From Clostridia bacterium (GTDB lineage Bacteria > Bacillota > Peptococcia > DRI-13 > SM3-B62): DNA of 64,000 nucleotides. A program made the translations under genes and the position numbers. The stretch's first letter is position 1. Every line of letters begins with the position of its first letter. The stretch is taken from NCBI GenBank assembly GCA_018432615.1, contig JAHDSQ010000002.1, positions 157,054 through 221,053 of the forward strand, in the 5' to 3' direction. Below, one piece after another: positions 1-64,000 of the stretch. Under the pieces are notes generated by a model. It was not told the origin of the DNA. It searched no databases and worked only from the letters and a program-made list of their open reading frames with translations.

Positions 1-548
1 ATAAAGGCTTGCCGCAAGAGAGCAGCTATACCCATTCTGGTGGAAGGCATCTTCTTTTGCTCGCCATAAACCCTTTTCGGGTTTTCGCCAAAAGCCACCT
101 TCAAGCCCGACTGTTCTATCAGTACCATGTCCTGCAAACATTCGCCCACCGTTTTTAACACCATTGTCGTCCCGCAGACTACGTTTGCACTGCCCGGCCC
201 CGTCATCACCGTCGTAATTCCGCCCTTGATAGCATCTTTAAAACCCAAATCATACGGATTAACGCCATCTAAGGCCCTCAACTCCGGGGTAACGGGTTCA
301 GTCATTTCATTTAAGTCGTCACCCTCCATTTGATAAATCTCTTCCAAGATACCCAGGTGAGTATGGGCGTCAATATATCCCGGCACCACTGTGTTTCCTC
401 TCTCATCCAGCACCTCTGTTTGGGAAGGCAAATCCAGGTTTTCGCCCACCGCAATTATTCGGTCTTCCTCCCAAAGCACAGAGCCGCTCTCTATTATCCT
501 GCCGGTCATAGTGTATATCCTGGCATTTATTATTGCCGTTTTCTTCAT
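1..548 (-). CDS. Amidohydrolase (imidazolonepropionase-like), 3' end cut by window edge
   Basis: The first 182 residues of a metal-dependent amidohydrolase are visible; the rest lies beyond base 1. The N-terminus has the usual small beta domain (IINARIYTMTG, then VLDERGNTVVPGYID), followed by the metal-binding HxH in AHTHLG (His62 and His64). A conserved GGITTVMTGPGSANV stretch follows, as in the imidazolonepropionase-like branch. The ATG at 546-548 has a strong Shine-Dalgarno AAGGAGG and lies 11 bp downstream of the asparaginase stop. It therefore probably shares a transcript with the asparaginase and amidotransferase genes, which suggests breakdown of amides or N-acyl compounds. The substrate cannot be named from this fragment. 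Confidence 0.85.
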   Translation of the reverse strand, partial: MKKTAIINARIYTMTGRIIESGSVLWEEDRIIAVGENLDLPSQTEVLDERGNTVVPGYIDAHTHLGILEEIYQMEGDDLNEMTEPVTPELRALDGVNPYDLGFKDAIKGGITTVMTGPGSANVVCGTTMVLKTVGECLQDMVLIEQSGLKVAFGENPKRVYGEQKKMPSTRMGIAALLRQAF

Positions 549-559
549 GGTATCCTCCT

Positions 560-1573
560 TTAGCTGCTCCGGATCAGCGAAAATGCCGACCTTATTTCCC
601 CTATCGTTTCACCGCGGTAATTCTTGATTTTCTTGCGGGCATACGGTTTAAGCATCTCGCTTTCCTCTTCTGTCAATAAACCTAACTCCTGTAATACCGA
701 AATAATTACCGGGCCCAGTGCCCGCATGTCTCCGTCTTCGATCTTGACGGCAATACCCCAACCCTTACCGGGCACACCAACACATATAATACCCTCATTT
801 CCGTCTTTGACCAACAGCTTGTCCCCGGTAATGTTCATTATTTCCGTTGCCAAACGTCCTGCCCCGGCTATTATCACCGGGTTGTTCAACATGGCCTCGT
901 GGAGGGTACGGCAGGCCTGTGCCCTTTCTGCACTGCAGTCATCCGGTTTGGCCCAACGAGCATAGGCAAGAGCCATTCTGTAAAGTGGCATACCGAAGAC
1001 AGAAACTCCGCAGCCATCAACACCCACTATGATTTCGCCCTCCCGCAATCCGGCAAAAGACCTTACGGTGGCAAGCATCAGCTTCTGCACAGGGTGTTCA
1101 GGCAAATAGTACCCTTCTTCTTCCCAATGATGGTATTTAACCAAGGCAAGCATACCGGCATGCTTGCCGGAGCAAGTACAGTGAAAAACCGAAGGCGATT
1201 TACCCTCCTGCACCAACTTAACAGAAGATTTTTTGTGCAGCGGAAAATGAGTGCCGCACTTCAGAGCATCTGCCGATAAGCCCAATTTTTCCATAATATC
1301 CATGCCGATACGAACATGCTCGTCCTGCCCACTGTGTGAGGCCATGATCAGAGCCAACTCTTTTTGAGACAGGTTGTAGTATGCCGCAGCCCCGCTTTCA
1401 ACCACGGGCAAAGCCTGCATGGGCTTGGCTGCCGAGCGCAGATATGTCACATAAGACGGGTCGCCGACACTGGCTATTAAAGACCCTGAGATATCCACCA
1501 CCGCGACAACACCTCTGTGCATGCTTTCAATAAGACTACCCCTTGTTACTTCTACCAGCTTCTCCGTAAACAT
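560..1573 (-). CDS. Asparaginase, Rhizobium etli (class 3) type
   Basis: A 337-residue protein of the asparaginase family typified by the R. etli enzyme (PF06089), unrelated to the E. coli AnsA/AnsB fold. Family landmarks are visible at matching positions: Ser47-x-x-Lys50 (RSAAKP), Ser79 in MASHSG, and the zinc-site residues Cys134 and Lys137 (CSGKHAG) with Cys188 (VDGCGVS). It would hydrolyse L-asparagine to aspartate and ammonia in the cytoplasm, as no signal peptide is seen. The ATG at 1573 follows AAAGGA by seven bases. It is second in an apparent operon, 19 bp after the glutamine amidotransferase-like gene and just before the amidohydrolase. Function is inferred from the family; no regulator site was recognised beyond the promoter at 2399-2426. 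Confidence 0.85.
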   Translation of the reverse strand: MFTEKLVEVTRGSLIESMHRGVVAVVDISGSLIASVGDPSYVTYLRSAAKPMQALPVVESGAAAYYNLSQKELALIMASHSGQDEHVRIGMDIMEKLGLSADALKCGTHFPLHKKSSVKLVQEGKSPSVFHCTCSGKHAGMLALVKYHHWEEEGYYLPEHPVQKLMLATVRSFAGLREGEIIVGVDGCGVSVFGMPLYRMALAYARWAKPDDCSAERAQACRTLHEAMLNNPVIIAGAGRLATEIMNITGDKLLVKDGNEGIICVGVPGKGWGIAVKIEDGDMRALGPVIISVLQELGLLTEEESEMLKPYARKKIKNYRGETIGEIRSAFSLIRSS

Positions 1574-1592
1574 TATCTAATCCTTTCTCTTA

Positions 1593-2321
1593 CTACTTAT
1601 ATTTTCTATTCTTATGCATAATTTCCCTTTTATTCGCCTCACAAACCAATTCTCTGAAAAGACGAAAGGAAACGTCATCGGACTTCCAACAGCATTCAGG
1701 ATGCCATTGTACACCAAACACACACCGGCCGTCTTCTGCTTCAAGGGCCTCAATCAATCCGTCACTGCTCCGGGCAACCGCCTTTAGTCCGCTTCCGACA
1801 AGCCTCACTCCTTGGTGATGAAAACTGTTAACGCGGATCCTCTCTTTTTGGACAATACGATACAAAAAACTTCCCTTATCCAGCTCAACATAATGGGTCC
1901 CATGGTAACGCGGCGCCTGCTGCATGTGCTCCTGTCTTGTCACCCCACCTAAATCCTGATAAAGCGAACCACCTACCGCTACATTCAAAACCTGCATACC
2001 GCGGCAAACGGCTAAAAGAGGTTTTTCCCCGGACATGGCCATCCGGGAAAGCAGAACTTCAAAATCGTCTCTTGCAGGAGTGATTTCTCCGATTCCACGC
2101 AACGGTTCCTCTCCATAATACAAGGGATCAGGGTCTCCCCCTCCGGAAAGGATCAAGCCATCGATGCATTGATAATAGCTCTCGGCCAGATCTGCTTTTC
2201 CCGTAGGAAGCAAAACAGGGATGCCTCCCGCCTCGTATACCACCTGTACATACTCATCATGCAAATGATGCCTTTTTTCGTCCTCTCTCCAACCACAGGT
2301 AATGCCGATCAAAGGAGCCAA
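1593..2321 (-). CDS. Gamma-glutamyl-gamma-aminobutyrate hydrolase family protein (PuuD/peptidase C26-like)
   Basis: A class I glutamine amidotransferase-like hydrolase of 242 residues, within the normal range for the family. The nucleophile Cys106 sits in AVCRGMQ and the catalytic His207 and Glu209 in QWHPE, so the triad is complete. ILSGGGDPDPLYYG near residue 60 is typical of the PuuD branch, which releases glutamate from gamma-glutamyl compounds such as gamma-glutamyl-GABA. The start is a TTG at 2319-2321 with AAGGGAG eight bases upstream; no ATG fits the family N-terminus (PLIGITCG). It leads an operon with the asparaginase and amidohydrolase, so a role in amide nitrogen scavenging is likely. 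Its exact substrate is uncertain. Confidence 0.82.
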   Translation of the reverse strand: MAPLIGITCGWREDEKRHHLHDEYVQVVYEAGGIPVLLPTGKADLAESYYQCIDGLILSGGGDPDPLYYGEEPLRGIGEITPARDDFEVLLSRMAMSGEKPLLAVCRGMQVLNVAVGGSLYQDLGGVTRQEHMQQAPRYHGTHYVELDKGSFLYRIVQKERIRVNSFHHQGVRLVGSGLKAVARSSDGLIEALEAEDGRCVFGVQWHPECCWKSDDVSFRLFRELVCEANKREIMHKNRKYK

Positions 2322-2398
2322 TAGGACTTCTCCCTTCAGCGCTCTCTCGTCGCCATCTAACGCTTCTAAGACCGATATATGCTTTCTTTAATGACTTT

Positions 2399-2426
2399 AT
2401 TATATTTTTTTATTGGAAAAAATCAA
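2399..2426 (-). promoter_or_regulatory. Sigma-A-type promoter for the amidotransferase-asparaginase operon
   Basis: Read leftward, TTGATT (2421-2426) and TATAAT (2399-2404) are separated by 16 bp. Transcription would start near 2392, leaving about 70 nt of leader before the TTG start at 2321. The prediction is from sequence only. Confidence 0.55.
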
Positions 2427-2439
2427 CCTGTATCGCTTC

Positions 2440-2473
2440 AAAAAAAACAAAAAGACAGGTACACCCCTGCCTT
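2440..2473 (-). terminator. Intrinsic terminator after the toxin gene
   Basis: Read leftward, AAGGCAGG pairs with CCTGTCTT (eight pairs, one G-U) around a six-base loop and runs into TTTTTGTTTTTTTT. It lies 30 bp past the mazF-like stop and closes the alr/antitoxin/toxin transcription unit. Confidence 0.8.
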
Positions 2474-2502
2474 GTCTATCTGCTCCCAAATTCCCTTTTT
2501 CT

Positions 2503-2856
2503 TTACAAATCAATTAACCCCAGGCTGATTTCTATAGCCTCGTCAATCTTCTTCATAAAGTCGTCATTTAAGGTTGAAACCTTCTCCTTTAAGCGTTTCT
2601 TATCAATGGTACGTATTTGTTCCGTCAACACTACCGAATCCTTCTCCAGACCACAGCTTTCTGCGCAAAGTTCCACATGGGTAGGCATTTTTGCCTTGAC
2701 CACCTGACTTGTAATAGCAGCAACTATAGTCGTCGGACTGTATTGGTTGCCAATATTGTTTTGTATTATTAACACCGGTCTGGTTCCCCCTTGCTCAGAG
2801 CCAACGACCGGGCTTAAATCCGCATAGAATATATCGCCCCTCTGCACAGCTACCAT
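2503..2856 (-). CDS. ndoA: Endoribonuclease toxin, MazF/PemK family (NdoA/EndoA-like)
   Basis: A 117-residue MazF-family mRNA interferase. It starts [16 protein letters not shown] and continues with [15 protein letters not shown], both hallmark segments of the EndoA/NdoA branch; the family's RNA-binding groove and catalytic Arg lie here. The frame extends 62 codons further upstream, but that part overlaps the antitoxin gene and does not resemble the family, so the ATG at 2854-2856 is chosen. It begins one base after the antitoxin stop, implying translational coupling. The order alr-antitoxin-toxin matches the Bacillus subtilis alr-ndoAI-ndoA locus. The toxin would cleave specific RNA sites when free and be neutralised by the adjacent antitoxin. 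Confidence 0.93.
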
Positions 2857-2857
2857 T

Positions 2858-3133
2858 TCAACCGCACTCCACAAACTTGCGTTCAATACGCACGCGGACT
2901 TCTTCCTCATAAGCAAAGGCTTCCTGAGCCAAATGGAGGTTGATACGTGACATCTCCAAATAGCCGAGCCGCATTTCCTCTCGCAAGCGGCTTTTCTTCT
3001 TCTCCGCCAAGTAATAGCGGACTGCTTCTCTAATAAGCTCACTGCGATTCATCTTCTCATCACAGGTGAACCCGTCCACTTCTTGCAAAAGTGCCGTAGG
3101 CACTGAAATCATTATCCGTTTATTGGCAACCAC
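2858..3133 (-). CDS. ndoAI: Ribbon-helix-helix antitoxin (EndoAI-like)
   Basis: A 91-residue antitoxin. Residues 1-50 form a CopG/MetJ-type ribbon-helix-helix DNA-binding domain ([16 protein letters not shown], then [15 protein letters not shown]). The charged C-terminal half ([17 protein letters not shown]) is the expected toxin-wrapping tail. The GTG at 3131-3133 is preceded by GGGCGGGG at about nine bases. As in related modules it probably represses its own promoter (3173-3202) together with the toxin; that is inferred from the family. It lies downstream of alr but has its own promoter. Confidence 0.9.
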
Positions 3134-3172
3134 AAATAAACACCCCGCCCTTATATCTAATCATGCTACCTA

Positions 3173-3202
3173 ATTATATATATTGTTTGCATATACCGTC
3201 AA
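3173..3202 (-). promoter_or_regulatory. Promoter of the toxin-antitoxin pair
   Basis: Read leftward, TTGACG (3197-3202) and TATAAT (3173-3178) have an 18-bp spacer; a 16-bp alternative uses the overlapping TATATA. It lies between the alr stop and the antitoxin start, so the pair can be expressed independently of alr. Confidence 0.6.
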
Positions 3203-3235
3203 TATATCAGCAAAAATAATCACCAAAACACACAA

Positions 3236-4369
3236 TCAAGGGTATATCCTCGGCACACGGGAAGATATCATACAAACCACCTCATAATTTATAGTGCCCA
3301 AAATACCGGCCAATTCATCAACGGAAATATAATCATCGCCGTCTTTTCCCAACAGAGTAACAACATCTCCTCGTTTGACCCGTGGAATAATTTCCGTTGC
3401 GTCGAACATGAATTGGTCCATACAGACTCTGCCAATAGTATTTGCTCTCATCCCCCGGCAAAGCACTTGTGTTTTTCCCGATAAAAGACGAGAATATCCA
3501 TCGGCATAGCCCAGAGGAAGTGTGGCAATAACCGAATCTCTTTCTGTCACAAAACGTCCGCCGTAGCTGATGGAAAAACCGGCCGGAACTTCCTTCACAT
3601 GAGAAATCTTAGCTCGCAAGGCCATCGCTTGGCGCAGTTTTATGTTTTTAGGCAACACTTCGTCGGACGGTTTAAGACCATAAAGCGCAATCCCCGCTCT
3701 CACCAAATCAAAATGAGCTTCGGGGCAGGACATTAAAGCGGCGCTGTTCGCAGCATGCTTAATCCTGAACTTGAAGCCTGTTTTGTTTTCCAAAGCGGTA
3801 CAAAAATCCTTAAATTTTTTTAATTGCCTAACGGTATAGCTTTTATCCTTCTCATCGGCCTTAGAAAAGTGAGTAAAAATGCCTTCCACTTCCACCTCAG
3901 GCAAGGAAATAATCCTTGCGGCTTGAGCAAGGCCCTTCTCATCGGCAGGTAAGCCAATCCGACCCATCCCGGTATCTACTTTAAGATGGACAATCGCCTG
4001 AACCTTCCTTTCCCTAGCAATTCGCGATAACTCTTCCGCCTCCTGCAGGGAGTATATGGTTAAAGTAATCCTGTTTTCCAAAGCACGCTGATAATCCTCC
4101 ACGGGTGTCCAACCTAGAACAAGGATCGGTTTAGCAATCCCTCCTTCTCGCAACAAAACAGCCTCTTTTGTGATAGCCACGCCAAAGTAATCGGCACCGG
4201 CCTCCTCTAATGCTTCTGCACATTCCACAGCACCATGTCCGTAGGCATTCGCTTTGACCACCGTCATCATCTGCACGGAAGGCTTTACAAGTCCCTTGAG
4301 TTGTCGGTAATTATGAACAATGTCCTTCAAATTAATCTCAGCCCAAACCGGACGTCCACACTCCAACAT
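3236..4369 (-). CDS. alr: Alanine racemase
   Basis: A PLP enzyme of 377 residues that interconverts L- and D-alanine for peptidoglycan. The PLP lysine is Lys39 in TVVKANAYGHG. The C-terminal catalytic tyrosine region (FSISYGGRF) and the RAGIALYG and GRVCMDQ motifs are present, so it looks intact. The open frame runs 36 codons further upstream, but that extension overlaps the nnr gene. The ATG at 4367-4369, one base after the nnr stop with GGTGGGAT before it, fits the family start (MLECGRPVWAEINL). It follows acpS and nnr, the B. subtilis-like order, and precedes the toxin-antitoxin genes. Confidence 0.95.
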   Translation of the reverse strand: MLECGRPVWAEINLKDIVHNYRQLKGLVKPSVQMMTVVKANAYGHGAVECAEALEEAGADYFGVAITKEAVLLREGGIAKPILVLGWTPVEDYQRALENRITLTIYSLQEAEELSRIARERKVQAIVHLKVDTGMGRIGLPADEKGLAQAARIISLPEVEVEGIFTHFSKADEKDKSYTVRQLKKFKDFCTALENKTGFKFRIKHAANSAALMSCPEAHFDLVRAGIALYGLKPSDEVLPKNIKLRQAMALRAKISHVKEVPAGFSISYGGRFVTERDSVIATLPLGYADGYSRLLSGKTQVLCRGMRANTIGRVCMDQFMFDATEIIPRVKRGDVVTLLGKDGDDYISVDELAGILGTINYEVVCMISSRVPRIYP

Positions 4370-4370
4370 A

Positions 4371-5939
4371 TTATCCCACCTCTGTTGTCGTTGTTTCCAG
4401 ATATCGAAAGGCATAGGGCAGTCTTTCCAAAACATCCCCGGCCATAACACTTCGTTCGCCCAGTTCCTTAGCGGCAATCTCTCCTGCTAAACCATGGATA
4501 TATACCCCCAGCACTGCTGCTGCAACCGGTTCTACCCCTTGAGCCGCTAACCCGCCAATAACCCCGCTTAGTACGTCCCCGGAACCGGCTGTTGCCAGTG
4601 CCGAACAACCCGACGAATTGATGAATACTTGCCCTTGAGGCGTTGCTGTGACAGTAGCAGCACCCTTTAAAACCACCACCGCGTTAAAATACACAGCAGC
4701 CTCCTGTGCCGCCACTACACGGTCCTTCTGCACCTCCGCAGTAGACAAGCCCAATAATCTTGCCATTTCACCGGGATGAGGGGTTAAAATAAGGGGACAT
4801 TGCACCCGATTGAGAATACCACCGTCCAGGGCTAAAACATTCAAACCATCGGCATCTATAATCAGGGGAACATGAAGCCCTTCCAGCATCTTCTCCAATA
4901 ACCCACGTATTTCCGCAGTGGCACCCAGCCCCGGTCCGAAGATAACAGCTTGTTTGCCTTGCATCCTTCTTTTTATCTCTGTACCGGCAGCGGAAGAAAT
5001 CGTCCCTTCCTTTGTCTCTTCCACTCCGCAGGTAATTACCTCCGGGTTCACCGCGTCAAACCCCTTCGCTAGTGAAGAAGGCAGACAAGCCGTAACTAAT
5101 CCGGCTCCGGAACGCAGGACCGCTCTGCTTGCTAAAAAAGCCGCCCCTGTCATTCCTGTTGACCCGGCTACTGCCAAAACATGCCCGAAGGTATTCTTAA
5201 AACCTTCTTTCTGTCTTGGCGGCAAGAGCTTTTGCGCAAAAGTTTCATCAATATAATATTCTTCCGTCTCAACAATTTCTAAAGCCTTCTGTGGCAAAGA
5301 AATACGGGCTACCTCCAGTAACCCGGTATATTTTTTCCCCGGAAACATCACCAGCCCCCTCTTGGCATAGGCAAACGTTACGGTGTACCCGGCAAAAATA
5401 CACTCTCCCTCCACCTCGCCGGTATCGGCATTAAGTCCTGACGGTACGTCAATGGCCAAAATAGGCACGCCGCTTTCGTTAACGGTTTGGATCGCCCGGG
5501 TCGTAGCATCATCCGGCTTGCCTCTGAAGCCGGTACCGAAAATACCGTCGATAATCAAATCACACTGGTTAAGACGCAGCTTTAACAAGTATAAGCTGTT
5601 TTCATCATTCAAGCAGTTATAGTTTATCCCCAACTTATCTAGCAGACCCCAATTTATCAAGGCATCTTCTCCGAATTGATCAGGTGGAAAAAAGAGGAAT
5701 AACTTCACTTCCGCTCCCATCTCAGAAAGATGACGTGCTGCCACAAGGGCATCACCACCGTTATTGCCCTTGCCGGCCAGAATCAATACCTGTTTGCGGC
5801 TGATGCCGTCAAGTATCTCAAAAGCTTTTACGGCCACAGCTCTTCCCGCGTTTTCCATCAACAGCAATGAAGGTATCATATACTCATTAACTGCCCAGCT
5901 ATCCATCTTTTTCATGTCTGTCCCGCTAACCAGCCTCAT
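4371..5939 (-). CDS. nnr: Bifunctional NAD(P)HX epimerase / ADP-dependent NAD(P)HX dehydratase
   Basis: A 522-residue metabolite-repair fusion. Residues about 1-215 are the YjeF_N epimerase domain (LLMENAGRAV, GKGNNGGDALVAARHL). Residues about 225-510 are the ribokinase-like dehydratase domain (GSTGMTGAAFLAS, TPHPGEMARLLG, TAGSGDVLSGVIGGL). Together they restore NAD(P)H from its hydrated forms. The chosen ATG (5937-5939) follows GGAGGGTGG and overlaps the acpS 3' end by 14 bp; the longer reading lies inside acpS and lacks family similarity. acpS-nnr-alr is a conserved Firmicute order. Confidence 0.93.
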   Translation of the reverse strand: MRLVSGTDMKKMDSWAVNEYMIPSLLLMENAGRAVAVKAFEILDGISRKQVLILAGKGNNGGDALVAARHLSEMGAEVKLFLFFPPDQFGEDALINWGLLDKLGINYNCLNDENSLYLLKLRLNQCDLIIDGIFGTGFRGKPDDATTRAIQTVNESGVPILAIDVPSGLNADTGEVEGECIFAGYTVTFAYAKRGLVMFPGKKYTGLLEVARISLPQKALEIVETEEYYIDETFAQKLLPPRQKEGFKNTFGHVLAVAGSTGMTGAAFLASRAVLRSGAGLVTACLPSSLAKGFDAVNPEVITCGVEETKEGTISSAAGTEIKRRMQGKQAVIFGPGLGATAEIRGLLEKMLEGLHVPLIIDADGLNVLALDGGILNRVQCPLILTPHPGEMARLLGLSTAEVQKDRVVAAQEAAVYFNAVVVLKGAATVTATPQGQVFINSSGCSALATAGSGDVLSGVIGGLAAQGVEPVAAAVLGVYIHGLAGEIAAKELGERSVMAGDVLERLPYAFRYLETTTTEVG

Positions 5940-6342
5940 CTTTTCCACCCTCCGCAGTCTTTTCTTCCCCCACCGCCACAGCCGCCGCGTAATCACGGCT
6001 ATGGGATATGCTAACCTTAATGTAAGCTATGTTCCTTCTTTCCAGTATATCATTAATTCCAGAAGAGAAAACCACTTTCGGGCAGCCTTGTTGATCCGGC
6101 AAAACCTCCATATCATGCCAAGAGAAGCCTCGTAAGCCTGTGCCGATACACTTCATAATCGCTTCCTTGGCTGCGAATCTGCCGGCGAGAAACTCCGTGG
6201 AACCAGCCCGTCCCTCATAAACAGCCTGTTCAGATGGAGAAAGTATCCTCCTATAAAAAGCAGGATGCCTTGATACCGCATCCTTGATTCGAGCTGTTTC
6301 AATTATATCTATGCCTACACATAGCATACCCACATACCCCAT
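5926..6342 (-). CDS. acpS: Holo-[acyl-carrier-protein] synthase
   Basis: A 4'-phosphopantetheinyl transferase of up to 138 residues that activates acyl carrier protein with coenzyme A. Both signature segments are visible: GIDIIETARI (metal-binding Asp) and FAAKEAIMKCIGTG (catalytic Glu/Lys). ATGs at 6342 and 6327 are both possible. The second begins MLCVGIDI, closer to typical family N-termini, but neither has a decisive ribosome site. The C-terminal tail (about 10 residues after AAVAVGEEK) is longer than usual. The gene starts 8 bp after the glmM stop. Confidence 0.92.
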   Translation of the reverse strand: MGYVGMLCVGIDIIETARIKDAVSRHPAFYRRILSPSEQAVYEGRAGSTEFLAGRFAAKEAIMKCIGTGLRGFSWHDMEVLPDQQGCPKVVFSSGINDILERRNIAYIKVSISHSRDYAAAVAVGEEKTAEGGKDEAG

Positions 6343-6350
6343 TACGCCTT

Positions 6351-7694
6351 TTATTTGTGCCCAAATTTTTCCCTCATAACTGCAGCCACCTCTTGTGCGA
6401 TCCTCTCCACTTCCCCTTTTTCGGGGCCTTCCGCCATAATCCTCATCAGGGGTTCCGTACCGGAAGCTCTGATGAAAATTCTGCCCTTGCCCTTTAAGGC
6501 CTTTTCAGCCTCCGCAATAGCATGACATACCGTCTCATCACTTTTCCAGCTTTCCTTATCACACACCTCGACATTTATCAGCGCCTGAGGAAAACACTTC
6601 ATTTGCTGAGCCAGTGTGCTAAGAGGTTTTTCCGCTTCCTTTATCGTCCTCATAAGCTGAAGTGCCGTAAGCAGCCCATCCCCGGTTGTACAATGCTGTA
6701 GGAAAATAATGTGCCCGGACTGTTCGCCTCCCAGCACTGCACCTATATCCTGCATTTTTTCCAGCACAAAGCGGTCTCCTACTTTTGTTTCATACACCTC
6801 AACTCCGGCTTTTCCAAAGGCTTCTCTCAGTCCTAAATTACTCATTACTGTTACCACAATCTTATCCTTCAGTTCTTGTCGTTTCTGCATGGCTAATCCG
6901 CAAATAACAAGAATTTGGTCTCCATCAACAATTTTCCCGTTTTCATCGACAGCGATTACACGATCCGCATCCCCGTCAAAAGCTACCCCGAAATCCGCAC
7001 CATATTTGACAACAGTCTCTTGCAGTGCCTCCGGTCTAGTCGAACCGCACCCTTTGTTAATATTTAAACCATCAGGCAAGTCATTGATGCTAATTACCTG
7101 CGCCCCCATCTCGTGTAAAACACGGGGTGCTACTCGATAAGCCGCACCATTGGCACAGTCGACTACAATCTTCAAACCATGCAACCCACAGGGAACGGTA
7201 CCCTTGAGAAAGCGAACATACCTCTCGTCGGCGTCGTGGAAGTTAATAACACGTCCCACCTTTTCACCGGTCGGTCGCGGTATCTCCTTCATTCCTCCTG
7301 CCAGAATGGCTTCAATCCTTTCTTCCAAGGTTTCCGCCAGTTTAAAACCCTTGCCGTCAAAAAATTTTATACCGTTATCCGGGGCCGGATTATGAGAAGC
7401 TGAGATGACCACCCCGGCAGAAACATCGAGCACACGAGATAAATATGCTACGACTGGAGTCGGAATAACCCCAGCCACATAAGCGTCAACACCTGCAGAA
7501 CAAATACCGGAAACCAACGCTCCTTCCAGTAAAGGCCCCGATATGCGAGAATCGCGTCCCACAATGATAGCGGTTCTTTCTTCTTCTTTTCTCCATAAAA
7601 ACCCGGCAGCTCTGCCGAGTTTAAAGGCCAGCTCAGGCGTCAGTTCCTTGTTGGCCAGACCCCTGACTCCGTCGGTTCCGAACATCTTCGTCAT
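6351..7694 (-). CDS. glmM: Phosphoglucosamine mutase
   Basis: A 447-residue enzyme converting glucosamine-6-phosphate to glucosamine-1-phosphate for UDP-GlcNAc synthesis. The phosphoserine loop SASHNPAPDNG is near residue 100, the metal loop DGDADR near 240, and the phosphate-binding RASGTEP near 410; length equals the family norm. It lies directly downstream of cdaA and cdaR, the conserved cdaA-cdaR-glmM trio in which GlmM is known to bind and inhibit CdaA in Firmicutes. That regulatory link is family knowledge, not read from this sequence. Confidence 0.97.
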   Translation of the reverse strand: MTKMFGTDGVRGLANKELTPELAFKLGRAAGFLWRKEEERTAIIVGRDSRISGPLLEGALVSGICSAGVDAYVAGVIPTPVVAYLSRVLDVSAGVVISASHNPAPDNGIKFFDGKGFKLAETLEERIEAILAGGMKEIPRPTGEKVGRVINFHDADERYVRFLKGTVPCGLHGLKIVVDCANGAAYRVAPRVLHEMGAQVISINDLPDGLNINKGCGSTRPEALQETVVKYGADFGVAFDGDADRVIAVDENGKIVDGDQILVICGLAMQKRQELKDKIVVTVMSNLGLREAFGKAGVEVYETKVGDRFVLEKMQDIGAVLGGEQSGHIIFLQHCTTGDGLLTALQLMRTIKEAEKPLSTLAQQMKCFPQALINVEVCDKESWKSDETVCHAIAEAEKALKGKGRIFIRASGTEPLMRIMAEGPEKGEVERIAQEVAAVMREKFGHK

Positions 7695-7720
7695 TTACGC
7701 CATTCCCTTCAACAAGCATA

Positions 7721-8920
7721 CTACTCTTTCGTTATCTTTACCTCAACTTTGCCGGGATCGACCTCCTGCACCTGGATGCCTTCCTTCACGCTAATCCTAA
7801 CATCTAATTGGTAAGTACCCGCTTCAAGTCCTTTGGCATCAACGGAGGCTTTAATATCATCAACTTTGAGTGCTTCCAATTCCTTACGGGAGCTCCTGAC
7901 AGTAACCCTGACTTTTTCGGGAGTACCAAGAATATTCATTCCCTCCGGCTTATTGTCAATTCTGACGGGTATATCCGGGATAGTCTTCGTCACAGGCGCT
8001 TCCTCTAATTGAATCAGCACCTTAACCACCGGTTCATACAAGAGCCCTACTCCCTCCGGCGGAGTAAGCGCCACCTGAACGGTAAGGTTTTCTTGGATAC
8101 CTGCAATATTGATTGGCTGAGTTTGGACATGATCTATCTCCATTATCCTCTCATAGGGTCCGGTTATTTTCACGGTCTCCGGTTCAAGGATAATCCTGGC
8201 AACCTGCCAATCATCCTTGGGATTACCAATTATACTAGGCTTGATGGAAACTGTCTTGGTGGGAATATTTTCGATGACCGGTACATATACCTGTACAGTC
8301 AACGGGGTTACCTCCAAATTATTGGTTGGAACGACGTCACCCTCTTGGTTAATGATGTTGATAGGAAGATTCAAAACCAAGTTATCCGAAGCTTGGTTTA
8401 AGTCGACGACGACCTGGGCCATTTCCAATTGCTCCAAAAGCTGTTGAGGTCCCCTTACAACCACTCGTGAGGTATTGAGTTCCGGTTCATAACTGGAATA
8501 CCCTTCCGCCACCGAATTGACCTTTTCCACTTCCAGTGACAACTGTTTTTCCGTAATCGCATCAATATCTAATTTGACACTGGTCGGCTCATAACTAATA
8601 ATGTCAACCCCGGATGGCGGTTGTACCTTAACCTGAAAGCTGGACTCCCCGATCTGGGTTTGATTTAAATCTACCGTTACCTTAATGTCATTGGCTGTCA
8701 ACCCGTTAATAATCGAATACGGACCCCGCAGCCTTACCTCAACATTCTCCGGTTTTTCTCCCGTAACCAGACCATCCTGTAAGTTTATATAGGAGATAGG
8801 CACAGAAAAGGGCTTGTCTGTCATGGGATTCTGCAGATTAGTCACAAAAAACCACAACAAAAAAGCGAGAAGAATCGCAACTATTTTGTATATCAAATCT
8901 TTCTTCAGTAACTCCTGCAT
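7721..8920 (-). CDS. cdaR: YbbR-domain regulator of diadenylate cyclase
   Basis: A 399-residue exported membrane-anchored protein. Residues about 10-28 form a single transmembrane helix (IVAILLAFLLWFFVTNL). The outside part holds repeated YbbR domains with the recurring pattern of a short strand, a proline and a VxVxG-like turn (for example ENVEVRLRGPYS, TSRVVVRGPQQL, PETVKITGPYER); three to four copies are discernible. CdaR homologues modulate the cyclase CdaA through the membrane. The start has GGAGG eight bases before ATG, one base after the cdaA stop, and glmM follows 26 bp on. It is shorter than B. subtilis CdaR (483 residues). Confidence 0.93.
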   Translation of the reverse strand: MQELLKKDLIYKIVAILLAFLLWFFVTNLQNPMTDKPFSVPISYINLQDGLVTGEKPENVEVRLRGPYSIINGLTANDIKVTVDLNQTQIGESSFQVKVQPPSGVDIISYEPTSVKLDIDAITEKQLSLEVEKVNSVAEGYSSYEPELNTSRVVVRGPQQLLEQLEMAQVVVDLNQASDNLVLNLPINIINQEGDVVPTNNLEVTPLTVQVYVPVIENIPTKTVSIKPSIIGNPKDDWQVARIILEPETVKITGPYERIMEIDHVQTQPINIAGIQENLTVQVALTPPEGVGLLYEPVVKVLIQLEEAPVTKTIPDIPVRIDNKPEGMNILGTPEKVRVTVRSSRKELEALKVDDIKASVDAKGLEAGTYQLDVRISVKEGIQVQEVDPGKVEVKITKE

Positions 8921-8921
8921 A

Positions 8922-9731
8922 CTACGACCTCCAATTGAAAAACGACACAGCGGAATGATTATTTTTTGGCTGGAGCCGCTTACGGAGAATCTCTTTTAAT
9001 GTGTTCTCGTCAAGATACCTGGTCAGTCTTCCCTCTTCTGCCACAGAAATAACTCCTGTCTCTTCGGAAACAATAATGGAAACTGCATCCGATTGTTCGG
9101 TAAGACCCAGTGCCGCACGATGCCTTGTTCCCAATTCCTTGCTGAGATTGGGGTTTTCGGAAAGAGGCAAGAAGCAACCGGCAGCTGCCACACGATCACC
9201 GCGGATAACCACTGCTCCATCATGCAGTGGGCTTTTGGGAATAAATATATTTATCAAAAATTCCAAAGAAACCAACCCGTCAATTTTCGTACCGGTTTCA
9301 ATGTGATCATTGATTCCCGTTTCACGCTCAAGGATAATCAAGGCCCCGGTACTGTTTTTAGCTAAAACCTTAACAGCTTTCGTCACTTCGTTTATCAGCT
9401 TCTCAAGAGACTCCTGATTCAACACTGCCATAGGACGTGCAAAAAACTTGCCTCTTCCCAGCTTCTCCAAGGCCCGCCTTAACTCCGGTTGAAAGACAAC
9501 AGGCAAGGCAACAATCAAGACAGCCTGGAGGTTTTTCAGTATCCAACGGAAAGTTGTAAAGCCGAGCCACTCACTGATCAAAGAGGCTATCACCAAAACG
9601 GCCAGACCCTTGATAAGCTGAACGGCACGTGTCCCTTTAATGATCATCATTGCCTTGTAAATGACAAATGCCACTATGATTATGTCTATCACAGTTATGA
9701 CATTGATATAGCCCAACACTTCCTTCAGCAA
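8922..9731 (-). CDS. cdaA: Diadenylate cyclase (c-di-AMP synthase)
   Basis: Membrane diadenylate cyclase making c-di-AMP from two ATP. After three N-terminal membrane helices (about residues 8-75) the DAC domain carries the DGA motif (PLHDGAVVI) and the RHR motif (GTRHRAALG). No ATG fits the conserved N-terminus. The TTG at 9729-9731 has a near-perfect AAAGGAGG ten bases upstream and gives 269 residues, close to the B. subtilis enzyme (273). A longer reading from 9815 lacks family similarity. First gene of the cdaA-cdaR-glmM operon; its own promoter in 9732-9960 was not convincing. Confidence 0.93.
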   Translation of the reverse strand: MLKEVLGYINVITVIDIIIVAFVIYKAMMIIKGTRAVQLIKGLAVLVIASLISEWLGFTTFRWILKNLQAVLIVALPVVFQPELRRALEKLGRGKFFARPMAVLNQESLEKLINEVTKAVKVLAKNSTGALIILERETGINDHIETGTKIDGLVSLEFLINIFIPKSPLHDGAVVIRGDRVAAAGCFLPLSENPNLSKELGTRHRAALGLTEQSDAVSIIVSEETGVISVAEEGRLTRYLDENTLKEILRKRLQPKNNHSAVSFFNWRS

Positions 9732-9992
9732 CGGGTTCAAACCTCCTTTGGCAAAAGCCGACGTTCCTAAAATTCTAATTCTACAGCAGATATTGATATT
9801 CCTCTTTTCTTCCATCCCTTGAATACGATTTAAGTTAAATTTTTATAGTATTTTACAATATTTCGTGGTATTATTTACCTGTAATGTAAGTGATTATGAT
9901 TGGAAGGCCACAGCCAAGAACTCTGTTCAACCCGCTCTCTGCTAGAATAATACATTGTATAAAACCTTTCAAGTACAAATATATTTATTTTC

Positions 9993-10020
9993 TTATCAAA
10001 CATGTTATTTATGGTATAAT
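9993..10020 (+). promoter_or_regulatory. Extended -10 promoter before the DUF881 cluster
   Basis: TGG followed by TATAAT (10015-10020) forms an extended -10 element. A weak -35 (TTATCA, 9993-9998) is 16 bp upstream. It lies 35 bp before the ATG of the first DUF881 gene. The rest of the 323-bp divergent spacer 9732-10054 is AT-rich with no other feature I can defend. Confidence 0.5.
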
Positions 10021-10054
10021 GTTATGTTGAACCACGAATGAGGGGAAATGCAAC

Positions 10055-10768
10055 ATGTCAAGAAAATGGCTGCTGCCAATTACAATCATGTGCTTTATCG
10101 CCGGCTTCTTCTTGACCTTTCAATTAAAGGTTATGGCAGGCATATCGACCGTTAATCCAATTAGTGAAAGAAACACTAATCTCATTACGATAATCAATGA
10201 CCTGGAAGAAGAAATAAAAAACCAAGAGGAATTGATTGGCGAAACACGTGACAACCTTGATAAGCTTCAAGAGGAGCAAATAAAGGGGAGACTGCAGGAG
10301 CTTCAGGACAGCTTAAAAACCGCTAAAATCCTGGCAGGACTCACTCCCGTGGCAGGAAAAGGAATCGTCATTACTGTTGACGACAATACTGAAGGATTGA
10401 AAGCCAATCCTGACGATGACCCAAATAAATATATCATTCATTACAGCCAACTGCTTAATATTGTCAGCGAGCTCAAAGTAGGGGGAGCAGAAGCGATTTC
10501 TATCAACGGACAACGTCTGATAACTACTTCAGAAATCCGTTGTGTAGGCAATTTGATTCTCATCAATACCACCCGTATCGCGCCGCCTTTTGAAATAAGC
10601 GCGATTGGAAGCCCGCGGCTCCTCGCGGAAATCGTGACGGCAAGCGAATTAGCAATAATGAAGCTTTCCAATTATCCGGTTGACCTCAAAGAAGTGGAAG
10701 AACTGATAATACCGGCATATAAGGGAGACTTGCAGTTTAAGTATGCCCAAACAAAAGGGGAGAATTAA
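10055..10768 (+). CDS. DUF881 family membrane-anchored protein (YlxW/YlxX-like), copy 1
   Basis: A 237-residue protein with an N-terminal signal anchor (about residues 5-25) and a charged coiled coil (about 42-90, NDLEEEIKNQEELI onward). The DUF881 domain follows, with the characteristic LNIVSELKVGGAEAISINGQRL and FEISAIGSP segments. These proteins are found beside ftsZ, divIVA or sbp in Firmicutes and Actinobacteria. Their biochemical role is not established. The start has GAGGGG ten bases ahead of ATG. It forms an operon with the small basic protein and a second DUF881 gene, divergent from cdaA. Confidence 0.88.
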   Translation: MSRKWLLPITIMCFIAGFFLTFQLKVMAGISTVNPISERNTNLITIINDLEEEIKNQEELIGETRDNLDKLQEEQIKGRLQELQDSLKTAKILAGLTPVAGKGIVITVDDNTEGLKANPDDDPNKYIIHYSQLLNIVSELKVGGAEAISINGQRLITTSEIRCVGNLILINTTRIAPPFEISAIGSPRLLAEIVTASELAIMKLSNYPVDLKEVEELIIPAYKGDLQFKYAQTKGEN

Positions 10769-10772
10769 CACC

Positions 10773-11129
10773 ATGTGGATACTACCGCTCTTGGGACTGC
10801 TCGCGGGAGCATTCATAGGCTCTACTCTAACCTATGAAGTGCCGCCAACCTACATCAAATACATGTCTATCGCTGTTTTAGCTTCTCTTGATTCTGTGTT
10901 AGGCGGTGTTCGTGCCTTGCTGGAAAACGACTTCGACAGTACAGTGCTTCTGAGCGGTTTCTTCACTAACGCCCTTCTGGCAGCACTTTTGGCTTATCTA
11001 GGGGATCGTCTGGGTGTTGACCTCTATTTGGCTGCCGTCTTTGTTTTTGGGGTTCGCCTTTTTCAGAACCTGGCAAACATCAGGCACGGCCTCCTGTCAC
11101 AATTACGCAACAATAAACAGGAAAAATGA
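10773..11129 (+). CDS. sbp: Small basic protein family (DUF1290) membrane protein
   Basis: A 118-residue hydrophobic protein with three predicted membrane segments (about 2-20, 28-45 and 65-100). It carries the family patterns PPTYIKYMSIAVLASLDSVLGG and ENDFDSTVLLSGFF. It belongs to the Sbp family seen between DUF881 genes near ftsZ in Gram-positive bacteria; function unknown. The ATG at 10773 is chosen over one at 10743, which lies inside the previous gene; AAAAGGGGAG precedes it. The stop overlaps an ATG belonging to a longer reading of the next gene. Confidence 0.88.
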   Translation: MWILPLLGLLAGAFIGSTLTYEVPPTYIKYMSIAVLASLDSVLGGVRALLENDFDSTVLLSGFFTNALLAALLAYLGDRLGVDLYLAAVFVFGVRLFQNLANIRHGLLSQLRNNKQEK

Positions 11130-11140
11130 GGTGGAAAGGG

Positions 11141-11887
11141 ATGAAACGAAAATGGTATCTTACCATTACAGCAGTGTTTTTGGTGATGGGCATTCTTCTC
11201 TCCCTGCAATTCCGTGCGCAAGAGAACTTTGCCAGCGGGCTTACTATGCAAAGAACCGAAAACCTTATCGCTATGGTACGGGACCTGTCCAGTAAAAGGC
11301 AGAATCTGTCCTTTGAAATCCTTGACCTTACCGAAAGATTGACAGCGCAAAAACAAGCCGAACGTGATGACAAGCAGCTTGTATCCAATATAGCAAATGA
11401 AATGAATAAGCTGAATATCATTACCGGCGCTACCGAATTGATTGGACCGGGCTTAACTATTACAATAGACAGGTATATGCCTATTTTATATATTGATATT
11501 ATCAACATCGTCAATGAATTATGGGCCGCAGGAGCAGAAGCCATTTCCATCAATGACCAGCGTGTAACCGCTAATAGCGCAATTTTTTATGCCGAAAACA
11601 GCAATAACGTCTTCTTGACTGTGAATAATCACACGATCGACTACCCTGTGGTAATCATGGCCATAGGCGATGCAGCCAACTTAGAGAAAGGCTTAACCAT
11701 CCCCGGCGGAATCATGGATAATCTGGCACTCTTCGGTGCCTACCCGGTTCTGGAGAAGAAAGATGAAACAACAGTCGTGGCCAGAAATGATACCCCGCAT
11801 TTCTATTTTCTGAAGGAGTATAAGCCTGAAGATACGTCATCTTCGGAAAGCAAACCTGCCGCAAACAACCAAATACACAACGATTGA
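11141..11887 (+). CDS. DUF881 family membrane-anchored protein, copy 2
   Basis: A 248-residue paralogue of the gene two positions upstream. It has an N-terminal membrane anchor (about residues 4-24), a coiled coil (about 40-80) and the DUF881 core (INIVNELWAAGAEAISINDQRV, YPVVIMAIGDA). The ATG at 11141 follows GAGGTGGAAAGGG, a strong ribosome site. An in-frame ATG at 11126 lies within that site and is unlikely. The C-terminal tail is polar and probably disordered. The gene is followed at once by a terminator. Confidence 0.88.
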   Translation: MKRKWYLTITAVFLVMGILLSLQFRAQENFASGLTMQRTENLIAMVRDLSSKRQNLSFEILDLTERLTAQKQAERDDKQLVSNIANEMNKLNIITGATELIGPGLTITIDRYMPILYIDIINIVNELWAAGAEAISINDQRVTANSAIFYAENSNNVFLTVNNHTIDYPVVIMAIGDAANLEKGLTIPGGIMDNLALFGAYPVLEKKDETTVVARNDTPHFYFLKEYKPEDTSSSESKPAANNQIHND

Positions 11888-11889
11888 CA

Positions 11890-11935
11890 AATCCCCTGGC
11901 CGGCTCAAGGAAAAACCGACAGGGGATTTTTTTTT
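11890..11935 (+). terminator. Intrinsic terminator of the DUF881-sbp-DUF881 operon
   Basis: AATCCCCTG (11890-11898) pairs perfectly with CAGGGGATT (11920-11928) around a 21-base loop and leads into a run of nine T. The opposite strand has only a short T stretch, so it acts mainly rightward. Confidence 0.85.
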
Positions 11936-11937
11936 GC

Positions 11938-13569
11938 TCATCTCAAGCTCTCCAATCTCTTCACCGCATCCTGCAAGGTAGGAATCAGTCCCGTCATACC
12001 CAAAGACCCATACCTCTTGTGACATAGCCGGAGAATAAGTAGTATCTTCCATTTTCGCCCTTCCGACAAAACTGTTTTACGCTGACTAAAATTGCCTTCC
12101 AACTCGTAATCATACACGACTTCACCTATTTTGTATTGCTTATCTATTGCGGCTACCTCCTGTTTGACATTTCCTCCGTAAGCATTGATTTTGACCAATT
12201 CTCCGCATACATAATATTCAACCGGCTTGGCACTGTCGCAACACGCCATTCTTGTCGGATTCTCACAGTAATAATAAAGGTAATCTTTATCCTGCATAAG
12301 CTTCGCCCCCGTTTCTAAAAAAGGAGGGGTAAACCTACGTCCGGAAGTATTCAAAAAGACCAGGGCGGAAGATGCCCGATATCCCGCAAGATTTGCTGCC
12401 TCAAATAATGACCCCCCCGTCCTTAAGGAAACAACCATCTGATAGAGCTCACTTACCGGAAGACGATATTTCCCCTTTTGATACATTCTGCCATCGGTGA
12501 GCCGTGCCACTTCACGTTCAATATTGACAAGCTCAAGAGGATTTTTTGTAAACAAAACCAGTTCTCCTTCTTTCAACAGAAATTCACAGCCGATCCTATC
12601 AAAAACATTAAAATCCCCCCCTATTTCTTGCTTCCGTTTCAACCACTTATAAAGAACAATGCCATCACTCTCCCCAACTTGGAAGGTGTCCGGTCGGTTT
12701 CCCAGCCATTCCCTCAGCGTATCGGTTTTTAACGGCTCATAAACAGAGCAATAAACAAGGTAATTATGCGGATTCTCGGGATGGTCGTCTTCAAGGGTCA
12801 TTCTGTCTGACTCCTCACAGGCGTCAATATAATAAAAACCGTTTTCTTTTGATATCCGCATCTCATAAGATATTTTGATAACCTCACCTGCATTCGTACT
12901 GATGATGGCATGGGCTTGCAACGCATAAGAGTCTCCCATTATTTCGCAGGAATCCACCCTGGTTTGCAAAAAACTGCAGCAATCAAAGACAGCATTACGG
13001 TGCATTATGAATTCCTCTCTACTTGGCAATAAAGCTTTTCTCTGCCTGCTGGATAGGTCGTAAAGCAAAGCATTATCCAACCTCCTGAGGGCAGATAAAT
13101 AAATACCGGCGGATTCCTTAGCGGAAGGAACCATATTCATCGTTTTACGGAGCAAGATTATACGATCGACTATGTTCGTATCACATTCCAAGAGAAAAGA
13201 AATATCGGTATATTTCCAATCCGGACACGTACCAAACAGCAAATGCCGGCAATAGGCGTCCTGTAACAAAGCCGCCGCCTCAAAATAACTCAGGCGGACA
13301 TAATCACCATAATACTTCCTTTTGCTGCCCAGCAATTCCCCGGTTTTGATAGTCTTTAAACCCTCGTGATTAAAGCACAAAGAAAAATCCTGTATCCATA
13401 TTTTATCTGCTTGACGGTTTTTTTTCCAAAGTATTACCAAATTACAAACACCGGATTCTCTGGTTTGCGAGACAAAAGCCTTATAAAAAAGGGCATGCCT
13501 AAAATTATGATCCCCCTTCTCCTTTTTTATCCACGCAAACTGTCCTCCCCCGGTGTTTATTAAGCTCAT
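11938..13569 (-). CDS. Uncharacterised 543-residue protein
   Basis: I do not recognise a family. The protein is soluble with no signal peptide or membrane helix. It is rich in Tyr, Cys and charged residues and has no obvious nucleotide-binding, metal or DNA-binding motif. Several Cys/His positions occur (for example FGTCPD near residue 112, CENPTRMACCD near 445), but no regular zinc-finger spacing is seen. The ATG at 13567-13569 has GGGAG eight bases or so upstream and the frame is uninterrupted, so it looks like a live gene. It is transcribed alone, bounded by terminators on both sides. A TGACGAA sequence resembling a Spo0A box lies about 90 bp upstream (13660-13666), a weak hint of sporulation control. 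Confidence 0.75.
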   Translation of the reverse strand: MSLINTGGGQFAWIKKEKGDHNFRHALFYKAFVSQTRESGVCNLVILWKKNRQADKIWIQDFSLCFNHEGLKTIKTGELLGSKRKYYGDYVRLSYFEAAALLQDAYCRHLLFGTCPDWKYTDISFLLECDTNIVDRIILLRKTMNMVPSAKESAGIYLSALRRLDNALLYDLSSRQRKALLPSREEFIMHRNAVFDCCSFLQTRVDSCEIMGDSYALQAHAIISTNAGEVIKISYEMRISKENGFYYIDACEESDRMTLEDDHPENPHNYLVYCSVYEPLKTDTLREWLGNRPDTFQVGESDGIVLYKWLKRKQEIGGDFNVFDRIGCEFLLKEGELVLFTKNPLELVNIEREVARLTDGRMYQKGKYRLPVSELYQMVVSLRTGGSLFEAANLAGYRASSALVFLNTSGRRFTPPFLETGAKLMQDKDYLYYYCENPTRMACCDSAKPVEYYVCGELVKINAYGGNVKQEVAAIDKQYKIGEVVYDYELEGNFSQRKTVLSEGRKWKILLILRLCHKRYGSLGMTGLIPTLQDAVKRLESLR

Positions 13570-13690
13570 AATTGTCCACTCCCTTATGTACTTTTTACTG
13601 TTTCCTTCGCTATTAATCCTTCCTTTCCTTTAAAATTTTTCCTCTATTTTCCAACATATTTCGTCAATAATTCTTATTTTCTCCTAAATT

Positions 13691-13741
13691 AAAAATAGAG
13701 ACAAGCGGGTCATTTCCCTACCCCGCCTTGTCTCTATTTTT
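13691..13741 (-). terminator. Strong intrinsic terminator after the D-aminoacylase-like gene
   Basis: A 15-bp perfect inverted repeat, AAAAATAGAGACAAG against its complement, continues into a GC-rich inner stem (CGGG/CCCG) and a small loop. A/T runs flank both sides, so it can act in both directions. It serves the leftward gene ending at 13755. Confidence 0.9.
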
Positions 13742-13754
13742 AATTGTTTTAAAT

Positions 13755-15146
13755 TTAAGCGCTTACGGCACTTACTCCCCGAAGAAATTGGCCGCCGGCT
13801 GCTTCCAGCACCTCGCCTTCCGCAAAGGCCAGCTTACCATTGACCCATACCTGTCGAATCCCCTCAGAAAACAGGGAAGGATTATTTATACTTGCTACAT
13901 CCGTCACTGTCTCTTGATCAAACAGAACAAGGTCAGCCTTAAACCCGGGTTTTAAGAGGCCACGATCCTTTAGTTTTAACCTTTTTGCCGGCTGCGCAGT
14001 CATCTTGGCAACAGCCTCTTGTAGCGAAAGAACCTTTTCTTCCCGTACCATTCTTCCCAGTACTCGTGGAAATGCACCGTAAGCTCTGGGATGATAAGCC
14101 CTTCCCCCTTCATAAAGCTGCGAGTCACTGCCAAAAAAGACTTGGGGATGACTCATAGCCATTTTTACATTCTCTTCACTCATGGAATGGAAAAAGGTTT
14201 TTCTTCCCAGGTCGGTACTGGAATAGGTATATGGATAAACATCCGCCGTGATATCAAGACCGGTCTTTTTAGCTTCCTCCAAAATTCCCAGGAGTCGGGG
14301 GAATTTATCCCAGTTTCTTTCGTATCCTGCTTTTGTATGACTGTACTGGACCGGTACTCTTGCTTGCAGTCCGATTTCTACAGCCTCCTCCAGTGCGGAC
14401 ACGACCTGATCGTATTCGCTCCTGATATGTGTGGCGTAAAAGCCCCCATGTTCCCCTACAACCTCACACAAGGCGATCAATTCTTCTGTGGTAGCATCGT
14501 GCTGCGGATAATATTCCAAGCCCGTTGAAAGCCCAAAAACGCCGCTCTCCAGGCCATCAGCCAGTATCCGACACATCTTCTCGATAACCTCCGGCGATGC
14601 TTTTCCGGTCTTATGCCCACCCATAGCCAGATAACGTATGGTCTTGTAGCCCATCAACAACCCGTAATTTATCGGTGCATGAGAAAGCTTTTCTATGTAT
14701 TGGTTCAGATCTAATGGTGAAAGCCCGCAATTACCACCTATCTGTGTCGTTACCCCCTGTGCCAAAAATGGTGCCATACTCCCGTCTTTAAAAAGGTAAT
14801 CCTCCGTATGGGTATGTATGTCGATAAAACCCGGCGTAAGTACTAATCCTTGTCCATCAAGCTTCCTGACACCTTCCGGAGCTTGAAATTCACCTACCGC
14901 CGTGATGCACTCACCCTGCACGGCAATTTTCCCATAATAAGGAATGTCTCCTGTTCCGTCCACCAGCAAAACATTTTCGATGATCCAATCGCACTCAGGT
15001 ATCGATTCAAAAGGCTTTTCCGTGCTCTCCATACCTGAGGCCTGGGGTTTCCCTCTCAGAGGTATCAGAAGAGAAGCTGCGGTAACGGCAGCTGTCGCAC
15101 CTACTCCCGTTAAAAACTGTCTTCTTGTAAGCATTGTCCGAAGCAT
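13755..15146 (-). CDS. D-aminoacylase-like amidohydrolase with Tat signal
   Basis: An N-acyl-D-amino-acid deacylase family protein of 463 residues. The N-terminus has a twin-arginine signal (TRRQFLTGVG, then a hydrophobic stretch to about residue 28), so the folded enzyme is probably exported. Metal-site motifs are present: IDIHTHTED, IGGNCGLSP, ATHIRSE, VQYSHT and FFGSDSQ. The C-terminal GIRQVWVNGKL strand is typical. Compared with the roughly 500-530-residue family it lacks about 70 residues between the TADVYPYTYSSTD strand and HSMSEENV. In-frame ATGs at 15146 and 15134 are both possible; AAAGGA is too close to the first and far from the second. It would deacylate N-acyl-D-amino acids or exported peptides; the substrate is inferred only. 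Confidence 0.85.
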   Translation of the reverse strand: MLRTMLTRRQFLTGVGATAAVTAASLLIPLRGKPQASGMESTEKPFESIPECDWIIENVLLVDGTGDIPYYGKIAVQGECITAVGEFQAPEGVRKLDGQGLVLTPGFIDIHTHTEDYLFKDGSMAPFLAQGVTTQIGGNCGLSPLDLNQYIEKLSHAPINYGLLMGYKTIRYLAMGGHKTGKASPEVIEKMCRILADGLESGVFGLSTGLEYYPQHDATTEELIALCEVVGEHGGFYATHIRSEYDQVVSALEEAVEIGLQARVPVQYSHTKAGYERNWDKFPRLLGILEEAKKTGLDITADVYPYTYSSTDLGRKTFFHSMSEENVKMAMSHPQVFFGSDSQLYEGGRAYHPRAYGAFPRVLGRMVREEKVLSLQEAVAKMTAQPAKRLKLKDRGLLKPGFKADLVLFDQETVTDVASINNPSLFSEGIRQVWVNGKLAFAEGEVLEAAGGQFLRGVSAVSA

Positions 15147-15230
15147 GTCCTTTCGCCAAGCATTCTCATTAATACTACATCATTCGTCACCAAAAATGAA
15201 AAACCTTCATTTTCTTACAAATATTTTCCC

Positions 15231-15262
15231 GGTAATAATCGAGCCTCTCTTATGAAATACTA
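15231..15262 (+). promoter_or_regulatory. Possible forespore (sigma-G-type) promoter of the gerA operon
   Basis: GTAATA (15232-15237) and AATACTA (15256-15262), 18 bp apart, resemble the sigma-G -35 (TGAATA) and -10 (CATACTA) elements. The placement 34 bp before the gerAA start suits a late forespore gene. The match is imperfect and would need mapping. Confidence 0.35.
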
Positions 15263-15295
15263 AGGTAAATCAACAAGAGAAAAACAGGTGTAGGC

Positions 15296-16906
15296 ATGTT
15301 TCGTTTTTTTTTCAGGAAATTTAATTACCTGACCGGTTTATTCAAAACAAAGAAACCGCCCAAGCATGAAAACAGCGGCGAAACTGAAGGTACGGACGAC
15401 CTTAAGTTTCACCGCTCACTAAAGCGCAATCTTTCCTTGCTTAAAAGCACCCTGGGGGAAAGCTGTGACCTCATTCTTCGTGAATTTTCCTTTGGCACAG
15501 AGCCCGAAATATATGCTGCCTTAATATTCATTGACGGCCTCGTTGATAAGGCTATGATCAACGAAAGCATCCTTCAGCCTTTGTTATACGATACACGACT
15601 TGCCGGAGTCGATCAGGAGTTCTCCCTTGCCGGTATGAAGGCTATCAGCCGCCGTATGCTGGCGGCGGGTGAAGTGAAACTAACAGACAAACCGGATAAA
15701 GCAATTTCTCACATCCTGGCAGGAGACAGCCTTCTTTTGGTTGACAAAGACTCGCAGGCACTCATCATCAACTTACGAGGCTGGAAAGCACGGAGCGTTG
15801 AAGATCCGAAAACCGAATCTGTTGTTAGGGGTCCCCGAGAAGGCTTCACTGAAACACTTTTGACCAATACCGCCATGCTGCGACGGAAACTGAAAGAACC
15901 GGGATTACGGATCGAATCCTTTGTTATTGGCAAAAGAACCCGCACAGACGTGGCTTTAGTCTACCTGCAGGAAATCGTCAAACCCGGACTGGTCGAAGAA
16001 ATTAGGCAGCGTCTCAGAAGAATAGACACCGACTCTATTCTCGAATCGGGGTACATAGAAGAATTTATTGAGGACCATCCTTTTTCCCTCTTTGCCACCA
16101 TTGGCAACAGTGAAAAACCGGATACCGTCGCCGCCAAAATCCTCGAAGGCAGGGCGGCCATACTCATCGACGGCACACCCTTTGTCTTGACGGTTCCCAT
16201 GCTCTTTATTGAAAACTTTCAAAGCGCTGAGGACTACTATTCCCGCCCGTATTTCTCCTCGTTAGTCAGAATGCTGCGGTTTTTATCCTTCTTCATCAGC
16301 ATCATGGCTCCTGCAGTATATGTCGCGTTGAACACCTTTCACCAAGAACTCCTTCCCACCCCTCTCTTGATTACTATGGCCTCAGCCCATGAAGGCGTTC
16401 CTTTTCCCTCGGTGGTGGAAGCAATCGGCATGGTAGTTGTTTTCGAAATCCTGCGGGAAGCAGGCATTCGCTTACCCCGCCCTGTTGGGCAGGCCATCAG
16501 CATCGTAGGCGCACTGGTGATTGGAGAAGCGGCTGTCAGCGCCGGCCTGGTGGGCGCACCTATGGTCATAGTGGTATCTTTAATGGCCATTTCCTCCTTT
16601 GTTGTACCCGCGCAACTTGACGCAGGTGTCGTCATACGTCTGATTTTAACCGTTCTAGCTGGGTTTATGGGGGCATTAGGCATCTCCATCGGGCTTTTAT
16701 TCATTTTAATTCATTTGTGTTCTCTAAGTTCCTTTGGTTATCCTTACCTCTCGCCACTGTCTCCTTTTTCTCCCGGTGGCTTGAAGGATGTTTTTGTCCG
16801 TGTTCCTTTTTGGGCTATGTCTAAACGTCCCTACAGGCTCAGCAGACATGATGGGCTGCGTCAAAAACCTGACCTAATGCCGCTCAAGGCCTCTAGTAAA
16901 GAATAA
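15296..16906 (+). CDS. gerAA: Spore germinant receptor A subunit (GerA/GerK-A family)
   Basis: A 536-residue integral inner-membrane protein of the spore. The soluble N-terminal half (about 50-315) contains GerAA family signatures (YDTRLAGVDQEFSLAG; LLLVDKDSQALIINLRGW; VVRGPREGFTETLLTN). The C-terminal part holds about five membrane helices (from VRMLRFLSFFISIMAP near 325 to about 490), including the conserved ASAHEGVPFPSVVEA loop. With GerAB and GerAC it would sense nutrients and trigger germination. First gene of a gerAA-gerAC-gerAB order. The ligand cannot be read from sequence. Confidence 0.96.
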   Translation: MFRFFFRKFNYLTGLFKTKKPPKHENSGETEGTDDLKFHRSLKRNLSLLKSTLGESCDLILREFSFGTEPEIYAALIFIDGLVDKAMINESILQPLLYDTRLAGVDQEFSLAGMKAISRRMLAAGEVKLTDKPDKAISHILAGDSLLLVDKDSQALIINLRGWKARSVEDPKTESVVRGPREGFTETLLTNTAMLRRKLKEPGLRIESFVIGKRTRTDVALVYLQEIVKPGLVEEIRQRLRRIDTDSILESGYIEEFIEDHPFSLFATIGNSEKPDTVAAKILEGRAAILIDGTPFVLTVPMLFIENFQSAEDYYSRPYFSSLVRMLRFLSFFISIMAPAVYVALNTFHQELLPTPLLITMASAHEGVPFPSVVEAIGMVVVFEILREAGIRLPRPVGQAISIVGALVIGEAAVSAGLVGAPMVIVVSLMAISSFVVPAQLDAGVVIRLILTVLAGFMGALGISIGLLFILIHLCSLSSFGYPYLSPLSPFSPGGLKDVFVRVPFWAMSKRPYRLSRHDGLRQKPDLMPLKASSKE

Positions 16907-16924
16907 TTAGCGAGGTGGCAGCCG

Positions 16925-18139
16925 ATGAAGAAAGATAATATAGCAGGCATCTCCTATCCCAAACTGTTTTTTTTCCTGCTTCTCACCCTTACACTTATAA
17001 CGCTTCCGGGCTGTTGGAACCGGAGGGAATTGGACACACTGGCTATTGTGGCGGGCGCAGCCATCGACAAGATTCCCGGAGAAGAGAAGATTAGGATTAC
17101 AGCACAGGTAATAAATCCGTCGGCCATGCAATCCCCCCAAACGGGTGAAATGTCGGCGGGTGCCAAGGAATACGTCAACTTCTCGGAAACCGGCACAACC
17201 GTATTCGAGGTGGCCAGAAAAATCACCACTTTTTCCAGCCGCAAACTCTATTGGCCCCACAACCAGGTGCTGATCCTCAGTGAAGACATCTGCAAACACG
17301 GTATCAGTCACTGGATTGATTTTTTTATCAGAGACCATGAGACAAGGTTGCGGGTCAAGGTCCTTGTCTCTGAAGGAGAGGCCAGAAGCATTCTTGAGAA
17401 AGAGGCTGCCTTGGAAAAATTACCTGCCCGGGAAATAGGCGAAATTGTGGACGGCCTTGCTTCCACATCCATCGCCCCTCAAACCACACTCCGGGATTTT
17501 CTTTGTCGCATGCTCGAAGACTCCGGCGCCCCGGTAGCACCCCTGATTAGTTTAAAAGAAAAGGAAGGCAAAAAAGAAACGCAAATTTCCGGTACAGCGG
17601 TATTTAAGAGGACAAGGCTTGTTGGAACTCTTGATCCCTTCGAGTCACGGGGCTTCCTTTTTATCACCGGTAAAGTCCAAAGCGGTATTATCCTAATCAA
17701 ATGCCCGGGCAGCGAGGACTTATCCAGTTTGGAAATAATTAATGCCGGCAGTGAAACCGTTCCCTTAATCAAGGACGGCAAGCTCTCTGTTACCGTAAAA
17801 ATAACAGAGGAAGGCAATCTCGGCTGTCAAATGTGCGGCTCGGATTTAACAAAGCCTCAAACCTGGCAACTTTTGGAGGAAAAACAGAACAAAGCCATCT
17901 TGGCGGAAGCCATGTCCAGTGTAAAAAAAGCTCAAGAACTGCGAGCCGACATCTTCGGTTTTGGCGAAGCCTTCCACCGCAAATATCCGCTAAAATGGAA
18001 CGGACTTAAAGAGAATTGGGACGAACACTTTGCCAATCTGGAGGTAAACATCGAGGTGGAATCTCATCTCCGCCGTTCCGGGCAGATCTCCTTGCCACCC
18101 CACCACGAGAGCCGCTATTATAAGGAGAATCACCTATGA
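16925..18139 (+). CDS. gerAC: Spore germinant receptor C subunit, Ger(x)C lipoprotein
   Basis: A 404-residue lipoprotein. A signal peptide ends in the lipobox LPGC, the Cys being about residue 30, followed by WNRRELDTLAIVAGAAID, the classic Ger(x)C start. VEVSRK-like (FEVARKITTFSSRKLYWPHNQ), RDHETRL and EIGEIVDGL segments match the family. It would sit on the outer face of the spore inner membrane with GerAA and GerAB. The gene begins 18 bp after gerAA (GAGGTGG ribosome site) and overlaps gerAB by four bases. Confidence 0.95.
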   Translation: MKKDNIAGISYPKLFFFLLLTLTLITLPGCWNRRELDTLAIVAGAAIDKIPGEEKIRITAQVINPSAMQSPQTGEMSAGAKEYVNFSETGTTVFEVARKITTFSSRKLYWPHNQVLILSEDICKHGISHWIDFFIRDHETRLRVKVLVSEGEARSILEKEAALEKLPAREIGEIVDGLASTSIAPQTTLRDFLCRMLEDSGAPVAPLISLKEKEGKKETQISGTAVFKRTRLVGTLDPFESRGFLFITGKVQSGIILIKCPGSEDLSSLEIINAGSETVPLIKDGKLSVTVKITEEGNLGCQMCGSDLTKPQTWQLLEEKQNKAILAEAMSSVKKAQELRADIFGFGEAFHRKYPLKWNGLKENWDEHFANLEVNIEVESHLRRSGQISLPPHHESRYYKENHL

Positions 18140-19221
18140 AACTTGTGAAAGAAAACATATCCGTTCCAGAATACTATGCCCTTATCTGCGTCATGGTGTT
18201 TGGTGTTGCTTTGGTCTTTACACCTACCCTGCAGGCAAAAAACCTGGCCTGGCTGGCCATACTTGTCGGTACAGGAGAAGGTCTGGTATTGTATGCCCTT
18301 TTCTCCACCCTGTACCTCCGACATCCCGGAAAAACTCTGATCGAAATCAACGAACTCGTTTTCGGTAAAAGCATTGGCAAACTAATCTCCCTGTCTTACC
18401 TTTGGTACTTCACTCACTTAGCCTCCCTCAACCTAATATCCTACGGCGACTTTTTTCATATGCTATACCCCGAAACACCACTTTTCGTCCTACTCCTTTT
18501 AATGACGGTAGTGTGCATTGCCGTTCTGCGCGCAGGTATTAGTGTTTTAACAAGATGCGGTCTGATATTGGTCCCCATCATTCTTTTTTTCTACATATCC
18601 GATACCTTCCTGCTCATCCGGGATATGGACCTAAACAATTTGCTGCCCTTCAGAAATGTAACCCTGCAGGATTTTTTATGTGCGTCCCACGCAGTAGGCA
18701 CGGTACAATTCGGTGAACTGATCGTGCTTTTGATGATTACCCCCTTTTTGACAGACACCACAGCAGTAAAATCCGGCAAATATGCCCTCCTTTTAGCCGC
18801 CCTTTTACTTGCCCAAGCTGCGGCACGCAATACCGCCGTATTAGGTGTCCTGAAGGATATCCTCGTCTACCCGACCTTTCACGTCCTGCAGCTCATTAAC
18901 ATCGCCGATATCCTGACCCGCTTGGAAATAATAATTGTTATCAACTTTTTCTATATCGGCTTTATAAAAATATCCGTCATCTATTATGCGGCGGTTAAGG
19001 GCACGGCTCAACTATTACGGATGCGAACCTACCGCCCCTTGCTCATCCCCTTTGGAGTGCTGATAATTATCCTTGCCTTCCTAAACTTCGATTCCAGCCA
19101 AGAAAATTTTATCTTTGCCTGTAGTATCTACCCGTACTACGCCCTCCCCTTTCAGCTTTTCTTTCCGTTAGCCGCCCTTTTGCTGTCTTGGCGAAAAAAT
19201 AAGAAAAAGAAGGTGAAATAA
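18136..19221 (+). CDS. gerAB: Spore germinant receptor B subunit, GerAB permease family
   Basis: A 361-residue polytopic protein with about ten membrane helices, from the amino acid permease-like GerAB family (endospore germination permease). It starts MKLVKENISVPEYYALICVM, as in many Clostridial homologues, and retains the RTGISVLTRCGL-like segment (residues about 133-146). It likely carries the ligand-binding pocket. Translation is coupled to gerAC through an ATGA overlap (18136-18139). The C-terminal tail is very basic (RKNKKKKVK). Confidence 0.94.
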   Translation: MKLVKENISVPEYYALICVMVFGVALVFTPTLQAKNLAWLAILVGTGEGLVLYALFSTLYLRHPGKTLIEINELVFGKSIGKLISLSYLWYFTHLASLNLISYGDFFHMLYPETPLFVLLLLMTVVCIAVLRAGISVLTRCGLILVPIILFFYISDTFLLIRDMDLNNLLPFRNVTLQDFLCASHAVGTVQFGELIVLLMITPFLTDTTAVKSGKYALLLAALLLAQAAARNTAVLGVLKDILVYPTFHVLQLINIADILTRLEIIIVINFFYIGFIKISVIYYAAVKGTAQLLRMRTYRPLLIPFGVLIIILAFLNFDSSQENFIFACSIYPYYALPFQLFFPLAALLLSWRKNKKKKVK

Positions 19222-19222
19222 A

Positions 19223-19444
19223 GTGCCGCTGCTTCTTGTTCTTATCTTCATCGCCCTTTTCCTTTATGAGTTGCCGGGTCTGTTGGCAAATAACTACCGC
19301 TACGAGTTGCTCATCTTCTCCCTTTTTTTATCCTTTTCTTTTTTATTATGCCTATTAAAGCTACTCAACTTCGACTTGCCCAGTCCCGTTAAAGTAATAG
19401 ATACCGTAGTCTCGTATATTCTACGTGTCCCTTGCCGCCTTTAG
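19223..19444 (+). CDS. Small membrane protein of the gerA operon
   Basis: A 73-residue protein starting with GTG one base after the gerAB stop, with GAAGGTGAAATAA as ribosome site. Two hydrophobic helices (about 2-19 and 27-47) are separated by a short polar loop. I do not recognise a family. Its tight position suggests an accessory role in the germinant receptor complex, comparable to the short GerD- or GerXD-like two-helix proteins encoded beside some receptors. That is inference from position and topology only. Confidence 0.65.
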   Translation: MPLLLVLIFIALFLYELPGLLANNYRYELLIFSLFLSFSFLLCLLKLLNFDLPSPVKVIDTVVSYILRVPCRL

Positions 19445-19531
19445 AAAATATTGATAGTTTTGCTCTCTCACGCAGGAATGTCCGCAGACAATGTAGAACT
19501 AATCTTCTAGTAAGGAAAGAGGTGGACATTC

Positions 19532-20629
19532 TTGCCGGACAAACACATTTTTTTGCGACCTGGTGATAGAATCAACTTCAAAGCCGTCTCCCCCCTTTAT
19601 CGTGAAAAATATGAAGCCGAAGTAATGGGTGTCAAGGATAGTACTTTATTTGTGTCTATGCCGCTTTCCCAAGGAAAATTGGTTCTTTTGAGTACCGGAA
19701 CTCCTCTGGAGGTAACTTGCCCTTATGGCCGTTTTTCTTTTGCTTCTGAGGTCTTAAAGCGCGATTTCCAACCCTCTCCCCACCTGGTACTGCAACTCCC
19801 TTACTATTTATCTGCCAAAAAAAACAGAGCCAGGGTGATAACAGTCACCAGTGGTAAAGGCGGCGTAGGCAAAACAACCTTTACCATTAATTTTGCTATC
19901 AACCTCGCTCAAAAGGGATACCGCGTTTTTGTTATGGACGCGGATTTAGGAACCGCTAATATCGACGTCCTGCTGAACATACAGCCGAAATACAACCTCA
20001 ATCACGTCATCAACCGGGAGAAGGAGTTATTAGACATTGTTGTGGAAGGCCCGGGCGGCTTTCATCTCATCCCCGGCGGTTCCGGAGTCCTTAGCTTAGC
20101 CGACATGGAGGAATGGCAGTTCAACCGCGTAATTTCCGGACTCCAAACACTGGAAGATTACGCCGATATTATTCTTATCGACACCGGTGCCGGTTTAGGT
20201 AAAAATGTAATCAATTTCGCCTTAGCCGCCGATAATATCATCATCATTACAACACCTGAGCCTCATTCCATCACCGATGCTTACGCCGTCGTTAAGGTGC
20301 TGAACCAACAGAACAAGAATCTTGTTCCCTATCTTGTCTTGAATAGGGTAGAATCAGCTAAAGAATACCGGGCAGTAGCCACTAAAATAGAACAGGTTAT
20401 TTACCGTTTTTTAGGTATGAAAATTTCACCCCTCGGTTATGTCCTGGATGACCCTGTGGTACCGAAGGCCAATCGCAGGCTCGAACCCTTTTCTCTCAGT
20501 CATCCCTCATCCTCCGCAGCCCGTTGTCTGCAAGCCTTAACCGATAAGTTCGTACAACCGGAACAGCCTATATCTTCTTCTTTTTCCGAATTAGGATTTT
20601 TTAACAGGCTGAAAGAGCTTTTTAAATAA
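19532..20629 (+). CDS. MinD/FlhG-like ATPase with N-terminal PilZN (YcgR-N)-like domain
   Basis: A 365-residue protein. Residues 1-92 resemble the N-terminal beta domain of YcgR-type flagellar brake proteins (YEAEVMGVKDSTLFVSMP, LLSTGTPLEVTCPYG, FASEVLKRD). From about 100 the protein is a deviant-Walker ATPase of the MinD/FlhG family: SGKGGVGKTT (Lys109, Lys114), MDADLGTANIDVLL, IILIDTGAGLG, NRVES. The last residues (FFNRLKELFK) form an amphipathic helix like a MinD membrane-targeting tail. A c-di-GMP-binding PilZ barrel is absent. The TTG at 19532 has AGGTGG eight bases upstream. No flagellar genes are nearby, so spatial regulation of motility or germination machinery are both guesses. Confidence 0.8.
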   Translation: MPDKHIFLRPGDRINFKAVSPLYREKYEAEVMGVKDSTLFVSMPLSQGKLVLLSTGTPLEVTCPYGRFSFASEVLKRDFQPSPHLVLQLPYYLSAKKNRARVITVTSGKGGVGKTTFTINFAINLAQKGYRVFVMDADLGTANIDVLLNIQPKYNLNHVINREKELLDIVVEGPGGFHLIPGGSGVLSLADMEEWQFNRVISGLQTLEDYADIILIDTGAGLGKNVINFALAADNIIIITTPEPHSITDAYAVVKVLNQQNKNLVPYLVLNRVESAKEYRAVATKIEQVIYRFLGMKISPLGYVLDDPVVPKANRRLEPFSLSHPSSSAARCLQALTDKFVQPEQPISSSFSELGFFNRLKELFK

Positions 20630-20639
20630 ATAAGGAAAG

Positions 20640-21176
20640 TTATCCCACAACATTCGCTCCGGCTTGCAAGGCTTGAGCGTTCAAAGAAATCAGATGGTGC
20701 TTGCTGCTTGGGAGCACTTTTTTTAATGCCTCCAATACCGTAGCAGTGCTCACAATTTGTTCTGTAGCCAGAATCGCACCCAACATAACCATATTGGCGG
20801 TTCGCACCTCACCCAACTCGTCCGCCAATTCATTGGCAGGCACTTGACAGACCTTAATGTCTTTTCTTTTTACTTCGACCTTAATCAAGGAGGAATTGAC
20901 GAAAACCCAACCTCCCGGTTTCACTGTCGGTTCAAATTTTTCCAAGGAAGGCAAGCTCATAGCCACAAGAATATCCGGCTCTGCCACCAAAGGTGAATTG
21001 ATGGGTGATGTTGAAACAGTCACCGCACAGTTGGCAGTACCACCGCGCATTTCCGGTCCATAGGAAGGTATCCAGGTAACCTCTTTCCCTTCAACCATGC
21101 CGCTTTGGGCAAGGATTTGACCCATAGACAAAACCCCCTGCCCACCAAAACCTGCCAATATCAATTGCTTCAACAT
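20640..21176 (-). CDS. 2-oxoacid:ferredoxin oxidoreductase gamma subunit
   Basis: A 178-residue gamma-type subunit of the pyruvate/ketoisovalerate ferredoxin oxidoreductase superfamily. The opening LILAGFGGQGVLSMGQILAQSG and SYGPEMRGGTANCAV motifs are diagnostic. It is the last of four genes encoding the oxidoreductase and overlaps the beta gene by seven bases. The stop lies only 10 bp from the convergent MinD-like gene. Substrate assignment follows the alpha subunit and the neighbouring valine/leucine genes. Confidence 0.92.
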   Translation of the reverse strand: MLKQLILAGFGGQGVLSMGQILAQSGMVEGKEVTWIPSYGPEMRGGTANCAVTVSTSPINSPLVAEPDILVAMSLPSLEKFEPTVKPGGWVFVNSSLIKVEVKRKDIKVCQVPANELADELGEVRTANMVMLGAILATEQIVSTATVLEALKKVLPSSKHHLISLNAQALQAGANVVG

Positions 21177-21925
21177 TCGCCATCTACCTCCCCTGCTTCA
21201 CGGAACACACCTAACGGATAGTAAGCCATCAACTCCTGCTTGACCCATTCAATCGCCGCCAACGGGCTTAAATGCCAATTGGTCGGACAAGCCGATAAAA
21301 CTTCAACCAAAGAAAACCCCCCGCCTTTTACTTGCAACTGAAAGGCTTTTTTTATTGCTTTTTTTGCTCTTATGACGTGCTTAGGATCATGAACCGACAC
21401 TCTCTCCAGATAAGCAGGCCCATCAAGGGAGTTTAATAATTCACAGACACGGATAGGGTTGCCCTCTCTTTTGCTGTCCCGACCATAAGGGGATGTAGTA
21501 GTTTTCTGCCCCTTTAAGGTTGTCGGAGCCATTTGGCCTCCGGTCATACCATAAATGGCATTATTGACAAAGACCACCGTAATATTTTCATTACGGGCTG
21601 CCGCATGGATAATCTCCGCTGTCCCCATGGCTGCCAGGTCTCCATCACCCTGATACGTGAAAACAATACTGTCGGGACTAGCCCTCTTCACCCCGGTTGC
21701 TGCCGCGGGCGCTCTACCGTGTGCCGCCTGAATAGCGTCAGTGGCAAAAAATTGATAATTCACCACCGAACAACCGACCGAAGAAACGCAAACGGTGTTG
21801 TCTATTATCCCCAGTTCGTCAATAACCTCGGCTACCAGCCTGTGAATGATCCCATGATGACACCCGGGACAGTAAGAAAACTTTTCCTCCGTCAAGGCTT
21901 TGGGACGTTCAAAAACCACTCCCAT
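21170..21925 (-). CDS. 2-oxoacid:ferredoxin oxidoreductase beta subunit (TPP-binding)
   Basis: A 251-residue thiamine diphosphate subunit. CPGCHHG (residues 19-25) matches the Cys-x-x-Cys of the family. YQGDGDLAAMG with NNAIYGMTGGQMAPTT forms the TPP/Mg binding motif. It catalyses oxidative decarboxylation of a 2-oxoacid to the acyl-CoA with ferredoxin, and the reaction is reversible. The sequence resembles 2-oxoisovalerate (VOR) and 2-oxoglutarate types; VOR is preferred because of its operon context with ilv and leu genes. Confidence 0.92.
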   Translation of the reverse strand: MGVVFERPKALTEEKFSYCPGCHHGIIHRLVAEVIDELGIIDNTVCVSSVGCSVVNYQFFATDAIQAAHGRAPAAATGVKRASPDSIVFTYQGDGDLAAMGTAEIIHAAARNENITVVFVNNAIYGMTGGQMAPTTLKGQKTTTSPYGRDSKREGNPIRVCELLNSLDGPAYLERVSVHDPKHVIRAKKAIKKAFQLQVKGGGFSLVEVLSACPTNWHLSPLAAIEWVKQELMAYYPLGVFREAGEVDGEC

Positions 21926-23002
21926 CTATTCCACCCCCCTGCATTCAAGGCTGATCTTTTTGATTTCCTCATAGACCGCTTGGGTCGTCGGTGCCATCCC
22001 ACCGGCCCTGCCATAAAACCGCACCGGCAATCTTCCCTCAAGGTAAAGACGAACATCCTCTACCATTTGGCCCATACTCATTTCCACCGCCAATACACCC
22101 CTGGCCGCAGCTGTGGCCTTCCTTAATACTTTCTGCGGAAATGGCCACAATGTTATGGGGCGAAACACACCTGCCCTGATACCTTCCGCTCGTGCCTTTT
22201 CAACGGCAGCCTTGCAGATTCGTGCCACAAGCCCGTATGCAACAACAACGATTTCCGCATCCTCCGTCAGGTACTCTTGTGCCATTGTCTCATTTTCCGC
22301 TATCAACTCGTATTTTTGGGCCAGTTTGATGTTATGCTTTTCTAACTCCTCAGGATCAAGATAAAGAGAAGTATGGACATTTCGTTCTCTACCTTTTTTG
22401 CATCCAACCGCCCAGGTTTTTTCCGCAATTTCGCTTTTTTTGATACCCTCAAAGTCAACAGGTTCCATCATCTGTCCCAAAAAACCATCACCCAGAATCA
22501 TAGCAGGGTTCCTATATTTATCGGCAAGGTCAAATCCTGTGCCGACCATATCCGCCAACTCCTGAACCGAAGCGGGAGCCAAGACAATAACCTTGTAATC
22601 CCCATGACCGCCCCCTTTGGTCGCTTGAAAATAATCGGACTGAGCCGGTTGGATACCTCCCAGGCCCGGTCCCCCTCGCATAATATTAACTATCAGACAG
22701 GGTAATTCAGAACCCGCAGCATAGGATATCCCTTCCTGCTTCAGGCTTATCCCCGGTGAAGATGAAGACGTCAGGACCCTTGCTCCTGTTGCAGCCGCTC
22801 CATATACCATATTTATTGCCGCTACTTCACTTTCTGCTTGGAGGTAGACCCCCCCTACCTCCGGGAAACGCCTTGCCAAGTACTCCGGCAGTTCACTCTG
22901 GGGAGTAATCGGGTAACCGAAAAAATAACGGCACCCGGCAGCAATAGCAGCTTCACCGATAGCTTCATTTCCCTTCATTAAAACTTTAGACACTTCATAC
23001 AC
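21926..23002 (-). CDS. vorB: 2-oxoisovalerate:ferredoxin oxidoreductase alpha subunit (VorB)
   Basis: A 358-residue alpha subunit. It begins VLMKGNEAIGEAAIAAGCRYFFGYPITPQSE-like, then LTSSSSPGISLKQEGISYAAG and GGPGLGGIQPAQSDYF. These are the patterns of the 3-methyl-2-oxobutanoate dehydrogenase VorB group in Clostridia. The C-terminal transketolase-like domain (RPITLWPFP near 285) is complete. It abuts the ferredoxin-type delta gene with no spacing. In this operon it could either degrade 2-oxoisovalerate to isobutyryl-CoA or, in reverse, make 2-oxoisovalerate from isobutyrate. The substrate is inferred. Confidence 0.88.
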   Translation of the reverse strand: MYEVSKVLMKGNEAIGEAAIAAGCRYFFGYPITPQSELPEYLARRFPEVGGVYLQAESEVAAINMVYGAAATGARVLTSSSSPGISLKQEGISYAAGSELPCLIVNIMRGGPGLGGIQPAQSDYFQATKGGGHGDYKVIVLAPASVQELADMVGTGFDLADKYRNPAMILGDGFLGQMMEPVDFEGIKKSEIAEKTWAVGCKKGRERNVHTSLYLDPEELEKHNIKLAQKYELIAENETMAQEYLTEDAEIVVVAYGLVARICKAAVEKARAEGIRAGVFRPITLWPFPQKVLRKATAAARGVLAVEMSMGQMVEDVRLYLEGRLPVRFYGRAGGMAPTTQAVYEEIKKISLECRGVE

Positions 23003-23206
23003 CTACCTTTCTATACGAATTACGACGTCAGGGCACATCATCGCACAAAAAGCGCACCCGGTACACCTGTTTACATCTGTGATTTGAGCGGGATGATATC
23101 CAATAGAGTTTATTTTTTCACTCAATTCTATAATTTTTTGTGGGCAGTATTCCACACACAGGCCGCAACCCTTACATAATTCCTCATTAAAGCTCACTTG
23201 CGCCAC
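23003..23206 (-). CDS. Oxidoreductase delta subunit, 2[4Fe-4S] ferredoxin
   Basis: A 67-residue ferredoxin-like subunit with two complete clusters, CKGCGLCVEYCP and CTGCAFCAMMCP. It passes electrons between the TPP subunit and external ferredoxin. The GTG at 23204-23206 is preferred because AGGGGGTGG lies about six bases upstream and the length fits. An ATG at 23272 would add 22 unfamiliar residues. It is the first of the four oxidoreductase genes, 144 bp beyond leuB. No strong promoter was seen in between, so read-through from the leu operon is possible. Confidence 0.88.
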   Translation of the reverse strand: MAQVSFNEELCKGCGLCVEYCPQKIIELSEKINSIGYHPAQITDVNRCTGCAFCAMMCPDVVIRIER

Positions 23207-23350
23207 AAGGCCACCCCCTTCCCTTATCAGACAGTGAAAGAGCGCCCATACGGTCCGCCCTTCAACACTCATATGTTTTTACTTTTCTATATTATTTCAC
23301 ATTATCCTTCTCTTTCTGAATTTTAATTTCAAGAAGACATGCAACCGAAG

Positions 23351-24421
23351 TCACATGCTTATTAACTCTTCAACTATCGCTTCCCCCATTGCCTTGGTGC
23401 CGACCCTTTCCTTTCCCTCGGACATGATATCATCGGTCCTCAGTCCTCTATCCAACACCTTGTTCACAGCAGATTCGATCTCATCCGCCGCTTTTTTTTC
23501 ATGACAAACAATCCTCAACATCATCGCTACCGAAAGAATGGCCGCTATCGGATTCGCCTTATCCTCTCCCGCGATGTCAGGCGCCGAACCGTGAGCGGGT
23601 TCAAAAAGTGCCGGACCTTCCCCTGTGCTTGCCGACGGCAGCATGCCTAAAGACGCTCCCAACACACTGGCCTGGTCCGATAAAATATCACCAAACATGT
23701 TTTCCGTGACAATCACATCAAACTGGCCAGGTTTCCGACACAACTGCATAGCACAGTTGTCAACATACACGTAATCCGTCTGGATATCTGGACACTCGGC
23801 AAGCATTTCCCCGGTTATTCTACGCCACAGGCGTGAAGTGTCAAGAACATTAGCCTTATCAACAAGAGTCAGTTTACCGCCGCGTTGTCGGGCCATGTCA
23901 ATAGCCACTTGTAAAATACGCTTGATTTCAGAGCTTGAATACTCGATGGTATCATAAGCCTTTATTTCATTTCCGCAGTCTTGCGTTCCCCGGGCACCAA
24001 AATATGCTCCGCCTATCAATTCACGCACAACCAACAGATCTACACCGTCGACTATCTCCCTTTTGAACGGTGACTGATCTATGAGCTGAGGCCAACATTT
24101 AACCGGGCGCAGGTTTGCATACAGACCCAGTTTTTTGCGAATATCCAGCAAGCCTTTTTCAGGCCTCTTTTCCACCGGCAAACCGTCCCATTTCGGCCCG
24201 CCTATCGCCCCCAGCAGAACGGCATCACTTTGCAGAACCAATTGGCCTGTTTCTGCGGGCAAGGGTTCGCCGGTTGCATCAACTGCATTGCCTCCGATTA
24301 GGCCTTCTTGCAACGTATACTCTAAACCGCATCTGTGAGCTGCCTCCCGTAATACCTTGATGGCCTGGTCCATCACTTCCGGACCGATGCCGTCACCGGG
24401 AAGCAGAGCAATCTTAAACAT
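23351..24421 (-). CDS. leuB: 3-Isopropylmalate dehydrogenase
   Basis: A 356-residue NAD-dependent enzyme of leucine synthesis that oxidises and decarboxylates 3-isopropylmalate. It has the LPGDGIGPEV opening, the VRELIGGAYFG substrate loop, the active-site Tyr/Lys region (DTIEYSSSEI, VDKANVLDTSRLW) and the NMFGDILSDQAS metal motif near residue 240. The start overlaps the leuD 3' end by eight bases. Confidence 0.97.
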   Translation of the reverse strand: MFKIALLPGDGIGPEVMDQAIKVLREAAHRCGLEYTLQEGLIGGNAVDATGEPLPAETGQLVLQSDAVLLGAIGGPKWDGLPVEKRPEKGLLDIRKKLGLYANLRPVKCWPQLIDQSPFKREIVDGVDLLVVRELIGGAYFGARGTQDCGNEIKAYDTIEYSSSEIKRILQVAIDMARQRGGKLTLVDKANVLDTSRLWRRITGEMLAECPDIQTDYVYVDNCAMQLCRKPGQFDVIVTENMFGDILSDQASVLGASLGMLPSASTGEGPALFEPAHGSAPDIAGEDKANPIAAILSVAMMLRIVCHEKKAADEIESAVNKVLDRGLRTDDIMSEGKERVGTKAMGEAIVEELISM

Positions 24422-24917
24422 CAGCTTTCACCTTCTCACTGACATAAGGAATCAAGCCGCCCTTTTCCAATATTTCCATCATGAACGGCGGTAATGTTTC
24501 GCTTTGATAGGTTTGCTCCGTAGTAATATTCCTGATGATCCCTTTGATGGGATCAACCTCCAACCGATCACCTGCCGCGGACATTTTTACGGTTTCCGGT
24601 GAAACGATTACCGGCAACCCTATATTAATGGCATTTCTATAGAATATCCGCGCATAATTTTCTGCTACCACGCAGCTAAACCCGGCATGCTTAATTGCCA
24701 CCGGAGCATGTTCTCTGGAACTTCCGCACCCGAAATTTTTCCCAGCTACCAGAATATCACCCTTTTTTATTTTCTCGTTCAACTTTGGAAATACGTCTTC
24801 CAGGCAATGCTTAGCCAGATAAGTAGGATCCGACTGGTTCAGGTATCTGGCTGCGATAATCAAATCAGTATCAACATCCTGTCCCACTTTCCACACATGA
24901 CCCTTTAGTATTTGCAT
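24414..24917 (-). CDS. leuD: 3-Isopropylmalate dehydratase small subunit
   Basis: A 167-residue swivel-domain subunit of the type found in anaerobes and archaea (shorter than the 200-residue E. coli form). [14 protein letters not shown] is the signature loop, and [17 protein letters not shown] is at the N-terminus. It pairs with LeuC to isomerise 2- to 3-isopropylmalate. It overlaps leuC by 13 bp and leuB by 8 bp. Confidence 0.96.
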
Positions 24918-26182
24918 TGTGCCACCTCCTCGGGTATCCCAATACGACCCAAGATTGCCGAGGCTGCAGCCACAGCAGGGCCGGAAAGGTAAACTTCGCT
25001 TTGCGGGTGACCCATGCGTCCCACAAAATTCCTGTTAGTAGTTGAAACGGCCCTCTCACCCTTTGCTAATATTCCCATATATCCTCCCAGACAAGGTCCA
25101 CAGGTCGGCGTACTTACAACTGCACCGGCCTCAATAAAAGTCTCCACCAGGCCTTCTTTCACGGCACGCAAATAGATATCCTGCGTCCCGGGAATCACAA
25201 TAGCTCTGACCTCTGGATGGATCTTATGGCCTTTTATGATCTCTGCCGCCTCCACCAGGTCTTCCCACCGTCCGTTTGTACATGAACCTATCACTGCCTG
25301 GTCTATTTTAACACCGGTTGCTTCCGAGACAGGCTTTGTATTGGAAGGCAAATGGGGAAAAGCCACCTGTGGTTGCAAGTCGGTCACGTCTATCTCAATA
25401 ATTTTTTCGTAAACTGCATCCTCATCGCTTTCGTATATCCGCCACTGTTTTTTGGCCCGCTCCTTTACATAGCTGATAGTCTTATCATCCGGAGCAATGA
25501 TACCGTTTTTCGCTCCGGCTTCTATAGCCATATTGGTCATGGTCATGCGAGCATCGACAGACAAATCGTCAATAGCCTCTCCGGCAAATTCAATTGTCTT
25601 GTACTGGGCTCCGTCAACTCCTATCTTGCCGATTATGGCAAGTATATAGTCCTTTCCGCTGACCCAGCGGTTTTTCGGTTTGCCGTGCAGTATGATTTTG
25701 ATGTTCTCCGGTACCCTGAACCAAATCTCGCCCTGAGCCATTCCTACAGCCAAATCAGTGCTGCCCACGCCTGTCGAAAAAGCTCCTAAAGCTCCGTAAG
25801 TGCAGGTATGCGAATCTGCTCCAATCACCACATCACCCGGAACAACCAGACCTTGTTCCGGTATGAAACAGTGTTCAATGCCGCAGCGGCCAACTTCGTA
25901 GTAGTGAACCAACTTTTGCTCTGCGGCAAACCTCTTGATTTCCAAACACTGTTGAGCCGAAGGTATATCTTTAGCAGGGGCAAAGTGATCGGGAATCATC
26001 AGAACTTTGCTTTGATCGAAAACACTTTTGACTCCGATTTTCTCGAATTCCTTTATGGCCATCGGCCCTGTAATGTCATTAGCAAAAACCAAATCAAGCC
26101 TTGCATTGATTAACTGTCCCGCCGCTACCTCTTTTAAACCCGCATGTTCCGCCAGTATTTTTTCGGTTATTGTCATACCCAT
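24905..26182 (-). CDS. leuC: 3-Isopropylmalate dehydratase large subunit
   Basis: A 425-residue aconitase-family catalytic subunit. The three [4Fe-4S] cysteines are in VIGSCTNGR and PTCGPCLGG, and the [13 protein letters not shown] loop is intact. It is the short LeuC form that partners the short LeuD. Among possible starts (TTG 26191, ATG 26182, ATG 26176) the ATG at 26182 is preferred: [10 protein letters not shown] fits homologues and AGGGGG lies about 11 bases upstream. Confidence 0.96.
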
Positions 26183-26214
26183 ACTTAACAATTCCCCCTA
26201 TTTCTCAGACCGTT

Positions 26215-27759
26215 TTATTGCCTTTCTTGCAGCAATTCAGGTTGGGCTCTGACTATTTTGTTCAAGGCATTAATATAGGCCCTTACACTGGATTCAATAA
26301 TATCTACGCTCAAACCGCGGCCCATAAATGTCTTGCCGTCAATGGCCACCCTTACTACTACTTCACCCTGTGCATCTTTCCCGTGGGTTACTGCATTAAT
26401 ATTGTATGATTCCAGTCTGGCCGGCAGTTTAACTATTTTGTTGATGGCAGCGTAGGAAGCCTCGATAGGACCGTCAGCGCAAGCCGCTTCCTCAACGGGC
26501 TTGCCTTGCACAAGCATTCCGATGGTTGAAGTTGCGGTAATATTCGTCCCCAGGGTGACACGCATATGATTTAACTCGTAAACCTGTTCACTATCTGCAA
26601 ACATCTCATTATCAACAAGGGTAATTAAATCCTCGTCCAGTATTTCACTTTTCCTATCGGCAAGCGCCTTGAATTCATTAAAAATCTTTTCTAAAATTTC
26701 TTCATTCAAATTGAATCCAAGTTTCTCTAACTGCAATTTAAAGGCATGGCGTCCGGAGTGTTTGCCCAGTACCAGCTTATTACTGCTTATCCCAACCATT
26801 TCCGGATTCATTATCTCATAAGTCGTTCTTTCTTTAATAACTCCATCCTGATGGATCCCGGCTTCGTGAGCAAAAGCATTTTTCCCGACGATAGCCTTGT
26901 TGTGTTGGACACGCATACCGGTCAATCTACTGACCATGGTACTTGTCCGGTAAAGCTCACGAGTATTGATGCTTGTCGAAAAACCGAGATAATTTCTTCT
27001 GGTGTACAACGCCATTACAACCTCCTCTAAAGAGGCATTCCCGGCCCTTTCGCCGATTCCGTTGACAGCCACCTCAACCTGCTGAGCTCCGTTGCGCACA
27101 GCCGCCAAGGAATTAGCCACCGCCAAACCCAGATCATTGTGACAATGAACACTTATCACAGCTTTATCAATATTCGGAACTCCCTCCCTGATTGCCTTGA
27201 CAAACTCACCAAACTCCCAGGGAGTTGCATAGCCCACAGTGTCGGGAATATTTATCACATTGGCACCGGCATCAATGGCGAGGGTAAAGACTTCGCATAA
27301 AAACGGGATTTCACTTCTGAAAGCGTCTTCTGCCGAGAATTCCACATCATCGACCAAGCTTTTTGCCATTTTAACATACTTGGCGACCATTTCTTTCACT
27401 TCTTCTTCTGTCTTGCACAGTTTCTTGGTCATGTGTATTTTCGAAGTAGCCACAAAAGTGTGTATCCTGGGTCTTTCAGCATGCTTGACGGCCTCATAGG
27501 CACTTTTGATATCAGCCTCCCCGGTACGTGCTAATCCGGCTATAATAGGTCCTTTGACCTCTTTGGCGATTCGGCTTACCGAGGAGAAATCTCCCGGCGA
27601 GGCAATGGGAAAGCCTGCTTCAATCACGTCAACACCCAAACGTGCCAACTGTTGAGCAATCGCCAGTTTTTCATCACTATTCAGGCTAACTCCCGGTGAC
27701 TGCTCTCCATCGCGCAGAGTTGTGTCAAAAATGTATATTCTCTTTCCGTTTTGAACCAT
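26215..27759 (-). CDS. leuA: 2-Isopropylmalate synthase
   Basis: A 514-residue enzyme joining acetyl-CoA to 2-oxoisovalerate, the first committed step of leucine synthesis. The TIM barrel carries DTTLRDGEQSPG, the VHCHNDLGLAVANS metal motif and GIGERAGNASLEE. A C-terminal regulatory domain (about 390-514) for leucine feedback is present and complete. The ATG has GGGAAGGGAG seven or so bases upstream. It lies 19 bp after ilvB2. Confidence 0.97.
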   Translation of the reverse strand: MVQNGKRIYIFDTTLRDGEQSPGVSLNSDEKLAIAQQLARLGVDVIEAGFPIASPGDFSSVSRIAKEVKGPIIAGLARTGEADIKSAYEAVKHAERPRIHTFVATSKIHMTKKLCKTEEEVKEMVAKYVKMAKSLVDDVEFSAEDAFRSEIPFLCEVFTLAIDAGANVINIPDTVGYATPWEFGEFVKAIREGVPNIDKAVISVHCHNDLGLAVANSLAAVRNGAQQVEVAVNGIGERAGNASLEEVVMALYTRRNYLGFSTSINTRELYRTSTMVSRLTGMRVQHNKAIVGKNAFAHEAGIHQDGVIKERTTYEIMNPEMVGISSNKLVLGKHSGRHAFKLQLEKLGFNLNEEILEKIFNEFKALADRKSEILDEDLITLVDNEMFADSEQVYELNHMRVTLGTNITATSTIGMLVQGKPVEEAACADGPIEASYAAINKIVKLPARLESYNINAVTHGKDAQGEVVVRVAIDGKTFMGRGLSVDIIESSVRAYINALNKIVRAQPELLQERQ

Positions 27760-27778
27760 TTTTCTCTCCCTTCCCTCG

Positions 27779-29479
27779 TCACGTTCCTACCATCTCATCC
27801 AAGCCGGAGCCGGTGAGAACTATAGGATAAACGTTTTCTCTTGCAGGTACAACAACTTCCATAATAGCCATTCCTCGATGCTGAACAAACTGTTCCATCT
27901 TATAAGCAAGCTCTTGCCTCTTTGCTACCCTGAGACTCAGTGCCCCAAAAGCCAAGGCTAAATGATGAAAATCAGGGCTTTTTGAAAATTCCGTAGACGA
28001 GTACCTGCCTTGACAATAGTGGTCTTGTAATTGTTTTACCATTCCCAGCGTTTGATTGTTAATGAGAATGATCTTAAGTGGCAAACCCTGCTCCAATGCG
28101 GTTCCCAATTCAGGCATCCCCATTTGAAAACTTCCATCCCCTGTTATAACGTAAACGTTACAGTCAGGGCAAGCCACCTGTGCGCCAACCGCCGCGGGTA
28201 TACCATACCCCATGGTCCCCAGTCCACCTGACGATATGAATTTCCCCGGCAGGTTAGTTCTTATTTTTTGTGCGGCCCAAATCTGGTGTTGGCCGACATC
28301 GGTTGTCACGATACAATCATCTGTTAATCTTTGATTGAGGTTTTCTATTACGTCTGCTGCTGAAATGGCATCATCAGTTACGCCTTCCTCATCTTTCCCC
28401 GAGCCGACGACCGGCCTATCCTTCGCCCTATATTTTGCCTTGATTTCAGCAATTTCTGTCCTCCATGGCTGGTTTTCTTTAGCCTGCAGTCTTTTATTCA
28501 ACTGCCCTAAAACCACTTTGAGGTCTCCCACCAACGGGACATCGACACGCATATTCTTGCCTATCTCAGCGGCATCGATATCTATGTGAACAATTTTAGC
28601 ATGGGGAGCGAATTTGGCAGTAGCACCCGTAACCCTATCACCAAACCTCATCCCCAAGGCAATAAAGAGATCGCAAGCCTGTACGGCCATATTTGCGGCT
28701 GCCAGTCCGTATGTTCCCAACATTCCCAGCGCCAGCGGATGATCCTGAGAGATACTGCCTCTTCCCATCATAGTAGTCGTAACGGGTATCCCGGCATTCT
28801 CAACCATATATAATAATTCTTCCGTAGCTCTGGCGGAATTCACACCGCCACCGGCACAAATCAAGGGCCTTTCTGCCTTCTCTATCAACTCAATCACTTG
28901 CTTGATTTGTCTGATATGTCCGTTAATGTTCGGTTTATAGCCCCTCAAGTCGACCTTCTTGCAGTCGATGTTCTCAGCCATGGCTGCGGTGACATCTTGA
29001 GGTATATCGATCAATACGGGTCCGGGCCGCCCGCTTTGTGCGATATAAAAGGCTTCCTTGATAATACGAGGAATATCCCCCGCCTCCTGTACAAGGTAGT
29101 TATGCTTGACAATCGGATCCGTTATCCCGGTGATGTCGACCTCCTGGAAGGCATCTGTTCCAACCATGGAAGTCGCCACCTGCCCTGTTATAGCAACAAT
29201 CGGGATCGAATCCATATATGCGGTAGCGATACCAGTGACAAGGTTGGTGGCCCCCGGCCCCGAAGTGGCCATACAAACACCTACCTTGCCACTGGCCCTG
29301 GCATAACCGTTTGCTGCGTGGGCTGCTCCCTGCTCGTGTCTGACCAGTATGGTTCTTATCTCGGTCGCGTCCTTTAAGGCATCAAATATTTTCAGGGCCG
29401 CACCCCCTGGGTAACCGAAGATAACCCTGACGTTTTCTTTTCTTAAGCTTTCAATTAGGATCTCCGCCCCCAGTTGCAT
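27779..29479 (-). CDS. ilvB: Acetolactate synthase large subunit, paralogue 2
   Basis: A 566-residue TPP/FAD enzyme. The catalytic Glu49 is in LVRHEQGAAHA and the TPP motif is GDGSFQMGMPELGT. All three domains are present. The stretch corresponding to the substrate-specificity tryptophan (E. coli AHAS II Trp464) reads GMVKQLQ here, with Leu484 in place of Trp, unlike paralogue 1. That change is known to weaken preference for 2-oxobutyrate, so this copy may make acetolactate for valine/leucine rather than isoleucine. The ATG at 29479 follows GGAGGTGTTACTT; an upstream TTG lies inside that ribosome site. It is located between ilvC and leuA. Confidence 0.93.
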   Translation of the reverse strand: MQLGAEILIESLRKENVRVIFGYPGGAALKIFDALKDATEIRTILVRHEQGAAHAANGYARASGKVGVCMATSGPGATNLVTGIATAYMDSIPIVAITGQVATSMVGTDAFQEVDITGITDPIVKHNYLVQEAGDIPRIIKEAFYIAQSGRPGPVLIDIPQDVTAAMAENIDCKKVDLRGYKPNINGHIRQIKQVIELIEKAERPLICAGGGVNSARATEELLYMVENAGIPVTTTMMGRGSISQDHPLALGMLGTYGLAAANMAVQACDLFIALGMRFGDRVTGATAKFAPHAKIVHIDIDAAEIGKNMRVDVPLVGDLKVVLGQLNKRLQAKENQPWRTEIAEIKAKYRAKDRPVVGSGKDEEGVTDDAISAADVIENLNQRLTDDCIVTTDVGQHQIWAAQKIRTNLPGKFISSGGLGTMGYGIPAAVGAQVACPDCNVYVITGDGSFQMGMPELGTALEQGLPLKIILINNQTLGMVKQLQDHYCQGRYSSTEFSKSPDFHHLALAFGALSLRVAKRQELAYKMEQFVQHRGMAIMEVVVPARENVYPIVLTGSGLDEMVGT

Positions 29480-29500
29480 AAGTAACACCTCCAAATTAAT

Positions 29501-30499
29501 CTACATCTCTTTTTTCAACCACGGCATCTTATTTCTCAGTTCTTTTCCTACTACCTCTACCTGGTGCTGTTCATCAAGCCTCTTAATGGCGTTAAAACGC
29601 GGTCTTCCTGTTTGGTTCTCCGAAATCCAATCCTTAGCAAAAGTCCCGTCTTGGATTTCCTTGAGAATCTGCCGCATCTCTGCTCTTGTTTCTTCCGTAA
29701 TCAGGCGTCTGCCGCTGACCATATCACCATACTCGGCCGTATCGCTGATCGAATACCGCATCCCGGCAATCCCGTGTTCATAAATCAAATCGATGATAAG
29801 TTTCAACTCATGACAGCATTCAAAGTAGGCAGATTCCGGCTGATATCCGGCCCCAACCAAGGTATCAAAGCCCGCCCTGATCAGTTCTGTCAAACCGCCG
29901 CATAGTACACACTGCTCCCCGAAAAGATCGGTTTCGGTTTCCTCCTTAAAAGTAGTCATCAGTGTTCCCGCCCGGGTGCAACCAATACCCTTGGCATAAG
30001 CTAAAGCAGTGTCCATGGCCTTGCCGGTGGCATCCTGATAAACCGCAACTAATCCCGGTATCCCCGTTCCTTCCAAGTAAAGCCTTCTGACAAGGTGTCC
30101 CGGCCCTTTTGGAGCAACCATAAAGACATCTATATCTTCCCTAGGTTTGATCCTGCCGAAATGAATATTGAAACCATGCGAAAATGCAATTGCATTGCCC
30201 GGCTTAAGTCCCGGTAGTATCTCACCATAATAAACATCCGCATGATTTTCATCAGGCAACAAAATCTGCACAACATCGGCCATTTCTGATGCTTCTGCTA
30301 CCGTATACACCTTAAAGCCGTTTTTCTCTGCCTTCGCCCAAGACGAACCTCCCTTGCGCAGACCGATAATAACATCGACCCCACTGTCCTTTAGGTTTTG
30401 TGCCTGGGAATGACCTTGACTCCCGTAACCGATAACTGCTACTTTCTTGCCCTCCAAATAACTTAAATTCGCATCCTGATCATAAAACATTTTTGCCAC
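29501..30499 (-). CDS. ilvC: Ketol-acid reductoisomerase (class I)
   Basis: A 332-residue NAD(P)H-dependent enzyme converting acetolactate or acetohydroxybutyrate to dihydroxy acids. The Rossmann motif is [15 protein letters not shown] (residues about 20-34), followed by the cofactor loop with Arg/Ser (GLRKGGSS). The knotted C-terminal domain has the metal residues around [12 protein letters not shown] and the E..YECCHELK-type helix. The GTG start has GGGAGG upstream. It lies between ilvN and ilvB2 in the operon. Confidence 0.97.
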
Positions 30500-30548
30500 A
30501 GTATATTCCTCCCTTTAATAAATTATTATCATACTGAAATACAAGCAT

Positions 30549-31028
30549 TTACTTTTGTCCCCTAACTATCGACACCCTTCCCGTTCTGACTAACTCCATA
30601 ATACCAAAGGGCTGTAAGGATTTAATGATAGCCTGTATTTTCGCATCATCACCTGTTGCTTCGACAATCAGCGAACGCCGTCCAATGTCTACAATACGGC
30701 ACCGAAAAATCTCCACAATCTGCATTATTTCCTGGCGAACTGCAATATCTGCATTCACCTTCAGCAAGAGTAGCTGCCTGTCGACCGTCTCTTCTTCTGT
30801 AATATCATTGACCTTTATTACCTCGACCTGTTTATTCAACTGCTTGCTGACTTGCTCAATAATCTTGGCATCGCCCTCAACAACAAGGGTTATACGCGAG
30901 ACGGAAGAATCATCCGTTTCACCGACCGCCAGGCTTTCAATATTGTAACCGCGGCGGGAAAAAAGTCCAGCCACATGCGATAGGACACCGGGTCTGTTTT
31001 CAACTAATACGGCTAATGTGTGCTTCAC
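30549..31028 (-). CDS. ilvN: Acetolactate synthase regulatory small subunit
   Basis: A 159-residue subunit with an N-terminal ACT domain (TLAVLVENRPGVLSHVAGLFSRRGYNI) and the ALS_ss C-domain (VRQEIMQIVEIFRCRIVDIG). It confers valine feedback on the large subunit. The GTG at 31026-31028 is chosen, with GGAGGTGG just upstream; a longer reading lies inside ilvB1 and lacks similarity. It overlaps ilvB1 by 29 bp, so these two are probably the native pair. One small subunit serves two large subunits in this operon. Confidence 0.94.
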   Translation of the reverse strand: MKHTLAVLVENRPGVLSHVAGLFSRRGYNIESLAVGETDDSSVSRITLVVEGDAKIIEQVSKQLNKQVEVIKVNDITEEETVDRQLLLLKVNADIAVRQEIMQIVEIFRCRIVDIGRRSLIVEATGDDAKIQAIIKSLQPFGIMELVRTGRVSIVRGQK

Positions 31029-32703
31029 CTTTCCACCTCCCCAGCATTTCATTGAGCTTTCCTCCCGGAGGGATAATCGGTAACACATTCTCTCCCTGGC
31101 AGACCGCACAATCAACAATGACAGGTCCGGGCAGCCTAAAGGCTTCGGCGACAATCTCGCTTATATCGTCTGTTTCCCCTGCCCGCAATGCTTTGATACC
31201 GTAGGCATTTGCAAGCCTCACAAAGTCAGGATTACTGTCAAATAACGTCGAAGCGTAGTGCCCTTTAAAAAAGAGTTCCTGCCACTGCCGAACCATTCCC
31301 AAACAGGAATTATTCAAAATGAACACCTTGAGCGGCAGTTGATGGTTGGCAATAGTCGCTAACTCTTGAATGTTCATTTGGATACTTCCGTCTCCGGTAA
31401 ATAGAGCCACAGCTTCATTTGTTTTGCCAAAGGCTGCTCCTATGGCGGCAGGGAGACCAAAACCCATTGTCCCTAAGCCCCCGGAAGTCACAAAGTTTCG
31501 CGTTTTTCCTATCGGATAAAACTGAGCAACAAACATTTGATGCTGACCTACATCAGTCACAACCACGACTTTATCGCCGACCTGCCTCGCAACCTCTTCA
31601 ATGACGGTTTGTGGTTTTAGTCCACCCTCTTTTTCGTAAAGAAGAGGATACTTTTCCTTGAAGATCGTTACCTCCTGCAACCATTCCTTTGTTGCAAATT
31701 CTAATCCTTTTTTCTTTAAACGACTTAACATCTCAGTTAGAAACTTGGCAACATCGCAAACAACCGGTATGTCCGCAACTACATTCTTTGACAATTCCGC
31801 CGGATCAATGTCCACATGAATGATTGTGGTCTCCGGCAGGAAGTTCTCCGGCTTTCCGGTAATCCTGTCGCTAAACCTTACCCCCAGCGCGATAAGTACA
31901 TCAGAAGAGTTCAGAGTAAGATTAGCGGCCGGCATACCGTGCATCCCCACCATTCCCAGACAGTTTTCGGCTGTATCCGGGAAGGCACCTTTACCCATAA
32001 GCGTAGTTACCACAGGCATCTTTGTATAATTGACAAACTCCCGTATAATTTCACTAGCCTGCCCGGAAACAACGCCTCCGCCTACCATGACCAATGGCCT
32101 TTTTGCCTCATGCAAAGCAGCTACAACCTTATCAAGCTGCTCCGATAAACCATTTTTTAAAGGAACCTTGCGGGAATATTTTTTCTCAAGCCCTACCTGA
32201 GAATCCACTGTCCCGGCAAAGATGTCCTTGGGCATATCGATCAATACCGGACCCGGACGTCCTGTTGTAGCTACATTCCAAGCTTCTTCCAAAACTGACG
32301 GTAATTCATCCATCTTTTTTACCATATAGCTGTGCTTAGTAATCGGCATCGTTATCCCAATGATATCCGCTTCCTGAAAAGCATCTCTTCCTATACTATC
32401 GAGATTAACCTGTCCCGTAACAGCAATGAGCGGAACGGAATCAAGATAAGCATTGGCAATACCCGTAACTAAATTGGTAGCACCCGGCCCGGATGTTGCA
32501 AAGCACACACCCGGCTTGCCGGTCACTCGTGCGTATCCGTCTGCCGCATGAACCGCCCCTTGCTCGTGGCGGGTAAGGATGTGTTTAAGACCGGAACGTC
32601 CTAAAACGTCATAAAGAAAGATAACAGATCCACCTGGATAACCAAAAATATACTCAACACCTTTTTTTTCAAGGAAACTTACTAGGTATTCTGCACCATT
32701 CAT
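31000..32703 (-). CDS. ilvB: Acetolactate synthase large subunit, paralogue 1
   Basis: A 567-residue TPP/FAD enzyme. The catalytic Glu47 is in LTRHEQGAVHAADGYAR, and the TPP motif GDGSIQMNIQELAT is followed by NNSCLGMVRQWQ. That stretch keeps the Trp (Trp474) associated with preference for 2-oxobutyrate over pyruvate, so this copy has the standard biosynthetic AHAS profile serving isoleucine and valine. GGAGGTGTAGAA precedes the ATG. It is second in the operon after ilvD and overlaps ilvN. Confidence 0.96.
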   Translation of the reverse strand: MNGAEYLVSFLEKKGVEYIFGYPGGSVIFLYDVLGRSGLKHILTRHEQGAVHAADGYARVTGKPGVCFATSGPGATNLVTGIANAYLDSVPLIAVTGQVNLDSIGRDAFQEADIIGITMPITKHSYMVKKMDELPSVLEEAWNVATTGRPGPVLIDMPKDIFAGTVDSQVGLEKKYSRKVPLKNGLSEQLDKVVAALHEAKRPLVMVGGGVVSGQASEIIREFVNYTKMPVVTTLMGKGAFPDTAENCLGMVGMHGMPAANLTLNSSDVLIALGVRFSDRITGKPENFLPETTIIHVDIDPAELSKNVVADIPVVCDVAKFLTEMLSRLKKKGLEFATKEWLQEVTIFKEKYPLLYEKEGGLKPQTVIEEVARQVGDKVVVVTDVGQHQMFVAQFYPIGKTRNFVTSGGLGTMGFGLPAAIGAAFGKTNEAVALFTGDGSIQMNIQELATIANHQLPLKVFILNNSCLGMVRQWQELFFKGHYASTLFDSNPDFVRLANAYGIKALRAGETDDISEIVAEAFRLPGPVIVDCAVCQGENVLPIIPPGGKLNEMLGRWKGEAHISRIS

Positions 32704-32724
32704 TTCTACACCTCCGGATGTTAT

Positions 32725-34389
32725 TTATTCCGAAGAGTAAACGGCTCCTTTGTTGGCTGAACTAACCATCCCCGCATAGCGGGCAATATAACCTCCCAAA
32801 CCTCTGTCCGGTGGCCCCGTCCATTCCTTCTTGCGCCGTTTAAGCTCTTCTTCTTCCACTAGTAAATCGAGTCGCCGGTTAGGTATATCTATACTAATCA
32901 TATCGCCCTCTTTAATTAGGGCTATCACCCCCCCTGCCGCAGCTTCGGGTGACACGTGTCCAATGGACGCGCCTCTGGTCGCTCCTGAAAATCTCCCGTC
33001 GGTGATCAATGCTACACTTGAATCCAATCCCATTCCTGCCAGGATCGAGGTCGGGGTAAGCATTTCACGCATTCCGGGACCTCCTTTCGGCCCTTCGTAA
33101 CGGATAACCAGTACATCTCCGGCTTTAACCTCACCTGCCAGAATGGCCTCCGATACTTCTTCCTCGCTGTCGTACACACGAGCAGGCCCTTTATGCACCA
33201 TCATTCCTTCAGCAACGGCACCTTGCTTGACAACGGCACCCTCTTCTGCCACGTTGCCTCTCAAAACCGCAATGCCGCCGTCTTTACGGTAAGCGGTCTC
33301 TAAGGTACGTACAATTTCTCCCTTAGTGTTCTTCGCCTTGTCCAAAAGCTCCTTGAGCCTATCAGCCCCTACACATTTAACATCCTTATCGATCAAGCCC
33401 GCCTTATCAAGCTCCTTCATAACCGTCATAATTCCGCCGACCTCATCCAGGTCTTCAATAAAGGAATTACCGGCAGGACTGAGTTTGCAAAGCTGTGGCG
33501 TATTACGGCTTATCTTGTCGATCATATCTATATCGAGGTTGACACCGGCCTCGTGAGCAATTGCTGTTAAATGCAAAACGGTATTAGTAGAGCATCCAAG
33601 CGCCATATCCGTTTTCAGGGCATTTTCAAACGCTTTTTTCGTCATAATATCACTCGGTTTCAAGTCCTTCGCCAAAAGCTCCATAATCCGCTCTCCGGCA
33701 TTCTTGGCAAGACGGCGACGCGCCGCAGTCACTGCCAAAATCGTACCATTACCGGGAAGTCCCATTCCCAATGCTTCGGTAAGACAGTTCATGGAATTGG
33801 CGGTGTACATCCCTGAGCATGAACCGCATCCCGGGCAAGCATTCTCTTCCATTTCCCAGATTTCCTGATCGGACATCTTCCCATTGCTATGCTTCCCTAC
33901 TGCCTCAAAAACATCGCTTAATGCTATTCTCTCCCCGTTAACTTTCCCAGCCTGCATGGGACCGCCACTGACAAAAATGCTGGGCAAATTCAATCTGGCA
34001 GCCGCCATCAGCATTCCCGGAATTATTTTATCGCAATTAGTGACAAATACCAGGGCATCGAAGGAATGTGCCCTGACCATCACTTCAATAGAATCGGCAA
34101 TCAACTCACGACTGGCCAGGGAATATTTCATTCCCACATGGTTCATCGCAATTCCATCGCACACCGCAATAACGGGAAATTCAAAGGGAACCCCTCCCCC
34201 ATACCGAACCCCTGCCTTTACGGCCTCGGTTATTTCCTTAAGATGAATGTGTCCGGGCACAATGTCGTTATAGGGGTTTACTACCCCTATAAAGGGACGC
34301 TTCATCTCCGCTTCAGTTATTCCAAGGGCTTTTAATAACGAACGATGGGGCGCCTTGGTAACACCCTTTTTAATAGTGTCACTCCTCAT
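32725..34389 (-). CDS. ilvD: Dihydroxy-acid dehydratase
   Basis: A 554-residue iron-sulfur dehydratase producing 2-oxoisovalerate and 2-oxo-3-methylvalerate. The cluster cysteines lie in [12 protein letters not shown] and [16 protein letters not shown], and the [16 protein letters not shown] motif is near residue 465. The ATG at 34387-34389 follows GGAGGTAGGAG; a longer reading (from 34431) includes that ribosome site and is unlikely. First gene of the ilv-leu-vor operon, preceded by a 34611-34390 leader with a terminator hairpin. Confidence 0.96.
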
Positions 34390-34454
34390 AACTCCTACCT
34401 CCATTTTTTTTATATACCTGTTATTTGACACGGCAGTTTCGGAAATACACTTAT

Positions 34455-34498
34455 ATAAAAACCGAGCGCAGGTTCACCTTTCCGGAACATACCGCTCG
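34455..34498 (-). terminator. Intrinsic terminator in the ilvD leader (attenuator candidate)
   Basis: Read leftward, CGAGCG pairs with CGCTCG and an inner GTTC/GAAC stem extends the hairpin. It runs directly into GTTTTTATA, 66 bp before the ilvD ATG and about 110 nt after the predicted transcription start. A terminator between promoter and first gene implies conditional read-through. I could not find a leucine-, valine- or isoleucine-rich leader peptide or a convincing antiterminator, so the controlling signal is unknown. Confidence 0.7.
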
Positions 34499-34617
34499 TG
34501 CCGTCTATTGTTGTTTAAATTGCCTGATCTGATGAATTTCCCTTGCTGCTAATTCGGCCTGCTTTGTATAACAGTTTTAAAATGTACCGCTTATTATATA
34601 TCAGGTATTTAAATACC

Positions 34618-34647
34618 ATGATACTCCGCTGTTAGGATAACTGTCAA
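34618..34647 (-). promoter_or_regulatory. Proximal promoter of the ilv-leu operon
   Basis: Read leftward, TTGACA (34642-34647) and TATCAT (34618-34623) are 18 bp apart. The predicted start is near 34611, giving a leader of about 220 nt that includes the terminator at 34455-34498. Confidence 0.6.
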
Positions 34648-34704
34648 TAACATTTTCGCAATTTGCACACTGTATGCATGTATTTTTATAAAGCAGACAC
34701 TTAA

Positions 34705-34733
34705 TTCCTTATTTCTTAGTGGTATGCTACAAT
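34705..34733 (+). promoter_or_regulatory. Promoter of the HesB-like selenoprotein gene
   Basis: An extended -10 element, TGC followed by TACAAT (34728-34733), has a weak -35 (TTCCTT, 34705-34710) 17 bp upstream. It sits 32 bp before the ATG and is divergent from the ilv promoter at 34618-34647. Confidence 0.45.
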
Positions 34734-34765
34734 ATGTTTAAACAATAAGAAAGGATGAAAGCTAT

Positions 34766-35050
34766 ATGGAAATCACCATATCACAAAAGGCCTCGAATAA
34801 AATCCTCGAACAAATCGGCGAAACACCTTCTAACTACGCCCGTATTACCTTCAAAGGTCACGGCTGAGGCGGTCCCCGCTTGGGCTTTGCTCTGGATGAG
34901 CAAAAAACCGATAATGACAATGAGTATCAGGTCAAAAACATTAACATTCTCATCGACAAGAAATTGGCCAAAGGTCTCAGGAGCATAGAAGTCGATTACC
35001 GCAATTCCTTGTTTGGAAAAGGCTTTATAGTTAACTCCCTAAGCAACTAG
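34766..35050 (+). CDS. HesB/IscA-like selenoprotein with in-frame UGA (Sec34)
   Basis: Reading the TGA at 34865-34867 as selenocysteine gives a 94-residue protein: MEITISQKASNKILEQIG, then TFKGHG-Sec-GGPRLGFALDE. It ends RNSLFGKGFIV before TAG. The context G-[Cys/Sec]-GGPRLG-ALDE is that of HesB-like proteins of the IscA fold, in which the marked residue is normally Cys. The frame stays open and protein-like on both sides of the TGA, and a SECIS-like hairpin starts about 20 bases after it. The ATG at 34766 has AAAGGA upstream. The ATG at 34755 is out of frame. A role in Fe-S or redox chemistry is inferred from family. The gene lies antisense within the span between the T-box and ilvD. Confidence 0.82.
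34883..34909 (+). promoter_or_regulatory. SECIS-like hairpin for selenocysteine insertion
   Basis: TTTGCTC (34886-34892) pairs perfectly with GAGCAAA (34898-34904) around the five-base loop TGGAT; outer GG/CC (34883-34884 with 34908-34909) can extend it. The loop begins 25 bases after the TGA and contains the two guanines expected of bacterial SECIS elements that bind SelB. Spacing and loop agree with known bacterial SECIS rules. Confidence 0.72.
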
Positions 35051-35089
35051 CCTCCCGGATATAAAGAAAACTAGGGCTTCCGATAGTAT

Positions 35090-35398
35090 AAAAAATCCTC
35101 TCGTCCCAGACAAACTTCTTCTTTGTCAGGGACGAGAGGAATCTCGCGGTACCACCCAGATTATCCTCATCAGGCCAAAAGCCTTGAGAATCACCTTCAT
35201 TAAGTATATTAACGGCTACCACCGGTCCATCCTACTTATGCTCCAGCAAGTTCGGACGAACAGCTCCGGGACGAGTACACTTAATCTTGTGTGCCGGCTT
35301 CCACCTGCCCCGGCTCTCTGTAACACTTCGGTATAAGCATTTCCCATCATCACCACTATATTTATTATCCACTCTTTAAGCTGCTAAAAAATATTATT
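35090..35398 (-). ncRNA. T-box leader, leucine specifier (CUC), with terminator
   Basis: Read leftward, this is a full T-box riboswitch. It has a GATGATGGGA kink region, AGAGAG and GGTGGAAGCC in distal stem I, and a stem I lower helix GGGA/TCCC. There is an upper CTTA/TAAG helix, then the T-box core GGGTGGTACCGCG (35142-35154). Pairing GGGA with TCCC and CTTA with TAAG leaves a specifier loop in which the codon position is CTC (35273-35275), that is leucine. The TGGT bulge fits a tRNA ending ACCA, as expected for tRNA-Leu. A long terminator (CCTCTCGTCCC with its complement, then TTTTTT, 35090-35139) follows. The only downstream leftward genes are the ilv-leu operon, 700 bp away. Confidence 0.93.
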
Positions 35399-35404
35399 GT
35401 TAAC

Positions 35405-35433
35405 AGTATAGTGGTGTTAGGTCATGTTGTCAA
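35405..35433 (-). promoter_or_regulatory. Promoter of the T-box leader
   Basis: Read leftward, TTGACA (35428-35433) and TATACT (35405-35410) are separated by 17 bp, a near-consensus sigma-A promoter. Transcription would start near 35398, just upstream of the first T-box helices. It lies 25 bp downstream of the DUF378 gene end. Confidence 0.8.
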
Positions 35434-35457
35434 TTGTTTTTTTTTGTTATTTTTTAC

Positions 35458-35670
35458 CTACTCTTTTCTGCGGAACCTCTCTCCAACACGATTTCCCATT
35501 AAAAATGTAATTGAATACAATCCCGCTAAACCAACCAGCGTATAAACTATCCTGCTTATGAGGGATGTTTGTCCGCCAAAAATTGCTGCCACAAGGTCGA
35601 AATTAAACAAACCTATGAGACCCCAATTCAAGGCACCGACGATAACCAAAACGAGAGCAGTGGTATCCAT
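35458..35670 (-). CDS. DUF378 family small membrane protein
   Basis: A 70-residue protein with two membrane helices (about 5-30 and 38-58) and a basic tail. ALNWGLIGLFNFDLVAAIFG and LVGLAGLY are characteristic of DUF378, a widespread small protein family of unknown function. The ATG at 35668-35670 is preceded by GAAGGAG. It is separately transcribed toward, but not into, the T-box unit. Confidence 0.85.
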   Translation of the reverse strand: MDTTALVLVIVGALNWGLIGLFNFDLVAAIFGGQTSLISRIVYTLVGLAGLYSITFLMGNRVGERFRRKE

Positions 35671-35785
35671 AAATTCACTCCTTCATTATATTAATAAATA
35701 CAACCATAGCTTACTTTATTCTTCCACAATTTATTCGTATTTTGCACAATTAGTACCCTTACAAATGCCAACGAAAGGATTTTGC

Positions 35786-36439
35786 ATGATGAAAAGCATC
35801 AAAAATAAGCTGAACAACAGAAAAATCGGCATATTGGACAGCAAATCATTCGTCCAACATGCCGTGCTATTGCCTCTCATTATGAGACAAAATGAATCCT
35901 CTTTATTAAGTGAGCCTTATTTATTATTCGAGGTGCGCTCCTGTCATCTCAAAAACCAGCCCGGAGAAATATGTTTCCCGGGCGGACGGATTGAAAAAGC
36001 GGACACCTGTCCGCTTGATGCGGCTCTCAGAGAAACGGCAGAAGAGTTGGGGATCAGCGAAAAAAGCATTGAAATCTTAGGAACATTAGATGTCTTATAT
36101 ACCCCTCATCAGCTTCAAGTCCACCCCTTCGTAGGTATCATAAATAGCGATATAGCTTTATCTCCTAATAAGTCCGAAGTAGAGAAAGTATTCTTTGTTC
36201 CCTTGAGTTTTTTTCTCAACAACAGACCGTTTTCCGCCGACGTAACTGTCAAAATGGAACCAAAGGATAACTTCCCTTACCATCTCATACCTCAAGGCAA
36301 GGACTACAAATGGAGGCAAGGAAAGTATCCCGTGTATTTCTATCAATATAACGAATACATAATCTGGGGCATCACAGCCAGGATACTGAAACACTTTATC
36401 GATATCCTGAGGGACGGTTCTTCTGGCTTTTTGAAATAG
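35786..36439 (+). CDS. Nudix hydrolase, CoA pyrophosphatase (NudL/YeaB)-like
   Basis: A 217-residue Nudix protein. The Nudix region FPGGRIEKADTCPLDAALRE-TAEELGI (about residues 67-93) has the two-residue-longer spacing typical of the CoA-diphosphatase branch. IWGITARIL near the C-terminus is also conserved there. It would cleave CoA or related nucleotides. The ATG at 35786 follows AAAGGA by seven bases; the frame continues upstream without similarity. The final 39 bp of the gene region (36406-36444) recur at 38716-38754. The gene converges on the chemoreceptor. Confidence 0.85.
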   Translation: MMKSIKNKLNNRKIGILDSKSFVQHAVLLPLIMRQNESSLLSEPYLLFEVRSCHLKNQPGEICFPGGRIEKADTCPLDAALRETAEELGISEKSIEILGTLDVLYTPHQLQVHPFVGIINSDIALSPNKSEVEKVFFVPLSFFLNNRPFSADVTVKMEPKDNFPYHLIPQGKDYKWRQGKYPVYFYQYNEYIIWGITARILKHFIDILRDGSSGFLK

Positions 36440-36444
36440 TTTTC
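36406..36444. repeat. 39-bp direct repeat, copy 1 (Nudix 3' end)
   Basis: This segment covers the last 11 codons and the stop of the Nudix gene. It matches 38716-38754 at 36 of 39 positions in the same orientation. Confidence 0.85.
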
Positions 36445-36489
36445 GGAACCACAAGGACAATTTCTCCTGGTTGAAATCGTAAGCGTCGT

Positions 36490-37815
36490 CTATGATTTGA
36501 ACTGCCGTACAAGACCGTCCAGTTCCTTGCTTAACTCAGATAGGATTTCAGAAGCATCCATAACATCTTTTATACTTTGTGTCTGCTGTTCAATGGTTCC
36601 GGCAGCTTCTTCAGTACCCGCAGCCGATTCCTCAGCAATACTCGCTACTTCTTGCAGAGCCGCCCCCGCCTGCTCACTTGAACTGGATATTTCGCTAACC
36701 AAGACCGCAAGCTCTTTGATTTGACGGGAACTCTCATTATTCCCTTGCAAAATATTATCAAAGGCTTCTCTTGTTCTTTGAGAGGTTTCCACACCTTTAG
36801 TTACCTCAGCGCCCGCCTCTGACATCAATACGGCAACCTCGTTAGTGTTAACTTGAGTCTTTTTTATTAAATCATCAATGTCATTTGTTGATTCCTGCGA
36901 TTGTTCGGCAAGTTTTTTTATTTCTTCAGCCACAACCGAAAAACCTCTACCTGCTTCCCCTGCCCTGGCCGCCTCAATAGCGGCGTTCAAGGCTAGGAGG
37001 TTTGTCTGCTCCGCTATGCTATCAATAATTTCTATGATTTTGCCAATTTCCTCTGATTGGGTTTTCATATTGTTAACTGAACTCTCAACTCTTTGTGTGT
37101 ATTCTTTAATTGATCTCATGGCATCAATACTATCAGCAATAGTCTGGTTTCCCCTCTGAGCATTCTCCATAACTTCGTCAGCGTTTTTATCCAGCAGTTT
37201 TGTTTTCTCATTTATACTCCTTATGCCACCAACCACCTCATCCACCGCTTGAGACGTTTCTGCTACCTGCTGGCTTTGTTCCCCAGCCCCACTGGCGATT
37301 TCCTGAACAGTAGCTGCTACCTGTTCACTTGCTGTTTCAATCTGTTTAGTATTTAAGGCAAGCTGTTGACTGCTTGCCGAGACATTTTCCATTGCTTTTT
37401 GTATTTGAGTAATCAAAAGACGCATATTCTCTGCCGTTTGATTGAAAACGTCCGCAATCTGCCCAAACTCGTCTTTAGTTTTTAAGTTTATCTTTCCGGA
37501 TAAGTCATTTTGTCCCATTTTTTCTCCGAATTCAGTTAGTTTATCTAAAGGTTTTTTGATAAACAATCTTATCATAAAGTAAGCAATCACTGCTGCAAGA
37601 AACACGGTAACCGCTACCGTAATCACCTGCAAATAAGTCTGATTGGTTGTAAAGCGTCGACTAAAGTCTAAAAACCAAGCCTGCAGAGAACTAAGTAATA
37701 AAAATGCCAGCACAATTGATACCGTAATCTTAAGTTGTAAACCTGCTCGTACACGAGTATAGGAGGAATTATTTTTCAAAAAGCGTATTGTGGTAAAATT
37801 CTTTTTGTCAGACAA
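36490..37815 (-). CDS. Methyl-accepting chemotaxis protein without external sensor domain
   Basis: A 441-residue chemoreceptor. Two membrane helices (about 29-49 and 62-86) are joined by only a dozen residues, so there is no extracellular ligand domain. Residues about 86-140 form the HAMP region. The long cytoplasmic signalling coiled coil has the conserved hairpin tip [24 protein letters not shown] (about residues 268-291). It probably reports a membrane or intracellular cue to CheA/CheW, which are not in the window. The start is TTG with GAGGTG upstream. Confidence 0.92.
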
Positions 37816-37839
37816 AGTAACACCTCTTTCTTCAACGGA

Positions 37840-38214
37840 TTATTTACATTTTTTCGGTTCTTTTTGAATGTCTTGCAAAAAGAGTATCGTGCCGTGTAAC
37901 GCATTGGCTTCGACACATAAACCTGCTGAAAAACTTAATACTTTGCAACCTGTTACCTTCTCGATTTCTGAGTATAGCTGCGGCCTAATATGATTGAGAA
38001 TTTTTTCCCTGATAAGTATCACCTCCTCCTTACCGTTAGAAATCCTAAGCATTGTCTCTTCCATAGGTATAATCGTTTTATAACAATAAAAGGTGGCAAT
38101 ATTTTTGTGTACCCTAATCCACAAATCCTCTGGGCCTTTCCCGAAATATTCCAGATGAAGTTTTATAATGAGTTTTTTCAGTTCCTTTTCCAGGTTTGAT
38201 ATTGGTTGAAGCAA
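37840..38214 (-). CDS. DUF2294 family protein
   Basis: A 124-residue soluble protein with the DUF2294 pattern: an N-terminal helix (LEKELKKLIIKLHLEYFGKGPEDLWIRV-like), a central IPMEETMLR strand and the end GCKVLSFSAGLCVEANALHGTILFL. The family is of unknown function. The TTG start at 38212-38214 has GGGGGGG eight bases upstream. It lies 24 bp upstream of the chemoreceptor gene and is probably co-transcribed with it. Confidence 0.82.
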   Translation of the reverse strand: MLQPISNLEKELKKLIIKLHLEYFGKGPEDLWIRVHKNIATFYCYKTIIPMEETMLRISNGKEEVILIREKILNHIRPQLYSEIEKVTGCKVLSFSAGLCVEANALHGTILFLQDIQKEPKKCK

Positions 38215-38368
38215 AGCTGACCCCCCCTATAAAAATAATAAATACGACTATTGCTATATTTTACACTTCTGCGGGCTGCATTATTTACAGAATCTACAAT
38301 AAGTACTCCACCCAACAACGCAATCAATAATTGCTGTTGGGTCCTGGGAATCTTGTTTATTCGCAATA

Positions 38369-38407
38369 AAAAAGCGCGCTCATATCTGTTATTCACGCGC
38401 GTTTTTT
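38369..38407. terminator. Bidirectional hairpin in the 38.2-38.9 kb gap
   Basis: AAAAA-GCGCG pairs with CGCGC-GTTTTTT around a 17-base loop. T runs follow on both strands. No gene ends here now; it may be a leftover or serve the gap between DUF2294 and the ATPase gene. Confidence 0.6.
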
Positions 38408-38461
38408 ATACATTCCCCAGTTTTCACTTTATGTAACATGAGGAACCTTAACATATAAAAA

Positions 38462-38506
38462 ACACACCAAAATTAACCTGCAAATATGCAGTAAATTTTG
38501 GTGTGC
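38462..38506 (-). terminator. Long perfect hairpin with leftward T run
   Basis: CACACCAAAATT pairs with AATTTTGGTGTG without mismatch, and an inner CTGCA/TGCAG stem tops it. Read leftward it is followed by TTTTTT, as an intrinsic terminator, yet no leftward gene lies immediately upstream. The 666-bp stretch 38215-38880 otherwise holds only the repeat, the TTAGTGT cluster and the promoter listed here. Confidence 0.65.
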
Positions 38507-38715
38507 TTAAAATCCAAACAATCAAAGCCTCAACCAAAAAAGGTTACAATAAATACCAATAATAGTATTTATCACGTTATAAACAACATAGGTCCTTTTG
38601 TTTATGGTTTAGGGACTTATTTCCTATCTATTACCCTCCATTCGACATTCTTTGGCAAATTCCTTCCTCAATAAAAATGCACGGATTAATTTTTCCTTAT
38701 AATCCACAGAGGGAA

Positions 38716-38754
38716 CCTGAGGAACGGTTCTTCTGGCTTTCTTAAATAGTTTTC
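38716..38754. repeat. 39-bp direct repeat, copy 2
   Basis: A second copy of the Nudix 3' end (36406-36444), with three substitutions. It is detached from any gene, 126 bp before the AAA/DUF4143 gene. It suggests duplication or a recombination scar bracketing the chemoreceptor and DUF2294 genes, or a dispersed repeat family. Confidence 0.85.
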
Positions 38755-38760
38755 ATGTCG

Positions 38761-38838
38761 ATTAGTGTTTGTTTCTGTGCATTATTAGTGTGTTTTAGTG
38801 TTATTTCTATGAATTTTTTCCTTGTTTATTACACTAAT
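38761..38838. repeat. Cluster of TTAGTGT repeats upstream of the ATPase gene
   Basis: TTAGTGT occurs at 38762, 38785 and 38795 in the same direction. An inverted copy (ACACTAA, 38831-38837) sits between the -35 and -10 of the ATPase promoter. The arrangement resembles a multi-site operator; no binding protein is known. Confidence 0.55.
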
Positions 38839-38850
38839 AGATGCTATAAT
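38822..38850 (+). promoter_or_regulatory. Promoter of the AAA/DUF4143 gene
   Basis: TTGTTT (38822-38827) and a consensus TATAAT (38845-38850) are 17 bp apart. Transcription would begin around 38856-38858, so the mRNA leader is only about 25 nt. Confidence 0.7.
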
Positions 38851-38880
38851 ACTGGCAGTTTATGAAAGGAGATTGCCAGT
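38851..38880 (+). promoter_or_regulatory. Hairpin enclosing the ribosome site of the AAA/DUF4143 gene
   Basis: ACTGGCA (38851-38857) is the exact inverse of TGCCAGT (38874-38880). The loop contains AAAGGAG, and the ATG begins immediately after the 3' arm. It may be a DNA operator at the transcription start or, if the RNA includes the 5' arm, a structure presenting the ribosome site. Confidence 0.6.
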
Positions 38881-40176
38881 ATGTATAGAAAAGTAAGTGA
38901 ATACCTAAAAATTTGGAAAACGAGTCCCCACCGCAAGCCATTAATTATCCAAGGAACAAGACAAGTCGGTAAAACCTATTCGATACTTGAGTTTGGACGT
39001 GAATATTATGAGAACGTTGCATATTTTAATTTCGAAACAAATCCCCAACTCATTAAAACATTCGACGAGAACATAGACCCATACTACTTGATTCCTATTC
39101 TTTCTCGTCTTGCGGGCCAAACCATTATCAAAGAAAAGACACTTATTGTACTGGACGAAATCCAACTCTGCGAACGCGCCCTCACTTCACTCAAATACTT
39201 TTTTGAAAACGCACCGGAATACCACATCATTGTTGCCGGCAGTCTTTTGGGTGTGGCAGTAAACCGTGAAAAGTTCTCCTTTCCTGTCGGCAAGGCAGAT
39301 ATGATAACCTTATATCCGATGGATATGGAGGAATTTCTGCTTGCCTGTGGCGAAGACGATTTGGTTAAGCACATAAAAGATTGTTTTGCCAAAGACAAGC
39401 CAATGCCTTCTGTTCTTCACGACGCAGCTCTCAGTTATTATCGACAATACCTTGTTGTTGGCGGTATGCCGGATTGTGTAGATAAATACCTTGAAACCAA
39501 AAACTTTATTCTGGTCCGTCACACACAGGAAATGATACTTGCCAGCTACCTTAACGATATGAGCAAATACAACACCACCAACGAAATCAAGAAAACACGG
39601 CTTGTCTACGATAATATTACCGTTCAGCTCGCAAAGAAAAATACGAGGTTTCAGTATAAACTCATCAAAAAAGGCGCAAGAGCAGCAGAGTTCGAAAACG
39701 CTATTGAATGGCTTGTCCTCTCCGGTATCGTTACCCGTATCTATCGTGTCGAGCAACCGAAAAAGCCCCTGGAAAACTACCGTGATATTGACAACTTTAA
39801 AATCTATGTGTCGGATGTCGGTTTGCTGTGTGCAAAAAAAGAGGTTATCCCCGAAGATATTCTCTATCTCTCCAACGAGCTTGATGACTTCAAGGGCAGT
39901 ATGGCTGAAAACTATATCTGTTCTCAATTAACAGCCAACGGATACACAAGCTATTACTGGACTTCCAACAGAGAAGCGGAGGTTGACTTTGTAATCCAGC
40001 GAGAAGGAAAAATAATTCCGGTTGAAGTAAAGTCTGCGGACAACACAAAGGCAAAGAGCCTTGGCGTCTATATCGCAGCCTACAAACCGGAATACGCCGT
40101 AAAGTTTTCAACCAAAAACTTCGGTTTTGAAAATGGGAAAAAGACCGTACCATTGTATGCAGCTTTTTGTATGTAA
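38881..40176 (+). CDS. AAA+ ATPase with DUF4143 domain
   Basis: A 431-residue protein of the AAA_14/DUF4143 family. The N-terminal ATPase has Walker A GTRQVGKT (residues about 25-32), Walker B TLIVLDEIQ and a GSLLGV sensor region. The C-terminal DUF4143 part ends with a nuclease-like pattern (REAEVDFVIQREGKIIPVEVKS) reminiscent of PD-(D/E)xK folds. Such genes are patchy, often laterally transferred solo genes in anaerobes, and their function is not established. Here it stands alone among lineage-typical genes with its own promoter, supporting acquisition. It converges on apgM with 9 bp between stops. Confidence 0.88.
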   Translation: MYRKVSEYLKIWKTSPHRKPLIIQGTRQVGKTYSILEFGREYYENVAYFNFETNPQLIKTFDENIDPYYLIPILSRLAGQTIIKEKTLIVLDEIQLCERALTSLKYFFENAPEYHIIVAGSLLGVAVNREKFSFPVGKADMITLYPMDMEEFLLACGEDDLVKHIKDCFAKDKPMPSVLHDAALSYYRQYLVVGGMPDCVDKYLETKNFILVRHTQEMILASYLNDMSKYNTTNEIKKTRLVYDNITVQLAKKNTRFQYKLIKKGARAAEFENAIEWLVLSGIVTRIYRVEQPKKPLENYRDIDNFKIYVSDVGLLCAKKEVIPEDILYLSNELDDFKGSMAENYICSQLTANGYTSYYWTSNREAEVDFVIQREGKIIPVEVKSADNTKAKSLGVYIAAYKPEYAVKFSTKNFGFENGKKTVPLYAAFCM

Positions 40177-40185
40177 TCATAAGGC

Positions 40186-41409
40186 CTAATTCAACAACTG
40201 GCCTTTCAGAAAGAAATCCATCAGTAAATGCCCTTCGGAAAAGTTTAATCCGGACTCACGAGATGCGTGCTCGTCGTAGGCCTGCCCTTTATCATCTTTC
40301 CTATCGTTGCTTTGATAAATGAGATAAGGAACCGGTTCCGAGGTATGGGTACGCAGTTTCAAGGGTGTCGGGTGATCAGGCAACACCATGATTTTATACT
40401 CCTCCCGCATATTTTCAAGCCCTTCCAAGATGGGCTTGGCAACACGGCTATCAATGTATTCAATGGCTTTCACCTTGTTTTCTATCTCGTAACGGTGGCC
40501 GCACTCATCAGGTCCTTCCAGATGAATATAGACAAAGTCCTGTCCGTTATTAAGGGCTTCCAGAGCAGCCTGGGTCTTACCCTCATAATTCGTCTGATAA
40601 TTCCCGGTCACTCCTTCTACATCTATTGATTCCATCCCGGCGCAAATGGCTATACCCTTAATCAAATCAACAGCCGAAATAACAGAACCCTTTAAACCAT
40701 ATTTTGTGAAGAAGTTTGGCAAGGCAGGTTTTTTCCCTTCACCCCAAAGCCAGATTGAATTCCCAGGGTTTAGGCCCTTTTTCTTCCTCTCCAGATTGAC
40801 CGGGTGTTCCTTCAACAAGGTACTGCTTTTTATCATCATCTCGCTGAAAATATCCCTGTACGGCCCTTTTGGAAGATACTTCTCTACCTTTCTCCCGATA
40901 ATATCGTGGGGCGGTGTCAGTTCAAAATCAAAGGGCGCGTTATTCCACAGCAGAATATGACGATAACTGACCCCTGCATAAAAATTCATATCCTCTTTCC
41001 TCAGGTTCATGTTGATGTGCTCCAGTAATCCCCTGGCCTCTTCACTGGAAATCTCGTCCGAGCTATGGTCAAGCATTACCTTGCTTTCATAAGGCTCATC
41101 CTCGGAAAGGGTAACTAGATTACAGCGAAAGACAACATCACTAGGTGCAAGTTCCAAACCAATGCTAATAGCCTCATAAGGTGAACGTCCCGTGTAGTAT
41201 TTCTTCGGATCATACCCCATCACAGCCAAATTAGCCGTATCGCTTCCCGGTGCCATCCCGTCGGGAACTGTCTTGACCATTCCTACCCTGCCATGCCTGG
41301 CCAGATAATCAAAGGTGGGGGTTTTAGCGGCCTGAAGAGGCGTTTTCCCTTGCAGTTCGGGAACCGGATAATCGGCCATACCGTCTGCCAAAATAACTAC
41401 ATATTTCAT
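40186..41409 (-). CDS. apgM: Cofactor-independent phosphoglycerate mutase, archaeal type
   Basis: A 407-residue alkaline-phosphatase-fold enzyme of the ApgM group. The opening ILADGMADYP, the nucleophile serine in APGSDTANLAVMGYDP (about residue 56) and the metal motif VLPDHPTPLKLRTHT are all visible. It would interconvert 2- and 3-phosphoglycerate. It is the last gene of the leftward cobalamin run, 19 bp after cobO. The link to B12 is not obvious. In some anaerobes this family is annotated as homoserine kinase-like, a less likely alternative given its full length and motifs. Confidence 0.9.
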   Translation of the reverse strand: MKYVVILADGMADYPVPELQGKTPLQAAKTPTFDYLARHGRVGMVKTVPDGMAPGSDTANLAVMGYDPKKYYTGRSPYEAISIGLELAPSDVVFRCNLVTLSEDEPYESKVMLDHSSDEISSEEARGLLEHINMNLRKEDMNFYAGVSYRHILLWNNAPFDFELTPPHDIIGRKVEKYLPKGPYRDIFSEMMIKSSTLLKEHPVNLERKKKGLNPGNSIWLWGEGKKPALPNFFTKYGLKGSVISAVDLIKGIAICAGMESIDVEGVTGNYQTNYEGKTQAALEALNNGQDFVYIHLEGPDECGHRYEIENKVKAIEYIDSRVAKPILEGLENMREEYKIMVLPDHPTPLKLRTHTSEPVPYLIYQSNDRKDDKGQAYDEHASRESGLNFSEGHLLMDFFLKGQLLN

Positions 41410-41428
41410 CCTTTAACACTCCCATCTG

Positions 41429-41965
41429 TTACTTTTCAATTCCCTCTCGGGCTGTGACACCTTCCTCATAGTAATGCTTAGCCTGTTTCATCTCCGTAAT
41501 CAAATCTGCTCTTTGCAAAAGCTCCGCCGGAGCATCTCTTCCGGTTAATACCAACTCGACGTTCTCAGACTTCGTCTCGATCAGATGAAAAACCTCAGCA
41601 AGGGTCAGCATCCCATGATTTATCGCTGCCATTACCTCATCAAGTATCAACAGGTCACAATCCTGACCCGCGGCGAATTGTTCTATTTCAGGCATAGCCC
41701 TTTGAATACTCCGGCGCAGGTTCTCTTTTTCCTCATCATTAAGCTGCCAAAAGAATTGTTCGCTTTCGGCCGTTCTATATATTTTAAAATCGGGATACAG
41801 CCTTTTTACGGCCTGTAACTCACCGGAAAAGGAACCTTTTAAGAACTGATACATGACAACCTTCAAGCCACGGCCTGCTGCTCTCAAGCCTAAACCTAAC
41901 GCAGCCGTGGTTTTCCCTTTTCCGTCACCGGTATAAATCTGAATGTATCCCTTTTTCATCTCCAC
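41429..41965 (-). CDS. cobO: Corrinoid adenosyltransferase (BtuR/CobO)
   Basis: A 178-residue P-loop enzyme (IYTGDGKGKTTAALGLGLRAAG) that transfers adenosyl to Co(I) of cobyrinate diamide. LLILDEVMAAI and LTGRDAPAELL are the other family blocks. The GTG at 41963-41965, with GGAAGG six bases upstream, is preferred; an ATG two codons on is possible. It follows cbiJ by 38 bp within the B12 operon. Confidence 0.94.
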   Translation of the reverse strand: MEMKKGYIQIYTGDGKGKTTAALGLGLRAAGRGLKVVMYQFLKGSFSGELQAVKRLYPDFKIYRTAESEQFFWQLNDEEKENLRRSIQRAMPEIEQFAAGQDCDLLILDEVMAAINHGMLTLAEVFHLIETKSENVELVLTGRDAPAELLQRADLITEMKQAKHYYEEGVTAREGIEK

Positions 41966-42003
41966 CCAGCACCTTCCTCTAACCCCCGTACTGTCTAAGT
42001 CTG

Positions 42004-42768
42004 CTATTTCCCACGATGATTCAATTGTTCCAACAGTTGTTTCACGCTCCTGACAACAACAGGGTAGTCCAAGACAGGACGATTTATCATAACAACGCGA
42101 AGCCCAAGTTCCAGGGCCGCCTCGATTTTTTCCTCCGCTCCCCCGGTTTTTCCGCTGTCCTTAGTCACCACAACCCCGGCCTGATATTTTTTATATAACT
42201 CTTTATTAAGCTCCTTACTGAAAGGTCCCTGCAAGGCAACTAGGTTGTCGGGTCTCAGACCCATTTCCTCACATTTCTTTAAGACTGCACTCTGGGGCAG
42301 AACTCGAGCCGTAAGGCGTGAAAGGGGTATGACTCTGCAGAATTCCTCCAAATGATTACTGCCCACCGTCAGAAAAACATTATCCCCATGTTCTAAAGCT
42401 TTATGCGCTGCCTCCTTAAAGGTATCGACCCTAATAATACCTTCCCCTTGCCGCAACGCCGCCGTCTCCTCCCGCTCATACCTGATATAAGCAGTCTCAA
42501 GCCGTTGACACACCTCCATCGCCATCTGCGAAACCCTGACAGCATAAGGATGAGTAGCATCAACAACCAATTCGGCATCTTTTTCTTTGATGAGCCGTTC
42601 CAACCCGGAGCTTTCCAAGGCACCGGAAAGAACGTTTGTATCACCATCCTGCTGCAAAAGCATTTTACCATATTCCGTAACGGTTGTCGCCACAACCTCA
42701 TAGCCCCGCTCCCGTAAAAGCGCGGTTATTATTCGACCGTCCTTGGTCCCCGACAAAACGATAATCAT
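42004..42768 (-). CDS. cbiJ: Cobalt-precorrin-6A reductase
   Basis: A 254-residue CobK/CbiJ family reductase. It opens IIVLSGTKDGRIITALL, then has the DATHPYAVRVSQMA block (about 70-83), LTVGSNHLEEF and ALQGPFSKELN. VTKDSGKTGG marks the NAD(P)H site. It reduces the corrin ring after ring contraction. The ATG overlaps the cbiH stop by four bases. Confidence 0.93.
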   Translation of the reverse strand: MIIVLSGTKDGRIITALLRERGYEVVATTVTEYGKMLLQQDGDTNVLSGALESSGLERLIKEKDAELVVDATHPYAVRVSQMAMEVCQRLETAYIRYEREETAALRQGEGIIRVDTFKEAAHKALEHGDNVFLTVGSNHLEEFCRVIPLSRLTARVLPQSAVLKKCEEMGLRPDNLVALQGPFSKELNKELYKKYQAGVVVTKDSGKTGGAEEKIEAALELGLRVVMINRPVLDYPVVVRSVKQLLEQLNHRGK

Positions 42769-43529
42769 AGGCGATAACCCCTCGGTGTAAGCATTTTTTC
42801 GTTGGCAACATAGGTATGAGAGCTTCCGATAATCACTACGGAAAACATATCTACTTCTTGAATCGGCATCTGTTCCAACGTGGTTATTACTTTTGATTGT
42901 CCTTCACGTGCCGCATTGCGCACAATACCCACAATCGTATCGCCCTTTCTGTATCTGAGAAAAATCTCCCGAGCCCTGTCGATATTGTGAGGCCTGCCCT
43001 GACTGCGCGGGTTATATAACACCGCAACAAAATCTCCCTCTGCCGCCAGACACAAGCGCTTTTCAATTACCTTCCAAGGCGTCAGCAAATCACTCAGGCT
43101 GATCAGTACCGTATCGTGCATCAACGGCGCACCCAGAACAGCGGCAGCCATACTCGCCGCCGTGATGCCCGGGACAATCTCTACACACACCGGCTCCGGT
43201 GCGGCAGCGTTCATCTCCAGCATGGGACCGGCCATCCCATATATCCCCGCATCGCCACTGCTCACCAAGGCCACCTTTTTTCCTGCCCGGGCGTGAAGAA
43301 GACACATTTCACAGCGCTCTTTCTCACGTTTCATCCCGGAGGAAATCACCTGTTTGCCCTCGAGCAAATCTTCTATCAGCTTAATATAAACGTGGTATCC
43401 TATCACAACATCACAGCTGTCGATCGCCTCAATAGCCTTTATTGTCATCTGTTCCCTGGCTCCCGGGCCCAATCCTACGACAAATACCTTCCCTTTTGTG
43501 TTTTTCTTGTCATCATTCATTAGCAGCAT
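42765..43529 (-). CDS. cbiH: Precorrin-3B / cobalt-precorrin-3 C17-methyltransferase
   Basis: A 254-residue SAM-dependent tetrapyrrole methyltransferase that contracts the ring by methylating C17. VVGLGPGAREQMT, SSGDAGIYGMAG and VPGITAASMAAAVLGAPLMHD are the CbiH/CobJ signatures; YNPRSQGRPH is also characteristic. Starts at 43529 and at a Met four codons further on are both possible. It follows cbiG by 15 bp. Confidence 0.94.
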   Translation of the reverse strand: MLLMNDDKKNTKGKVFVVGLGPGAREQMTIKAIEAIDSCDVVIGYHVYIKLIEDLLEGKQVISSGMKREKERCEMCLLHARAGKKVALVSSGDAGIYGMAGPMLEMNAAAPEPVCVEIVPGITAASMAAAVLGAPLMHDTVLISLSDLLTPWKVIEKRLCLAAEGDFVAVLYNPRSQGRPHNIDRAREIFLRYRKGDTIVGIVRNAAREGQSKVITTLEQMPIQEVDMFSVVIIGSSHTYVANEKMLTPRGYRL

Positions 43530-43544
43530 CTCCTTACACCACTG

Positions 43545-44654
43545 TTACATCAATATTGCTCCCCTATCTTTCACAATAGCTACCGTTATCCCAGGGTAAC
43601 AGGTCTTAGAAGCAAGAACCTGTGGTTCTTTAGCCGTAAGCCAGGCAGCCGGCTCGGCTACCGCCGTCACGCCGACTTGCTTTTTAACAAACTGTGAGCC
43701 CACAAATTTTCCCTCAACCCTCTGTATTTCCTCAGCATTTACACACATCAGGGGCACGTTCAGTTCCCGAGCAGCCTCTTGTAAACCCTTTTCTTCCCTT
43801 TTGAAATCAATAGTGGCTAGGTGTAATATGCTGTTTATGTTTATCCCAAGACCCTCCAGACAATCCCGTACAGCGACAAGAATATCACTCTTTTTTTTGC
43901 CCTTACGGCAGCCCACACCGACGATGATGTTACGAGGCCGCAAGACAACATACGGCACACCGGTTCTTTCAACTACCTTTTCCTTCTCCGTAATATATAT
44001 CATTCCCTGCAACTTTTTGCTTTCCAAGATGTCATTGACCCCATTTTCCTGACTGCCGGAACAATCTTTTTCTGTACCATCGCAGCTTTTGAGCCTCACG
44101 ATTTGCACCTGTGGAGGAAATTCTGCCTTGACCTTTACGGTGGCATACATGCCCACGTTCTTCCCCTCCAGCAAAGACATCGCTATTTTTTTCCAGTCAG
44201 ACAGGTTTTCAATAACACAACCGTTTTTGCGGGCTAAATCATCCAAGGCAGGGATCCCTTCTACATCCGTTGCGGTGGTAATAACAGGCACTGCCCCGGT
44301 TTTCTCCCCTATGACGGCTGCCAGTTCATTGGCCCCACCGAGATGTCCGGACAGTAAAGGCACAACAAACCTTCCTTTCTCGTCCATGACTATGACTGCA
44401 GGGTCCTTGGTTTTATCCCGCAGCAATGGTGCCACACTCCTAATGACAATGCCTGCCGCCATAATAAATATGAACTGGGAGCATTCATCCCACAGGGAGG
44501 CAATAGTCGTCTGCAAACCACCTGCCATGATACAGCCGTCTTCCAAACTCTCCTGATGCCTCTCGGGGACATACAGCCGAGCTGCGGGAAATTCTCTTTT
44601 CAACCTTCTGCCTAACTTAACAGCCGTTGCTGTCAGGGCAACGATCGCCATCAT
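43545..44654 (-). CDS. cbiG: Cobalt-precorrin-5A hydrolase
   Basis: A 369-residue CbiG that opens the delta-lactone and releases C20 as acetaldehyde, a hallmark of the anaerobic pathway. The N-terminal domain has FIMAAGIVIRSVAPLL and VPLLSGHLGGANELA. The C-terminal CobE-like domain has VGVGCRKGKK and ATIDFKREEKGL. A linker with low conservation (about 195-215) joins them. The start overlaps the cbiF stop by four bases. Confidence 0.95.
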   Translation of the reverse strand: MMAIVALTATAVKLGRRLKREFPAARLYVPERHQESLEDGCIMAGGLQTTIASLWDECSQFIFIMAAGIVIRSVAPLLRDKTKDPAVIVMDEKGRFVVPLLSGHLGGANELAAVIGEKTGAVPVITTATDVEGIPALDDLARKNGCVIENLSDWKKIAMSLLEGKNVGMYATVKVKAEFPPQVQIVRLKSCDGTEKDCSGSQENGVNDILESKKLQGMIYITEKEKVVERTGVPYVVLRPRNIIVGVGCRKGKKKSDILVAVRDCLEGLGININSILHLATIDFKREEKGLQEAARELNVPLMCVNAEEIQRVEGKFVGSQFVKKQVGVTAVAEPAAWLTAKEPQVLASKTCYPGITVAIVKDRGAILM

Positions 44655-45406
44655 GATGATGCTCCCCTATACTCATGAGAGAAATTTTTATCGTAAAGTC
44701 TGGAAAGTTCGTATTCATTGCCCAGGAAATATCCGACCAAAATCAGTGCTGTTTTGGTGATCCCAGCTTCTTTCACCTTTGCGGCGATATCCTCCAGCGT
44801 ACCGGTAACTATTTTTTCGTCAGGCCAGGTAGCTCTTTGCACCACCGCAACCGGGGCTGTTTTTCCATAAGAAGGCGCAAGTTCGGCTACCACATCCTCG
44901 ATCATGGCGACGCTCAAAAAAATTACCAGTGAAGCCTTGTGGGCCGCCAGACTTGCCAAATCCTGTCCCGGCGGGACAGGGGTCCTGCCTTCGCGGCGTG
45001 TGAGAATGACCGTCTGCGCAACACCGGGCAAAGTATATTCTGCCTGCAAAGCGGCTGCGGCTCCGGTAAAGGAACTGACCCCGGGGATAACCTCACAAGC
45101 AATACCCTCCTCAGCGAGTCTGTCCATCTGCTCCCGAATGGCACCATAAATACTGGGATCTCCGGTATGCACCCGAACTACCACCTTGCCCTCTTTAACA
45201 CCCCGCTTCATGACCTCCAAGACCTCTTCCAGCGTCATTACGGCACTGTTATATATCTCCGCTCCTTTTTTACACCCTGCTAGGATTTCAGGATTAACGA
45301 GTGATCCTGCATAAATAACGATGTCGGCTGCGGCGATCTTTTTTTGTCCCTTAATGGTAATCAGTTCCGGATCCCCCGGTCCGGCCCCCACAAAACACAC
45401 CTTCAT
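44651..45406 (-). CDS. cbiF: Cobalt-precorrin-4 C11-methyltransferase
   Basis: A 251-residue SAM-dependent methyltransferase with VCFVGAGPGDPELITIKG, HTGDPSIYGAIREQMD, and VIPGVSSFTGAAAALQAEYTLP, the CbiF/CobM blocks. The ATG at 45404-45406 with GGAAGGAAG upstream matches the usual family start. An ATG at 45439 overlapping the cbiT stop would add 11 basic residues and cannot be excluded. Confidence 0.95.
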   Translation of the reverse strand: MKVCFVGAGPGDPELITIKGQKKIAAADIVIYAGSLVNPEILAGCKKGAEIYNSAVMTLEEVLEVMKRGVKEGKVVVRVHTGDPSIYGAIREQMDRLAEEGIACEVIPGVSSFTGAAAALQAEYTLPGVAQTVILTRREGRTPVPPGQDLASLAAHKASLVIFLSVAMIEDVVAELAPSYGKTAPVAVVQRATWPDEKIVTGTLEDIAAKVKEAGITKTALILVGYFLGNEYELSRLYDKNFSHEYRGASS

Positions 45407-45435
45407 CTTTTCTTCTTCCTTCCTTCGTTTTAGCT

Positions 45436-46023
45436 TCATCTTGTGCCCCAGATAATAAATACCGGATTCATCGCCTGCAGGGCTGTTTTCGTCCCTAATT
45501 CCCTGCTTTTGGCGATACTCACCATTATCATTTCCACTCCCGCAAAACCCTCTTTCTCAAGAGCTTTCATGCCTTCATACATGGTTTCCAGCAGCACCGC
45601 GTTAATAACCAGTCTTCCCCCCGGCTTGAGCAGCTCCCTGCAGTAGGTCACTATCTCCCTGAAGTTTCCGCCGCTGCCCCCAATAACCGCACAATCCATC
45701 TGCGGCAACCCCTTAAGACACGCAGGAGCTGTTCCCGCTACCACCTCAACATTATCAACGCCGAAGCGTTGACAATTAGCCTTGATCAATTTTCGGGCAA
45801 GAGGCTCCTTTTCTACCGCATAGACCCTGCCGGCATAAGCAAACAGTGCGCACTCCACAGACAAAGAACCAGTCCCCGCACCGACATCTAGCACACACGA
45901 CTCAGCGGCGAGCCGTAGCTTAGAGAGCGTCAGAACGCGGACCTCTTCTTTGGTCATAGGCGTTTTATCCCGCAAAAACTTATCGTCTGCTATCCCCGGT
46001 ACCACTTTCTTCATCCTACTCAC
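45436..46023 (-). CDS. cbiT: Cobalt-precorrin-6B C15-methyltransferase (decarboxylating)
   Basis: A 195-residue Rossmann methyltransferase. VLDVGAGTGSLSVECA is the SAM site, and CAVIGGSGGNFREIV with LKPGGRLVINAV are CbiT blocks. It decarboxylates and methylates C15. It is separate from CbiE here rather than fused as in CobL. The GTG at 46023 has AAAGGA about eight bases upstream; an ATG at 46014 is an alternative. It begins 19 bp after the cbiE stop. Confidence 0.93.
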   Translation of the reverse strand: MSRMKKVVPGIADDKFLRDKTPMTKEEVRVLTLSKLRLAAESCVLDVGAGTGSLSVECALFAYAGRVYAVEKEPLARKLIKANCQRFGVDNVEVVAGTAPACLKGLPQMDCAVIGGSGGNFREIVTYCRELLKPGGRLVINAVLLETMYEGMKALEKEGFAGVEMIMVSIAKSRELGTKTALQAMNPVFIIWGTR

Positions 46024-46042
46024 AGTTCAATCCTTTCTCTTG

Positions 46043-46681
46043 TTATCGCACGCCACTGTCGTCGTACACCACCATTACACACAGTCCCCTTGTCTTTATT
46101 CCTGCGCATTCCTCCAGCGTTGCGTTAAAAACCTTTTCATCCGAATAAGAGAGATTCTCCCCTACCAGCACCCTTCTATCTTTTACACCGTTTTCCGTCA
46201 ACAACCTGCAGACCTGACCAACCCCCATTTTAGCATCTGTCAAAAAGGCTACCTTATTTTCCTCCTTGACGGTTCTTACAAGGTCGGCGACTCTGCGACC
46301 GTGCAGACTGACAAAGCAAGCATCCTGCCAGGGCAAGACCCCTTTGGCAAAGAGGTATTGCAAAGAACTGATTCCCGGATAAACCTCCAGCTCACCGGGC
46401 TCAAAATACCTCAGCAGGGTCTGCAGGAAACTATAGAAACCTGGGTCACCGGAAACCAAGACCCCTACCTGTTCAACTCGGTATATTTCCTGTATTTCGT
46501 TCACCACAGCGGAAATATCTCTTTTAATAACAATTTCCCTTTTTCCGACATCCCGAAACAATTCCAGGTTCCTACCGCCCCCGACAAGCACGCTGCACTC
46601 CCTCGCCTTTTTTTCGACGATGGGCAGCACATAATCAGGACTGCCCGGTCCTACCCCGAGAACAAATACCTTTTTGCTCAC
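46043..46681 (-). CDS. cbiE: Cobalt-precorrin-7 C5-methyltransferase
   Basis: A 212-residue SAM-dependent tetrapyrrole methyltransferase. It opens VLGVGPGSPDYV, followed by LVGGGRNLELF and LVSGDPGFYSFLQTLL and VYPGISSLQYLFAKG; these match CbiE. It acts with CbiT. It starts immediately after the cbiD stop, with its ribosome site inside the cbiD end. Confidence 0.94.
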   Translation of the reverse strand: MSKKVFVLGVGPGSPDYVLPIVEKKARECSVLVGGGRNLELFRDVGKREIVIKRDISAVVNEIQEIYRVEQVGVLVSGDPGFYSFLQTLLRYFEPGELEVYPGISSLQYLFAKGVLPWQDACFVSLHGRRVADLVRTVKEENKVAFLTDAKMGVGQVCRLLTENGVKDRRVLVGENLSYSDEKVFNATLEECAGIKTRGLCVMVVYDDSGVR

Positions 46682-47800
46682 TTAACCTTCATCACCTAAC
46701 TCTTTTATTATCCTGCTACCCCATTCATCAACTGCCAACAGCCCTTTCGTATTTGAAAAAAGGACCGTTCCCACCTGCATCTTATCACCCACATGGCACC
46801 GTGCCCTTTCACCTGCTTGTTTCACTATCTCTGCGGCCAGCCCCGTGATACCTTTTTCCTCCAAAAGTTCCAGAGCCCCACCGGTTGTATTCATCTTCAA
46901 TATCGTCCTGATCGTCTCCTGGTCAGCCCCAAAAGCTCCGGCATAGGCTGCCATGGTCTCCATACGGGCATCGGCAACCTTACTGTGGGTGTTAAATATA
47001 CCCGCGGCTACCTTGACCAGCTTGCCCAACTCTCCCACCAACAATGCCTTCTCAAAGCCAATACCTGCCGCCTCCCACAGAGCGAACCCAACAAAATTAC
47101 TCATTTTGATAACATTCTTCTTCAAGCCCAGCTCACGCTGAATAAAATTCTCACCATAGTTACCGAACACCAGAATGATATTCTTCTTCCCCTCCGCCGC
47201 CAATACCTTCATTTCTAAACGCACCGACTCCTGCCAGGCTTCGGAGGACATAGGCTCCACAATCCCCGTTGTTCCCAGGATTGACAGGCCCCCCACGATC
47301 CCAAGACGAGGATTAAAGGTTCGGGCGGCCACCCTCTCTCCGCCGGGTATCGATACGACTAAACGTACTCCCTTACCTGGAGGCAAGACCTTTTCGACTT
47401 CCCGCTTTATCAATTCCCGAGGACCTGGATTGATCGCTGCCTGTCCAACTTCCACGGCCAGTCCGGGTTTAGTAGCGATTCCCACCCCCGATCCTCCTTC
47501 AATGCTTATCCCTCCGGCGGTCTCAAACGCCTCTACCCTAACACAAAGACCGTCAGTAACATCAGGATCGTCTCCGGCGTCTTTACGCACAGCACAGGAC
47601 ACACCCTCTCCGCTTACCTGTCTATCAAGCACGGCAAGACGCAAAACCGTACCTTCGGGTACTTCTATCTCAACACTCTCCGGCATCTTGCCCATAAAAA
47701 GCATAAGCGCCGCAGCTTTCGCTGCTGCTGCGGCACATGACCCGGTAGTGTATCCTCTTCTCATAATCTTGCCGTTAACCACTCTTGTACCAAGATTCAA
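46682..47800 (-). CDS. cbiD: Cobalt-precorrin-5B C1-methyltransferase
   Basis: A 372-residue CbiD, specific to the oxygen-independent route. RRGYTTGSCAAAAAKAAALML is the classic N-terminal block; VSIPGGERVAARTFNPRLGIVGG, NFVGFALWEAA and MNTTGGALELLEEKG follow. It overlaps cbiC by four bases. No anomaly. Confidence 0.96.
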   Translation of the reverse strand: MNLGTRVVNGKIMRRGYTTGSCAAAAAKAAALMLFMGKMPESVEIEVPEGTVLRLAVLDRQVSGEGVSCAVRKDAGDDPDVTDGLCVRVEAFETAGGISIEGGSGVGIATKPGLAVEVGQAAINPGPRELIKREVEKVLPPGKGVRLVVSIPGGERVAARTFNPRLGIVGGLSILGTTGIVEPMSSEAWQESVRLEMKVLAAEGKKNIILVFGNYGENFIQRELGLKKNVIKMSNFVGFALWEAAGIGFEKALLVGELGKLVKVAAGIFNTHSKVADARMETMAAYAGAFGADQETIRTILKMNTTGGALELLEEKGITGLAAEIVKQAGERARCHVGDKMQVGTVLFSNTKGLLAVDEWGSRIIKELGDEG

Positions 47801-48432
47801 CGTTCTTCTTCCTCCATCAAATACAACAAGGCATTAACTATTGAAGCGGCTACATTGCTGCCTCCCTTTCTCCCACTGGTGAGGATACTCGGTATCGGTT
47901 TTTGCGATAACAATTCCTTCGCTTCCGCTGCTCCCACAAAACCTACCGGCACACCGATGATTGCCGCAGGATTCGCTTTTCCTTCTTCCATGAGCTCCAG
48001 CAGCCTGAAAAGAGCCGTAGGTGCATTTCCGATAACGAATACTCCGTTTTGCTCATCTCTCACCGCCTTTTCCATACAGGACATGGCCCTCGTCCCGCCG
48101 TTTCTTTTCGCCTCCTCTGCTACATCCTTATCCTGCATGAAACACCTGACCTCAACACCATACTGAGCAAGCTTTTTCTTGTTGATACCAGCCTTTGCCA
48201 TTTCCGTATCAGTCACAATATGTCTTTGTTCTCGAATTGCCGCGATTATTTTCGCAATTGCATCATTATTGAACCTGAGTATTTTTGCATAATGAAAGTC
48301 AGCTGTCGTATGAATTACTCGCTTAATAACCTTAAGCTTTAAAGGTGGTACAGTTACATTCCCCAAAATCCCGGTAATTGTCTGCATGCTCTGCTTTTCA
48401 ATTTCAACAGGATCAGTAAGATATTTCCCCAT
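47797..48432 (-). CDS. cbiC: Cobalt-precorrin-8 methylmutase
   Basis: A 211-residue CbiC/CobH. The catalytic His is in RVIHTTADFHYA. VGNAPTALF-type (FVIGNAPTALFRLLEL) and GVPVGFVGAAEAKELL are the other conserved blocks. It shifts a methyl from C11 to C12 to give cobyrinate. GAGATCGAC-type spacing upstream is unremarkable; cobD ends 65 bp upstream on the transcript. Confidence 0.95.
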   Translation of the reverse strand: MGKYLTDPVEIEKQSMQTITGILGNVTVPPLKLKVIKRVIHTTADFHYAKILRFNNDAIAKIIAAIREQRHIVTDTEMAKAGINKKKLAQYGVEVRCFMQDKDVAEEAKRNGGTRAMSCMEKAVRDEQNGVFVIGNAPTALFRLLELMEEGKANPAAIIGVPVGFVGAAEAKELLSQKPIPSILTSGRKGGSNVAASIVNALLYLMEEEER

Positions 48433-48497
48433 GTCGATCTCCTTTTACTAATGTTTTGTGCCAATTAAATCAATTGTAGAACATCACCTTATATAAA

Positions 48498-49589
48498 TCA
48501 ACACAAACAGTTTTCTATAGCCCTCAGCACCTTACTGTTACTTCCCCTATCCTTTACGGCTAAGCGGAAAAAGCTGTTGTCGAGGGAAACAAAGCCCTCC
48601 GGCTTTCTGATCATAATGTACTCTTTTAACAACCGCTTTTCCAGCATCTTTGCATTCCAACCCTTCTTCAGCAATTTAAGAAGGAAAAAACTGGCCTGAC
48701 TTTCATACACCCTTAGACCGTCCATCTGTGCAAGTCCTCTGTACATAAACTCCCTTTCCGAAGTAATCCACTCCCTGCTTCTCGCTTTGAAACCCTCATC
48801 TTGCAAAAGATACGGACCCAAAAGACTTGCGAGGACATTGACCGTCCACGGCTCTTGCCGGATTTCCATCTTTTTTAATATCCGGGAACCGGCTAGGCAG
48901 TACCCTAAACGGAGACCTGCCAGGGAAAAATACTTGGTAAAGGCCCGCAAGAGGATGAGATTGTCAAAACGAGCCAAATCAGCTACAACAGTCGCGGCCA
49001 AAGGATCATCGGTAAATTCCACAAAGGTTTCATCCAGCAAAACGACGACATCGTTTTGCTTTGCTTCTTCCAATATCTTCAACAACTCATCCTTGGCTAT
49101 TAAGTACCCTGTAGGGTTATTGGGATTACACAAGATCGTCATATCATAGCCGTTTCTAAGGGTTTGTAAAAAGCGGTCGGTATCCAAAGCAAACCCAAGA
49201 CCCTCCTTAAGCTGATAGTATTCCACCTCAGCATTACTGCCCCGCAAAGCCCTTTCGTAATCGGCAAAGGACGGTACCGGAAGGAGCACCTTTTTTGGCT
49301 TTAGAGCACGCACTGCCAGATATAGCAGTTCTGTAGCCCCGTTGCCAACCATGATTTGCTCCACAGGACAACCGGTATATGCGGAAATGGCTTTTTTTAA
49401 ATCATGATAATCCCGGTCGGGATAGCATCTGATTTCTTCGATATTCTCCAGCAAATAATCTTTTATACCCTCCGGCCAAGACACCGGATTGATATTGGAA
49501 CTGTAATCAAGAAATTCACCCGGTTCAACCCCTAGTTTTCTGGCATATTCCCTGACATTGCCTCCGTGTATCGCTTTTCCCTCAGTCAT
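48498..49589 (-). CDS. cobD: L-Threonine-O-3-phosphate decarboxylase
   Basis: A 363-residue PLP aminotransferase-fold enzyme that makes (R)-1-aminopropan-2-ol phosphate for the cobamide linker. HGGNVREYARKLG and LDYSSNINP are typical CobD openings. CNPNNPTGYLI precedes DETFVEF, and the PLP lysine is in RAFTKYFSLAGLRLGY. A histidinol-phosphate aminotransferase is excluded by motif and context. The ATG at 49589 is favoured over the GTG at 49601, whose AAGGA is too close. It follows cbiB. Confidence 0.9.
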   Translation of the reverse strand: MTEGKAIHGGNVREYARKLGVEPGEFLDYSSNINPVSWPEGIKDYLLENIEEIRCYPDRDYHDLKKAISAYTGCPVEQIMVGNGATELLYLAVRALKPKKVLLPVPSFADYERALRGSNAEVEYYQLKEGLGFALDTDRFLQTLRNGYDMTILCNPNNPTGYLIAKDELLKILEEAKQNDVVVLLDETFVEFTDDPLAATVVADLARFDNLILLRAFTKYFSLAGLRLGYCLAGSRILKKMEIRQEPWTVNVLASLLGPYLLQDEGFKARSREWITSEREFMYRGLAQMDGLRVYESQASFFLLKLLKKGWNAKMLEKRLLKEYIMIRKPEGFVSLDNSFFRLAVKDRGSNSKVLRAIENCLC

Positions 49590-49621
49590 TTTCTTTAGCA
49601 CATCCTTTTTTCTTTTTCCGG

Positions 49622-50578
49622 CTACACAATACCGACTAATTTAAACATTATCATATAGAAGAACGCTAAGGCCAAAAAAACCGTCGTTTCCATAATCCTC
49701 ACCGCATCCTTGATATCCCGGCGTTCGACAGCCTTATCGGCTTCACCCAGATAAGGCTTTTCTACGAGTCTTCCACCGTAAATTGCCCTGCCACCCAGCC
49801 GCAAGCCCAAAGTCCCGGCCATGGCAGCTTCAGGGTAACCGGCATTGGGGCTTTCGTGTTTTCTCTTATCCCGGCGCAAAATCTCGTATCCTCTCTTGGC
49901 ATCCTTTCCCCAAACCGCCCCGGCTAAAGGAAGCAAATACCCGGTAAGCCTAGCCGGGATCCAATTCAAGATATCGTCAAGCTTAGCCGAAGCCCAGCCA
50001 AATTCCGCATATTTCTCATTTTTATAGCCAACCATGGAATCTAAAGTACTGGCGGCTTTATAGGCCATGCCCCCAGCAGGACCTCCCAGGAAGATATAAA
50101 ACAGCGGAGCGACCACCCCATCCGAGGTATTCTCCGCCACCGTTTCCACAGTCGCTTTGATAATTTCTTCCTCATCCATATTATGAGTATCCCTGCCGAC
50201 GATTCCTGCCAACCGCTTTTTTGCCAGTTCAAGATCGTTTCCCTCTAAGGCCTTATACACCCCTTCGGCTTCGCAAGCCAAGGAACGCATAGCCAGTGCA
50301 AAATATATCAAGACAGCGCTAAAAACCAAATACAGCACAGGAGCATAAATCCGCACAGCCTCAAGGCTTCCTCTGGCAACACCGTAAGTAACGACAACCG
50401 TGGCGGTCGTCAGCACCACGCCCCCTGCCTTCAAACCGAGCAACTCCGCAAAAGCACCGCGCAAGATATTCTCTAAGGCGGTAATGAACTTCCCTATTAT
50501 CCTGACCGGATGCGGAAACCACACCGGGTCTCCCAACAGTAAATCCAAGACAAAACCAAATACAATCTGCATCTCCAT
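49622..50578 (-). CDS. cbiB: Adenosylcobinamide-phosphate synthase
   Basis: A 318-residue integral membrane protein with several helices. FVLDLLLGDPVWFPHPVRIIG at the start, RDTHNMDEEEIIKATVETVAENTSDG in the middle and PNAGYPEAAMAGTLGLRLGG late are CbiB signatures. It amidates adenosylcobyric acid with the aminopropanol phosphate from CobD. It follows cbiP by 29 bp. Confidence 0.95.
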   Translation of the reverse strand: MEMQIVFGFVLDLLLGDPVWFPHPVRIIGKFITALENILRGAFAELLGLKAGGVVLTTATVVVTYGVARGSLEAVRIYAPVLYLVFSAVLIYFALAMRSLACEAEGVYKALEGNDLELAKKRLAGIVGRDTHNMDEEEIIKATVETVAENTSDGVVAPLFYIFLGGPAGGMAYKAASTLDSMVGYKNEKYAEFGWASAKLDDILNWIPARLTGYLLPLAGAVWGKDAKRGYEILRRDKRKHESPNAGYPEAAMAGTLGLRLGGRAIYGGRLVEKPYLGEADKAVERRDIKDAVRIMETTVFLALAFFYMIMFKLVGIV

Positions 50579-50607
50579 CTTCTCTACCCACCTTGCCTGT
50601 TCTTAGC

Positions 50608-52134
50608 TCATCGCCCTATAGCGCTGTAAATCCCTGTCATATCAAGGTTTTCTCGCACCGTCCCGGCCAGCCGCTCATATTCTTCTTCCTTCAACTCCCT
50701 CAGCGGCTTAGGAACCGTTTTGATGGGAGCAAGTCCCTTTTGCTCCCTAACCCTGTTCAATATTTTCCTGGTAAAGGCCGTATTGTCAAAAATACCGTGA
50801 ATATATGTGCCGAAGACATTGCCGTCCCCATTGATATAGCCGTCGACGACCTCCGTTTTTCGGCCCAATCTGCTTTTTATTTTAATAAACGGTCTGCTTC
50901 CCGGTCCTTGGGAACTGACTCCCATGTGGATTTCATAGCCCTGCAGAATTTCACCGTCCAAATCCGCCATGGCAGGAATTCCTCCGGCAGTCACGCAGGC
51001 TTTGACCTGAGCAGTCGTCTTTTCCTTTAAAAATACAGTCTCCATATCTAAATATCCCAGACCGCGCATTTTACCGAGTCCTGACTCCGTGTGATACGGA
51101 TCCGACAGTTCTCTTCCCAGCATCTGATAACCGCCGCAAACCCCTATCAGCAATTTGCCTTTGCGCACATGCTGGGCAAGCTGCTCTTTTAGACCCGACT
51201 CCCGCAGATAGCGCAAATCCTCCAGGGTGTTTTTGCTTCCCGGAATAATCAGAACGTCGGGCTCGCCTAGGCTTTCCCCTGTCTTGACATAACGAAGTTT
51301 AACATCCTCAAAGTAGCGCAGCACGCTGAAATCAGTAAAGTTTGAAATGTAGGGCAAGCGAATCACCGCAACCTCTAGCTCCCCTGCTCCCACTTTCTCA
51401 CTGCGGTCAAACTCTTCCGTCACGCTGTCTTCCTCATCTATATGCAAAGTCATGTAGGGGACAACACCAAGAACCGGTACTTCTATCAATTCCTCCAACT
51501 TCTTCAAACCGGGCTGAAGGATGGCCGGATCACCGCGAAATTTATTGATAATGACTCCCTTGACCCTTTTTTTCTCCTCTTCACTCAGCAGCATCATCGT
51601 ACCGTAAAGAGAAGCAAAGACTCCTCCCCTGTCAATATCACCAATCAGAATAACAGGAGCATCGGCTATTTCCGCCATCCCCATGTTGACAAGGTCATTC
51701 TCACGCAAATTGATCTCCGCCGGGCTTCCGGCTCCTTCAATCACAATAAGGTCATAACGGCTTTCCAGTCGGTAATATTTTTCTCTGATCATTTCCCTGA
51801 GTTGCGGCTTGAAGGCATGGTACTCGGCCGCTGTCATATTCTGATAAACCCGTCCGTTTATGATAACCTGAGAGGTCTTGTCACCGGTCGGTTTGATCAG
51901 AATGGGGTTCATTTCCACGGAGGGCAAAATACCGCTTGCTTCCGCCTGCACAACCTGGGCCCTGCCCATTTCGTGCCCTTCTGCGGTAATAAAGGAGTTT
52001 AAAGCCATATTCTGCGCTTTAAAAGGAGCTGTGCTGTAGCCATCCTGCCGGAAAATCCGGCACAATGCCGCTGTCAACAGGCTTTTACCCACGGAGGAAC
52101 CTGTTCCCTGCAGCATGATACATTTCCTGTTCAT
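50608..52134 (-). CDS. cbiP: Cobyric acid synthase
   Basis: A 508-residue glutamine-dependent amidase (CobQ/CbiP). The dethiobiotin-synthetase-like N-domain has LQGTGSSVGKSLLTAALCRI and APFKAQNMALNS. The C-terminal glutaminase has its cysteine in GVCGGYQMLG and the histidine in YIHGIFDN. It amidates four side chains of adenosylcobyrinate a,c-diamide. It starts 22 bp after cbiA. Confidence 0.96.
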   Translation of the reverse strand: MNRKCIMLQGTGSSVGKSLLTAALCRIFRQDGYSTAPFKAQNMALNSFITAEGHEMGRAQVVQAEASGILPSVEMNPILIKPTGDKTSQVIINGRVYQNMTAAEYHAFKPQLREMIREKYYRLESRYDLIVIEGAGSPAEINLRENDLVNMGMAEIADAPVILIGDIDRGGVFASLYGTMMLLSEEEKKRVKGVIINKFRGDPAILQPGLKKLEELIEVPVLGVVPYMTLHIDEEDSVTEEFDRSEKVGAGELEVAVIRLPYISNFTDFSVLRYFEDVKLRYVKTGESLGEPDVLIIPGSKNTLEDLRYLRESGLKEQLAQHVRKGKLLIGVCGGYQMLGRELSDPYHTESGLGKMRGLGYLDMETVFLKEKTTAQVKACVTAGGIPAMADLDGEILQGYEIHMGVSSQGPGSRPFIKIKSRLGRKTEVVDGYINGDGNVFGTYIHGIFDNTAFTRKILNRVREQKGLAPIKTVPKPLRELKEEEYERLAGTVRENLDMTGIYSAIGR

Positions 52135-52156
52135 TTTGCAATCCTTCCTTCTACTC

Positions 52157-53584
52157 TCACTGTTGATTCCGGCTTTTTACCCTGACTACGAAATTTTCTG
52201 CAAAACTGAGGTTGGAATACAGGTGCAAATGAGGATAACCCGCTGTCCCGTTTCCTTTAATATATCCGCACTCCCACTGTCTTTCGACCTCTTTGTTCTT
52301 AAGCTTACTGAGCTTAAAGACAGTTCTTTCTTCCTCGCCGCTGACCTTGGAATGATGAAACTCATGTATTTTAATAGCATCGCCCTTTTTACCCCATAGG
52401 CAACTGTCCTTCAGCTCCAACAGGGCATAGCCGAACCTTTGCAATCGCTGAGTCATCTGACACGTCCCGCGTAACCAGCCGGTCATGGCAAAACGCTCAC
52501 CGGCAAAGTCCTCTAATTCCTCCAAGAGATACATCAAACCGCCGCATTCGGCGTGGTACGGCATCCCGGCGGCAAGAGCAGCCTTGATGCTCTGTTTCAT
52601 TTTTGTATTCTCTGCCAGTTCCCGGGCAAAAACCTCCGGAAACCCACCACCCAGCCAAAGACCCTTCACCCCTTCGGGTAAAGCCTCATCCCGCAAAGGA
52701 CTGAAGAAAACAGGCTTGACCCCCGCCTCCCGCAAAAGATCAAGGTTATCCCAATAATAGAAATTGAAAGCCTCATCGTTGGCCACCGCTATTTCCGCCG
52801 GTTGTCGATCAACCTCACTGCCTTGCGCACTCATTGCAGAAAAATCCGTGGCAGAAGATGAAGAAAAGGCTGGAACCGACTTATTCCAAGCTTTTGCGTG
52901 GTTAACGATCTCATCAACCTCAACCGTCTTTTCCACCATCTGCGCCAGCCTGCCTATCTTCTCCTTTAGCTGTGGCATCTCCACACTGGGAAGCAGCCCT
53001 AAATGACGGCTGGACAGCTCTATCTTTTCATCCTTCGGTAAATACCCAAAGGCTTTCAAACCTGTGTAACTTTCCACTGCCTCCTTCAACAAGAGGTAGT
53101 GCCTTTCACCGCTCACACGGTTGAAGATTACACCTGTCACATCGAGATCCCCGTCAAATTTCTGGTAGCCCTGTACCATTGCCGCCGCACTTACGGACAT
53201 CCCGGCAGCATCAATGACAAGGATTACCGGTGCCTTGATTATCTTGGCAATCTGCGCCGTACTCCCCTTATCGCTGCTAATTTCTGCACCGTCGAACAAC
53301 CCCATCACACCTTCGATGACAGCAATATCCGCACCGACCATGTTTTTCTGAAATAAGTACAGGACAGTCTCTTCATCCAGCAACCAGCCGTCCAAGTTCC
53401 GCGATTTTCTACCGGTGATAAAGGTGTGGTAGGCCGTATCGATATAGTCCGGGCCAACCTTATAGGGCTGTACCTGCATCCTCCCGGAAAGTGCGGCAAG
53501 AAGACCTAAGGCTGCCGTTGTTTTACCGACTCCACTCTGTGTACCGGCAATAACCACCCTGGCCTGATTATTCTTATGCTTCAT
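52157..53584 (-). CDS. cbiA: Cobyrinate a,c-diamide synthase
   Basis: A 475-residue CbiA/CobB amidase. The P-loop is VIAGTQSGVGKTTAALGL; YKVGPDYIDTAYH and IEGVMGLFDG follow. The glutaminase cysteine is in AECGGLMYLLEEL. The ATG at 53584 has GAGGTGAG upstream; the TTG start eight codons earlier contains that site. An acidic, Ser-rich linker (about residues 245-275) is weakly conserved. It follows cbiL by 7 bp. Confidence 0.95.
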   Translation of the reverse strand: MKHKNNQARVVIAGTQSGVGKTTAALGLLAALSGRMQVQPYKVGPDYIDTAYHTFITGRKSRNLDGWLLDEETVLYLFQKNMVGADIAVIEGVMGLFDGAEISSDKGSTAQIAKIIKAPVILVIDAAGMSVSAAAMVQGYQKFDGDLDVTGVIFNRVSGERHYLLLKEAVESYTGLKAFGYLPKDEKIELSSRHLGLLPSVEMPQLKEKIGRLAQMVEKTVEVDEIVNHAKAWNKSVPAFSSSSATDFSAMSAQGSEVDRQPAEIAVANDEAFNFYYWDNLDLLREAGVKPVFFSPLRDEALPEGVKGLWLGGGFPEVFARELAENTKMKQSIKAALAAGMPYHAECGGLMYLLEELEDFAGERFAMTGWLRGTCQMTQRLQRFGYALLELKDSCLWGKKGDAIKIHEFHHSKVSGEEERTVFKLSKLKNKEVERQWECGYIKGNGTAGYPHLHLYSNLSFAENFVVRVKSRNQQ

Positions 53585-53591
53585 TGCTGTC

Positions 53592-54290
53592 TCACCTCTT
53601 TTTAGCAATTATTGTGGAAAGGTAGTCAATACCTTCCTCCCCGATACTTTCTAATTCATGGCAGATCCGTTCCTCAGGCAAACCACACCGGCTCACCATC
53701 ACAGCATCACGCATATGTCCTGATTCTTTTAACCTTTCCACTATTTGCTGGTAATTTCGATAGGCCTTTAAAATAACGAGGTTATCTGCTGTTTCCAGTA
53801 TCCTCTCCAGGTTTTTTTCATCTGTAACCGCCGGAACAATAGTCAAAGCCTCGTCCCCTTCGGCCAGGGTAATCCCGGTCATGGCGGCAATAGCCGCATA
53901 AGAAGTAATTCCGGGGATCGTTACAATTTCATGTCCGCAATCCCGCAAATTCTTTAAAACATAGCCATAAGTGCTGTATAACATAGGATCCCCCAGGGTG
54001 ATAAAAGCGACCTTTTTGCCTTCCTGCAGATACCCTAATATTTCCCGGCTATTCTCAGACCAGGCTCCGGCAAGAGTCTCCTTTCCTTTAACCATGGGAA
54101 AAACCATTTTCACAATATCTGTATGAGAAGGCAAATAAGGACGAACCACGGACAATGCCGTGCTTTCTCCCGTGTCTTTAGCTTTAGGCGCTACTACAAC
54201 ATCTGCCGCTTTTAAAGTGTTGACTGCCTTTATCGTTAACAACTCGGGGTCTCCCGGCCCCACTCCTACTCCATATAGTATACCTGCCAT
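53592..54290 (-). CDS. cbiL: Cobalt-precorrin-2 C20-methyltransferase
   Basis: A 232-residue SAM-dependent methyltransferase acting first on cobalt-sirohydrochlorin. LYGVGVGPGDPELLTIKAV, ITLGDPMLYSTYGYVL and TIPGITSYAAIAAMTGI are CbiL/CobI blocks. Placed right after the transport genes and cobaltochelatase, in pathway order. Confidence 0.95.
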   Translation of the reverse strand: MAGILYGVGVGPGDPELLTIKAVNTLKAADVVVAPKAKDTGESTALSVVRPYLPSHTDIVKMVFPMVKGKETLAGAWSENSREILGYLQEGKKVAFITLGDPMLYSTYGYVLKNLRDCGHEIVTIPGITSYAAIAAMTGITLAEGDEALTIVPAVTDEKNLERILETADNLVILKAYRNYQQIVERLKESGHMRDAVMVSRCGLPEERICHELESIGEEGIDYLSTIIAKKR

Positions 54291-54292
54291 CG

Positions 54293-55651
54293 TTACCTTA
54301 TCCTCTCTGCTAGATCTATTAACTCATTCCCTGTAATAAACCCATCAGGTTGCAAAGAACCTTCCGGTGATTGTAATACATCGTTTATCACTGCCTGAAT
54401 CTCATTATCCTCCAAACCTGCTGACCTACATAATACTTGTACCGCTAATTCCCTAGTCACCTTCTCGTCAGGACGGAATTCTTGACCATATCCGTCTATA
54501 TAACCGGCTAAAACAGCCGTTTCGATGAAATCAAGCCCGGGATGGTCAAAACGCACATCCACATAATCTCCATAGACGTGCCCATCGGGAGACTTAGCAT
54601 AATTCCGAGACGTCGGTACATAAATCTCCTGATGATTGAACATAACGGCTGCTTCCGCCATCTGAGCCCTAGTCAAGTTTTCTTGTCCGGCGAAAGCATC
54701 CAGACTGTCCATAATCTCCGGGTAAAACATCCTGGCCAGTTCCTTGACCCCTTGAGAAAAACGAAAGGTAGGGCTGGAGATAAGCTTTTCACTTATTGTA
54801 TATACCCTTCCCTCTTCCACAGCCTTGATAGCGTAAAAACCCGGCCTTTCCTTAATGCCTTCCGCGGTGACACCAGCACTCATACCACCTACTTGTGCCA
54901 CATATACATCTATTTCCACAGCCTTTTCCAAAATCCTCTCCGCACCGTAAGCGGCAATAGACGAACCCTCCTGCAAGCCTTCCGCATCGGAAGCAATATT
55001 ACGACCTCCCGCAAATTTAATGGCCAAGGCAGGCATAGCATCCAAGGTTACTGTTCGATAGTTGTTTTCCGTAGATTCGAAATACACGCCAACCTGTTTA
55101 TCTACCTTAGCGGTAATGGTCTGTATTGAAAGGATTTCGTTTTCAAACTGCGCCAAAAGCCCTTGGGCCTTTTCCTCTTTGCCCGTCAAAAGGCCCAGCT
55201 TTTCAATGTATTGAGCAAATCCGTCAAAGCTTTCGGGATAGAGACTGACAACATTTATTTTTGCTTTTCTCAAAGCCTCGACGAATTCCGGTTTGCTACG
55301 CTCAATGAAGGGTCTAATTAGCACAAGATCAGGCTCGGCGGCAATAACCTTTTCCGGATCGGAACGGTAGTCGTAGACATCTTTTTCCGCAACCTGCGGC
55401 GGATAATTGTCCGTTTTGTACACCCCGATAATCTCCTGCTCCAAACCCAATGAAAATAGGTTCTCCGTATGGGCCGAATAAAGTGAGATGATCCTTTGCG
55501 CCGGTTCATCCATCTCGATGACAAAACCGGAATCATCGGTGAATTGGATTTTTGCCCGGTCAGTTTCCGTCCCCTGATTGACAGCCTCACTACCGCAACC
55601 GGCAGTAAAAAATAGCATCGCAACCGCAAATAAGCAAATCAGTCTTTTCAT
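54293..55651 (-). CDS. Corrinoid/metal ABC transporter binding lipoprotein fused to SLH-like domain
   Basis: A 452-residue lipoprotein. The signal peptide ends with the lipobox TAGC (Cys19). Residues about 50-325 are a BtuF/FepB-type periplasmic-binding domain (QRIISLYSAHTENLFSLGL near the start, IAAEPDLVLIRPF, GAERILEK). Residues about 335-452 carry S-layer-homology features: ENLTRAQMAEAAVMFN, then GYIDGYGQEFRPDEKVTRELAVQVLC. Such a tail usually tethers proteins to the cell wall, so this binding protein would be held by both lipid and wall. It is encoded with the matching permease and ATPase under a cobalamin riboswitch, so a corrinoid or cobalt ligand is likely. The ATGA overlap with cbiK couples translation. 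Confidence 0.88.
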   Translation of the reverse strand: MKRLICLFAVAMLFFTAGCGSEAVNQGTETDRAKIQFTDDSGFVIEMDEPAQRIISLYSAHTENLFSLGLEQEIIGVYKTDNYPPQVAEKDVYDYRSDPEKVIAAEPDLVLIRPFIERSKPEFVEALRKAKINVVSLYPESFDGFAQYIEKLGLLTGKEEKAQGLLAQFENEILSIQTITAKVDKQVGVYFESTENNYRTVTLDAMPALAIKFAGGRNIASDAEGLQEGSSIAAYGAERILEKAVEIDVYVAQVGGMSAGVTAEGIKERPGFYAIKAVEEGRVYTISEKLISSPTFRFSQGVKELARMFYPEIMDSLDAFAGQENLTRAQMAEAAVMFNHQEIYVPTSRNYAKSPDGHVYGDYVDVRFDHPGLDFIETAVLAGYIDGYGQEFRPDEKVTRELAVQVLCRSAGLEDNEIQAVINDVLQSPEGSLQPDGFITGNELIDLAERIR

Positions 55652-56460
55652 CTGTCATCTTCCCCCCTTGTCATATGATTGCCGTCCAGACAATCCTGAA
55701 TATGATCTACATAAATCTCCTGATATCCGATATTCTCACCCAAGCCATGTAAATAGGTTTTAACCGCAAACCCTTCCTTCTCCAAAATGGTTTTCCAGGA
55801 TTCCTCTTCATCCCCCGCCATGTCATTTACAGCATGGTCACCGGCCACAACCATATATGGCATCAAAATGACCTCTCTGATACCCTTGGCACGTAGCTTT
55901 TTTATCACATCAGCAAGACTGGGATAACCCTCCACGGTACCCAAGAAAATATTTGGCAGACTATCCGCAAGCTTCAACTGCAAACAGGAATAACAGGCAT
56001 TGGCAAAATGCTCGGTTCCATGCCCCATCAGCACCACTGCCTGACTTTTCCGCAACTTTGGCAGTTGCTTTTTTAGAGCTTCCACTGCGGCATCATAGTC
56101 TTCAATGGTAGTCAAAACAGGCCTGCCTACGGAGATCTTCTCAAATTGCCCTTCATAAGCCAGCGCAGGTCCCACAATTTTTTCATTGTATTCTTCACCG
56201 GGAATAATATGCAAAGGTTGAATAATAACCTCCGTGAAGGCCTCCGCCTTCATCCTTTTTAAAGACTCTGCTAAGCTTTCGATGATCACACCATCTCTCT
56301 CACGCAGCTTTTTTCTGATCATATTGGAAGTAAAAGCACGACGCACCTCATATCCCGTGAAACACTCTTTGATCCTGTTTTCACAGGCTTCAATGGTTAT
56401 TTGACAGGTATCATGATGACTTGTTCCGAAACTCGCCACAACTATCCCCTTCTTGGCCAT
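55648..56460 (-). CDS. cbiK: Sirohydrochlorin cobaltochelatase, CbiK type
   Basis: A 270-residue class II chelatase inserting Co2+ into sirohydrochlorin. VASFGTSHHDTC opens the protein. The metal histidines are in VLMGHGTEHFAN (His about 147) and VVAGDHAVNDMAG (about 209); IIQPLHIIPGEEY is also conserved. No signal peptide, so cytoplasmic. It sits between the ATPase and binding-protein genes, mixing uptake and synthesis functions in one operon. Confidence 0.95.
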   Translation of the reverse strand: MAKKGIVVASFGTSHHDTCQITIEACENRIKECFTGYEVRRAFTSNMIRKKLRERDGVIIESLAESLKRMKAEAFTEVIIQPLHIIPGEEYNEKIVGPALAYEGQFEKISVGRPVLTTIEDYDAAVEALKKQLPKLRKSQAVVLMGHGTEHFANACYSCLQLKLADSLPNIFLGTVEGYPSLADVIKKLRAKGIREVILMPYMVVAGDHAVNDMAGDEEESWKTILEKEGFAVKTYLHGLGENIGYQEIYVDHIQDCLDGNHMTRGEDDR

Positions 56461-56488
56461 TATGTTTCATCCTTTCCAAAATCACTTA

Positions 56489-57247
56489 TTATCTAGGCAG
56501 TACCACCAATCCTCTGCTGCCGATTTTTTTCACATTTATCTTAAACAAGGACTTGATAAAAGTCGGCTGCATGACATTTTCCGTCTGTCCCCACTGCAGC
56601 ACCTGTCCGTCCTGCAAAGCAAGAATCATATCGCTGTAAGTATCAGCCATATTCAAATCATGCATGATGGCCACAACCGAAATACCTTCCTTCTCCACGA
56701 GCTCCTTCAGCAAATCAAGGGATTTGACGGAATAGCAAATATCCATAGCCGAAAAAGCCTCATCAAGAAAGATGACCTCCGGAGTCTGGGCTATGGCCCG
56801 AGCCAGAAAAACCCTTTGCCTCTCCCCCGCACTTATCTCCGTGATCAGATCAGAGGCAAACCTTAATGTATCGGTTTTCTTCATAGCCTCGTATACTATT
56901 TCAAAATCCCGTTCCTTCAGTTCCCGACCTCTATCCTGAAAAGGATTGCGTCCCATCATGACTACCTCTAAGCAGGTAAAAGGAAAGCGGACAACGGTAT
57001 CCTGTTTAACAACCGCTATTTTCTTGGCCAGCTCAGGTATCCCGTACTCGTTCAATGGTTTTCCCGCAAAAATGACTTGCCCCATCTTTGGCTTGAAAAG
57101 ACCGGTCAAGATCCCAAACAAGGTCGATTTACCGGAGCCGTTGGGGCCAATAATGGTTACAAAGCTCTTCTTTTTGACGCTGAAACGCACCCCATGCAGC
57201 ACCCTTTTATTCTCATAAGCAAAGCCCACATCCTCAATTTTGTACAC
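56489..57247 (-). CDS. Corrinoid/iron-complex ABC transporter ATP-binding protein
   Basis: A 252-residue ABC ATPase of the FepC/BtuD group. Walker A is IGPNGSGKST, the signature ISAGERQRVFLARAIAQ and Walker B VIFLDEAFSAMD; all are intact. It powers import with the permease upstream and the SLH lipoprotein downstream. The ATG is two bases after the permease stop. Confidence 0.93.
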   Translation of the reverse strand: MYKIEDVGFAYENKRVLHGVRFSVKKKSFVTIIGPNGSGKSTLFGILTGLFKPKMGQVIFAGKPLNEYGIPELAKKIAVVKQDTVVRFPFTCLEVVMMGRNPFQDRGRELKERDFEIVYEAMKKTDTLRFASDLITEISAGERQRVFLARAIAQTPEVIFLDEAFSAMDICYSVKSLDLLKELVEKEGISVVAIMHDLNMADTYSDMILALQDGQVLQWGQTENVMQPTFIKSLFKINVKKIGSRGLVVLPR

Positions 57248-57249
57248 CC

Positions 57250-58317
57250 TTATCCCTCTTTCGCAAAAGACTTTTTACGGTTTATAAAAATATAGATAAA
57301 GAACGGCCCACCCAATAACGTGGTGACGACGCCCACGGGAACCTCAACATTCAACAGAACCCTTGCCCCTGTGTCGGCTAACAGCAGCAGCTCACCCCCC
57401 AAAAGCGCGGAAAGGGGCAGGAGAACACGATTATCGGAGCCAACCATAAAACGAAGCAAATGGGGAACAATCAAGCCTACAAAACCGATAATCCCGCTGA
57501 TGGAAACACACACAGCCGTTATCAGCGAACCGCAAACCAACAAAATCCGACGCAGTCTTTGGGTATCTACCCCTAAAGATCTGGCCTCCTGCTCACCCAA
57601 ACACATGATATTTAAATCTCCGGCATAATAAATGCAGATCCCAATGCAAGCCAAGATTACAGGAAATCCCAAGGTAACATCTTCCCAACCCCGTGCCACC
57701 AGACTACCCATCAGCCAGCCGATAATTGCTGATACCTCTTCACCCGCGATGCTTTTGATCATACTGATGGCGGCCGAAAGAATAGTGCTCACGATAATAC
57801 CTGCAATAACCAAATTAGAAGTGCTAAGATGCCCTTGCGCTCGAGCCACAAGAACTACAAGCCCTAAAGTCAGAAAGGCTCCGACAAATGCCGCCAGAGT
57901 CACCGGAACAAAGTAATACGGCAAAAAAATATTAATATAAATGGCCAGAGAAGCCCCAAAAGCCGCTCCTGATGAGACTCCCATGGTATATGAATCCGCC
58001 AGAGGATTCATTAAAAGGGATTGAAAGACCGCACCTGAAACCGCCAGTCCACTCCCGACCAACACTGCAACCAGTATTCGCGGAAAACGAATATCCCAAA
58101 TTATAGCCGTTTGAGCCTCAGTAAGATTCAGGAAAAATGAATTATCCCCGCTGATTTTCCCAAGCACAACCCTAATTATCTGTCCGACAGCAATTTCCGC
58201 TTTGCCCTGACTCAATGAAAACAGTATTAGAGTAAAAAGCAGGGCAAGTAGTGCCACAGTTATGATCCTTGCCCTATGGTACTTGTAGTCTATGATTTGT
58301 TTTAGAGTCTTCTGCAT
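57250..58317 (-). CDS. Corrinoid/iron-complex ABC transporter permease (BtuC/FecCD family)
   Basis: A 355-residue permease with about ten membrane helices. FPRILVAVLVGSGLAVSGAVFQSLLMNPLADSYTMG-like sequence (split here between residues about 75 and 110) and IGFVGLIVPHLLRFMVGSDNR are FecCD hallmarks. The ATG at 58315-58317 fits the family; a longer open frame enters the riboswitch terminator region. First gene of the operon under the B12 riboswitch, which supports a corrinoid substrate. Confidence 0.93.
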   Translation of the reverse strand: MQKTLKQIIDYKYHRARIITVALLALLFTLILFSLSQGKAEIAVGQIIRVVLGKISGDNSFFLNLTEAQTAIIWDIRFPRILVAVLVGSGLAVSGAVFQSLLMNPLADSYTMGVSSGAAFGASLAIYINIFLPYYFVPVTLAAFVGAFLTLGLVVLVARAQGHLSTSNLVIAGIIVSTILSAAISMIKSIAGEEVSAIIGWLMGSLVARGWEDVTLGFPVILACIGICIYYAGDLNIMCLGEQEARSLGVDTQRLRRILLVCGSLITAVCVSISGIIGFVGLIVPHLLRFMVGSDNRVLLPLSALLGGELLLLADTGARVLLNVEVPVGVVTTLLGGPFFIYIFINRKKSFAKEG

Positions 58318-58379
58318 AGATTTCACCGGTCTTTTCTTGTTGAATTTAGACTGTGCCTCTGCCGGGCACGCCCACAAAC

Positions 58380-58412
58380 AAAAGTCCCCCAGTTATTTAC
58401 TGAGAGACTTTT
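58380..58412 (-). terminator. Terminator hairpin of the cobalamin riboswitch
   Basis: Read leftward, AAAAGTCTCTCAGT pairs with ACTGGGGGACTTTT (14 pairs including G-U) and runs into TTTTGTTTG. It lies between the riboswitch core and the permease start and is the likely expression platform. Confidence 0.7.
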
Positions 58413-58449
58413 CCCATCTAAAAGAATCCCGTGCCTTTCGCTCCCCCGC

Positions 58450-58640
58450 GGCGCACTTCCTCCTACAGGCAGGTCTCCTGACTCGCAGTTCATCCTCCTC
58501 TTCTGCCTTCCCATGTTTACGCACAGTGGCTTTTCAACCGAAGATTTGTCACCGCTCACAGTGGTGGGTCCGTACCGGATTTTAACCGGTTTCCCTATTC
58601 TCTCGTTAACAAGAGCACCTGTAAGTCCGATATTCAATTG
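58450..58640 (-). ncRNA. Cobalamin (adenosylcobalamin) riboswitch
   Basis: The RNA read leftward contains AGTCAGGAGACCTGCCTGT (58465-58483), the canonical B12 box. Upstream are the core segments GGGAAACCGGT and AATCCGGTACGGACCCACCACTGT. The order of core, J-elements and B12 box matches the class I cobalamin riboswitch. When B12 is plentiful it should favour the downstream terminator and shut off the transport and synthesis operon. Confidence 0.95.
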
Positions 58641-58675
58641 TATTAATAATGGTTTGCTTTACCAGCCTATATGAC

Positions 58676-58704
58676 ATTCTAATACATTGCCCGTATTTCT
58701 TCAA
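58676..58704 (-). promoter_or_regulatory. Promoter of the cobalamin operon
   Basis: Read leftward, TTGAAG (58699-58704) and TAGAAT (58676-58681) are 17 bp apart. Transcription would start about 58669, 30 bp before the riboswitch. Confidence 0.65.
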
Positions 58705-58742
58705 TCACTAATTTTCACGCATTTTTTTATTCTTATACGATT

Positions 58743-59873
58743 TTAAAACAAGATCCTATCGCGATATACATAAACATTCATCACTAACCCCAAAGCAATC
58801 ATATTTGCCAACAGCGCACTTCCCCCGTAGCTGACAAACGGCAGGGGTATCCCTGTGATAGGCATTATTCCTATCGCCATGCCAATGTTCTGCAAAATAT
58901 GAAAAGCAAACATAGAAATTACGCCAATAACTATTAAGGATCCAAAAGGATCTTTAGCTTTCGTGGCAATCTTAATTCCCCTATATAACAGTAGGAAGAA
59001 AAAAAGAAGCATCAAGGCTGATCCAATAAATCCAAATTCTTCGGCCAGTACACTGAAAATGAAATCAGTCCACTGCTCCGGCAAAAAATTTCCCCCGCTC
59101 TGGGAACCCATCATCCAACCTTTACCCAAAAGCCCGCCGGAGCCCACTGCAATCTGCGACTGGATCACGTTCCATCCCCAACCCCTGGGATCTATCATAG
59201 GGTCAACAAACACTATCAGTCTCATAAGCTGGTACTCTTTTAACGGCAGCCACAAGTCCCAGGTGTAATGGGCATAAATAGCCAGTACCACCAGACCTAT
59301 ACCCCCGGCAAACAGCGAAGTCAATAAAAGCGGCGATGCCCCTGCTGCCAACATCATTCCAAACATTATCGCCACATAGACCAAACCTGTACCCAAATCG
59401 GGCTGCATCATAATCAACAATAACGGAATCCCCACATAAATAAACACGGGAATAAAGCTCTTTAACGTATTTAATTTCCCGATCCTCGGGGCAAGGAACT
59501 GTGCCATACCGATAATCAATAAAGTCTTAACGACCTCAGCCGGCTGGAAGCCAAGCGGCCCAATATAAATCCAGGCTTGAGCCCCTTTCGTCTCCGTCCC
59601 TAAAAAGAGAACCGCCAATAGAAGCAAAAGATTAAGGATATATATGTGAGTAGCATACTTAGCCAATTTACTGTAATCGACAGTCAGGACTAAAAAAAAT
59701 GCTACTACCCCAACTGCCGTCCAAAGCAACTGGCGCTGAACAAAATCAACACCAAACCTTTCACCGGCATTGTGGGAGGCACTTGCTAAAACAAAGAAGC
59801 CCATCACAAGAATGAGCGCCACATCTAATAAGAGCAAAGGATCTATGCTTTTTAATACCTTAGAAATTCTCAT
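58743..59873 (-). CDS. rodA: Rod-shape peptidoglycan polymerase RodA
   Basis: A 376-residue SEDS glycosyltransferase with about ten membrane helices. Conserved segments are PAEVVKTLLIIGMAQFLA, MMQPDLGTGLVYVAI (catalytic Asp region), QSQIAVGSGGLLGKGW and GIPLPFVSYGGSALLAN. It works with PBP2 (mrdA, same cluster). The ATG at 59873 has GGAGGG seven bases upstream; a TTG two codons earlier is less likely. A TATAAT lies just upstream (59893-59898, read leftward) and might give a local promoter. Confidence 0.93.
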   Translation of the reverse strand: MRISKVLKSIDPLLLLDVALILVMGFFVLASASHNAGERFGVDFVQRQLLWTAVGVVAFFLVLTVDYSKLAKYATHIYILNLLLLLAVLFLGTETKGAQAWIYIGPLGFQPAEVVKTLLIIGMAQFLAPRIGKLNTLKSFIPVFIYVGIPLLLIMMQPDLGTGLVYVAIMFGMMLAAGASPLLLTSLFAGGIGLVVLAIYAHYTWDLWLPLKEYQLMRLIVFVDPMIDPRGWGWNVIQSQIAVGSGGLLGKGWMMGSQSGGNFLPEQWTDFIFSVLAEEFGFIGSALMLLFFFLLLYRGIKIATKAKDPFGSLIVIGVISMFAFHILQNIGMAIGIMPITGIPLPFVSYGGSALLANMIALGLVMNVYVYRDRILF

Positions 59874-59978
59874 GTGCAAACCCTCCGCCCTAATTATACC
59901 TCATCAAGACATATCCGAGAAGTACAAGTTCGTGTCTTTAGGGCGGAAAAATGCACAAGTATATTTTGCCATTTCATT

Positions 59979-60245
59979 CTAAATTGAAATCCTGTTTATT
60001 TTATTAATGGGAATATTAGCCGTAAGTGCTACAGACTTATCGTCCGAATTAATCGTCACCTCTGTTCCGCGACGGTCAATATCCATGTAATTGGATATCA
60101 CCTTTAACATATCCTCCTTAAGTGCCTCAAGAAGCTGAGGAGAAATACTCGTCCGATCATGCACAAGCACCAGACGAAGCCTTTCTTTCGCCACATTCTT
60201 GCTACGCTCGCTGCCCCTTCCTAAAACTCTCCCAAACAAATCCAT
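59979..60245 (-). CDS. minE: Cell-division topological factor MinE
   Basis: An 88-residue MinE. The region SKNVAKERLRLVLVHDRTSISP (about 16-37) is the anti-MinCD and beta-strand segment. LKEDMLKVISNYMDID and VALTANIPI form the dimerisation domain. It stimulates the MinD ATPase so the inhibitor oscillates. It follows minD by 20 bp. Confidence 0.94.
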   Translation of the reverse strand: MDLFGRVLGRGSERSKNVAKERLRLVLVHDRTSISPQLLEALKEDMLKVISNYMDIDRRGTEVTINSDDKSVALTANIPINKINRISI

Positions 60246-60265
60246 TACACGACCCCCTTTCCCTT

Positions 60266-61063
60266 TTAGGCCTTAAACCCCAAGAGTTTCCTCAATTTAC
60301 CCATAATACCGTTGCTGGTCTCTAAAGAAATCAGCGGTACCTGCTCTCCGGTTATTCTCTTAGCAATATTGCGGTAGGCTTGACCCGCCAGAGAGTTGGC
60401 ATCTAGCACAGCTGGTTCTCCCCTGTTGGTGGATACCACAATGTGCTCATCTTCCGGGACGACTCCGGCCAACTCTATAGCCAGAATGTCTATCATATCA
60501 TTGATATCCATCATATCGCCCTTCTTAACCATATCAGGTCTGATTCTGTTTATCACCAGTTGAGGATTTCTCAGTTCCGCCGCCTCTAAAAGACCTACTA
60601 TTCTGTCGGCATCGCGAACAGCCGCAACCTCCGGAGTCGTTACAACTATAGCCCTTTCTGCTCCTGCAATAGCGTTTTTAAAACCCTGCTCAATCCCTGC
60701 CGGACAGTCTATTATCACATAATCGTACTCTTCCTTGAGTTTTTCGGTCAATTCTTTCATCTGCTCGGGGCTTACGGCAGATTTGTCTTTGGTCTGAGCT
60801 GCCGGAAGAAGCACTAGGTGTTCGAAGCGCTTGTCCTTAATCAAGGCTTGCCTAAGCCTGCAGTTACCTTGCGCCACATCGACAAGATCGTACACTATCC
60901 TGTTCTCCAGGCCAAGGACTACATCAAGGTTTCTCAAGCCGATATCGGTATCCATCATAACGACCTTGTAACCCATAGAAGCCAGGGCAGTACCAATATT
61001 TGCGGTTGTAGTAGTCTTGCCTACGCCCCCCTTGCCGGAGGTTATTACAATAACTTCTCCCAT
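60266..61063 (-). CDS. minD: Septum-site-determining ATPase MinD
   Basis: A 265-residue deviant-Walker ATPase: ITSGKGGVGKTTTTANIG (Lys11, Lys16), MDTDIGLRNLDVVLGLENRIVYDLVDV and DCPAGIEQGF. The C-terminal GKLRKLLGFKA is the membrane-targeting helix. It recruits MinC to the membrane. It starts 3 bp after minC. Confidence 0.97.
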   Translation of the reverse strand: MGEVIVITSGKGGVGKTTTTANIGTALASMGYKVVMMDTDIGLRNLDVVLGLENRIVYDLVDVAQGNCRLRQALIKDKRFEHLVLLPAAQTKDKSAVSPEQMKELTEKLKEEYDYVIIDCPAGIEQGFKNAIAGAERAIVVTTPEVAAVRDADRIVGLLEAAELRNPQLVINRIRPDMVKKGDMMDINDMIDILAIELAGVVPEDEHIVVSTNRGEPAVLDANSLAGQAYRNIAKRITGEQVPLISLETSNGIMGKLRKLLGFKA

Positions 61064-61066
61064 TAA

Positions 61067-61753
61067 TCAATTCCTCCTGTTAATTTCTATGTAATTTCCT
61101 ATCTTTTTCATATCCCTGACTATAACGGCACCTTCGTAAATGTGGGCAACTTCAGGTCCAGTAGGGTCTTCGTCCGGTGCCCTGGTGATATAGTTGGCAA
61201 TTCGCAATTGAGTTGGTTGCAGCCTTATCGCCCCTACCCAGGCTCTTTCATCACCCGCCGCTCCCGCATGGACTGTTCCGCTTAATTTCCCCATCACCAA
61301 AACATATCCGGAGGCAGAAACCTCAGAGCCGGGCTTGGTATCTCCGAAGACAATCACGTTTCCTGCGAAAGAAACATCCTGCCCGGAGCGAATATTTCTC
61401 CTGACAATCAATGTCGGCAAATCGCTTACTTCATCAATATTCCGTTTGCTTCCTTCTTCGTCTCGGGACGATACCCGCATCTGCCTGTGTTGTCCCTTCT
61501 TTTCGCCTGTTCTAATCGCTTTTACCTTTAACCCGTTCTCCTGAAACAGTCGCCAAAGAGAACCCACCTGCTCCGGCGTAAGGATACGCCCTCCGGCTTC
61601 AAAAACAACGCCGGCACCTGCAAAGAAGGATTTTCCTTTCCCCTCCAAACGCTCCTTGAGGGTATCAAAGACATCTTCCCATTCTGCTTCGTCATTGCAG
61701 CGGACAACAAGTCCTTCCTTATTTCCTTTAAACACCACAACATCGTTTGTCAT
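61067..61753 (-). CDS. minC: Septum-site-determining inhibitor MinC
   Basis: A 228-residue inhibitor of FtsZ. The N-terminal domain (about 1-75) is variable. The C-terminal beta-helix has IRSGQDVSFAGNVIVFGDTKPGSEVSASGYVLVMGKLSGTVHAG-like sequence (split around residues 115-160), which binds MinD. The start is uncertain: an ATG at 61753 is 14 bases after GGAGG, and a TTG at 61765 is only two bases after it. A terminator separates it from mrdA. Confidence 0.92.
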   Translation of the reverse strand: MTNDVVVFKGNKEGLVVRCNDEAEWEDVFDTLKERLEGKGKSFFAGAGVVFEAGGRILTPEQVGSLWRLFQENGLKVKAIRTGEKKGQHRQMRVSSRDEEGSKRNIDEVSDLPTLIVRRNIRSGQDVSFAGNVIVFGDTKPGSEVSASGYVLVMGKLSGTVHAGAAGDERAWVGAIRLQPTQLRIANYITRAPDEDPTGPEVAHIYEGAVIVRDMKKIGNYIEINRRN

Positions 61754-61822
61754 ATCCGATACCAATCCCTCCAGGTGTACTGCATACTTAATCTAAGTTC
61801 GCTGTTTATAAAAAAAAACCTG

Positions 61823-61852
61823 CAAAAAAAAGGGGCTTTTTTCCTTGCCCCT
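61823..61852 (-). terminator. Intrinsic terminator between mrdA and minC
   Basis: Read leftward, GGGGC pairs with GCCCC around a ten-base A-rich loop and is followed by eight T. It begins right at the mrdA stop. Read-through or a separate promoter must serve minCDE; no clear promoter was found in 61754-61822. Confidence 0.75.
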
Positions 61853-63924
61853 TAATCAACTATCTCATGTTCTACTTCCGACAACTCCAAAATGGACTTT
61901 TCTTGTCCGATACCAAAATACTCTTCCATGAGAGCTTTGGCAATATATCCGGCAGATCCCCCTCCGCTGTATCCGTGCTCAACTACTCCGGCAAAAGCGA
62001 TTTGCGGATTATCGGCAGGCGCAAAAGCAACGAACAATCCGTCATAATCATCTTTTTCATAGTCCGCCCTTCCTGTCTGAGCCGTACCGGTCTTGGCACC
62101 TACCTTTATTTCCTCAGGGAAATCACTGAAAAGAAAGTATGCCGTACCTCCCGGCTCAGTTACTGCCTGCATACCTCTTTGGACCTCTCTGATTGTATCC
62201 GCGGAAATAGATGTTTCCAGCACAAGCTCCGGCTCGTATTGCTTTAAGACCTCTCCTTCATAAGAAATGATCCTATCGACGATATAAGGCTTGTACCGGG
62301 TGCCGCCATTGGCAATAGTAGACACATAATTAGCCAATTGAATAACCGAATACTGATTGTACCCCTGCCCAATCCCTGTATTATAGGTATCCCATGTGTG
62401 CCATCTGGTGTAATGATTTAACTGTATTTTTCTTTCTTGCTCCCAAACATTTATTTTGCCGCTAAGCTCACGTTCCAATCTTTTTTTCTCGCTTTCATCA
62501 GCGGCTGCCTCAATATTTTTTTGATACTCATCCTCGATACCTTTGATTCGCTCGTCAATCTGTTTATTTATACGATCCGCTCTGGCACCAAACTCCTTCT
62601 CCTGCCATTCCAAATGGGGTAAAAGGCCGGAACTCTCGTAAGGAAGATCAATCCCTGTTCTTTGACCCAGACCCAGCTCTGTCCCTATTCTGCCAATGGC
62701 CTCAATACCGCTGCGCGCGGCCATTTCCTGAAAATATACATTACAGGATTTGGCAAGAGCCGAATAAAGATTAACCGAACCATGCACGTCCCAGCATTTG
62801 ATATATGGAGACTCCCAATACCTACCTGTACAGGTTAAATACTCGTCAGGCGAAACCACACCTGACTCCAAAGCGGCAATAGCCGTCACCATCTTAAAAG
62901 TCGAACCCGGTACATAAGCACCCTGTAATGCCCTGTTCCTGAGAGCCGGAGGTTCGTTGCTGAAATAGTAATCCGCCTGTTCCTGGGAAAGTGAATTACC
63001 GTTAAAATCTGTCGGATCAAGCTCCGGCCGGCTTGTCATCGCTAAGACTTTACCGGTTTTAACGTCCAACAACACGGCTGCTCCTGCCTGGGCTTTCGGA
63101 TGGTCTTTTTGTACCTTTTCCAACACTTCATCGAAACTCTTTTCCATGACACGCTGTAATTCAAGATCAATCGTTAAGATTAAATCGTTTCCGGGGATAG
63201 CCGGAATTGTCTGGACCTCTCTAACCGGACGGTTCAAAGCTGTTACTTCCACCTGGCGATATCCGTTTTCTCCACGCAGATCATGCTCATACACCTTTTC
63301 GATACCGGTCTTGCCCACCAAATCAGCCATACCGTAGTCTTCAAAACCCGGCTCCTCCAATTCTTCCTTAATGGAGTGCACATAACCTAAAAGGTGTCCC
63401 GCCAATGTTTCATGCGGGTATGAACGCTGCGGCTGAGCAATTATGCTAACCCCCGGCAGTTCTCTCCGCCTTTCCTCAAACACCGTAACCAACTCAATAG
63501 GGATATCTCTTTTAATAATTACCGGCTCGTATAACCGTCCGCTCTGAGATTTGATCATATTCTGAATTTGCTCATACGTAATCTCCGGATCATCTAATAT
63601 CTCTACCAATCTGTTAACAACTTCATCCGAATTTATTTGGGAAGTTCCGTCCTCATCACTCATTCCCATATAATCCAAACACAAATTAAAGACGGGCCTG
63701 TTGGTGGCAAGCACCTGCCCGTTGCGGTCGAGAATTTCACCCCTTGGTGCTGTTTCCGGAAGCCACCTCATAATGTTTGAAACTGCTTTTGTACGGTATA
63801 ACTCAGTCTTAATAATTTGCAACCAAGCTACCCGGACAAACATTACCAGAAATATGGCAACTATCACCCAGGTGTAAATTTTTAAGGTTTTTTCCAGGAT
63901 CAGTTTGGATTTCCTTACTTCCAT
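61852..63924 (-). CDS. mrdA: Penicillin-binding protein 2 (elongasome transpeptidase)
   Basis: A 690-residue class B PBP. It has an N-terminal membrane helix (about 15-35) and a dimerisation domain starting RGEILDRNGQVLATNRP (about 55-71). The transpeptidase has SxxK in GSTFKMV (about 350), SxN in KSCNVYF and KTGTAQ (about 625). Between EWQEKEF and DTYNTGIGQGYN a charged helical insertion of about 60 residues (roughly 462-525) interrupts the usual fold. Variants are known in related Clostridia. It partners RodA in cylindrical wall growth. The ATG overlaps the upstream stop in TAATG. Confidence 0.95.
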   Translation of the reverse strand: MEVRKSKLILEKTLKIYTWVIVAIFLVMFVRVAWLQIIKTELYRTKAVSNIMRWLPETAPRGEILDRNGQVLATNRPVFNLCLDYMGMSDEDGTSQINSDEVVNRLVEILDDPEITYEQIQNMIKSQSGRLYEPVIIKRDIPIELVTVFEERRRELPGVSIIAQPQRSYPHETLAGHLLGYVHSIKEELEEPGFEDYGMADLVGKTGIEKVYEHDLRGENGYRQVEVTALNRPVREVQTIPAIPGNDLILTIDLELQRVMEKSFDEVLEKVQKDHPKAQAGAAVLLDVKTGKVLAMTSRPELDPTDFNGNSLSQEQADYYFSNEPPALRNRALQGAYVPGSTFKMVTAIAALESGVVSPDEYLTCTGRYWESPYIKCWDVHGSVNLYSALAKSCNVYFQEMAARSGIEAIGRIGTELGLGQRTGIDLPYESSGLLPHLEWQEKEFGARADRINKQIDERIKGIEDEYQKNIEAAADESEKKRLERELSGKINVWEQERKIQLNHYTRWHTWDTYNTGIGQGYNQYSVIQLANYVSTIANGGTRYKPYIVDRIISYEGEVLKQYEPELVLETSISADTIREVQRGMQAVTEPGGTAYFLFSDFPEEIKVGAKTGTAQTGRADYEKDDYDGLFVAFAPADNPQIAFAGVVEHGYSGGGSAGYIAKALMEEYFGIGQEKSILELSEVEHEIVD

Positions 63925-64000
63925 TAGTCTCTCCTCTTCATCCGAAGCAATCTCCTTTTATGAAAGCTTTCCCAAAAACGAAATTTCAGGCTCTGCGTCG
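63924..64000 (-). CDS. C-terminal tail of an upstream gene, possibly mreD
   Basis: One frame stays open to the window edge and ends in TAA overlapping the mrdA ATG (TAATG). It encodes a basic 24-residue tail ending RRLLRMKRRD. By position (mreB-mreC-mreD-mrdA is the common order) this would be the end of mreD. The fragment is too short to confirm. Confidence 0.35.
   Translation of the reverse strand, partial: TQSLKFRFWESFHKRRLLRMKRRD

Follow-up and report, generated by a model that had tools for sequence, protein, structure and literature searches.

The closest described systems are flagellar. The brake proteins MotI (DgrA) and YcgR carry an N-terminal PilZN-type domain and a C-terminal c-di-GMP-binding PilZ domain, and residue D54 of the N-terminal domain of E. 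coli YcgR has been reported as required for FliG binding (PMC10140304), this PilZN domain being described as the FliG-binding domain in two further papers (PMC11800159, PMC12713396). FlhG (FleN, YlxH) is an ATPase normally encoded beside flhF in the flagellar operon; its N-terminal helix bears the motif DQAxxLR, the glutamine of which is reported to stimulate FlhF (PMC12826062). Residues K177, R207 and F215 of Geobacillus FlhG are given as needed for FliY and GpsB binding (PMC12327844, where 277 is also printed), and the same source describes a division link with GpsB in B. subtilis, while FlhG of Campylobacter is reported to affect division (PMC3228812). MinD, like the protein described here, is a deviant-Walker ATPase with a membrane-targeting tail. 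In E. coli cellulose secretion, a SIMIBI ATPase, BcsQ, works with BcsE and BcsA, and a PilZ domain takes part as well (PMC7439463); in that system, unlike in the present case, the domains are on separate proteins and the role is in cellulose secretion. In the part of the FlhG review that was available (PMC12826062), neither PilZ nor YcgR is mentioned.

In this study, we describe a gene joining a PilZN-type domain to an FlhG-class ATPase, located at positions 19532-20629 (+) of the window, by which we mean the whole 64,000-nucleotide stretch of DNA that was analysed. The gene is a single open reading frame with a TTG start, encodes 365 amino acids, and is preceded by a Shine-Dalgarno-like sequence, AGAGGTGG (19518-19525, +), 6 bases upstream of the start codon; the opposite strand has stops throughout. 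The protein comprises the PilZN-type domain (19559-19801, +; residues 10-90), the deviant-Walker ATPase (19829-20557, +; residues 100-342) with the Walker A motif SGKGGVGKT (19850-19876, +; residues 107-115, most of them invariant among 38 fusion proteins), and a C-terminal amphipathic helix, a probable membrane-targeting sequence (20594-20626, +; residues 355-365). Judged from its sequence, the fusion is a variant of the known FlhG class in which a domain of the flagellar-brake type has taken the place of the FlhF-activating helix. Narrow searches, confined to listings of openly accessible papers, found no description of a PilZN-FlhG architecture.

The preliminary description had likened the N-terminal residues to the N-terminal domain of YcgR, and both profile and fold bear this out. 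The Pfam family PF12945 (PilZNR) matched residues 10-90 with an E value of 6e-14 and 52.4 bits (cut-off 23). An AlphaFold model of residues 1-99, built from 9 alignment rows, had a mean pLDDT of 83 and six strands, and its top match in the PDB was MotI/DgrA (5vx6; Foldseek E 2e-4; VIA: Z 12.8, rmsd 2.7 over 92 residues, chain residues 2-100), followed by VCA0042 (Z about 11.6); against the N-terminal domain of E. coli YcgR (5y6h), Z was 8.5. The fold match supports the profile match and is not independent of it, since the other rows used for the model were YcgR-type N-domains. The N-terminal domain of E. coli YcgR belongs to another Pfam family, and FliG binding may therefore not carry over to the fusion. 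In a full-length model the N-domain was poor (block pLDDT 41-62) because the alignment had no N-domain rows. The fusion thus has its N-terminal domain in common with MotI and YcgR, whereas an ATPase stands where these proteins carry the PilZ domain; PF07238 (PilZ) was not matched, among the Pfam families listed, in the window protein or in the 38 aligned fusion proteins. The claim that a complete ATPase replaces the PilZ barrel was therefore upheld.

Pfam assigned residues from 101 onwards to AAA_31/ParA-type ATPase families, and this part matched FleN (5j1j, E 1e-48) and Geobacillus FlhG (4rz2, E 3e-40) in the PDB. A tree was built from 94 of the 160 rows collected, with 14 rows named for dropping and 19 FlhGs from named genomes kept. 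In this tree MinD split off at 100/100, and the fusions fell among the FlhGs. Of the ATPase class given earlier as MinD/FlhG-type, the FlhG half thus stands and the MinD half does not; the fusion was also rejected as the MinD of its genome, a separate minC-minD pair being present in the window (60266-61765, minD 60266-61063; named by eye). The fusion rows formed one branch in 35 of 38 cases (support 82/93), which also held two rows without a PilZN-type domain, and the loci L092, L097 and L100 fell outside it. The AU test did not reject a single fusion clade (p 0.293), so that a single fusion event for all members may be entertained. Invariant ATPase motifs were common to all 38 aligned fusion proteins, and few positions, two, separated these from canonical FlhGs.

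Within the clade, the genome G129 encodes an FlhG-class ATPase in which an HU DNA-binding domain (PF00216, E 1e-32) replaces the PilZN-type domain (L077:1396-2559, -). This gene adjoins a RodZ-type gene, and a frame of similar length is present in G091, a genome of the same genus. Another related copy, L207, is without any N-terminal domain.

The C-terminal amphipathic helix proposed earlier is predicted here as well, as the kind of helix that the fusion has in common with FlhG. The full-length model ended in a helix at residues 356-364, and the tails of 41 fusions had a median amphipathic moment of 0.68, compared with 0.62 for 43 FlhG-class proteins, most of them canonical, a set that includes two fusions (L100, L101) and L077 and L207, which have neither feature. 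Taken alone, the tail of the window protein gave a shuffle p of 0.09.

The PilZN-type domain occupies the site of the DQAxxLR helix that activates FlhF in other FlhGs. Thus, the loss of this helix is as much the notable change as is the loss of the PilZ barrel. The motif was retained in only 2 of the 42 fusions (L092 and L097), and is missing from the window protein and 39 others. The FliY/GpsB face, numbered with a chain offset of 8 that was set by requiring K, R and F jointly, was largely kept. The K177 position was K in 42/42 fusions and 52/52 other FlhGs; position 207 was K or R in 36/42 against 48/52, and position 215 was F or Y in 40/42 against 52/52, the window protein having K, K and F. 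With this face kept and DQAxxLR lost, the fusion looks able to bind the partners of FlhG but not to activate FlhF. These positions are common to all FlhGs and may reflect shared ancestry only.

Full-length fusion matches were found in 15 of 46 genomes of the class and in at least 31 of 398 genomes of the phylum, the remaining 367 of which may hold fusions; both samples together gave 42 distinct genomes. The architecture is a conserved family, well beyond chance. PF12945 matched 35 of the 38 aligned members at E <= 0.01; L105 had no match, and L101, tested apart, did match. The genome G079 (L085), where the match begins only at residue 113 near a contig end, was not counted as having a fusion and is still included in the 43-genome FlhG count and in the 28-genome FlhA set. 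Among the 43 genomes searched with the canonical FlhG of the window's own genome (including G079, an unconfirmed fusion), 38 had at least two FlhG-like proteins, and the fusion is usually a second FlhG beside the canonical one. The canonical flhG of the window genome lies at C32:107159-108043, and a gene next to it matches PilZNR. Among 80 related loci from named genomes, none was recognised as a fusion. A Thermohalobacter locus (L112) matching residues 1-364 was rejected as a fusion, consisting of a canonical FlhG with DQAxxLR and then a PilZN-type gene.

A PilZN-type gene came immediately after canonical flhG in 34 of 39 loci (e.g. L004, L188-L205), one of the five exceptions having no flank, so that the two modules already travel together. 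Among the loci examined, only L092, L097 and L100 place the fusion itself beside flhF in the flagellar operon. L092 and L097 share the order flhA, flhF, a fusion of DQAxxLR, PilZN-type domain and ATPase, a PilZN/PilZ gene, cheB and cheA (chemotaxis genes named by eye), and their genomes gave no FlhG-like match other than these fusions (L092:9231-10436 and L097:9324-10472). L100 has flhF, canonical flhG, a fusion without DQAxxLR, a PilZN-type gene and cheB. The gene had been described as lying outside any flagellar cluster, which holds for the window locus but not for these three relatives. FlhG is normally encoded beside flhF, whereas the fusions are mostly outside the operon. A sigma-D-like promoter was sought upstream of the fusions in 41 loci; none was seen apart from one weak match (L048), and such a promoter was rejected for the fusion.

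Other neighbourhoods recurred, in gene lists that were inspected post hoc and whose counts are purely descriptive. Genes for DUF881, DUF1290 (sbp) and DUF881 lie at 10055-11887 (+) of the window, a neighbourhood that is conserved in the class and divergent from the cdaA and ybbR/cdaR genes. DUF881 was within 9 kb of the fusion in 12 of 15 class loci, and L048 and L049 had the DUF881-sbp-DUF881 genes immediately upstream, in the same orientation. YlxW and YlxX are, we assume, DUF881 proteins. In C. difficile, YlxW and YlxX have been reported to localise to midcell (PMC12548448). The gene order soj-spo0J-fusion was found in four loci (L089, L094, L095 and L101), followed in L089 by M23 peptidase and bactofilin genes, and 6 of 42 loci, representing 3 lineages, had M23 peptidase genes directly adjoining the fusion. 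Seven other fusion loci lay between rluD-lspA-ileS-like and pyrR-like genes (named by eye). A 543-aa protein without a Pfam match is encoded at 11938-13569 (-) of the window; it belongs to a cluster of 12 and is conserved beside the DUF881 genes.

FlhA was present in all 42 fusion genomes, against a background of 326 of 398 phylum genomes, and the fusion was found in none of the 11 FlhA-negative class genomes. By Fisher tests, which ignore relatedness, FlhA was associated with the fusion in the class (15/15 genomes vs 20/31 without fusion, p 0.006) and in the phylum sample (31/31 vs 295/367 others, which may hold fusions, p 0.0016). Because FlhA is widespread in the phylum and the genomes are not phylogenetically independent, this co-occurrence is weak evidence. 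Moreover, 20 class genomes have FlhA and no fusion, and the fusion is therefore not needed for flagella.

The position of the gene in the window raised the possibility of a sporulation or germination protein. A germinant-receptor operon (15296-19221, +; GerA, Spore_GerAC and Spore_permease) does lie beside it, as first described, and the fusion gene is on the same strand, 87 bases after a small open reading frame that follows the operon. No intrinsic terminator was found between operon and fusion gene, and the two may therefore be co-transcribed. Moreover, most fusion genomes have SpoIVA. Against this, only 4 of 41 loci have the ger operon close to the fusion, relatives occurring within the flagellar or the soj-spo0J operon or beside DUF881/sbp, and we judge this neighbour incidental. 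SpoIVA showed no significant link with the fusion (13/15 vs 21/31 class genomes, p 0.16). The fusion is missing from seven class genomes that have SpoIVA but not FlhA, and three fusion genomes have no SpoIVA match (G044, G045 and G163; completeness 86, 93 and 80), G044 and G045 having the fusion and FlhA. A sporulation or germination role was accordingly rejected as highly improbable. The small frame (19223-19444, +; 73 aa) also occurs in the sister species (L036), and in L037 a 69-aa frame lies between the ger operon and the fusion position. It is also very doubtful that the fusion is a second regulator of FlhF in which the PilZN-type domain took over the part of the activator helix. The two fusions that have DQAxxLR ahead of the PilZN-type domain come after flhF, and the domain is therefore compatible with FlhF control; but the other 40, including the window protein, have no such motif, and a beta domain is unlike the helix from which the catalytic glutamine comes (PMC12826062).

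Less remote, though still unlikely, is a motor clutch or brake that works without c-di-GMP: ATP-driven recruitment to the membrane would carry the PilZN-type domain to rotor or stator, slowing rotation as MotI and YcgR do. MotI/DgrA being the closest fold, the pairing of PilZN-type genes with flhG and the want of a PilZ match in 38 members all fit such a clutch. However, the part of YcgR reported to bind MotA is the PilZ domain with the C-tail (PMC12713396, PMC10140304), which the fusion is missing, and outside the flagellar operon the gene contexts are not motor-related. Somewhat better placed, but still rather doubtful, is a non-flagellar spatial regulator, an FlhG ATPase recruited to division or chromosome partition with the PilZN-type domain as a general protein-binding module. 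The soj-spo0J loci, the one with M23 peptidase and bactofilin genes included, speak for such a regulator, as do the nearby or directly upstream DUF881 genes and the two clade members without the PilZN-type domain, one with HU beside a RodZ-type gene. The presence of FlhA in every fusion genome, the lack of a fusion in all 11 FlhA-negative class genomes and the fusions inside the flagellar operon stand against it.

The reading that we prefer, at a probability of about 0.4, is that the fusion is a paralogue of FlhG that acts independently of FlhF, as a membrane adaptor switched by ATP, which would dock on the C-ring and link it to the division or partition machinery. ATP binding would dimerise the protein and bring it to the membrane, where the FlhG face and the PilZN-type domain, FliG-binding in E. 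coli YcgR, would dock it on the flagellar C-ring. Docked in this way, it would tie basal-body number or position to the machinery of division, cell wall or chromosome partition. It would not stimulate FlhF, a job which the canonical FlhG of the same cell would keep. We favour such an adaptor because the ATPase is of the FlhG class and retains the ATP-switch motifs, the predicted C-terminal membrane helix and the FliY/GpsB face, DQAxxLR is lost in 40/42 members, and the protein is mostly a second FlhG, while the fusions that keep DQAxxLR sit in the flhF-flhG slot as the only FlhG-like match. It is further suggested by the pairing of flhG with PilZN-type genes, by FlhA in all fusion genomes, and by the spatial contexts of soj-spo0J (4 loci), DUF881-sbp-DUF881 (2) and M23 peptidase (6/42). 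Against it, most fusions lie outside flagellar clusters and, one weak match in 41 loci apart, show no sigma-D-like promoter.

The fusion bears on how flagellated bacteria apportion and position flagella at division, and the family predicts a branch of FlhG that would work without FlhF and connect flagella with the cell cycle. We offer, only tentatively and as an unlikely rather than a likely proposition, the broader view that widespread FlhF-independent FlhG paralogues bring basal bodies, or a C-ring landmark, into the partition and division programme by means of a rotor-binding domain. If this is true, flagella and chromosome origins or division sites would be positioned by one connected set of ATPases.

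Follow-up and report, generated by a model that had tools for sequence, protein, structure and literature searches.

The window, by which we mean the whole 64,000-nucleotide stretch of DNA analyzed here, carries on its plus strand a short gene for a HesB/IscA-like selenoprotein, flanked on the minus strand by a T-box leader and an operon for branched-chain amino acid synthesis (Table 1). Its frame runs from ATG to a TAG stop at 35048-35050 and is broken by a single TGA, at the coordinates given in a preliminary description of this DNA. Translation of the frame with the TGA read through gives a product of 94 residues in which selenocysteine (Sec, U34) stands within KGHG-U-GGPRLG, and residues U34-G-G-P form the UxGP motif at the conserved Cys position. 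The preliminary description had also held that a standard open reading frame search overlooks the gene, and indeed the standard list for this locus contains only an out-of-frame entry at 34755-34988 (77 aa). On the minus strand the order is T-box, then the selenoprotein gene in antisense, then ilvD, ilvB, ilvN, ilvC, a second ilvB-like gene, and a leuA-like gene, names assigned by homology and by what is established about the pathway. Since the T-box lies upstream and ilvD downstream, both on the minus strand, the ilv leader contains the selenoprotein gene in antisense. Elsewhere in the window, there is a cobalamin riboswitch (58451-58637, minus strand, 111.9 bits), and the genes at about 41 to 45 kb resemble a cluster for cobalamin biosynthesis.

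Table 1. Features of the selenoprotein locus and the neighboring ilv operon (window coordinates)
Feature	Position	Strand	Remarks
HesB/IscA-like selenoprotein gene (predicted)	34766-35050	+	94 aa, Sec at residue 34, Cys-free
In-frame UGA, predicted to be decoded as Sec	34865-34867	+	Aligned with the Cys conserved in IscA-type proteins
Putative ribosome-binding site AAAGGAT	34750-34756 (approximate)	+	From sequence; same in congener
Bacterial SECIS hairpin, stem UUUGCUC/GAGCAAA, loop UGGAU	34886-34904	+	Conserved in position and loop, with stem covariation; not present in Cys forms
T-box leader, CUC (Leu) at specifier position	35125-35359	-	Rfam RF00230, 113.1 bits; convergent with selenoprotein gene
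T-box intrinsic terminator and U-tract	35089-35140	-	About 40 nt from selenoprotein stop codon
Promoter-like site for T-box transcript, TTGACA-17-TATACT	35405-35433	-	11/12
Second promoter-like site, for ilvD, TTGACA-18-TATCAT	34618-34647	-	11/12; between selenoprotein gene and ilvD
ilvD	32725-34431 (start probably 34395)	-	First gene of branched-chain amino acid operon; homology
ilvB	31000-32703	-	3' of ilvD in operon
ilvN	30549-31154	-	ilv operon
ilvC	29501-30499	-	ilv operon
Second ilvB-like gene	27779-29494	-	ilv operon
leuA-like gene	26215-27759	-	ilv operon

We compared the product, with Cys put at the UGA, with curated family models. It passed Pfam Fe-S_biosyn (PF01521; 29.9 bits, cut-off 26.3), and its top NCBIfam model was NF038090 (IscA_HesB_Se, the Sec-type IscA/HesB subfamily; 1.6e-17), in agreement with the earlier reading of both sides of the UGA as one family member. 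The curated NCBIfam cut-offs were missed (TIGR01911, 46.3 versus 66.35 bits; NF038090, 63.6 versus 85 bits). In a sample of 398 genomes of the phylum searched with stops read through, TIGR01911 matched in 81; none of the 398, undoubted Sec forms included, reached its cut-off, which therefore shuts out most of the clade.

The 7-bp hairpin with a GG-containing loop that had been placed 18 to 21 bases past the UGA was borne out: its stem begins 18 nt 3' of the UGA (with the U of UGA numbered 1, stem positions are 22-28 and 34-40, and loop positions are 29-33). The hairpin thus lies just 3' of the UGA and has G in its apical loop, as SECIS elements of HesB-like selenoproteins do. A 48-nt fold at this site was more stable than shuffled sequences (z = -2.25), and 1.4% of synonymous recodings folded as well as the window hairpin, which was better than 98.6% of them. 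Across 63 distinct Sec sequences, 94% of stem cells were paired at the exact window offset, compared with 84% in column shuffles (maximum, 86%), 20 to 44% in slid registers, and 40% in Cys forms. The loop read UGGAN in 59 of the 63, and the stem pairs 24-38, 25-37, 26-36, and 28-34 each occurred as more than one standard type (GC/AU/UA exchange), a covariation partly coupled to amino acid changes, since the SECIS region also codes. An Rfam scan of the SECIS region and the window hesB-ilvD gap returned only an irrelevant sub-threshold match. Judged by the UGA found in every homologue of the class and by the stem pairing of the Sec forms at this exact offset compared with Cys forms and slid registers, the hairpin is not a product of chance.

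The host genome (3.16 Mb in 70 contigs, estimated to be 100% complete) was then searched with profiles for the Sec machinery, the absence of which would have pointed to a pseudogene. All four components that go with the HesB-like selenoprotein family were present: selA on contig C42 (587 bits), selB on C19 (387 bits), selC, the gene for tRNA-Sec, directly adjoining selB and with anticodon UCA (ARAGORN tca), and selD on C8 (413 bits). The selD gene has an in-frame TGA of its own near its start (L012:1531-1533), which makes it a selenoprotein gene itself. A second above-cut-off match to RF01852 (C19:1087-1172) was rejected as a tRNA-Sec, ARAGORN calling it tRNA-Ser. SelB and tRNA-Sec would decode the UGA at 34865 as Sec, guided by the hairpin.

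Next, we looked at what occupies the UGA position in homologues. The preliminary description had matched it to the conserved Cys of HesB-like proteins, and the aligned position held Sec in 75 and Cys in 23 of 98 homologous loci, with no other residue at any of them (the 98 extracted loci represent 96 distinct ones, two having been fetched twice; 68 Sec and 19 Cys calls were made by script and 11 by eye). Within the class, 8 of 46 genomes carry the gene, all with UGA at the site. The protein of the congener (G001) is 96% identical to that of the window, and the six more distant class homologues are 34 to 42% identical; four of these are only 34 to 36% identical, yet they keep the UGA. Over the 285 bp, the congener differs from the window by five silent codons, three conservative replacements (I/V, I/V, and R/K), and one stop-to-stop change. 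A scan of genome contigs with the single protein matched nothing but the congener and a Cys protein from an alphaproteobacterium.

These results indicate that the locus is almost certainly a genuine HesB-like selenoprotein gene. The UGA and the SECIS being conserved in eight genomes, a sequencing error was ruled out, as was a pseudogene. It is highly improbable that a former Cys gene was broken here by a change of TGC to TGA: such a reading would fit the stop codon that the frame has under the standard code and the missing C-terminal Cys tail, but the same UGA and hairpin position recur in class homologues at 34 to 96% identity, substitutions are conservative on both sides of the UGA, and the genome has the full Sec machinery. 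A frameshift hiding a Cys tail was likewise rejected; the 3' end of the congener gene is identical except for the stop codon (TAG/TAA), and the other frames, judged by eye, stop at once.

HesB-like selenoproteins have been known since at least 2006 (PMC1794560), and UxGP is their motif (PMC13188914). The family being established, the window protein adds another member to it, and a claim of novelty for it is correspondingly weaker. A HesB-like protein of Methanococcus maripaludis was labelled with 75Se, and a disruption mutant still fixed nitrogen, the latter an unpublished observation; both are cited in PMC11097638. Like the members described by TIGR01911 and NF038090, the window protein has UGA at the family site with a SECIS directly 3' of it, a UGGP motif, and an IscA-type fold, and its host genome has the Sec trait; it differs from them in being Cys-free, in scoring below the curated cut-offs, and in lying antisense in an ilv leader.

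An AlphaFold model built with 44 homologues (pLDDT, 90.8) had HI1723, IscA, and SufA as its best solved matches (Foldseek E down to 4e-6; TM by query, 0.68 to 0.76), and the predicted fold is of the IscA type. The window protein contains no Cys, and the same holds for its congener. Cys occurs at or near the C terminus in 71 of the 75 Sec loci, often as SCC, SSC, or CxxC, a regularity that rests on these loci, no published definition having been found to contain it; many Cys forms bear the CGC of true carriers. Only four Sec loci have no C-terminal Cys, the window and its congener included, and L040 and L121 are likewise without Cys after the Sec. Losing the C-terminal Cys could mean a weakened function, yet the frame and the SECIS are intact in two species.

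An ordinary A-type Fe-S carrier (IscA, SufA, or ErpA) with Sec in place of the first Cys ligand would share this fold and the place of the Sec, and the product of the neighboring ilvD is an Fe-S dehydratase. We nonetheless consider such a carrier unlikely. The three-Cys ligand set (C...CGC) of A-type carriers is absent here, the C-terminal CGC of carrier-type Cys homologues being missing, and the dedicated A-type carrier family models all scored below their cut-offs. Moreover, the first ilv gene next to the selenoprotein gene is ilvB rather than ilvD in two gene-bearing genomes (G009 and G010). Profile searches of the window's own genome found no NifU_N/IscU-type scaffold, no second PF01521 match, and one SufB/D-type core. 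With zero Cys and the C-terminal Cys cluster gone, canonical Fe-S carriage is disfavored. As read from the gene, the selenol of Sec34 is the only chalcogen side chain for metal binding or thiol-type redox. Rather than a canonical Fe-S scaffold, we tentatively propose a selenolate protein for redox or metal binding that depends on a partner: Sec34 would act as the metal or redox group in a small IscA-fold protein, whose site would be completed either by a second protein or by a small thiol. The complete absence of Cys strengthens the suggestion, made in the preliminary description, of a redox or metal chemistry distinct from that of Fe-S carriers, which we continue to infer.

We also evaluated the surroundings of the gene across the class. 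The succession of T-box, antisense hesB, and ilv genes was found in all eight gene-bearing genomes, which represent five families. At all eight loci, CUC (Leu) stands at the T-box specifier position (assigned by position in the Rfam alignment and checked by eye), and each has an 11/12 promoter-like site for the T-box at a comparable distance. The distance from T-box to operon is 562 to 1528 nt with the selenoprotein gene; in genomes without it, the T-box lies about 105 (G004), 74 (G005), 97 (G008), 246 (G012), or 335 nt (G011) from ilvD or ilvB. In G007, also without the gene, the gap is 808 nt and filled with repeats (about five direct-repeat copies of roughly 120 nt or more each between T-box and ilvB, L138:2200-2900, with no HesB gene). 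In the other gene-less class members examined, no T-box motif was found in the stretch fetched. Two genomes (G002 and G003) have an extra 103-aa open reading frame on the ilv strand between the selenoprotein gene and ilvD (L126:7032-7343 and L127:7134-7445, both minus strand).

The conserved layout is, as an arrangement, that of a noncontiguous operon (PMC7154746) or of an antisense-acting riboswitch (PMC9943018). In the Staphylococcus aureus noncontiguous operon menE-menC-MW1733-ytkD-MW1731 (PMC7154746), as in our locus judged by layout, an opposite-strand gene lies inside what would be a single transcription unit; here, unlike there, the nested gene specifies a selenoprotein and follows a T-box in the 5' leader. 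In the antisense-acting riboswitches of ubiG-mccBA of Clostridium acetobutylicum and pocR of Listeria (PMC9943018), the switch likewise lies 3' of a gene and is aimed into it, so that read-through would be antisense; our locus differs in having a T-box with a Leu codon and in that read-through would also lead on to the operon which the switch itself controls. The survey of antisense riboswitches showed no enrichment of T-boxes (107 of 15,851; PMC9943018), and a literature search joining T-box riboswitches and selenoproteins found nothing relevant.

Some of the leaders hold a second element. In G011, a T-box and then a ykkC-type element precede ilvD (L132:3588-3723, plus strand; Guanidine-I model, 40.9 bits, below the 63-bit threshold); in G013, such an element occupies part of the gap between the selenoprotein gene and ilvD (L130:5980-6084, minus strand; 39.7 bits, sub-threshold); and in G002 and G003 (L126 and L127), sequence similar to it precedes ilvD. 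No second element is recognizable in the window. We regard the ykkC-type element as a probable ppGpp- or PRPP-type relative that forms a tandem with the Leu T-box. Tandem leaders of T-box(Leu) and ppGpp riboswitch are known (PMC9481103), and G011 resembles them; in contrast to these, an antisense selenoprotein gene lies between the elements in G013 and, by sequence, in G002 and G003. It thus seems that a tandem leader is interrupted by the selenoprotein gene.

Since the gene is antisense in a T-box-controlled leader, read-through at the T-box would cross it. When leucine is short, the T-box would read through, polymerase heading for ilv would traverse the selenoprotein gene in the antisense direction, and HesB synthesis would fall; when leucine is plentiful, the T-box would terminate and HesB would be made. 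Conversely, the selenoprotein mRNA, when expressed, could dampen the ilv transcript, and branched-chain amino acid synthesis would thereby be linked to selenium or redox status. Such functional cross-regulation, with the selenoprotein gene and ilv forming a noncontiguous operon under a Leu-specific T-box, is doubtful; the layout itself is conserved, and from it we infer any regulatory effect. We lean instead towards inherited synteny of no regulatory meaning, with a second promoter freeing ilvD from the T-box transcript. Gene order is also well conserved in these genomes upstream of the T-box, so plain inheritance may account for the position; the eight genomes are related and do not represent eight independent events; and a T-box near hesB was found in none of 20 loci searched outside the class. 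Furthermore, five of the eight loci, the window included, have an 11/12 promoter-like site between the gene and ilvD, the site being weak or missing in the others. Against inheritance alone, G009, G010, and G013 have no strong second site (part of the G010 gap is masked), which leaves the T-box promoter as their only strong ilv candidate, and gene-less genomes in the family of G009 and G010 have the T-box 74 to 105 nt from ilvB. In the window, a near-perfect palindrome, ATCAtGGTATTTAAATACCtGAT (about 34600-34625, minus strand), overlaps the -10 of the second ilvD promoter-like site; it is kept in the congener with one change and is a possible operator.

The selenoprotein gene was recovered although standard annotation overlooks it, and it provides a clean case for the widespread HesB-like family. 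Its Cys-free form suggests that the function common to the family can be achieved by the selenol with no help from Cys residues of the same chain. Should the antisense layout prove functional, a selenoprotein would here be under the control of an amino-acid-sensing RNA switch.
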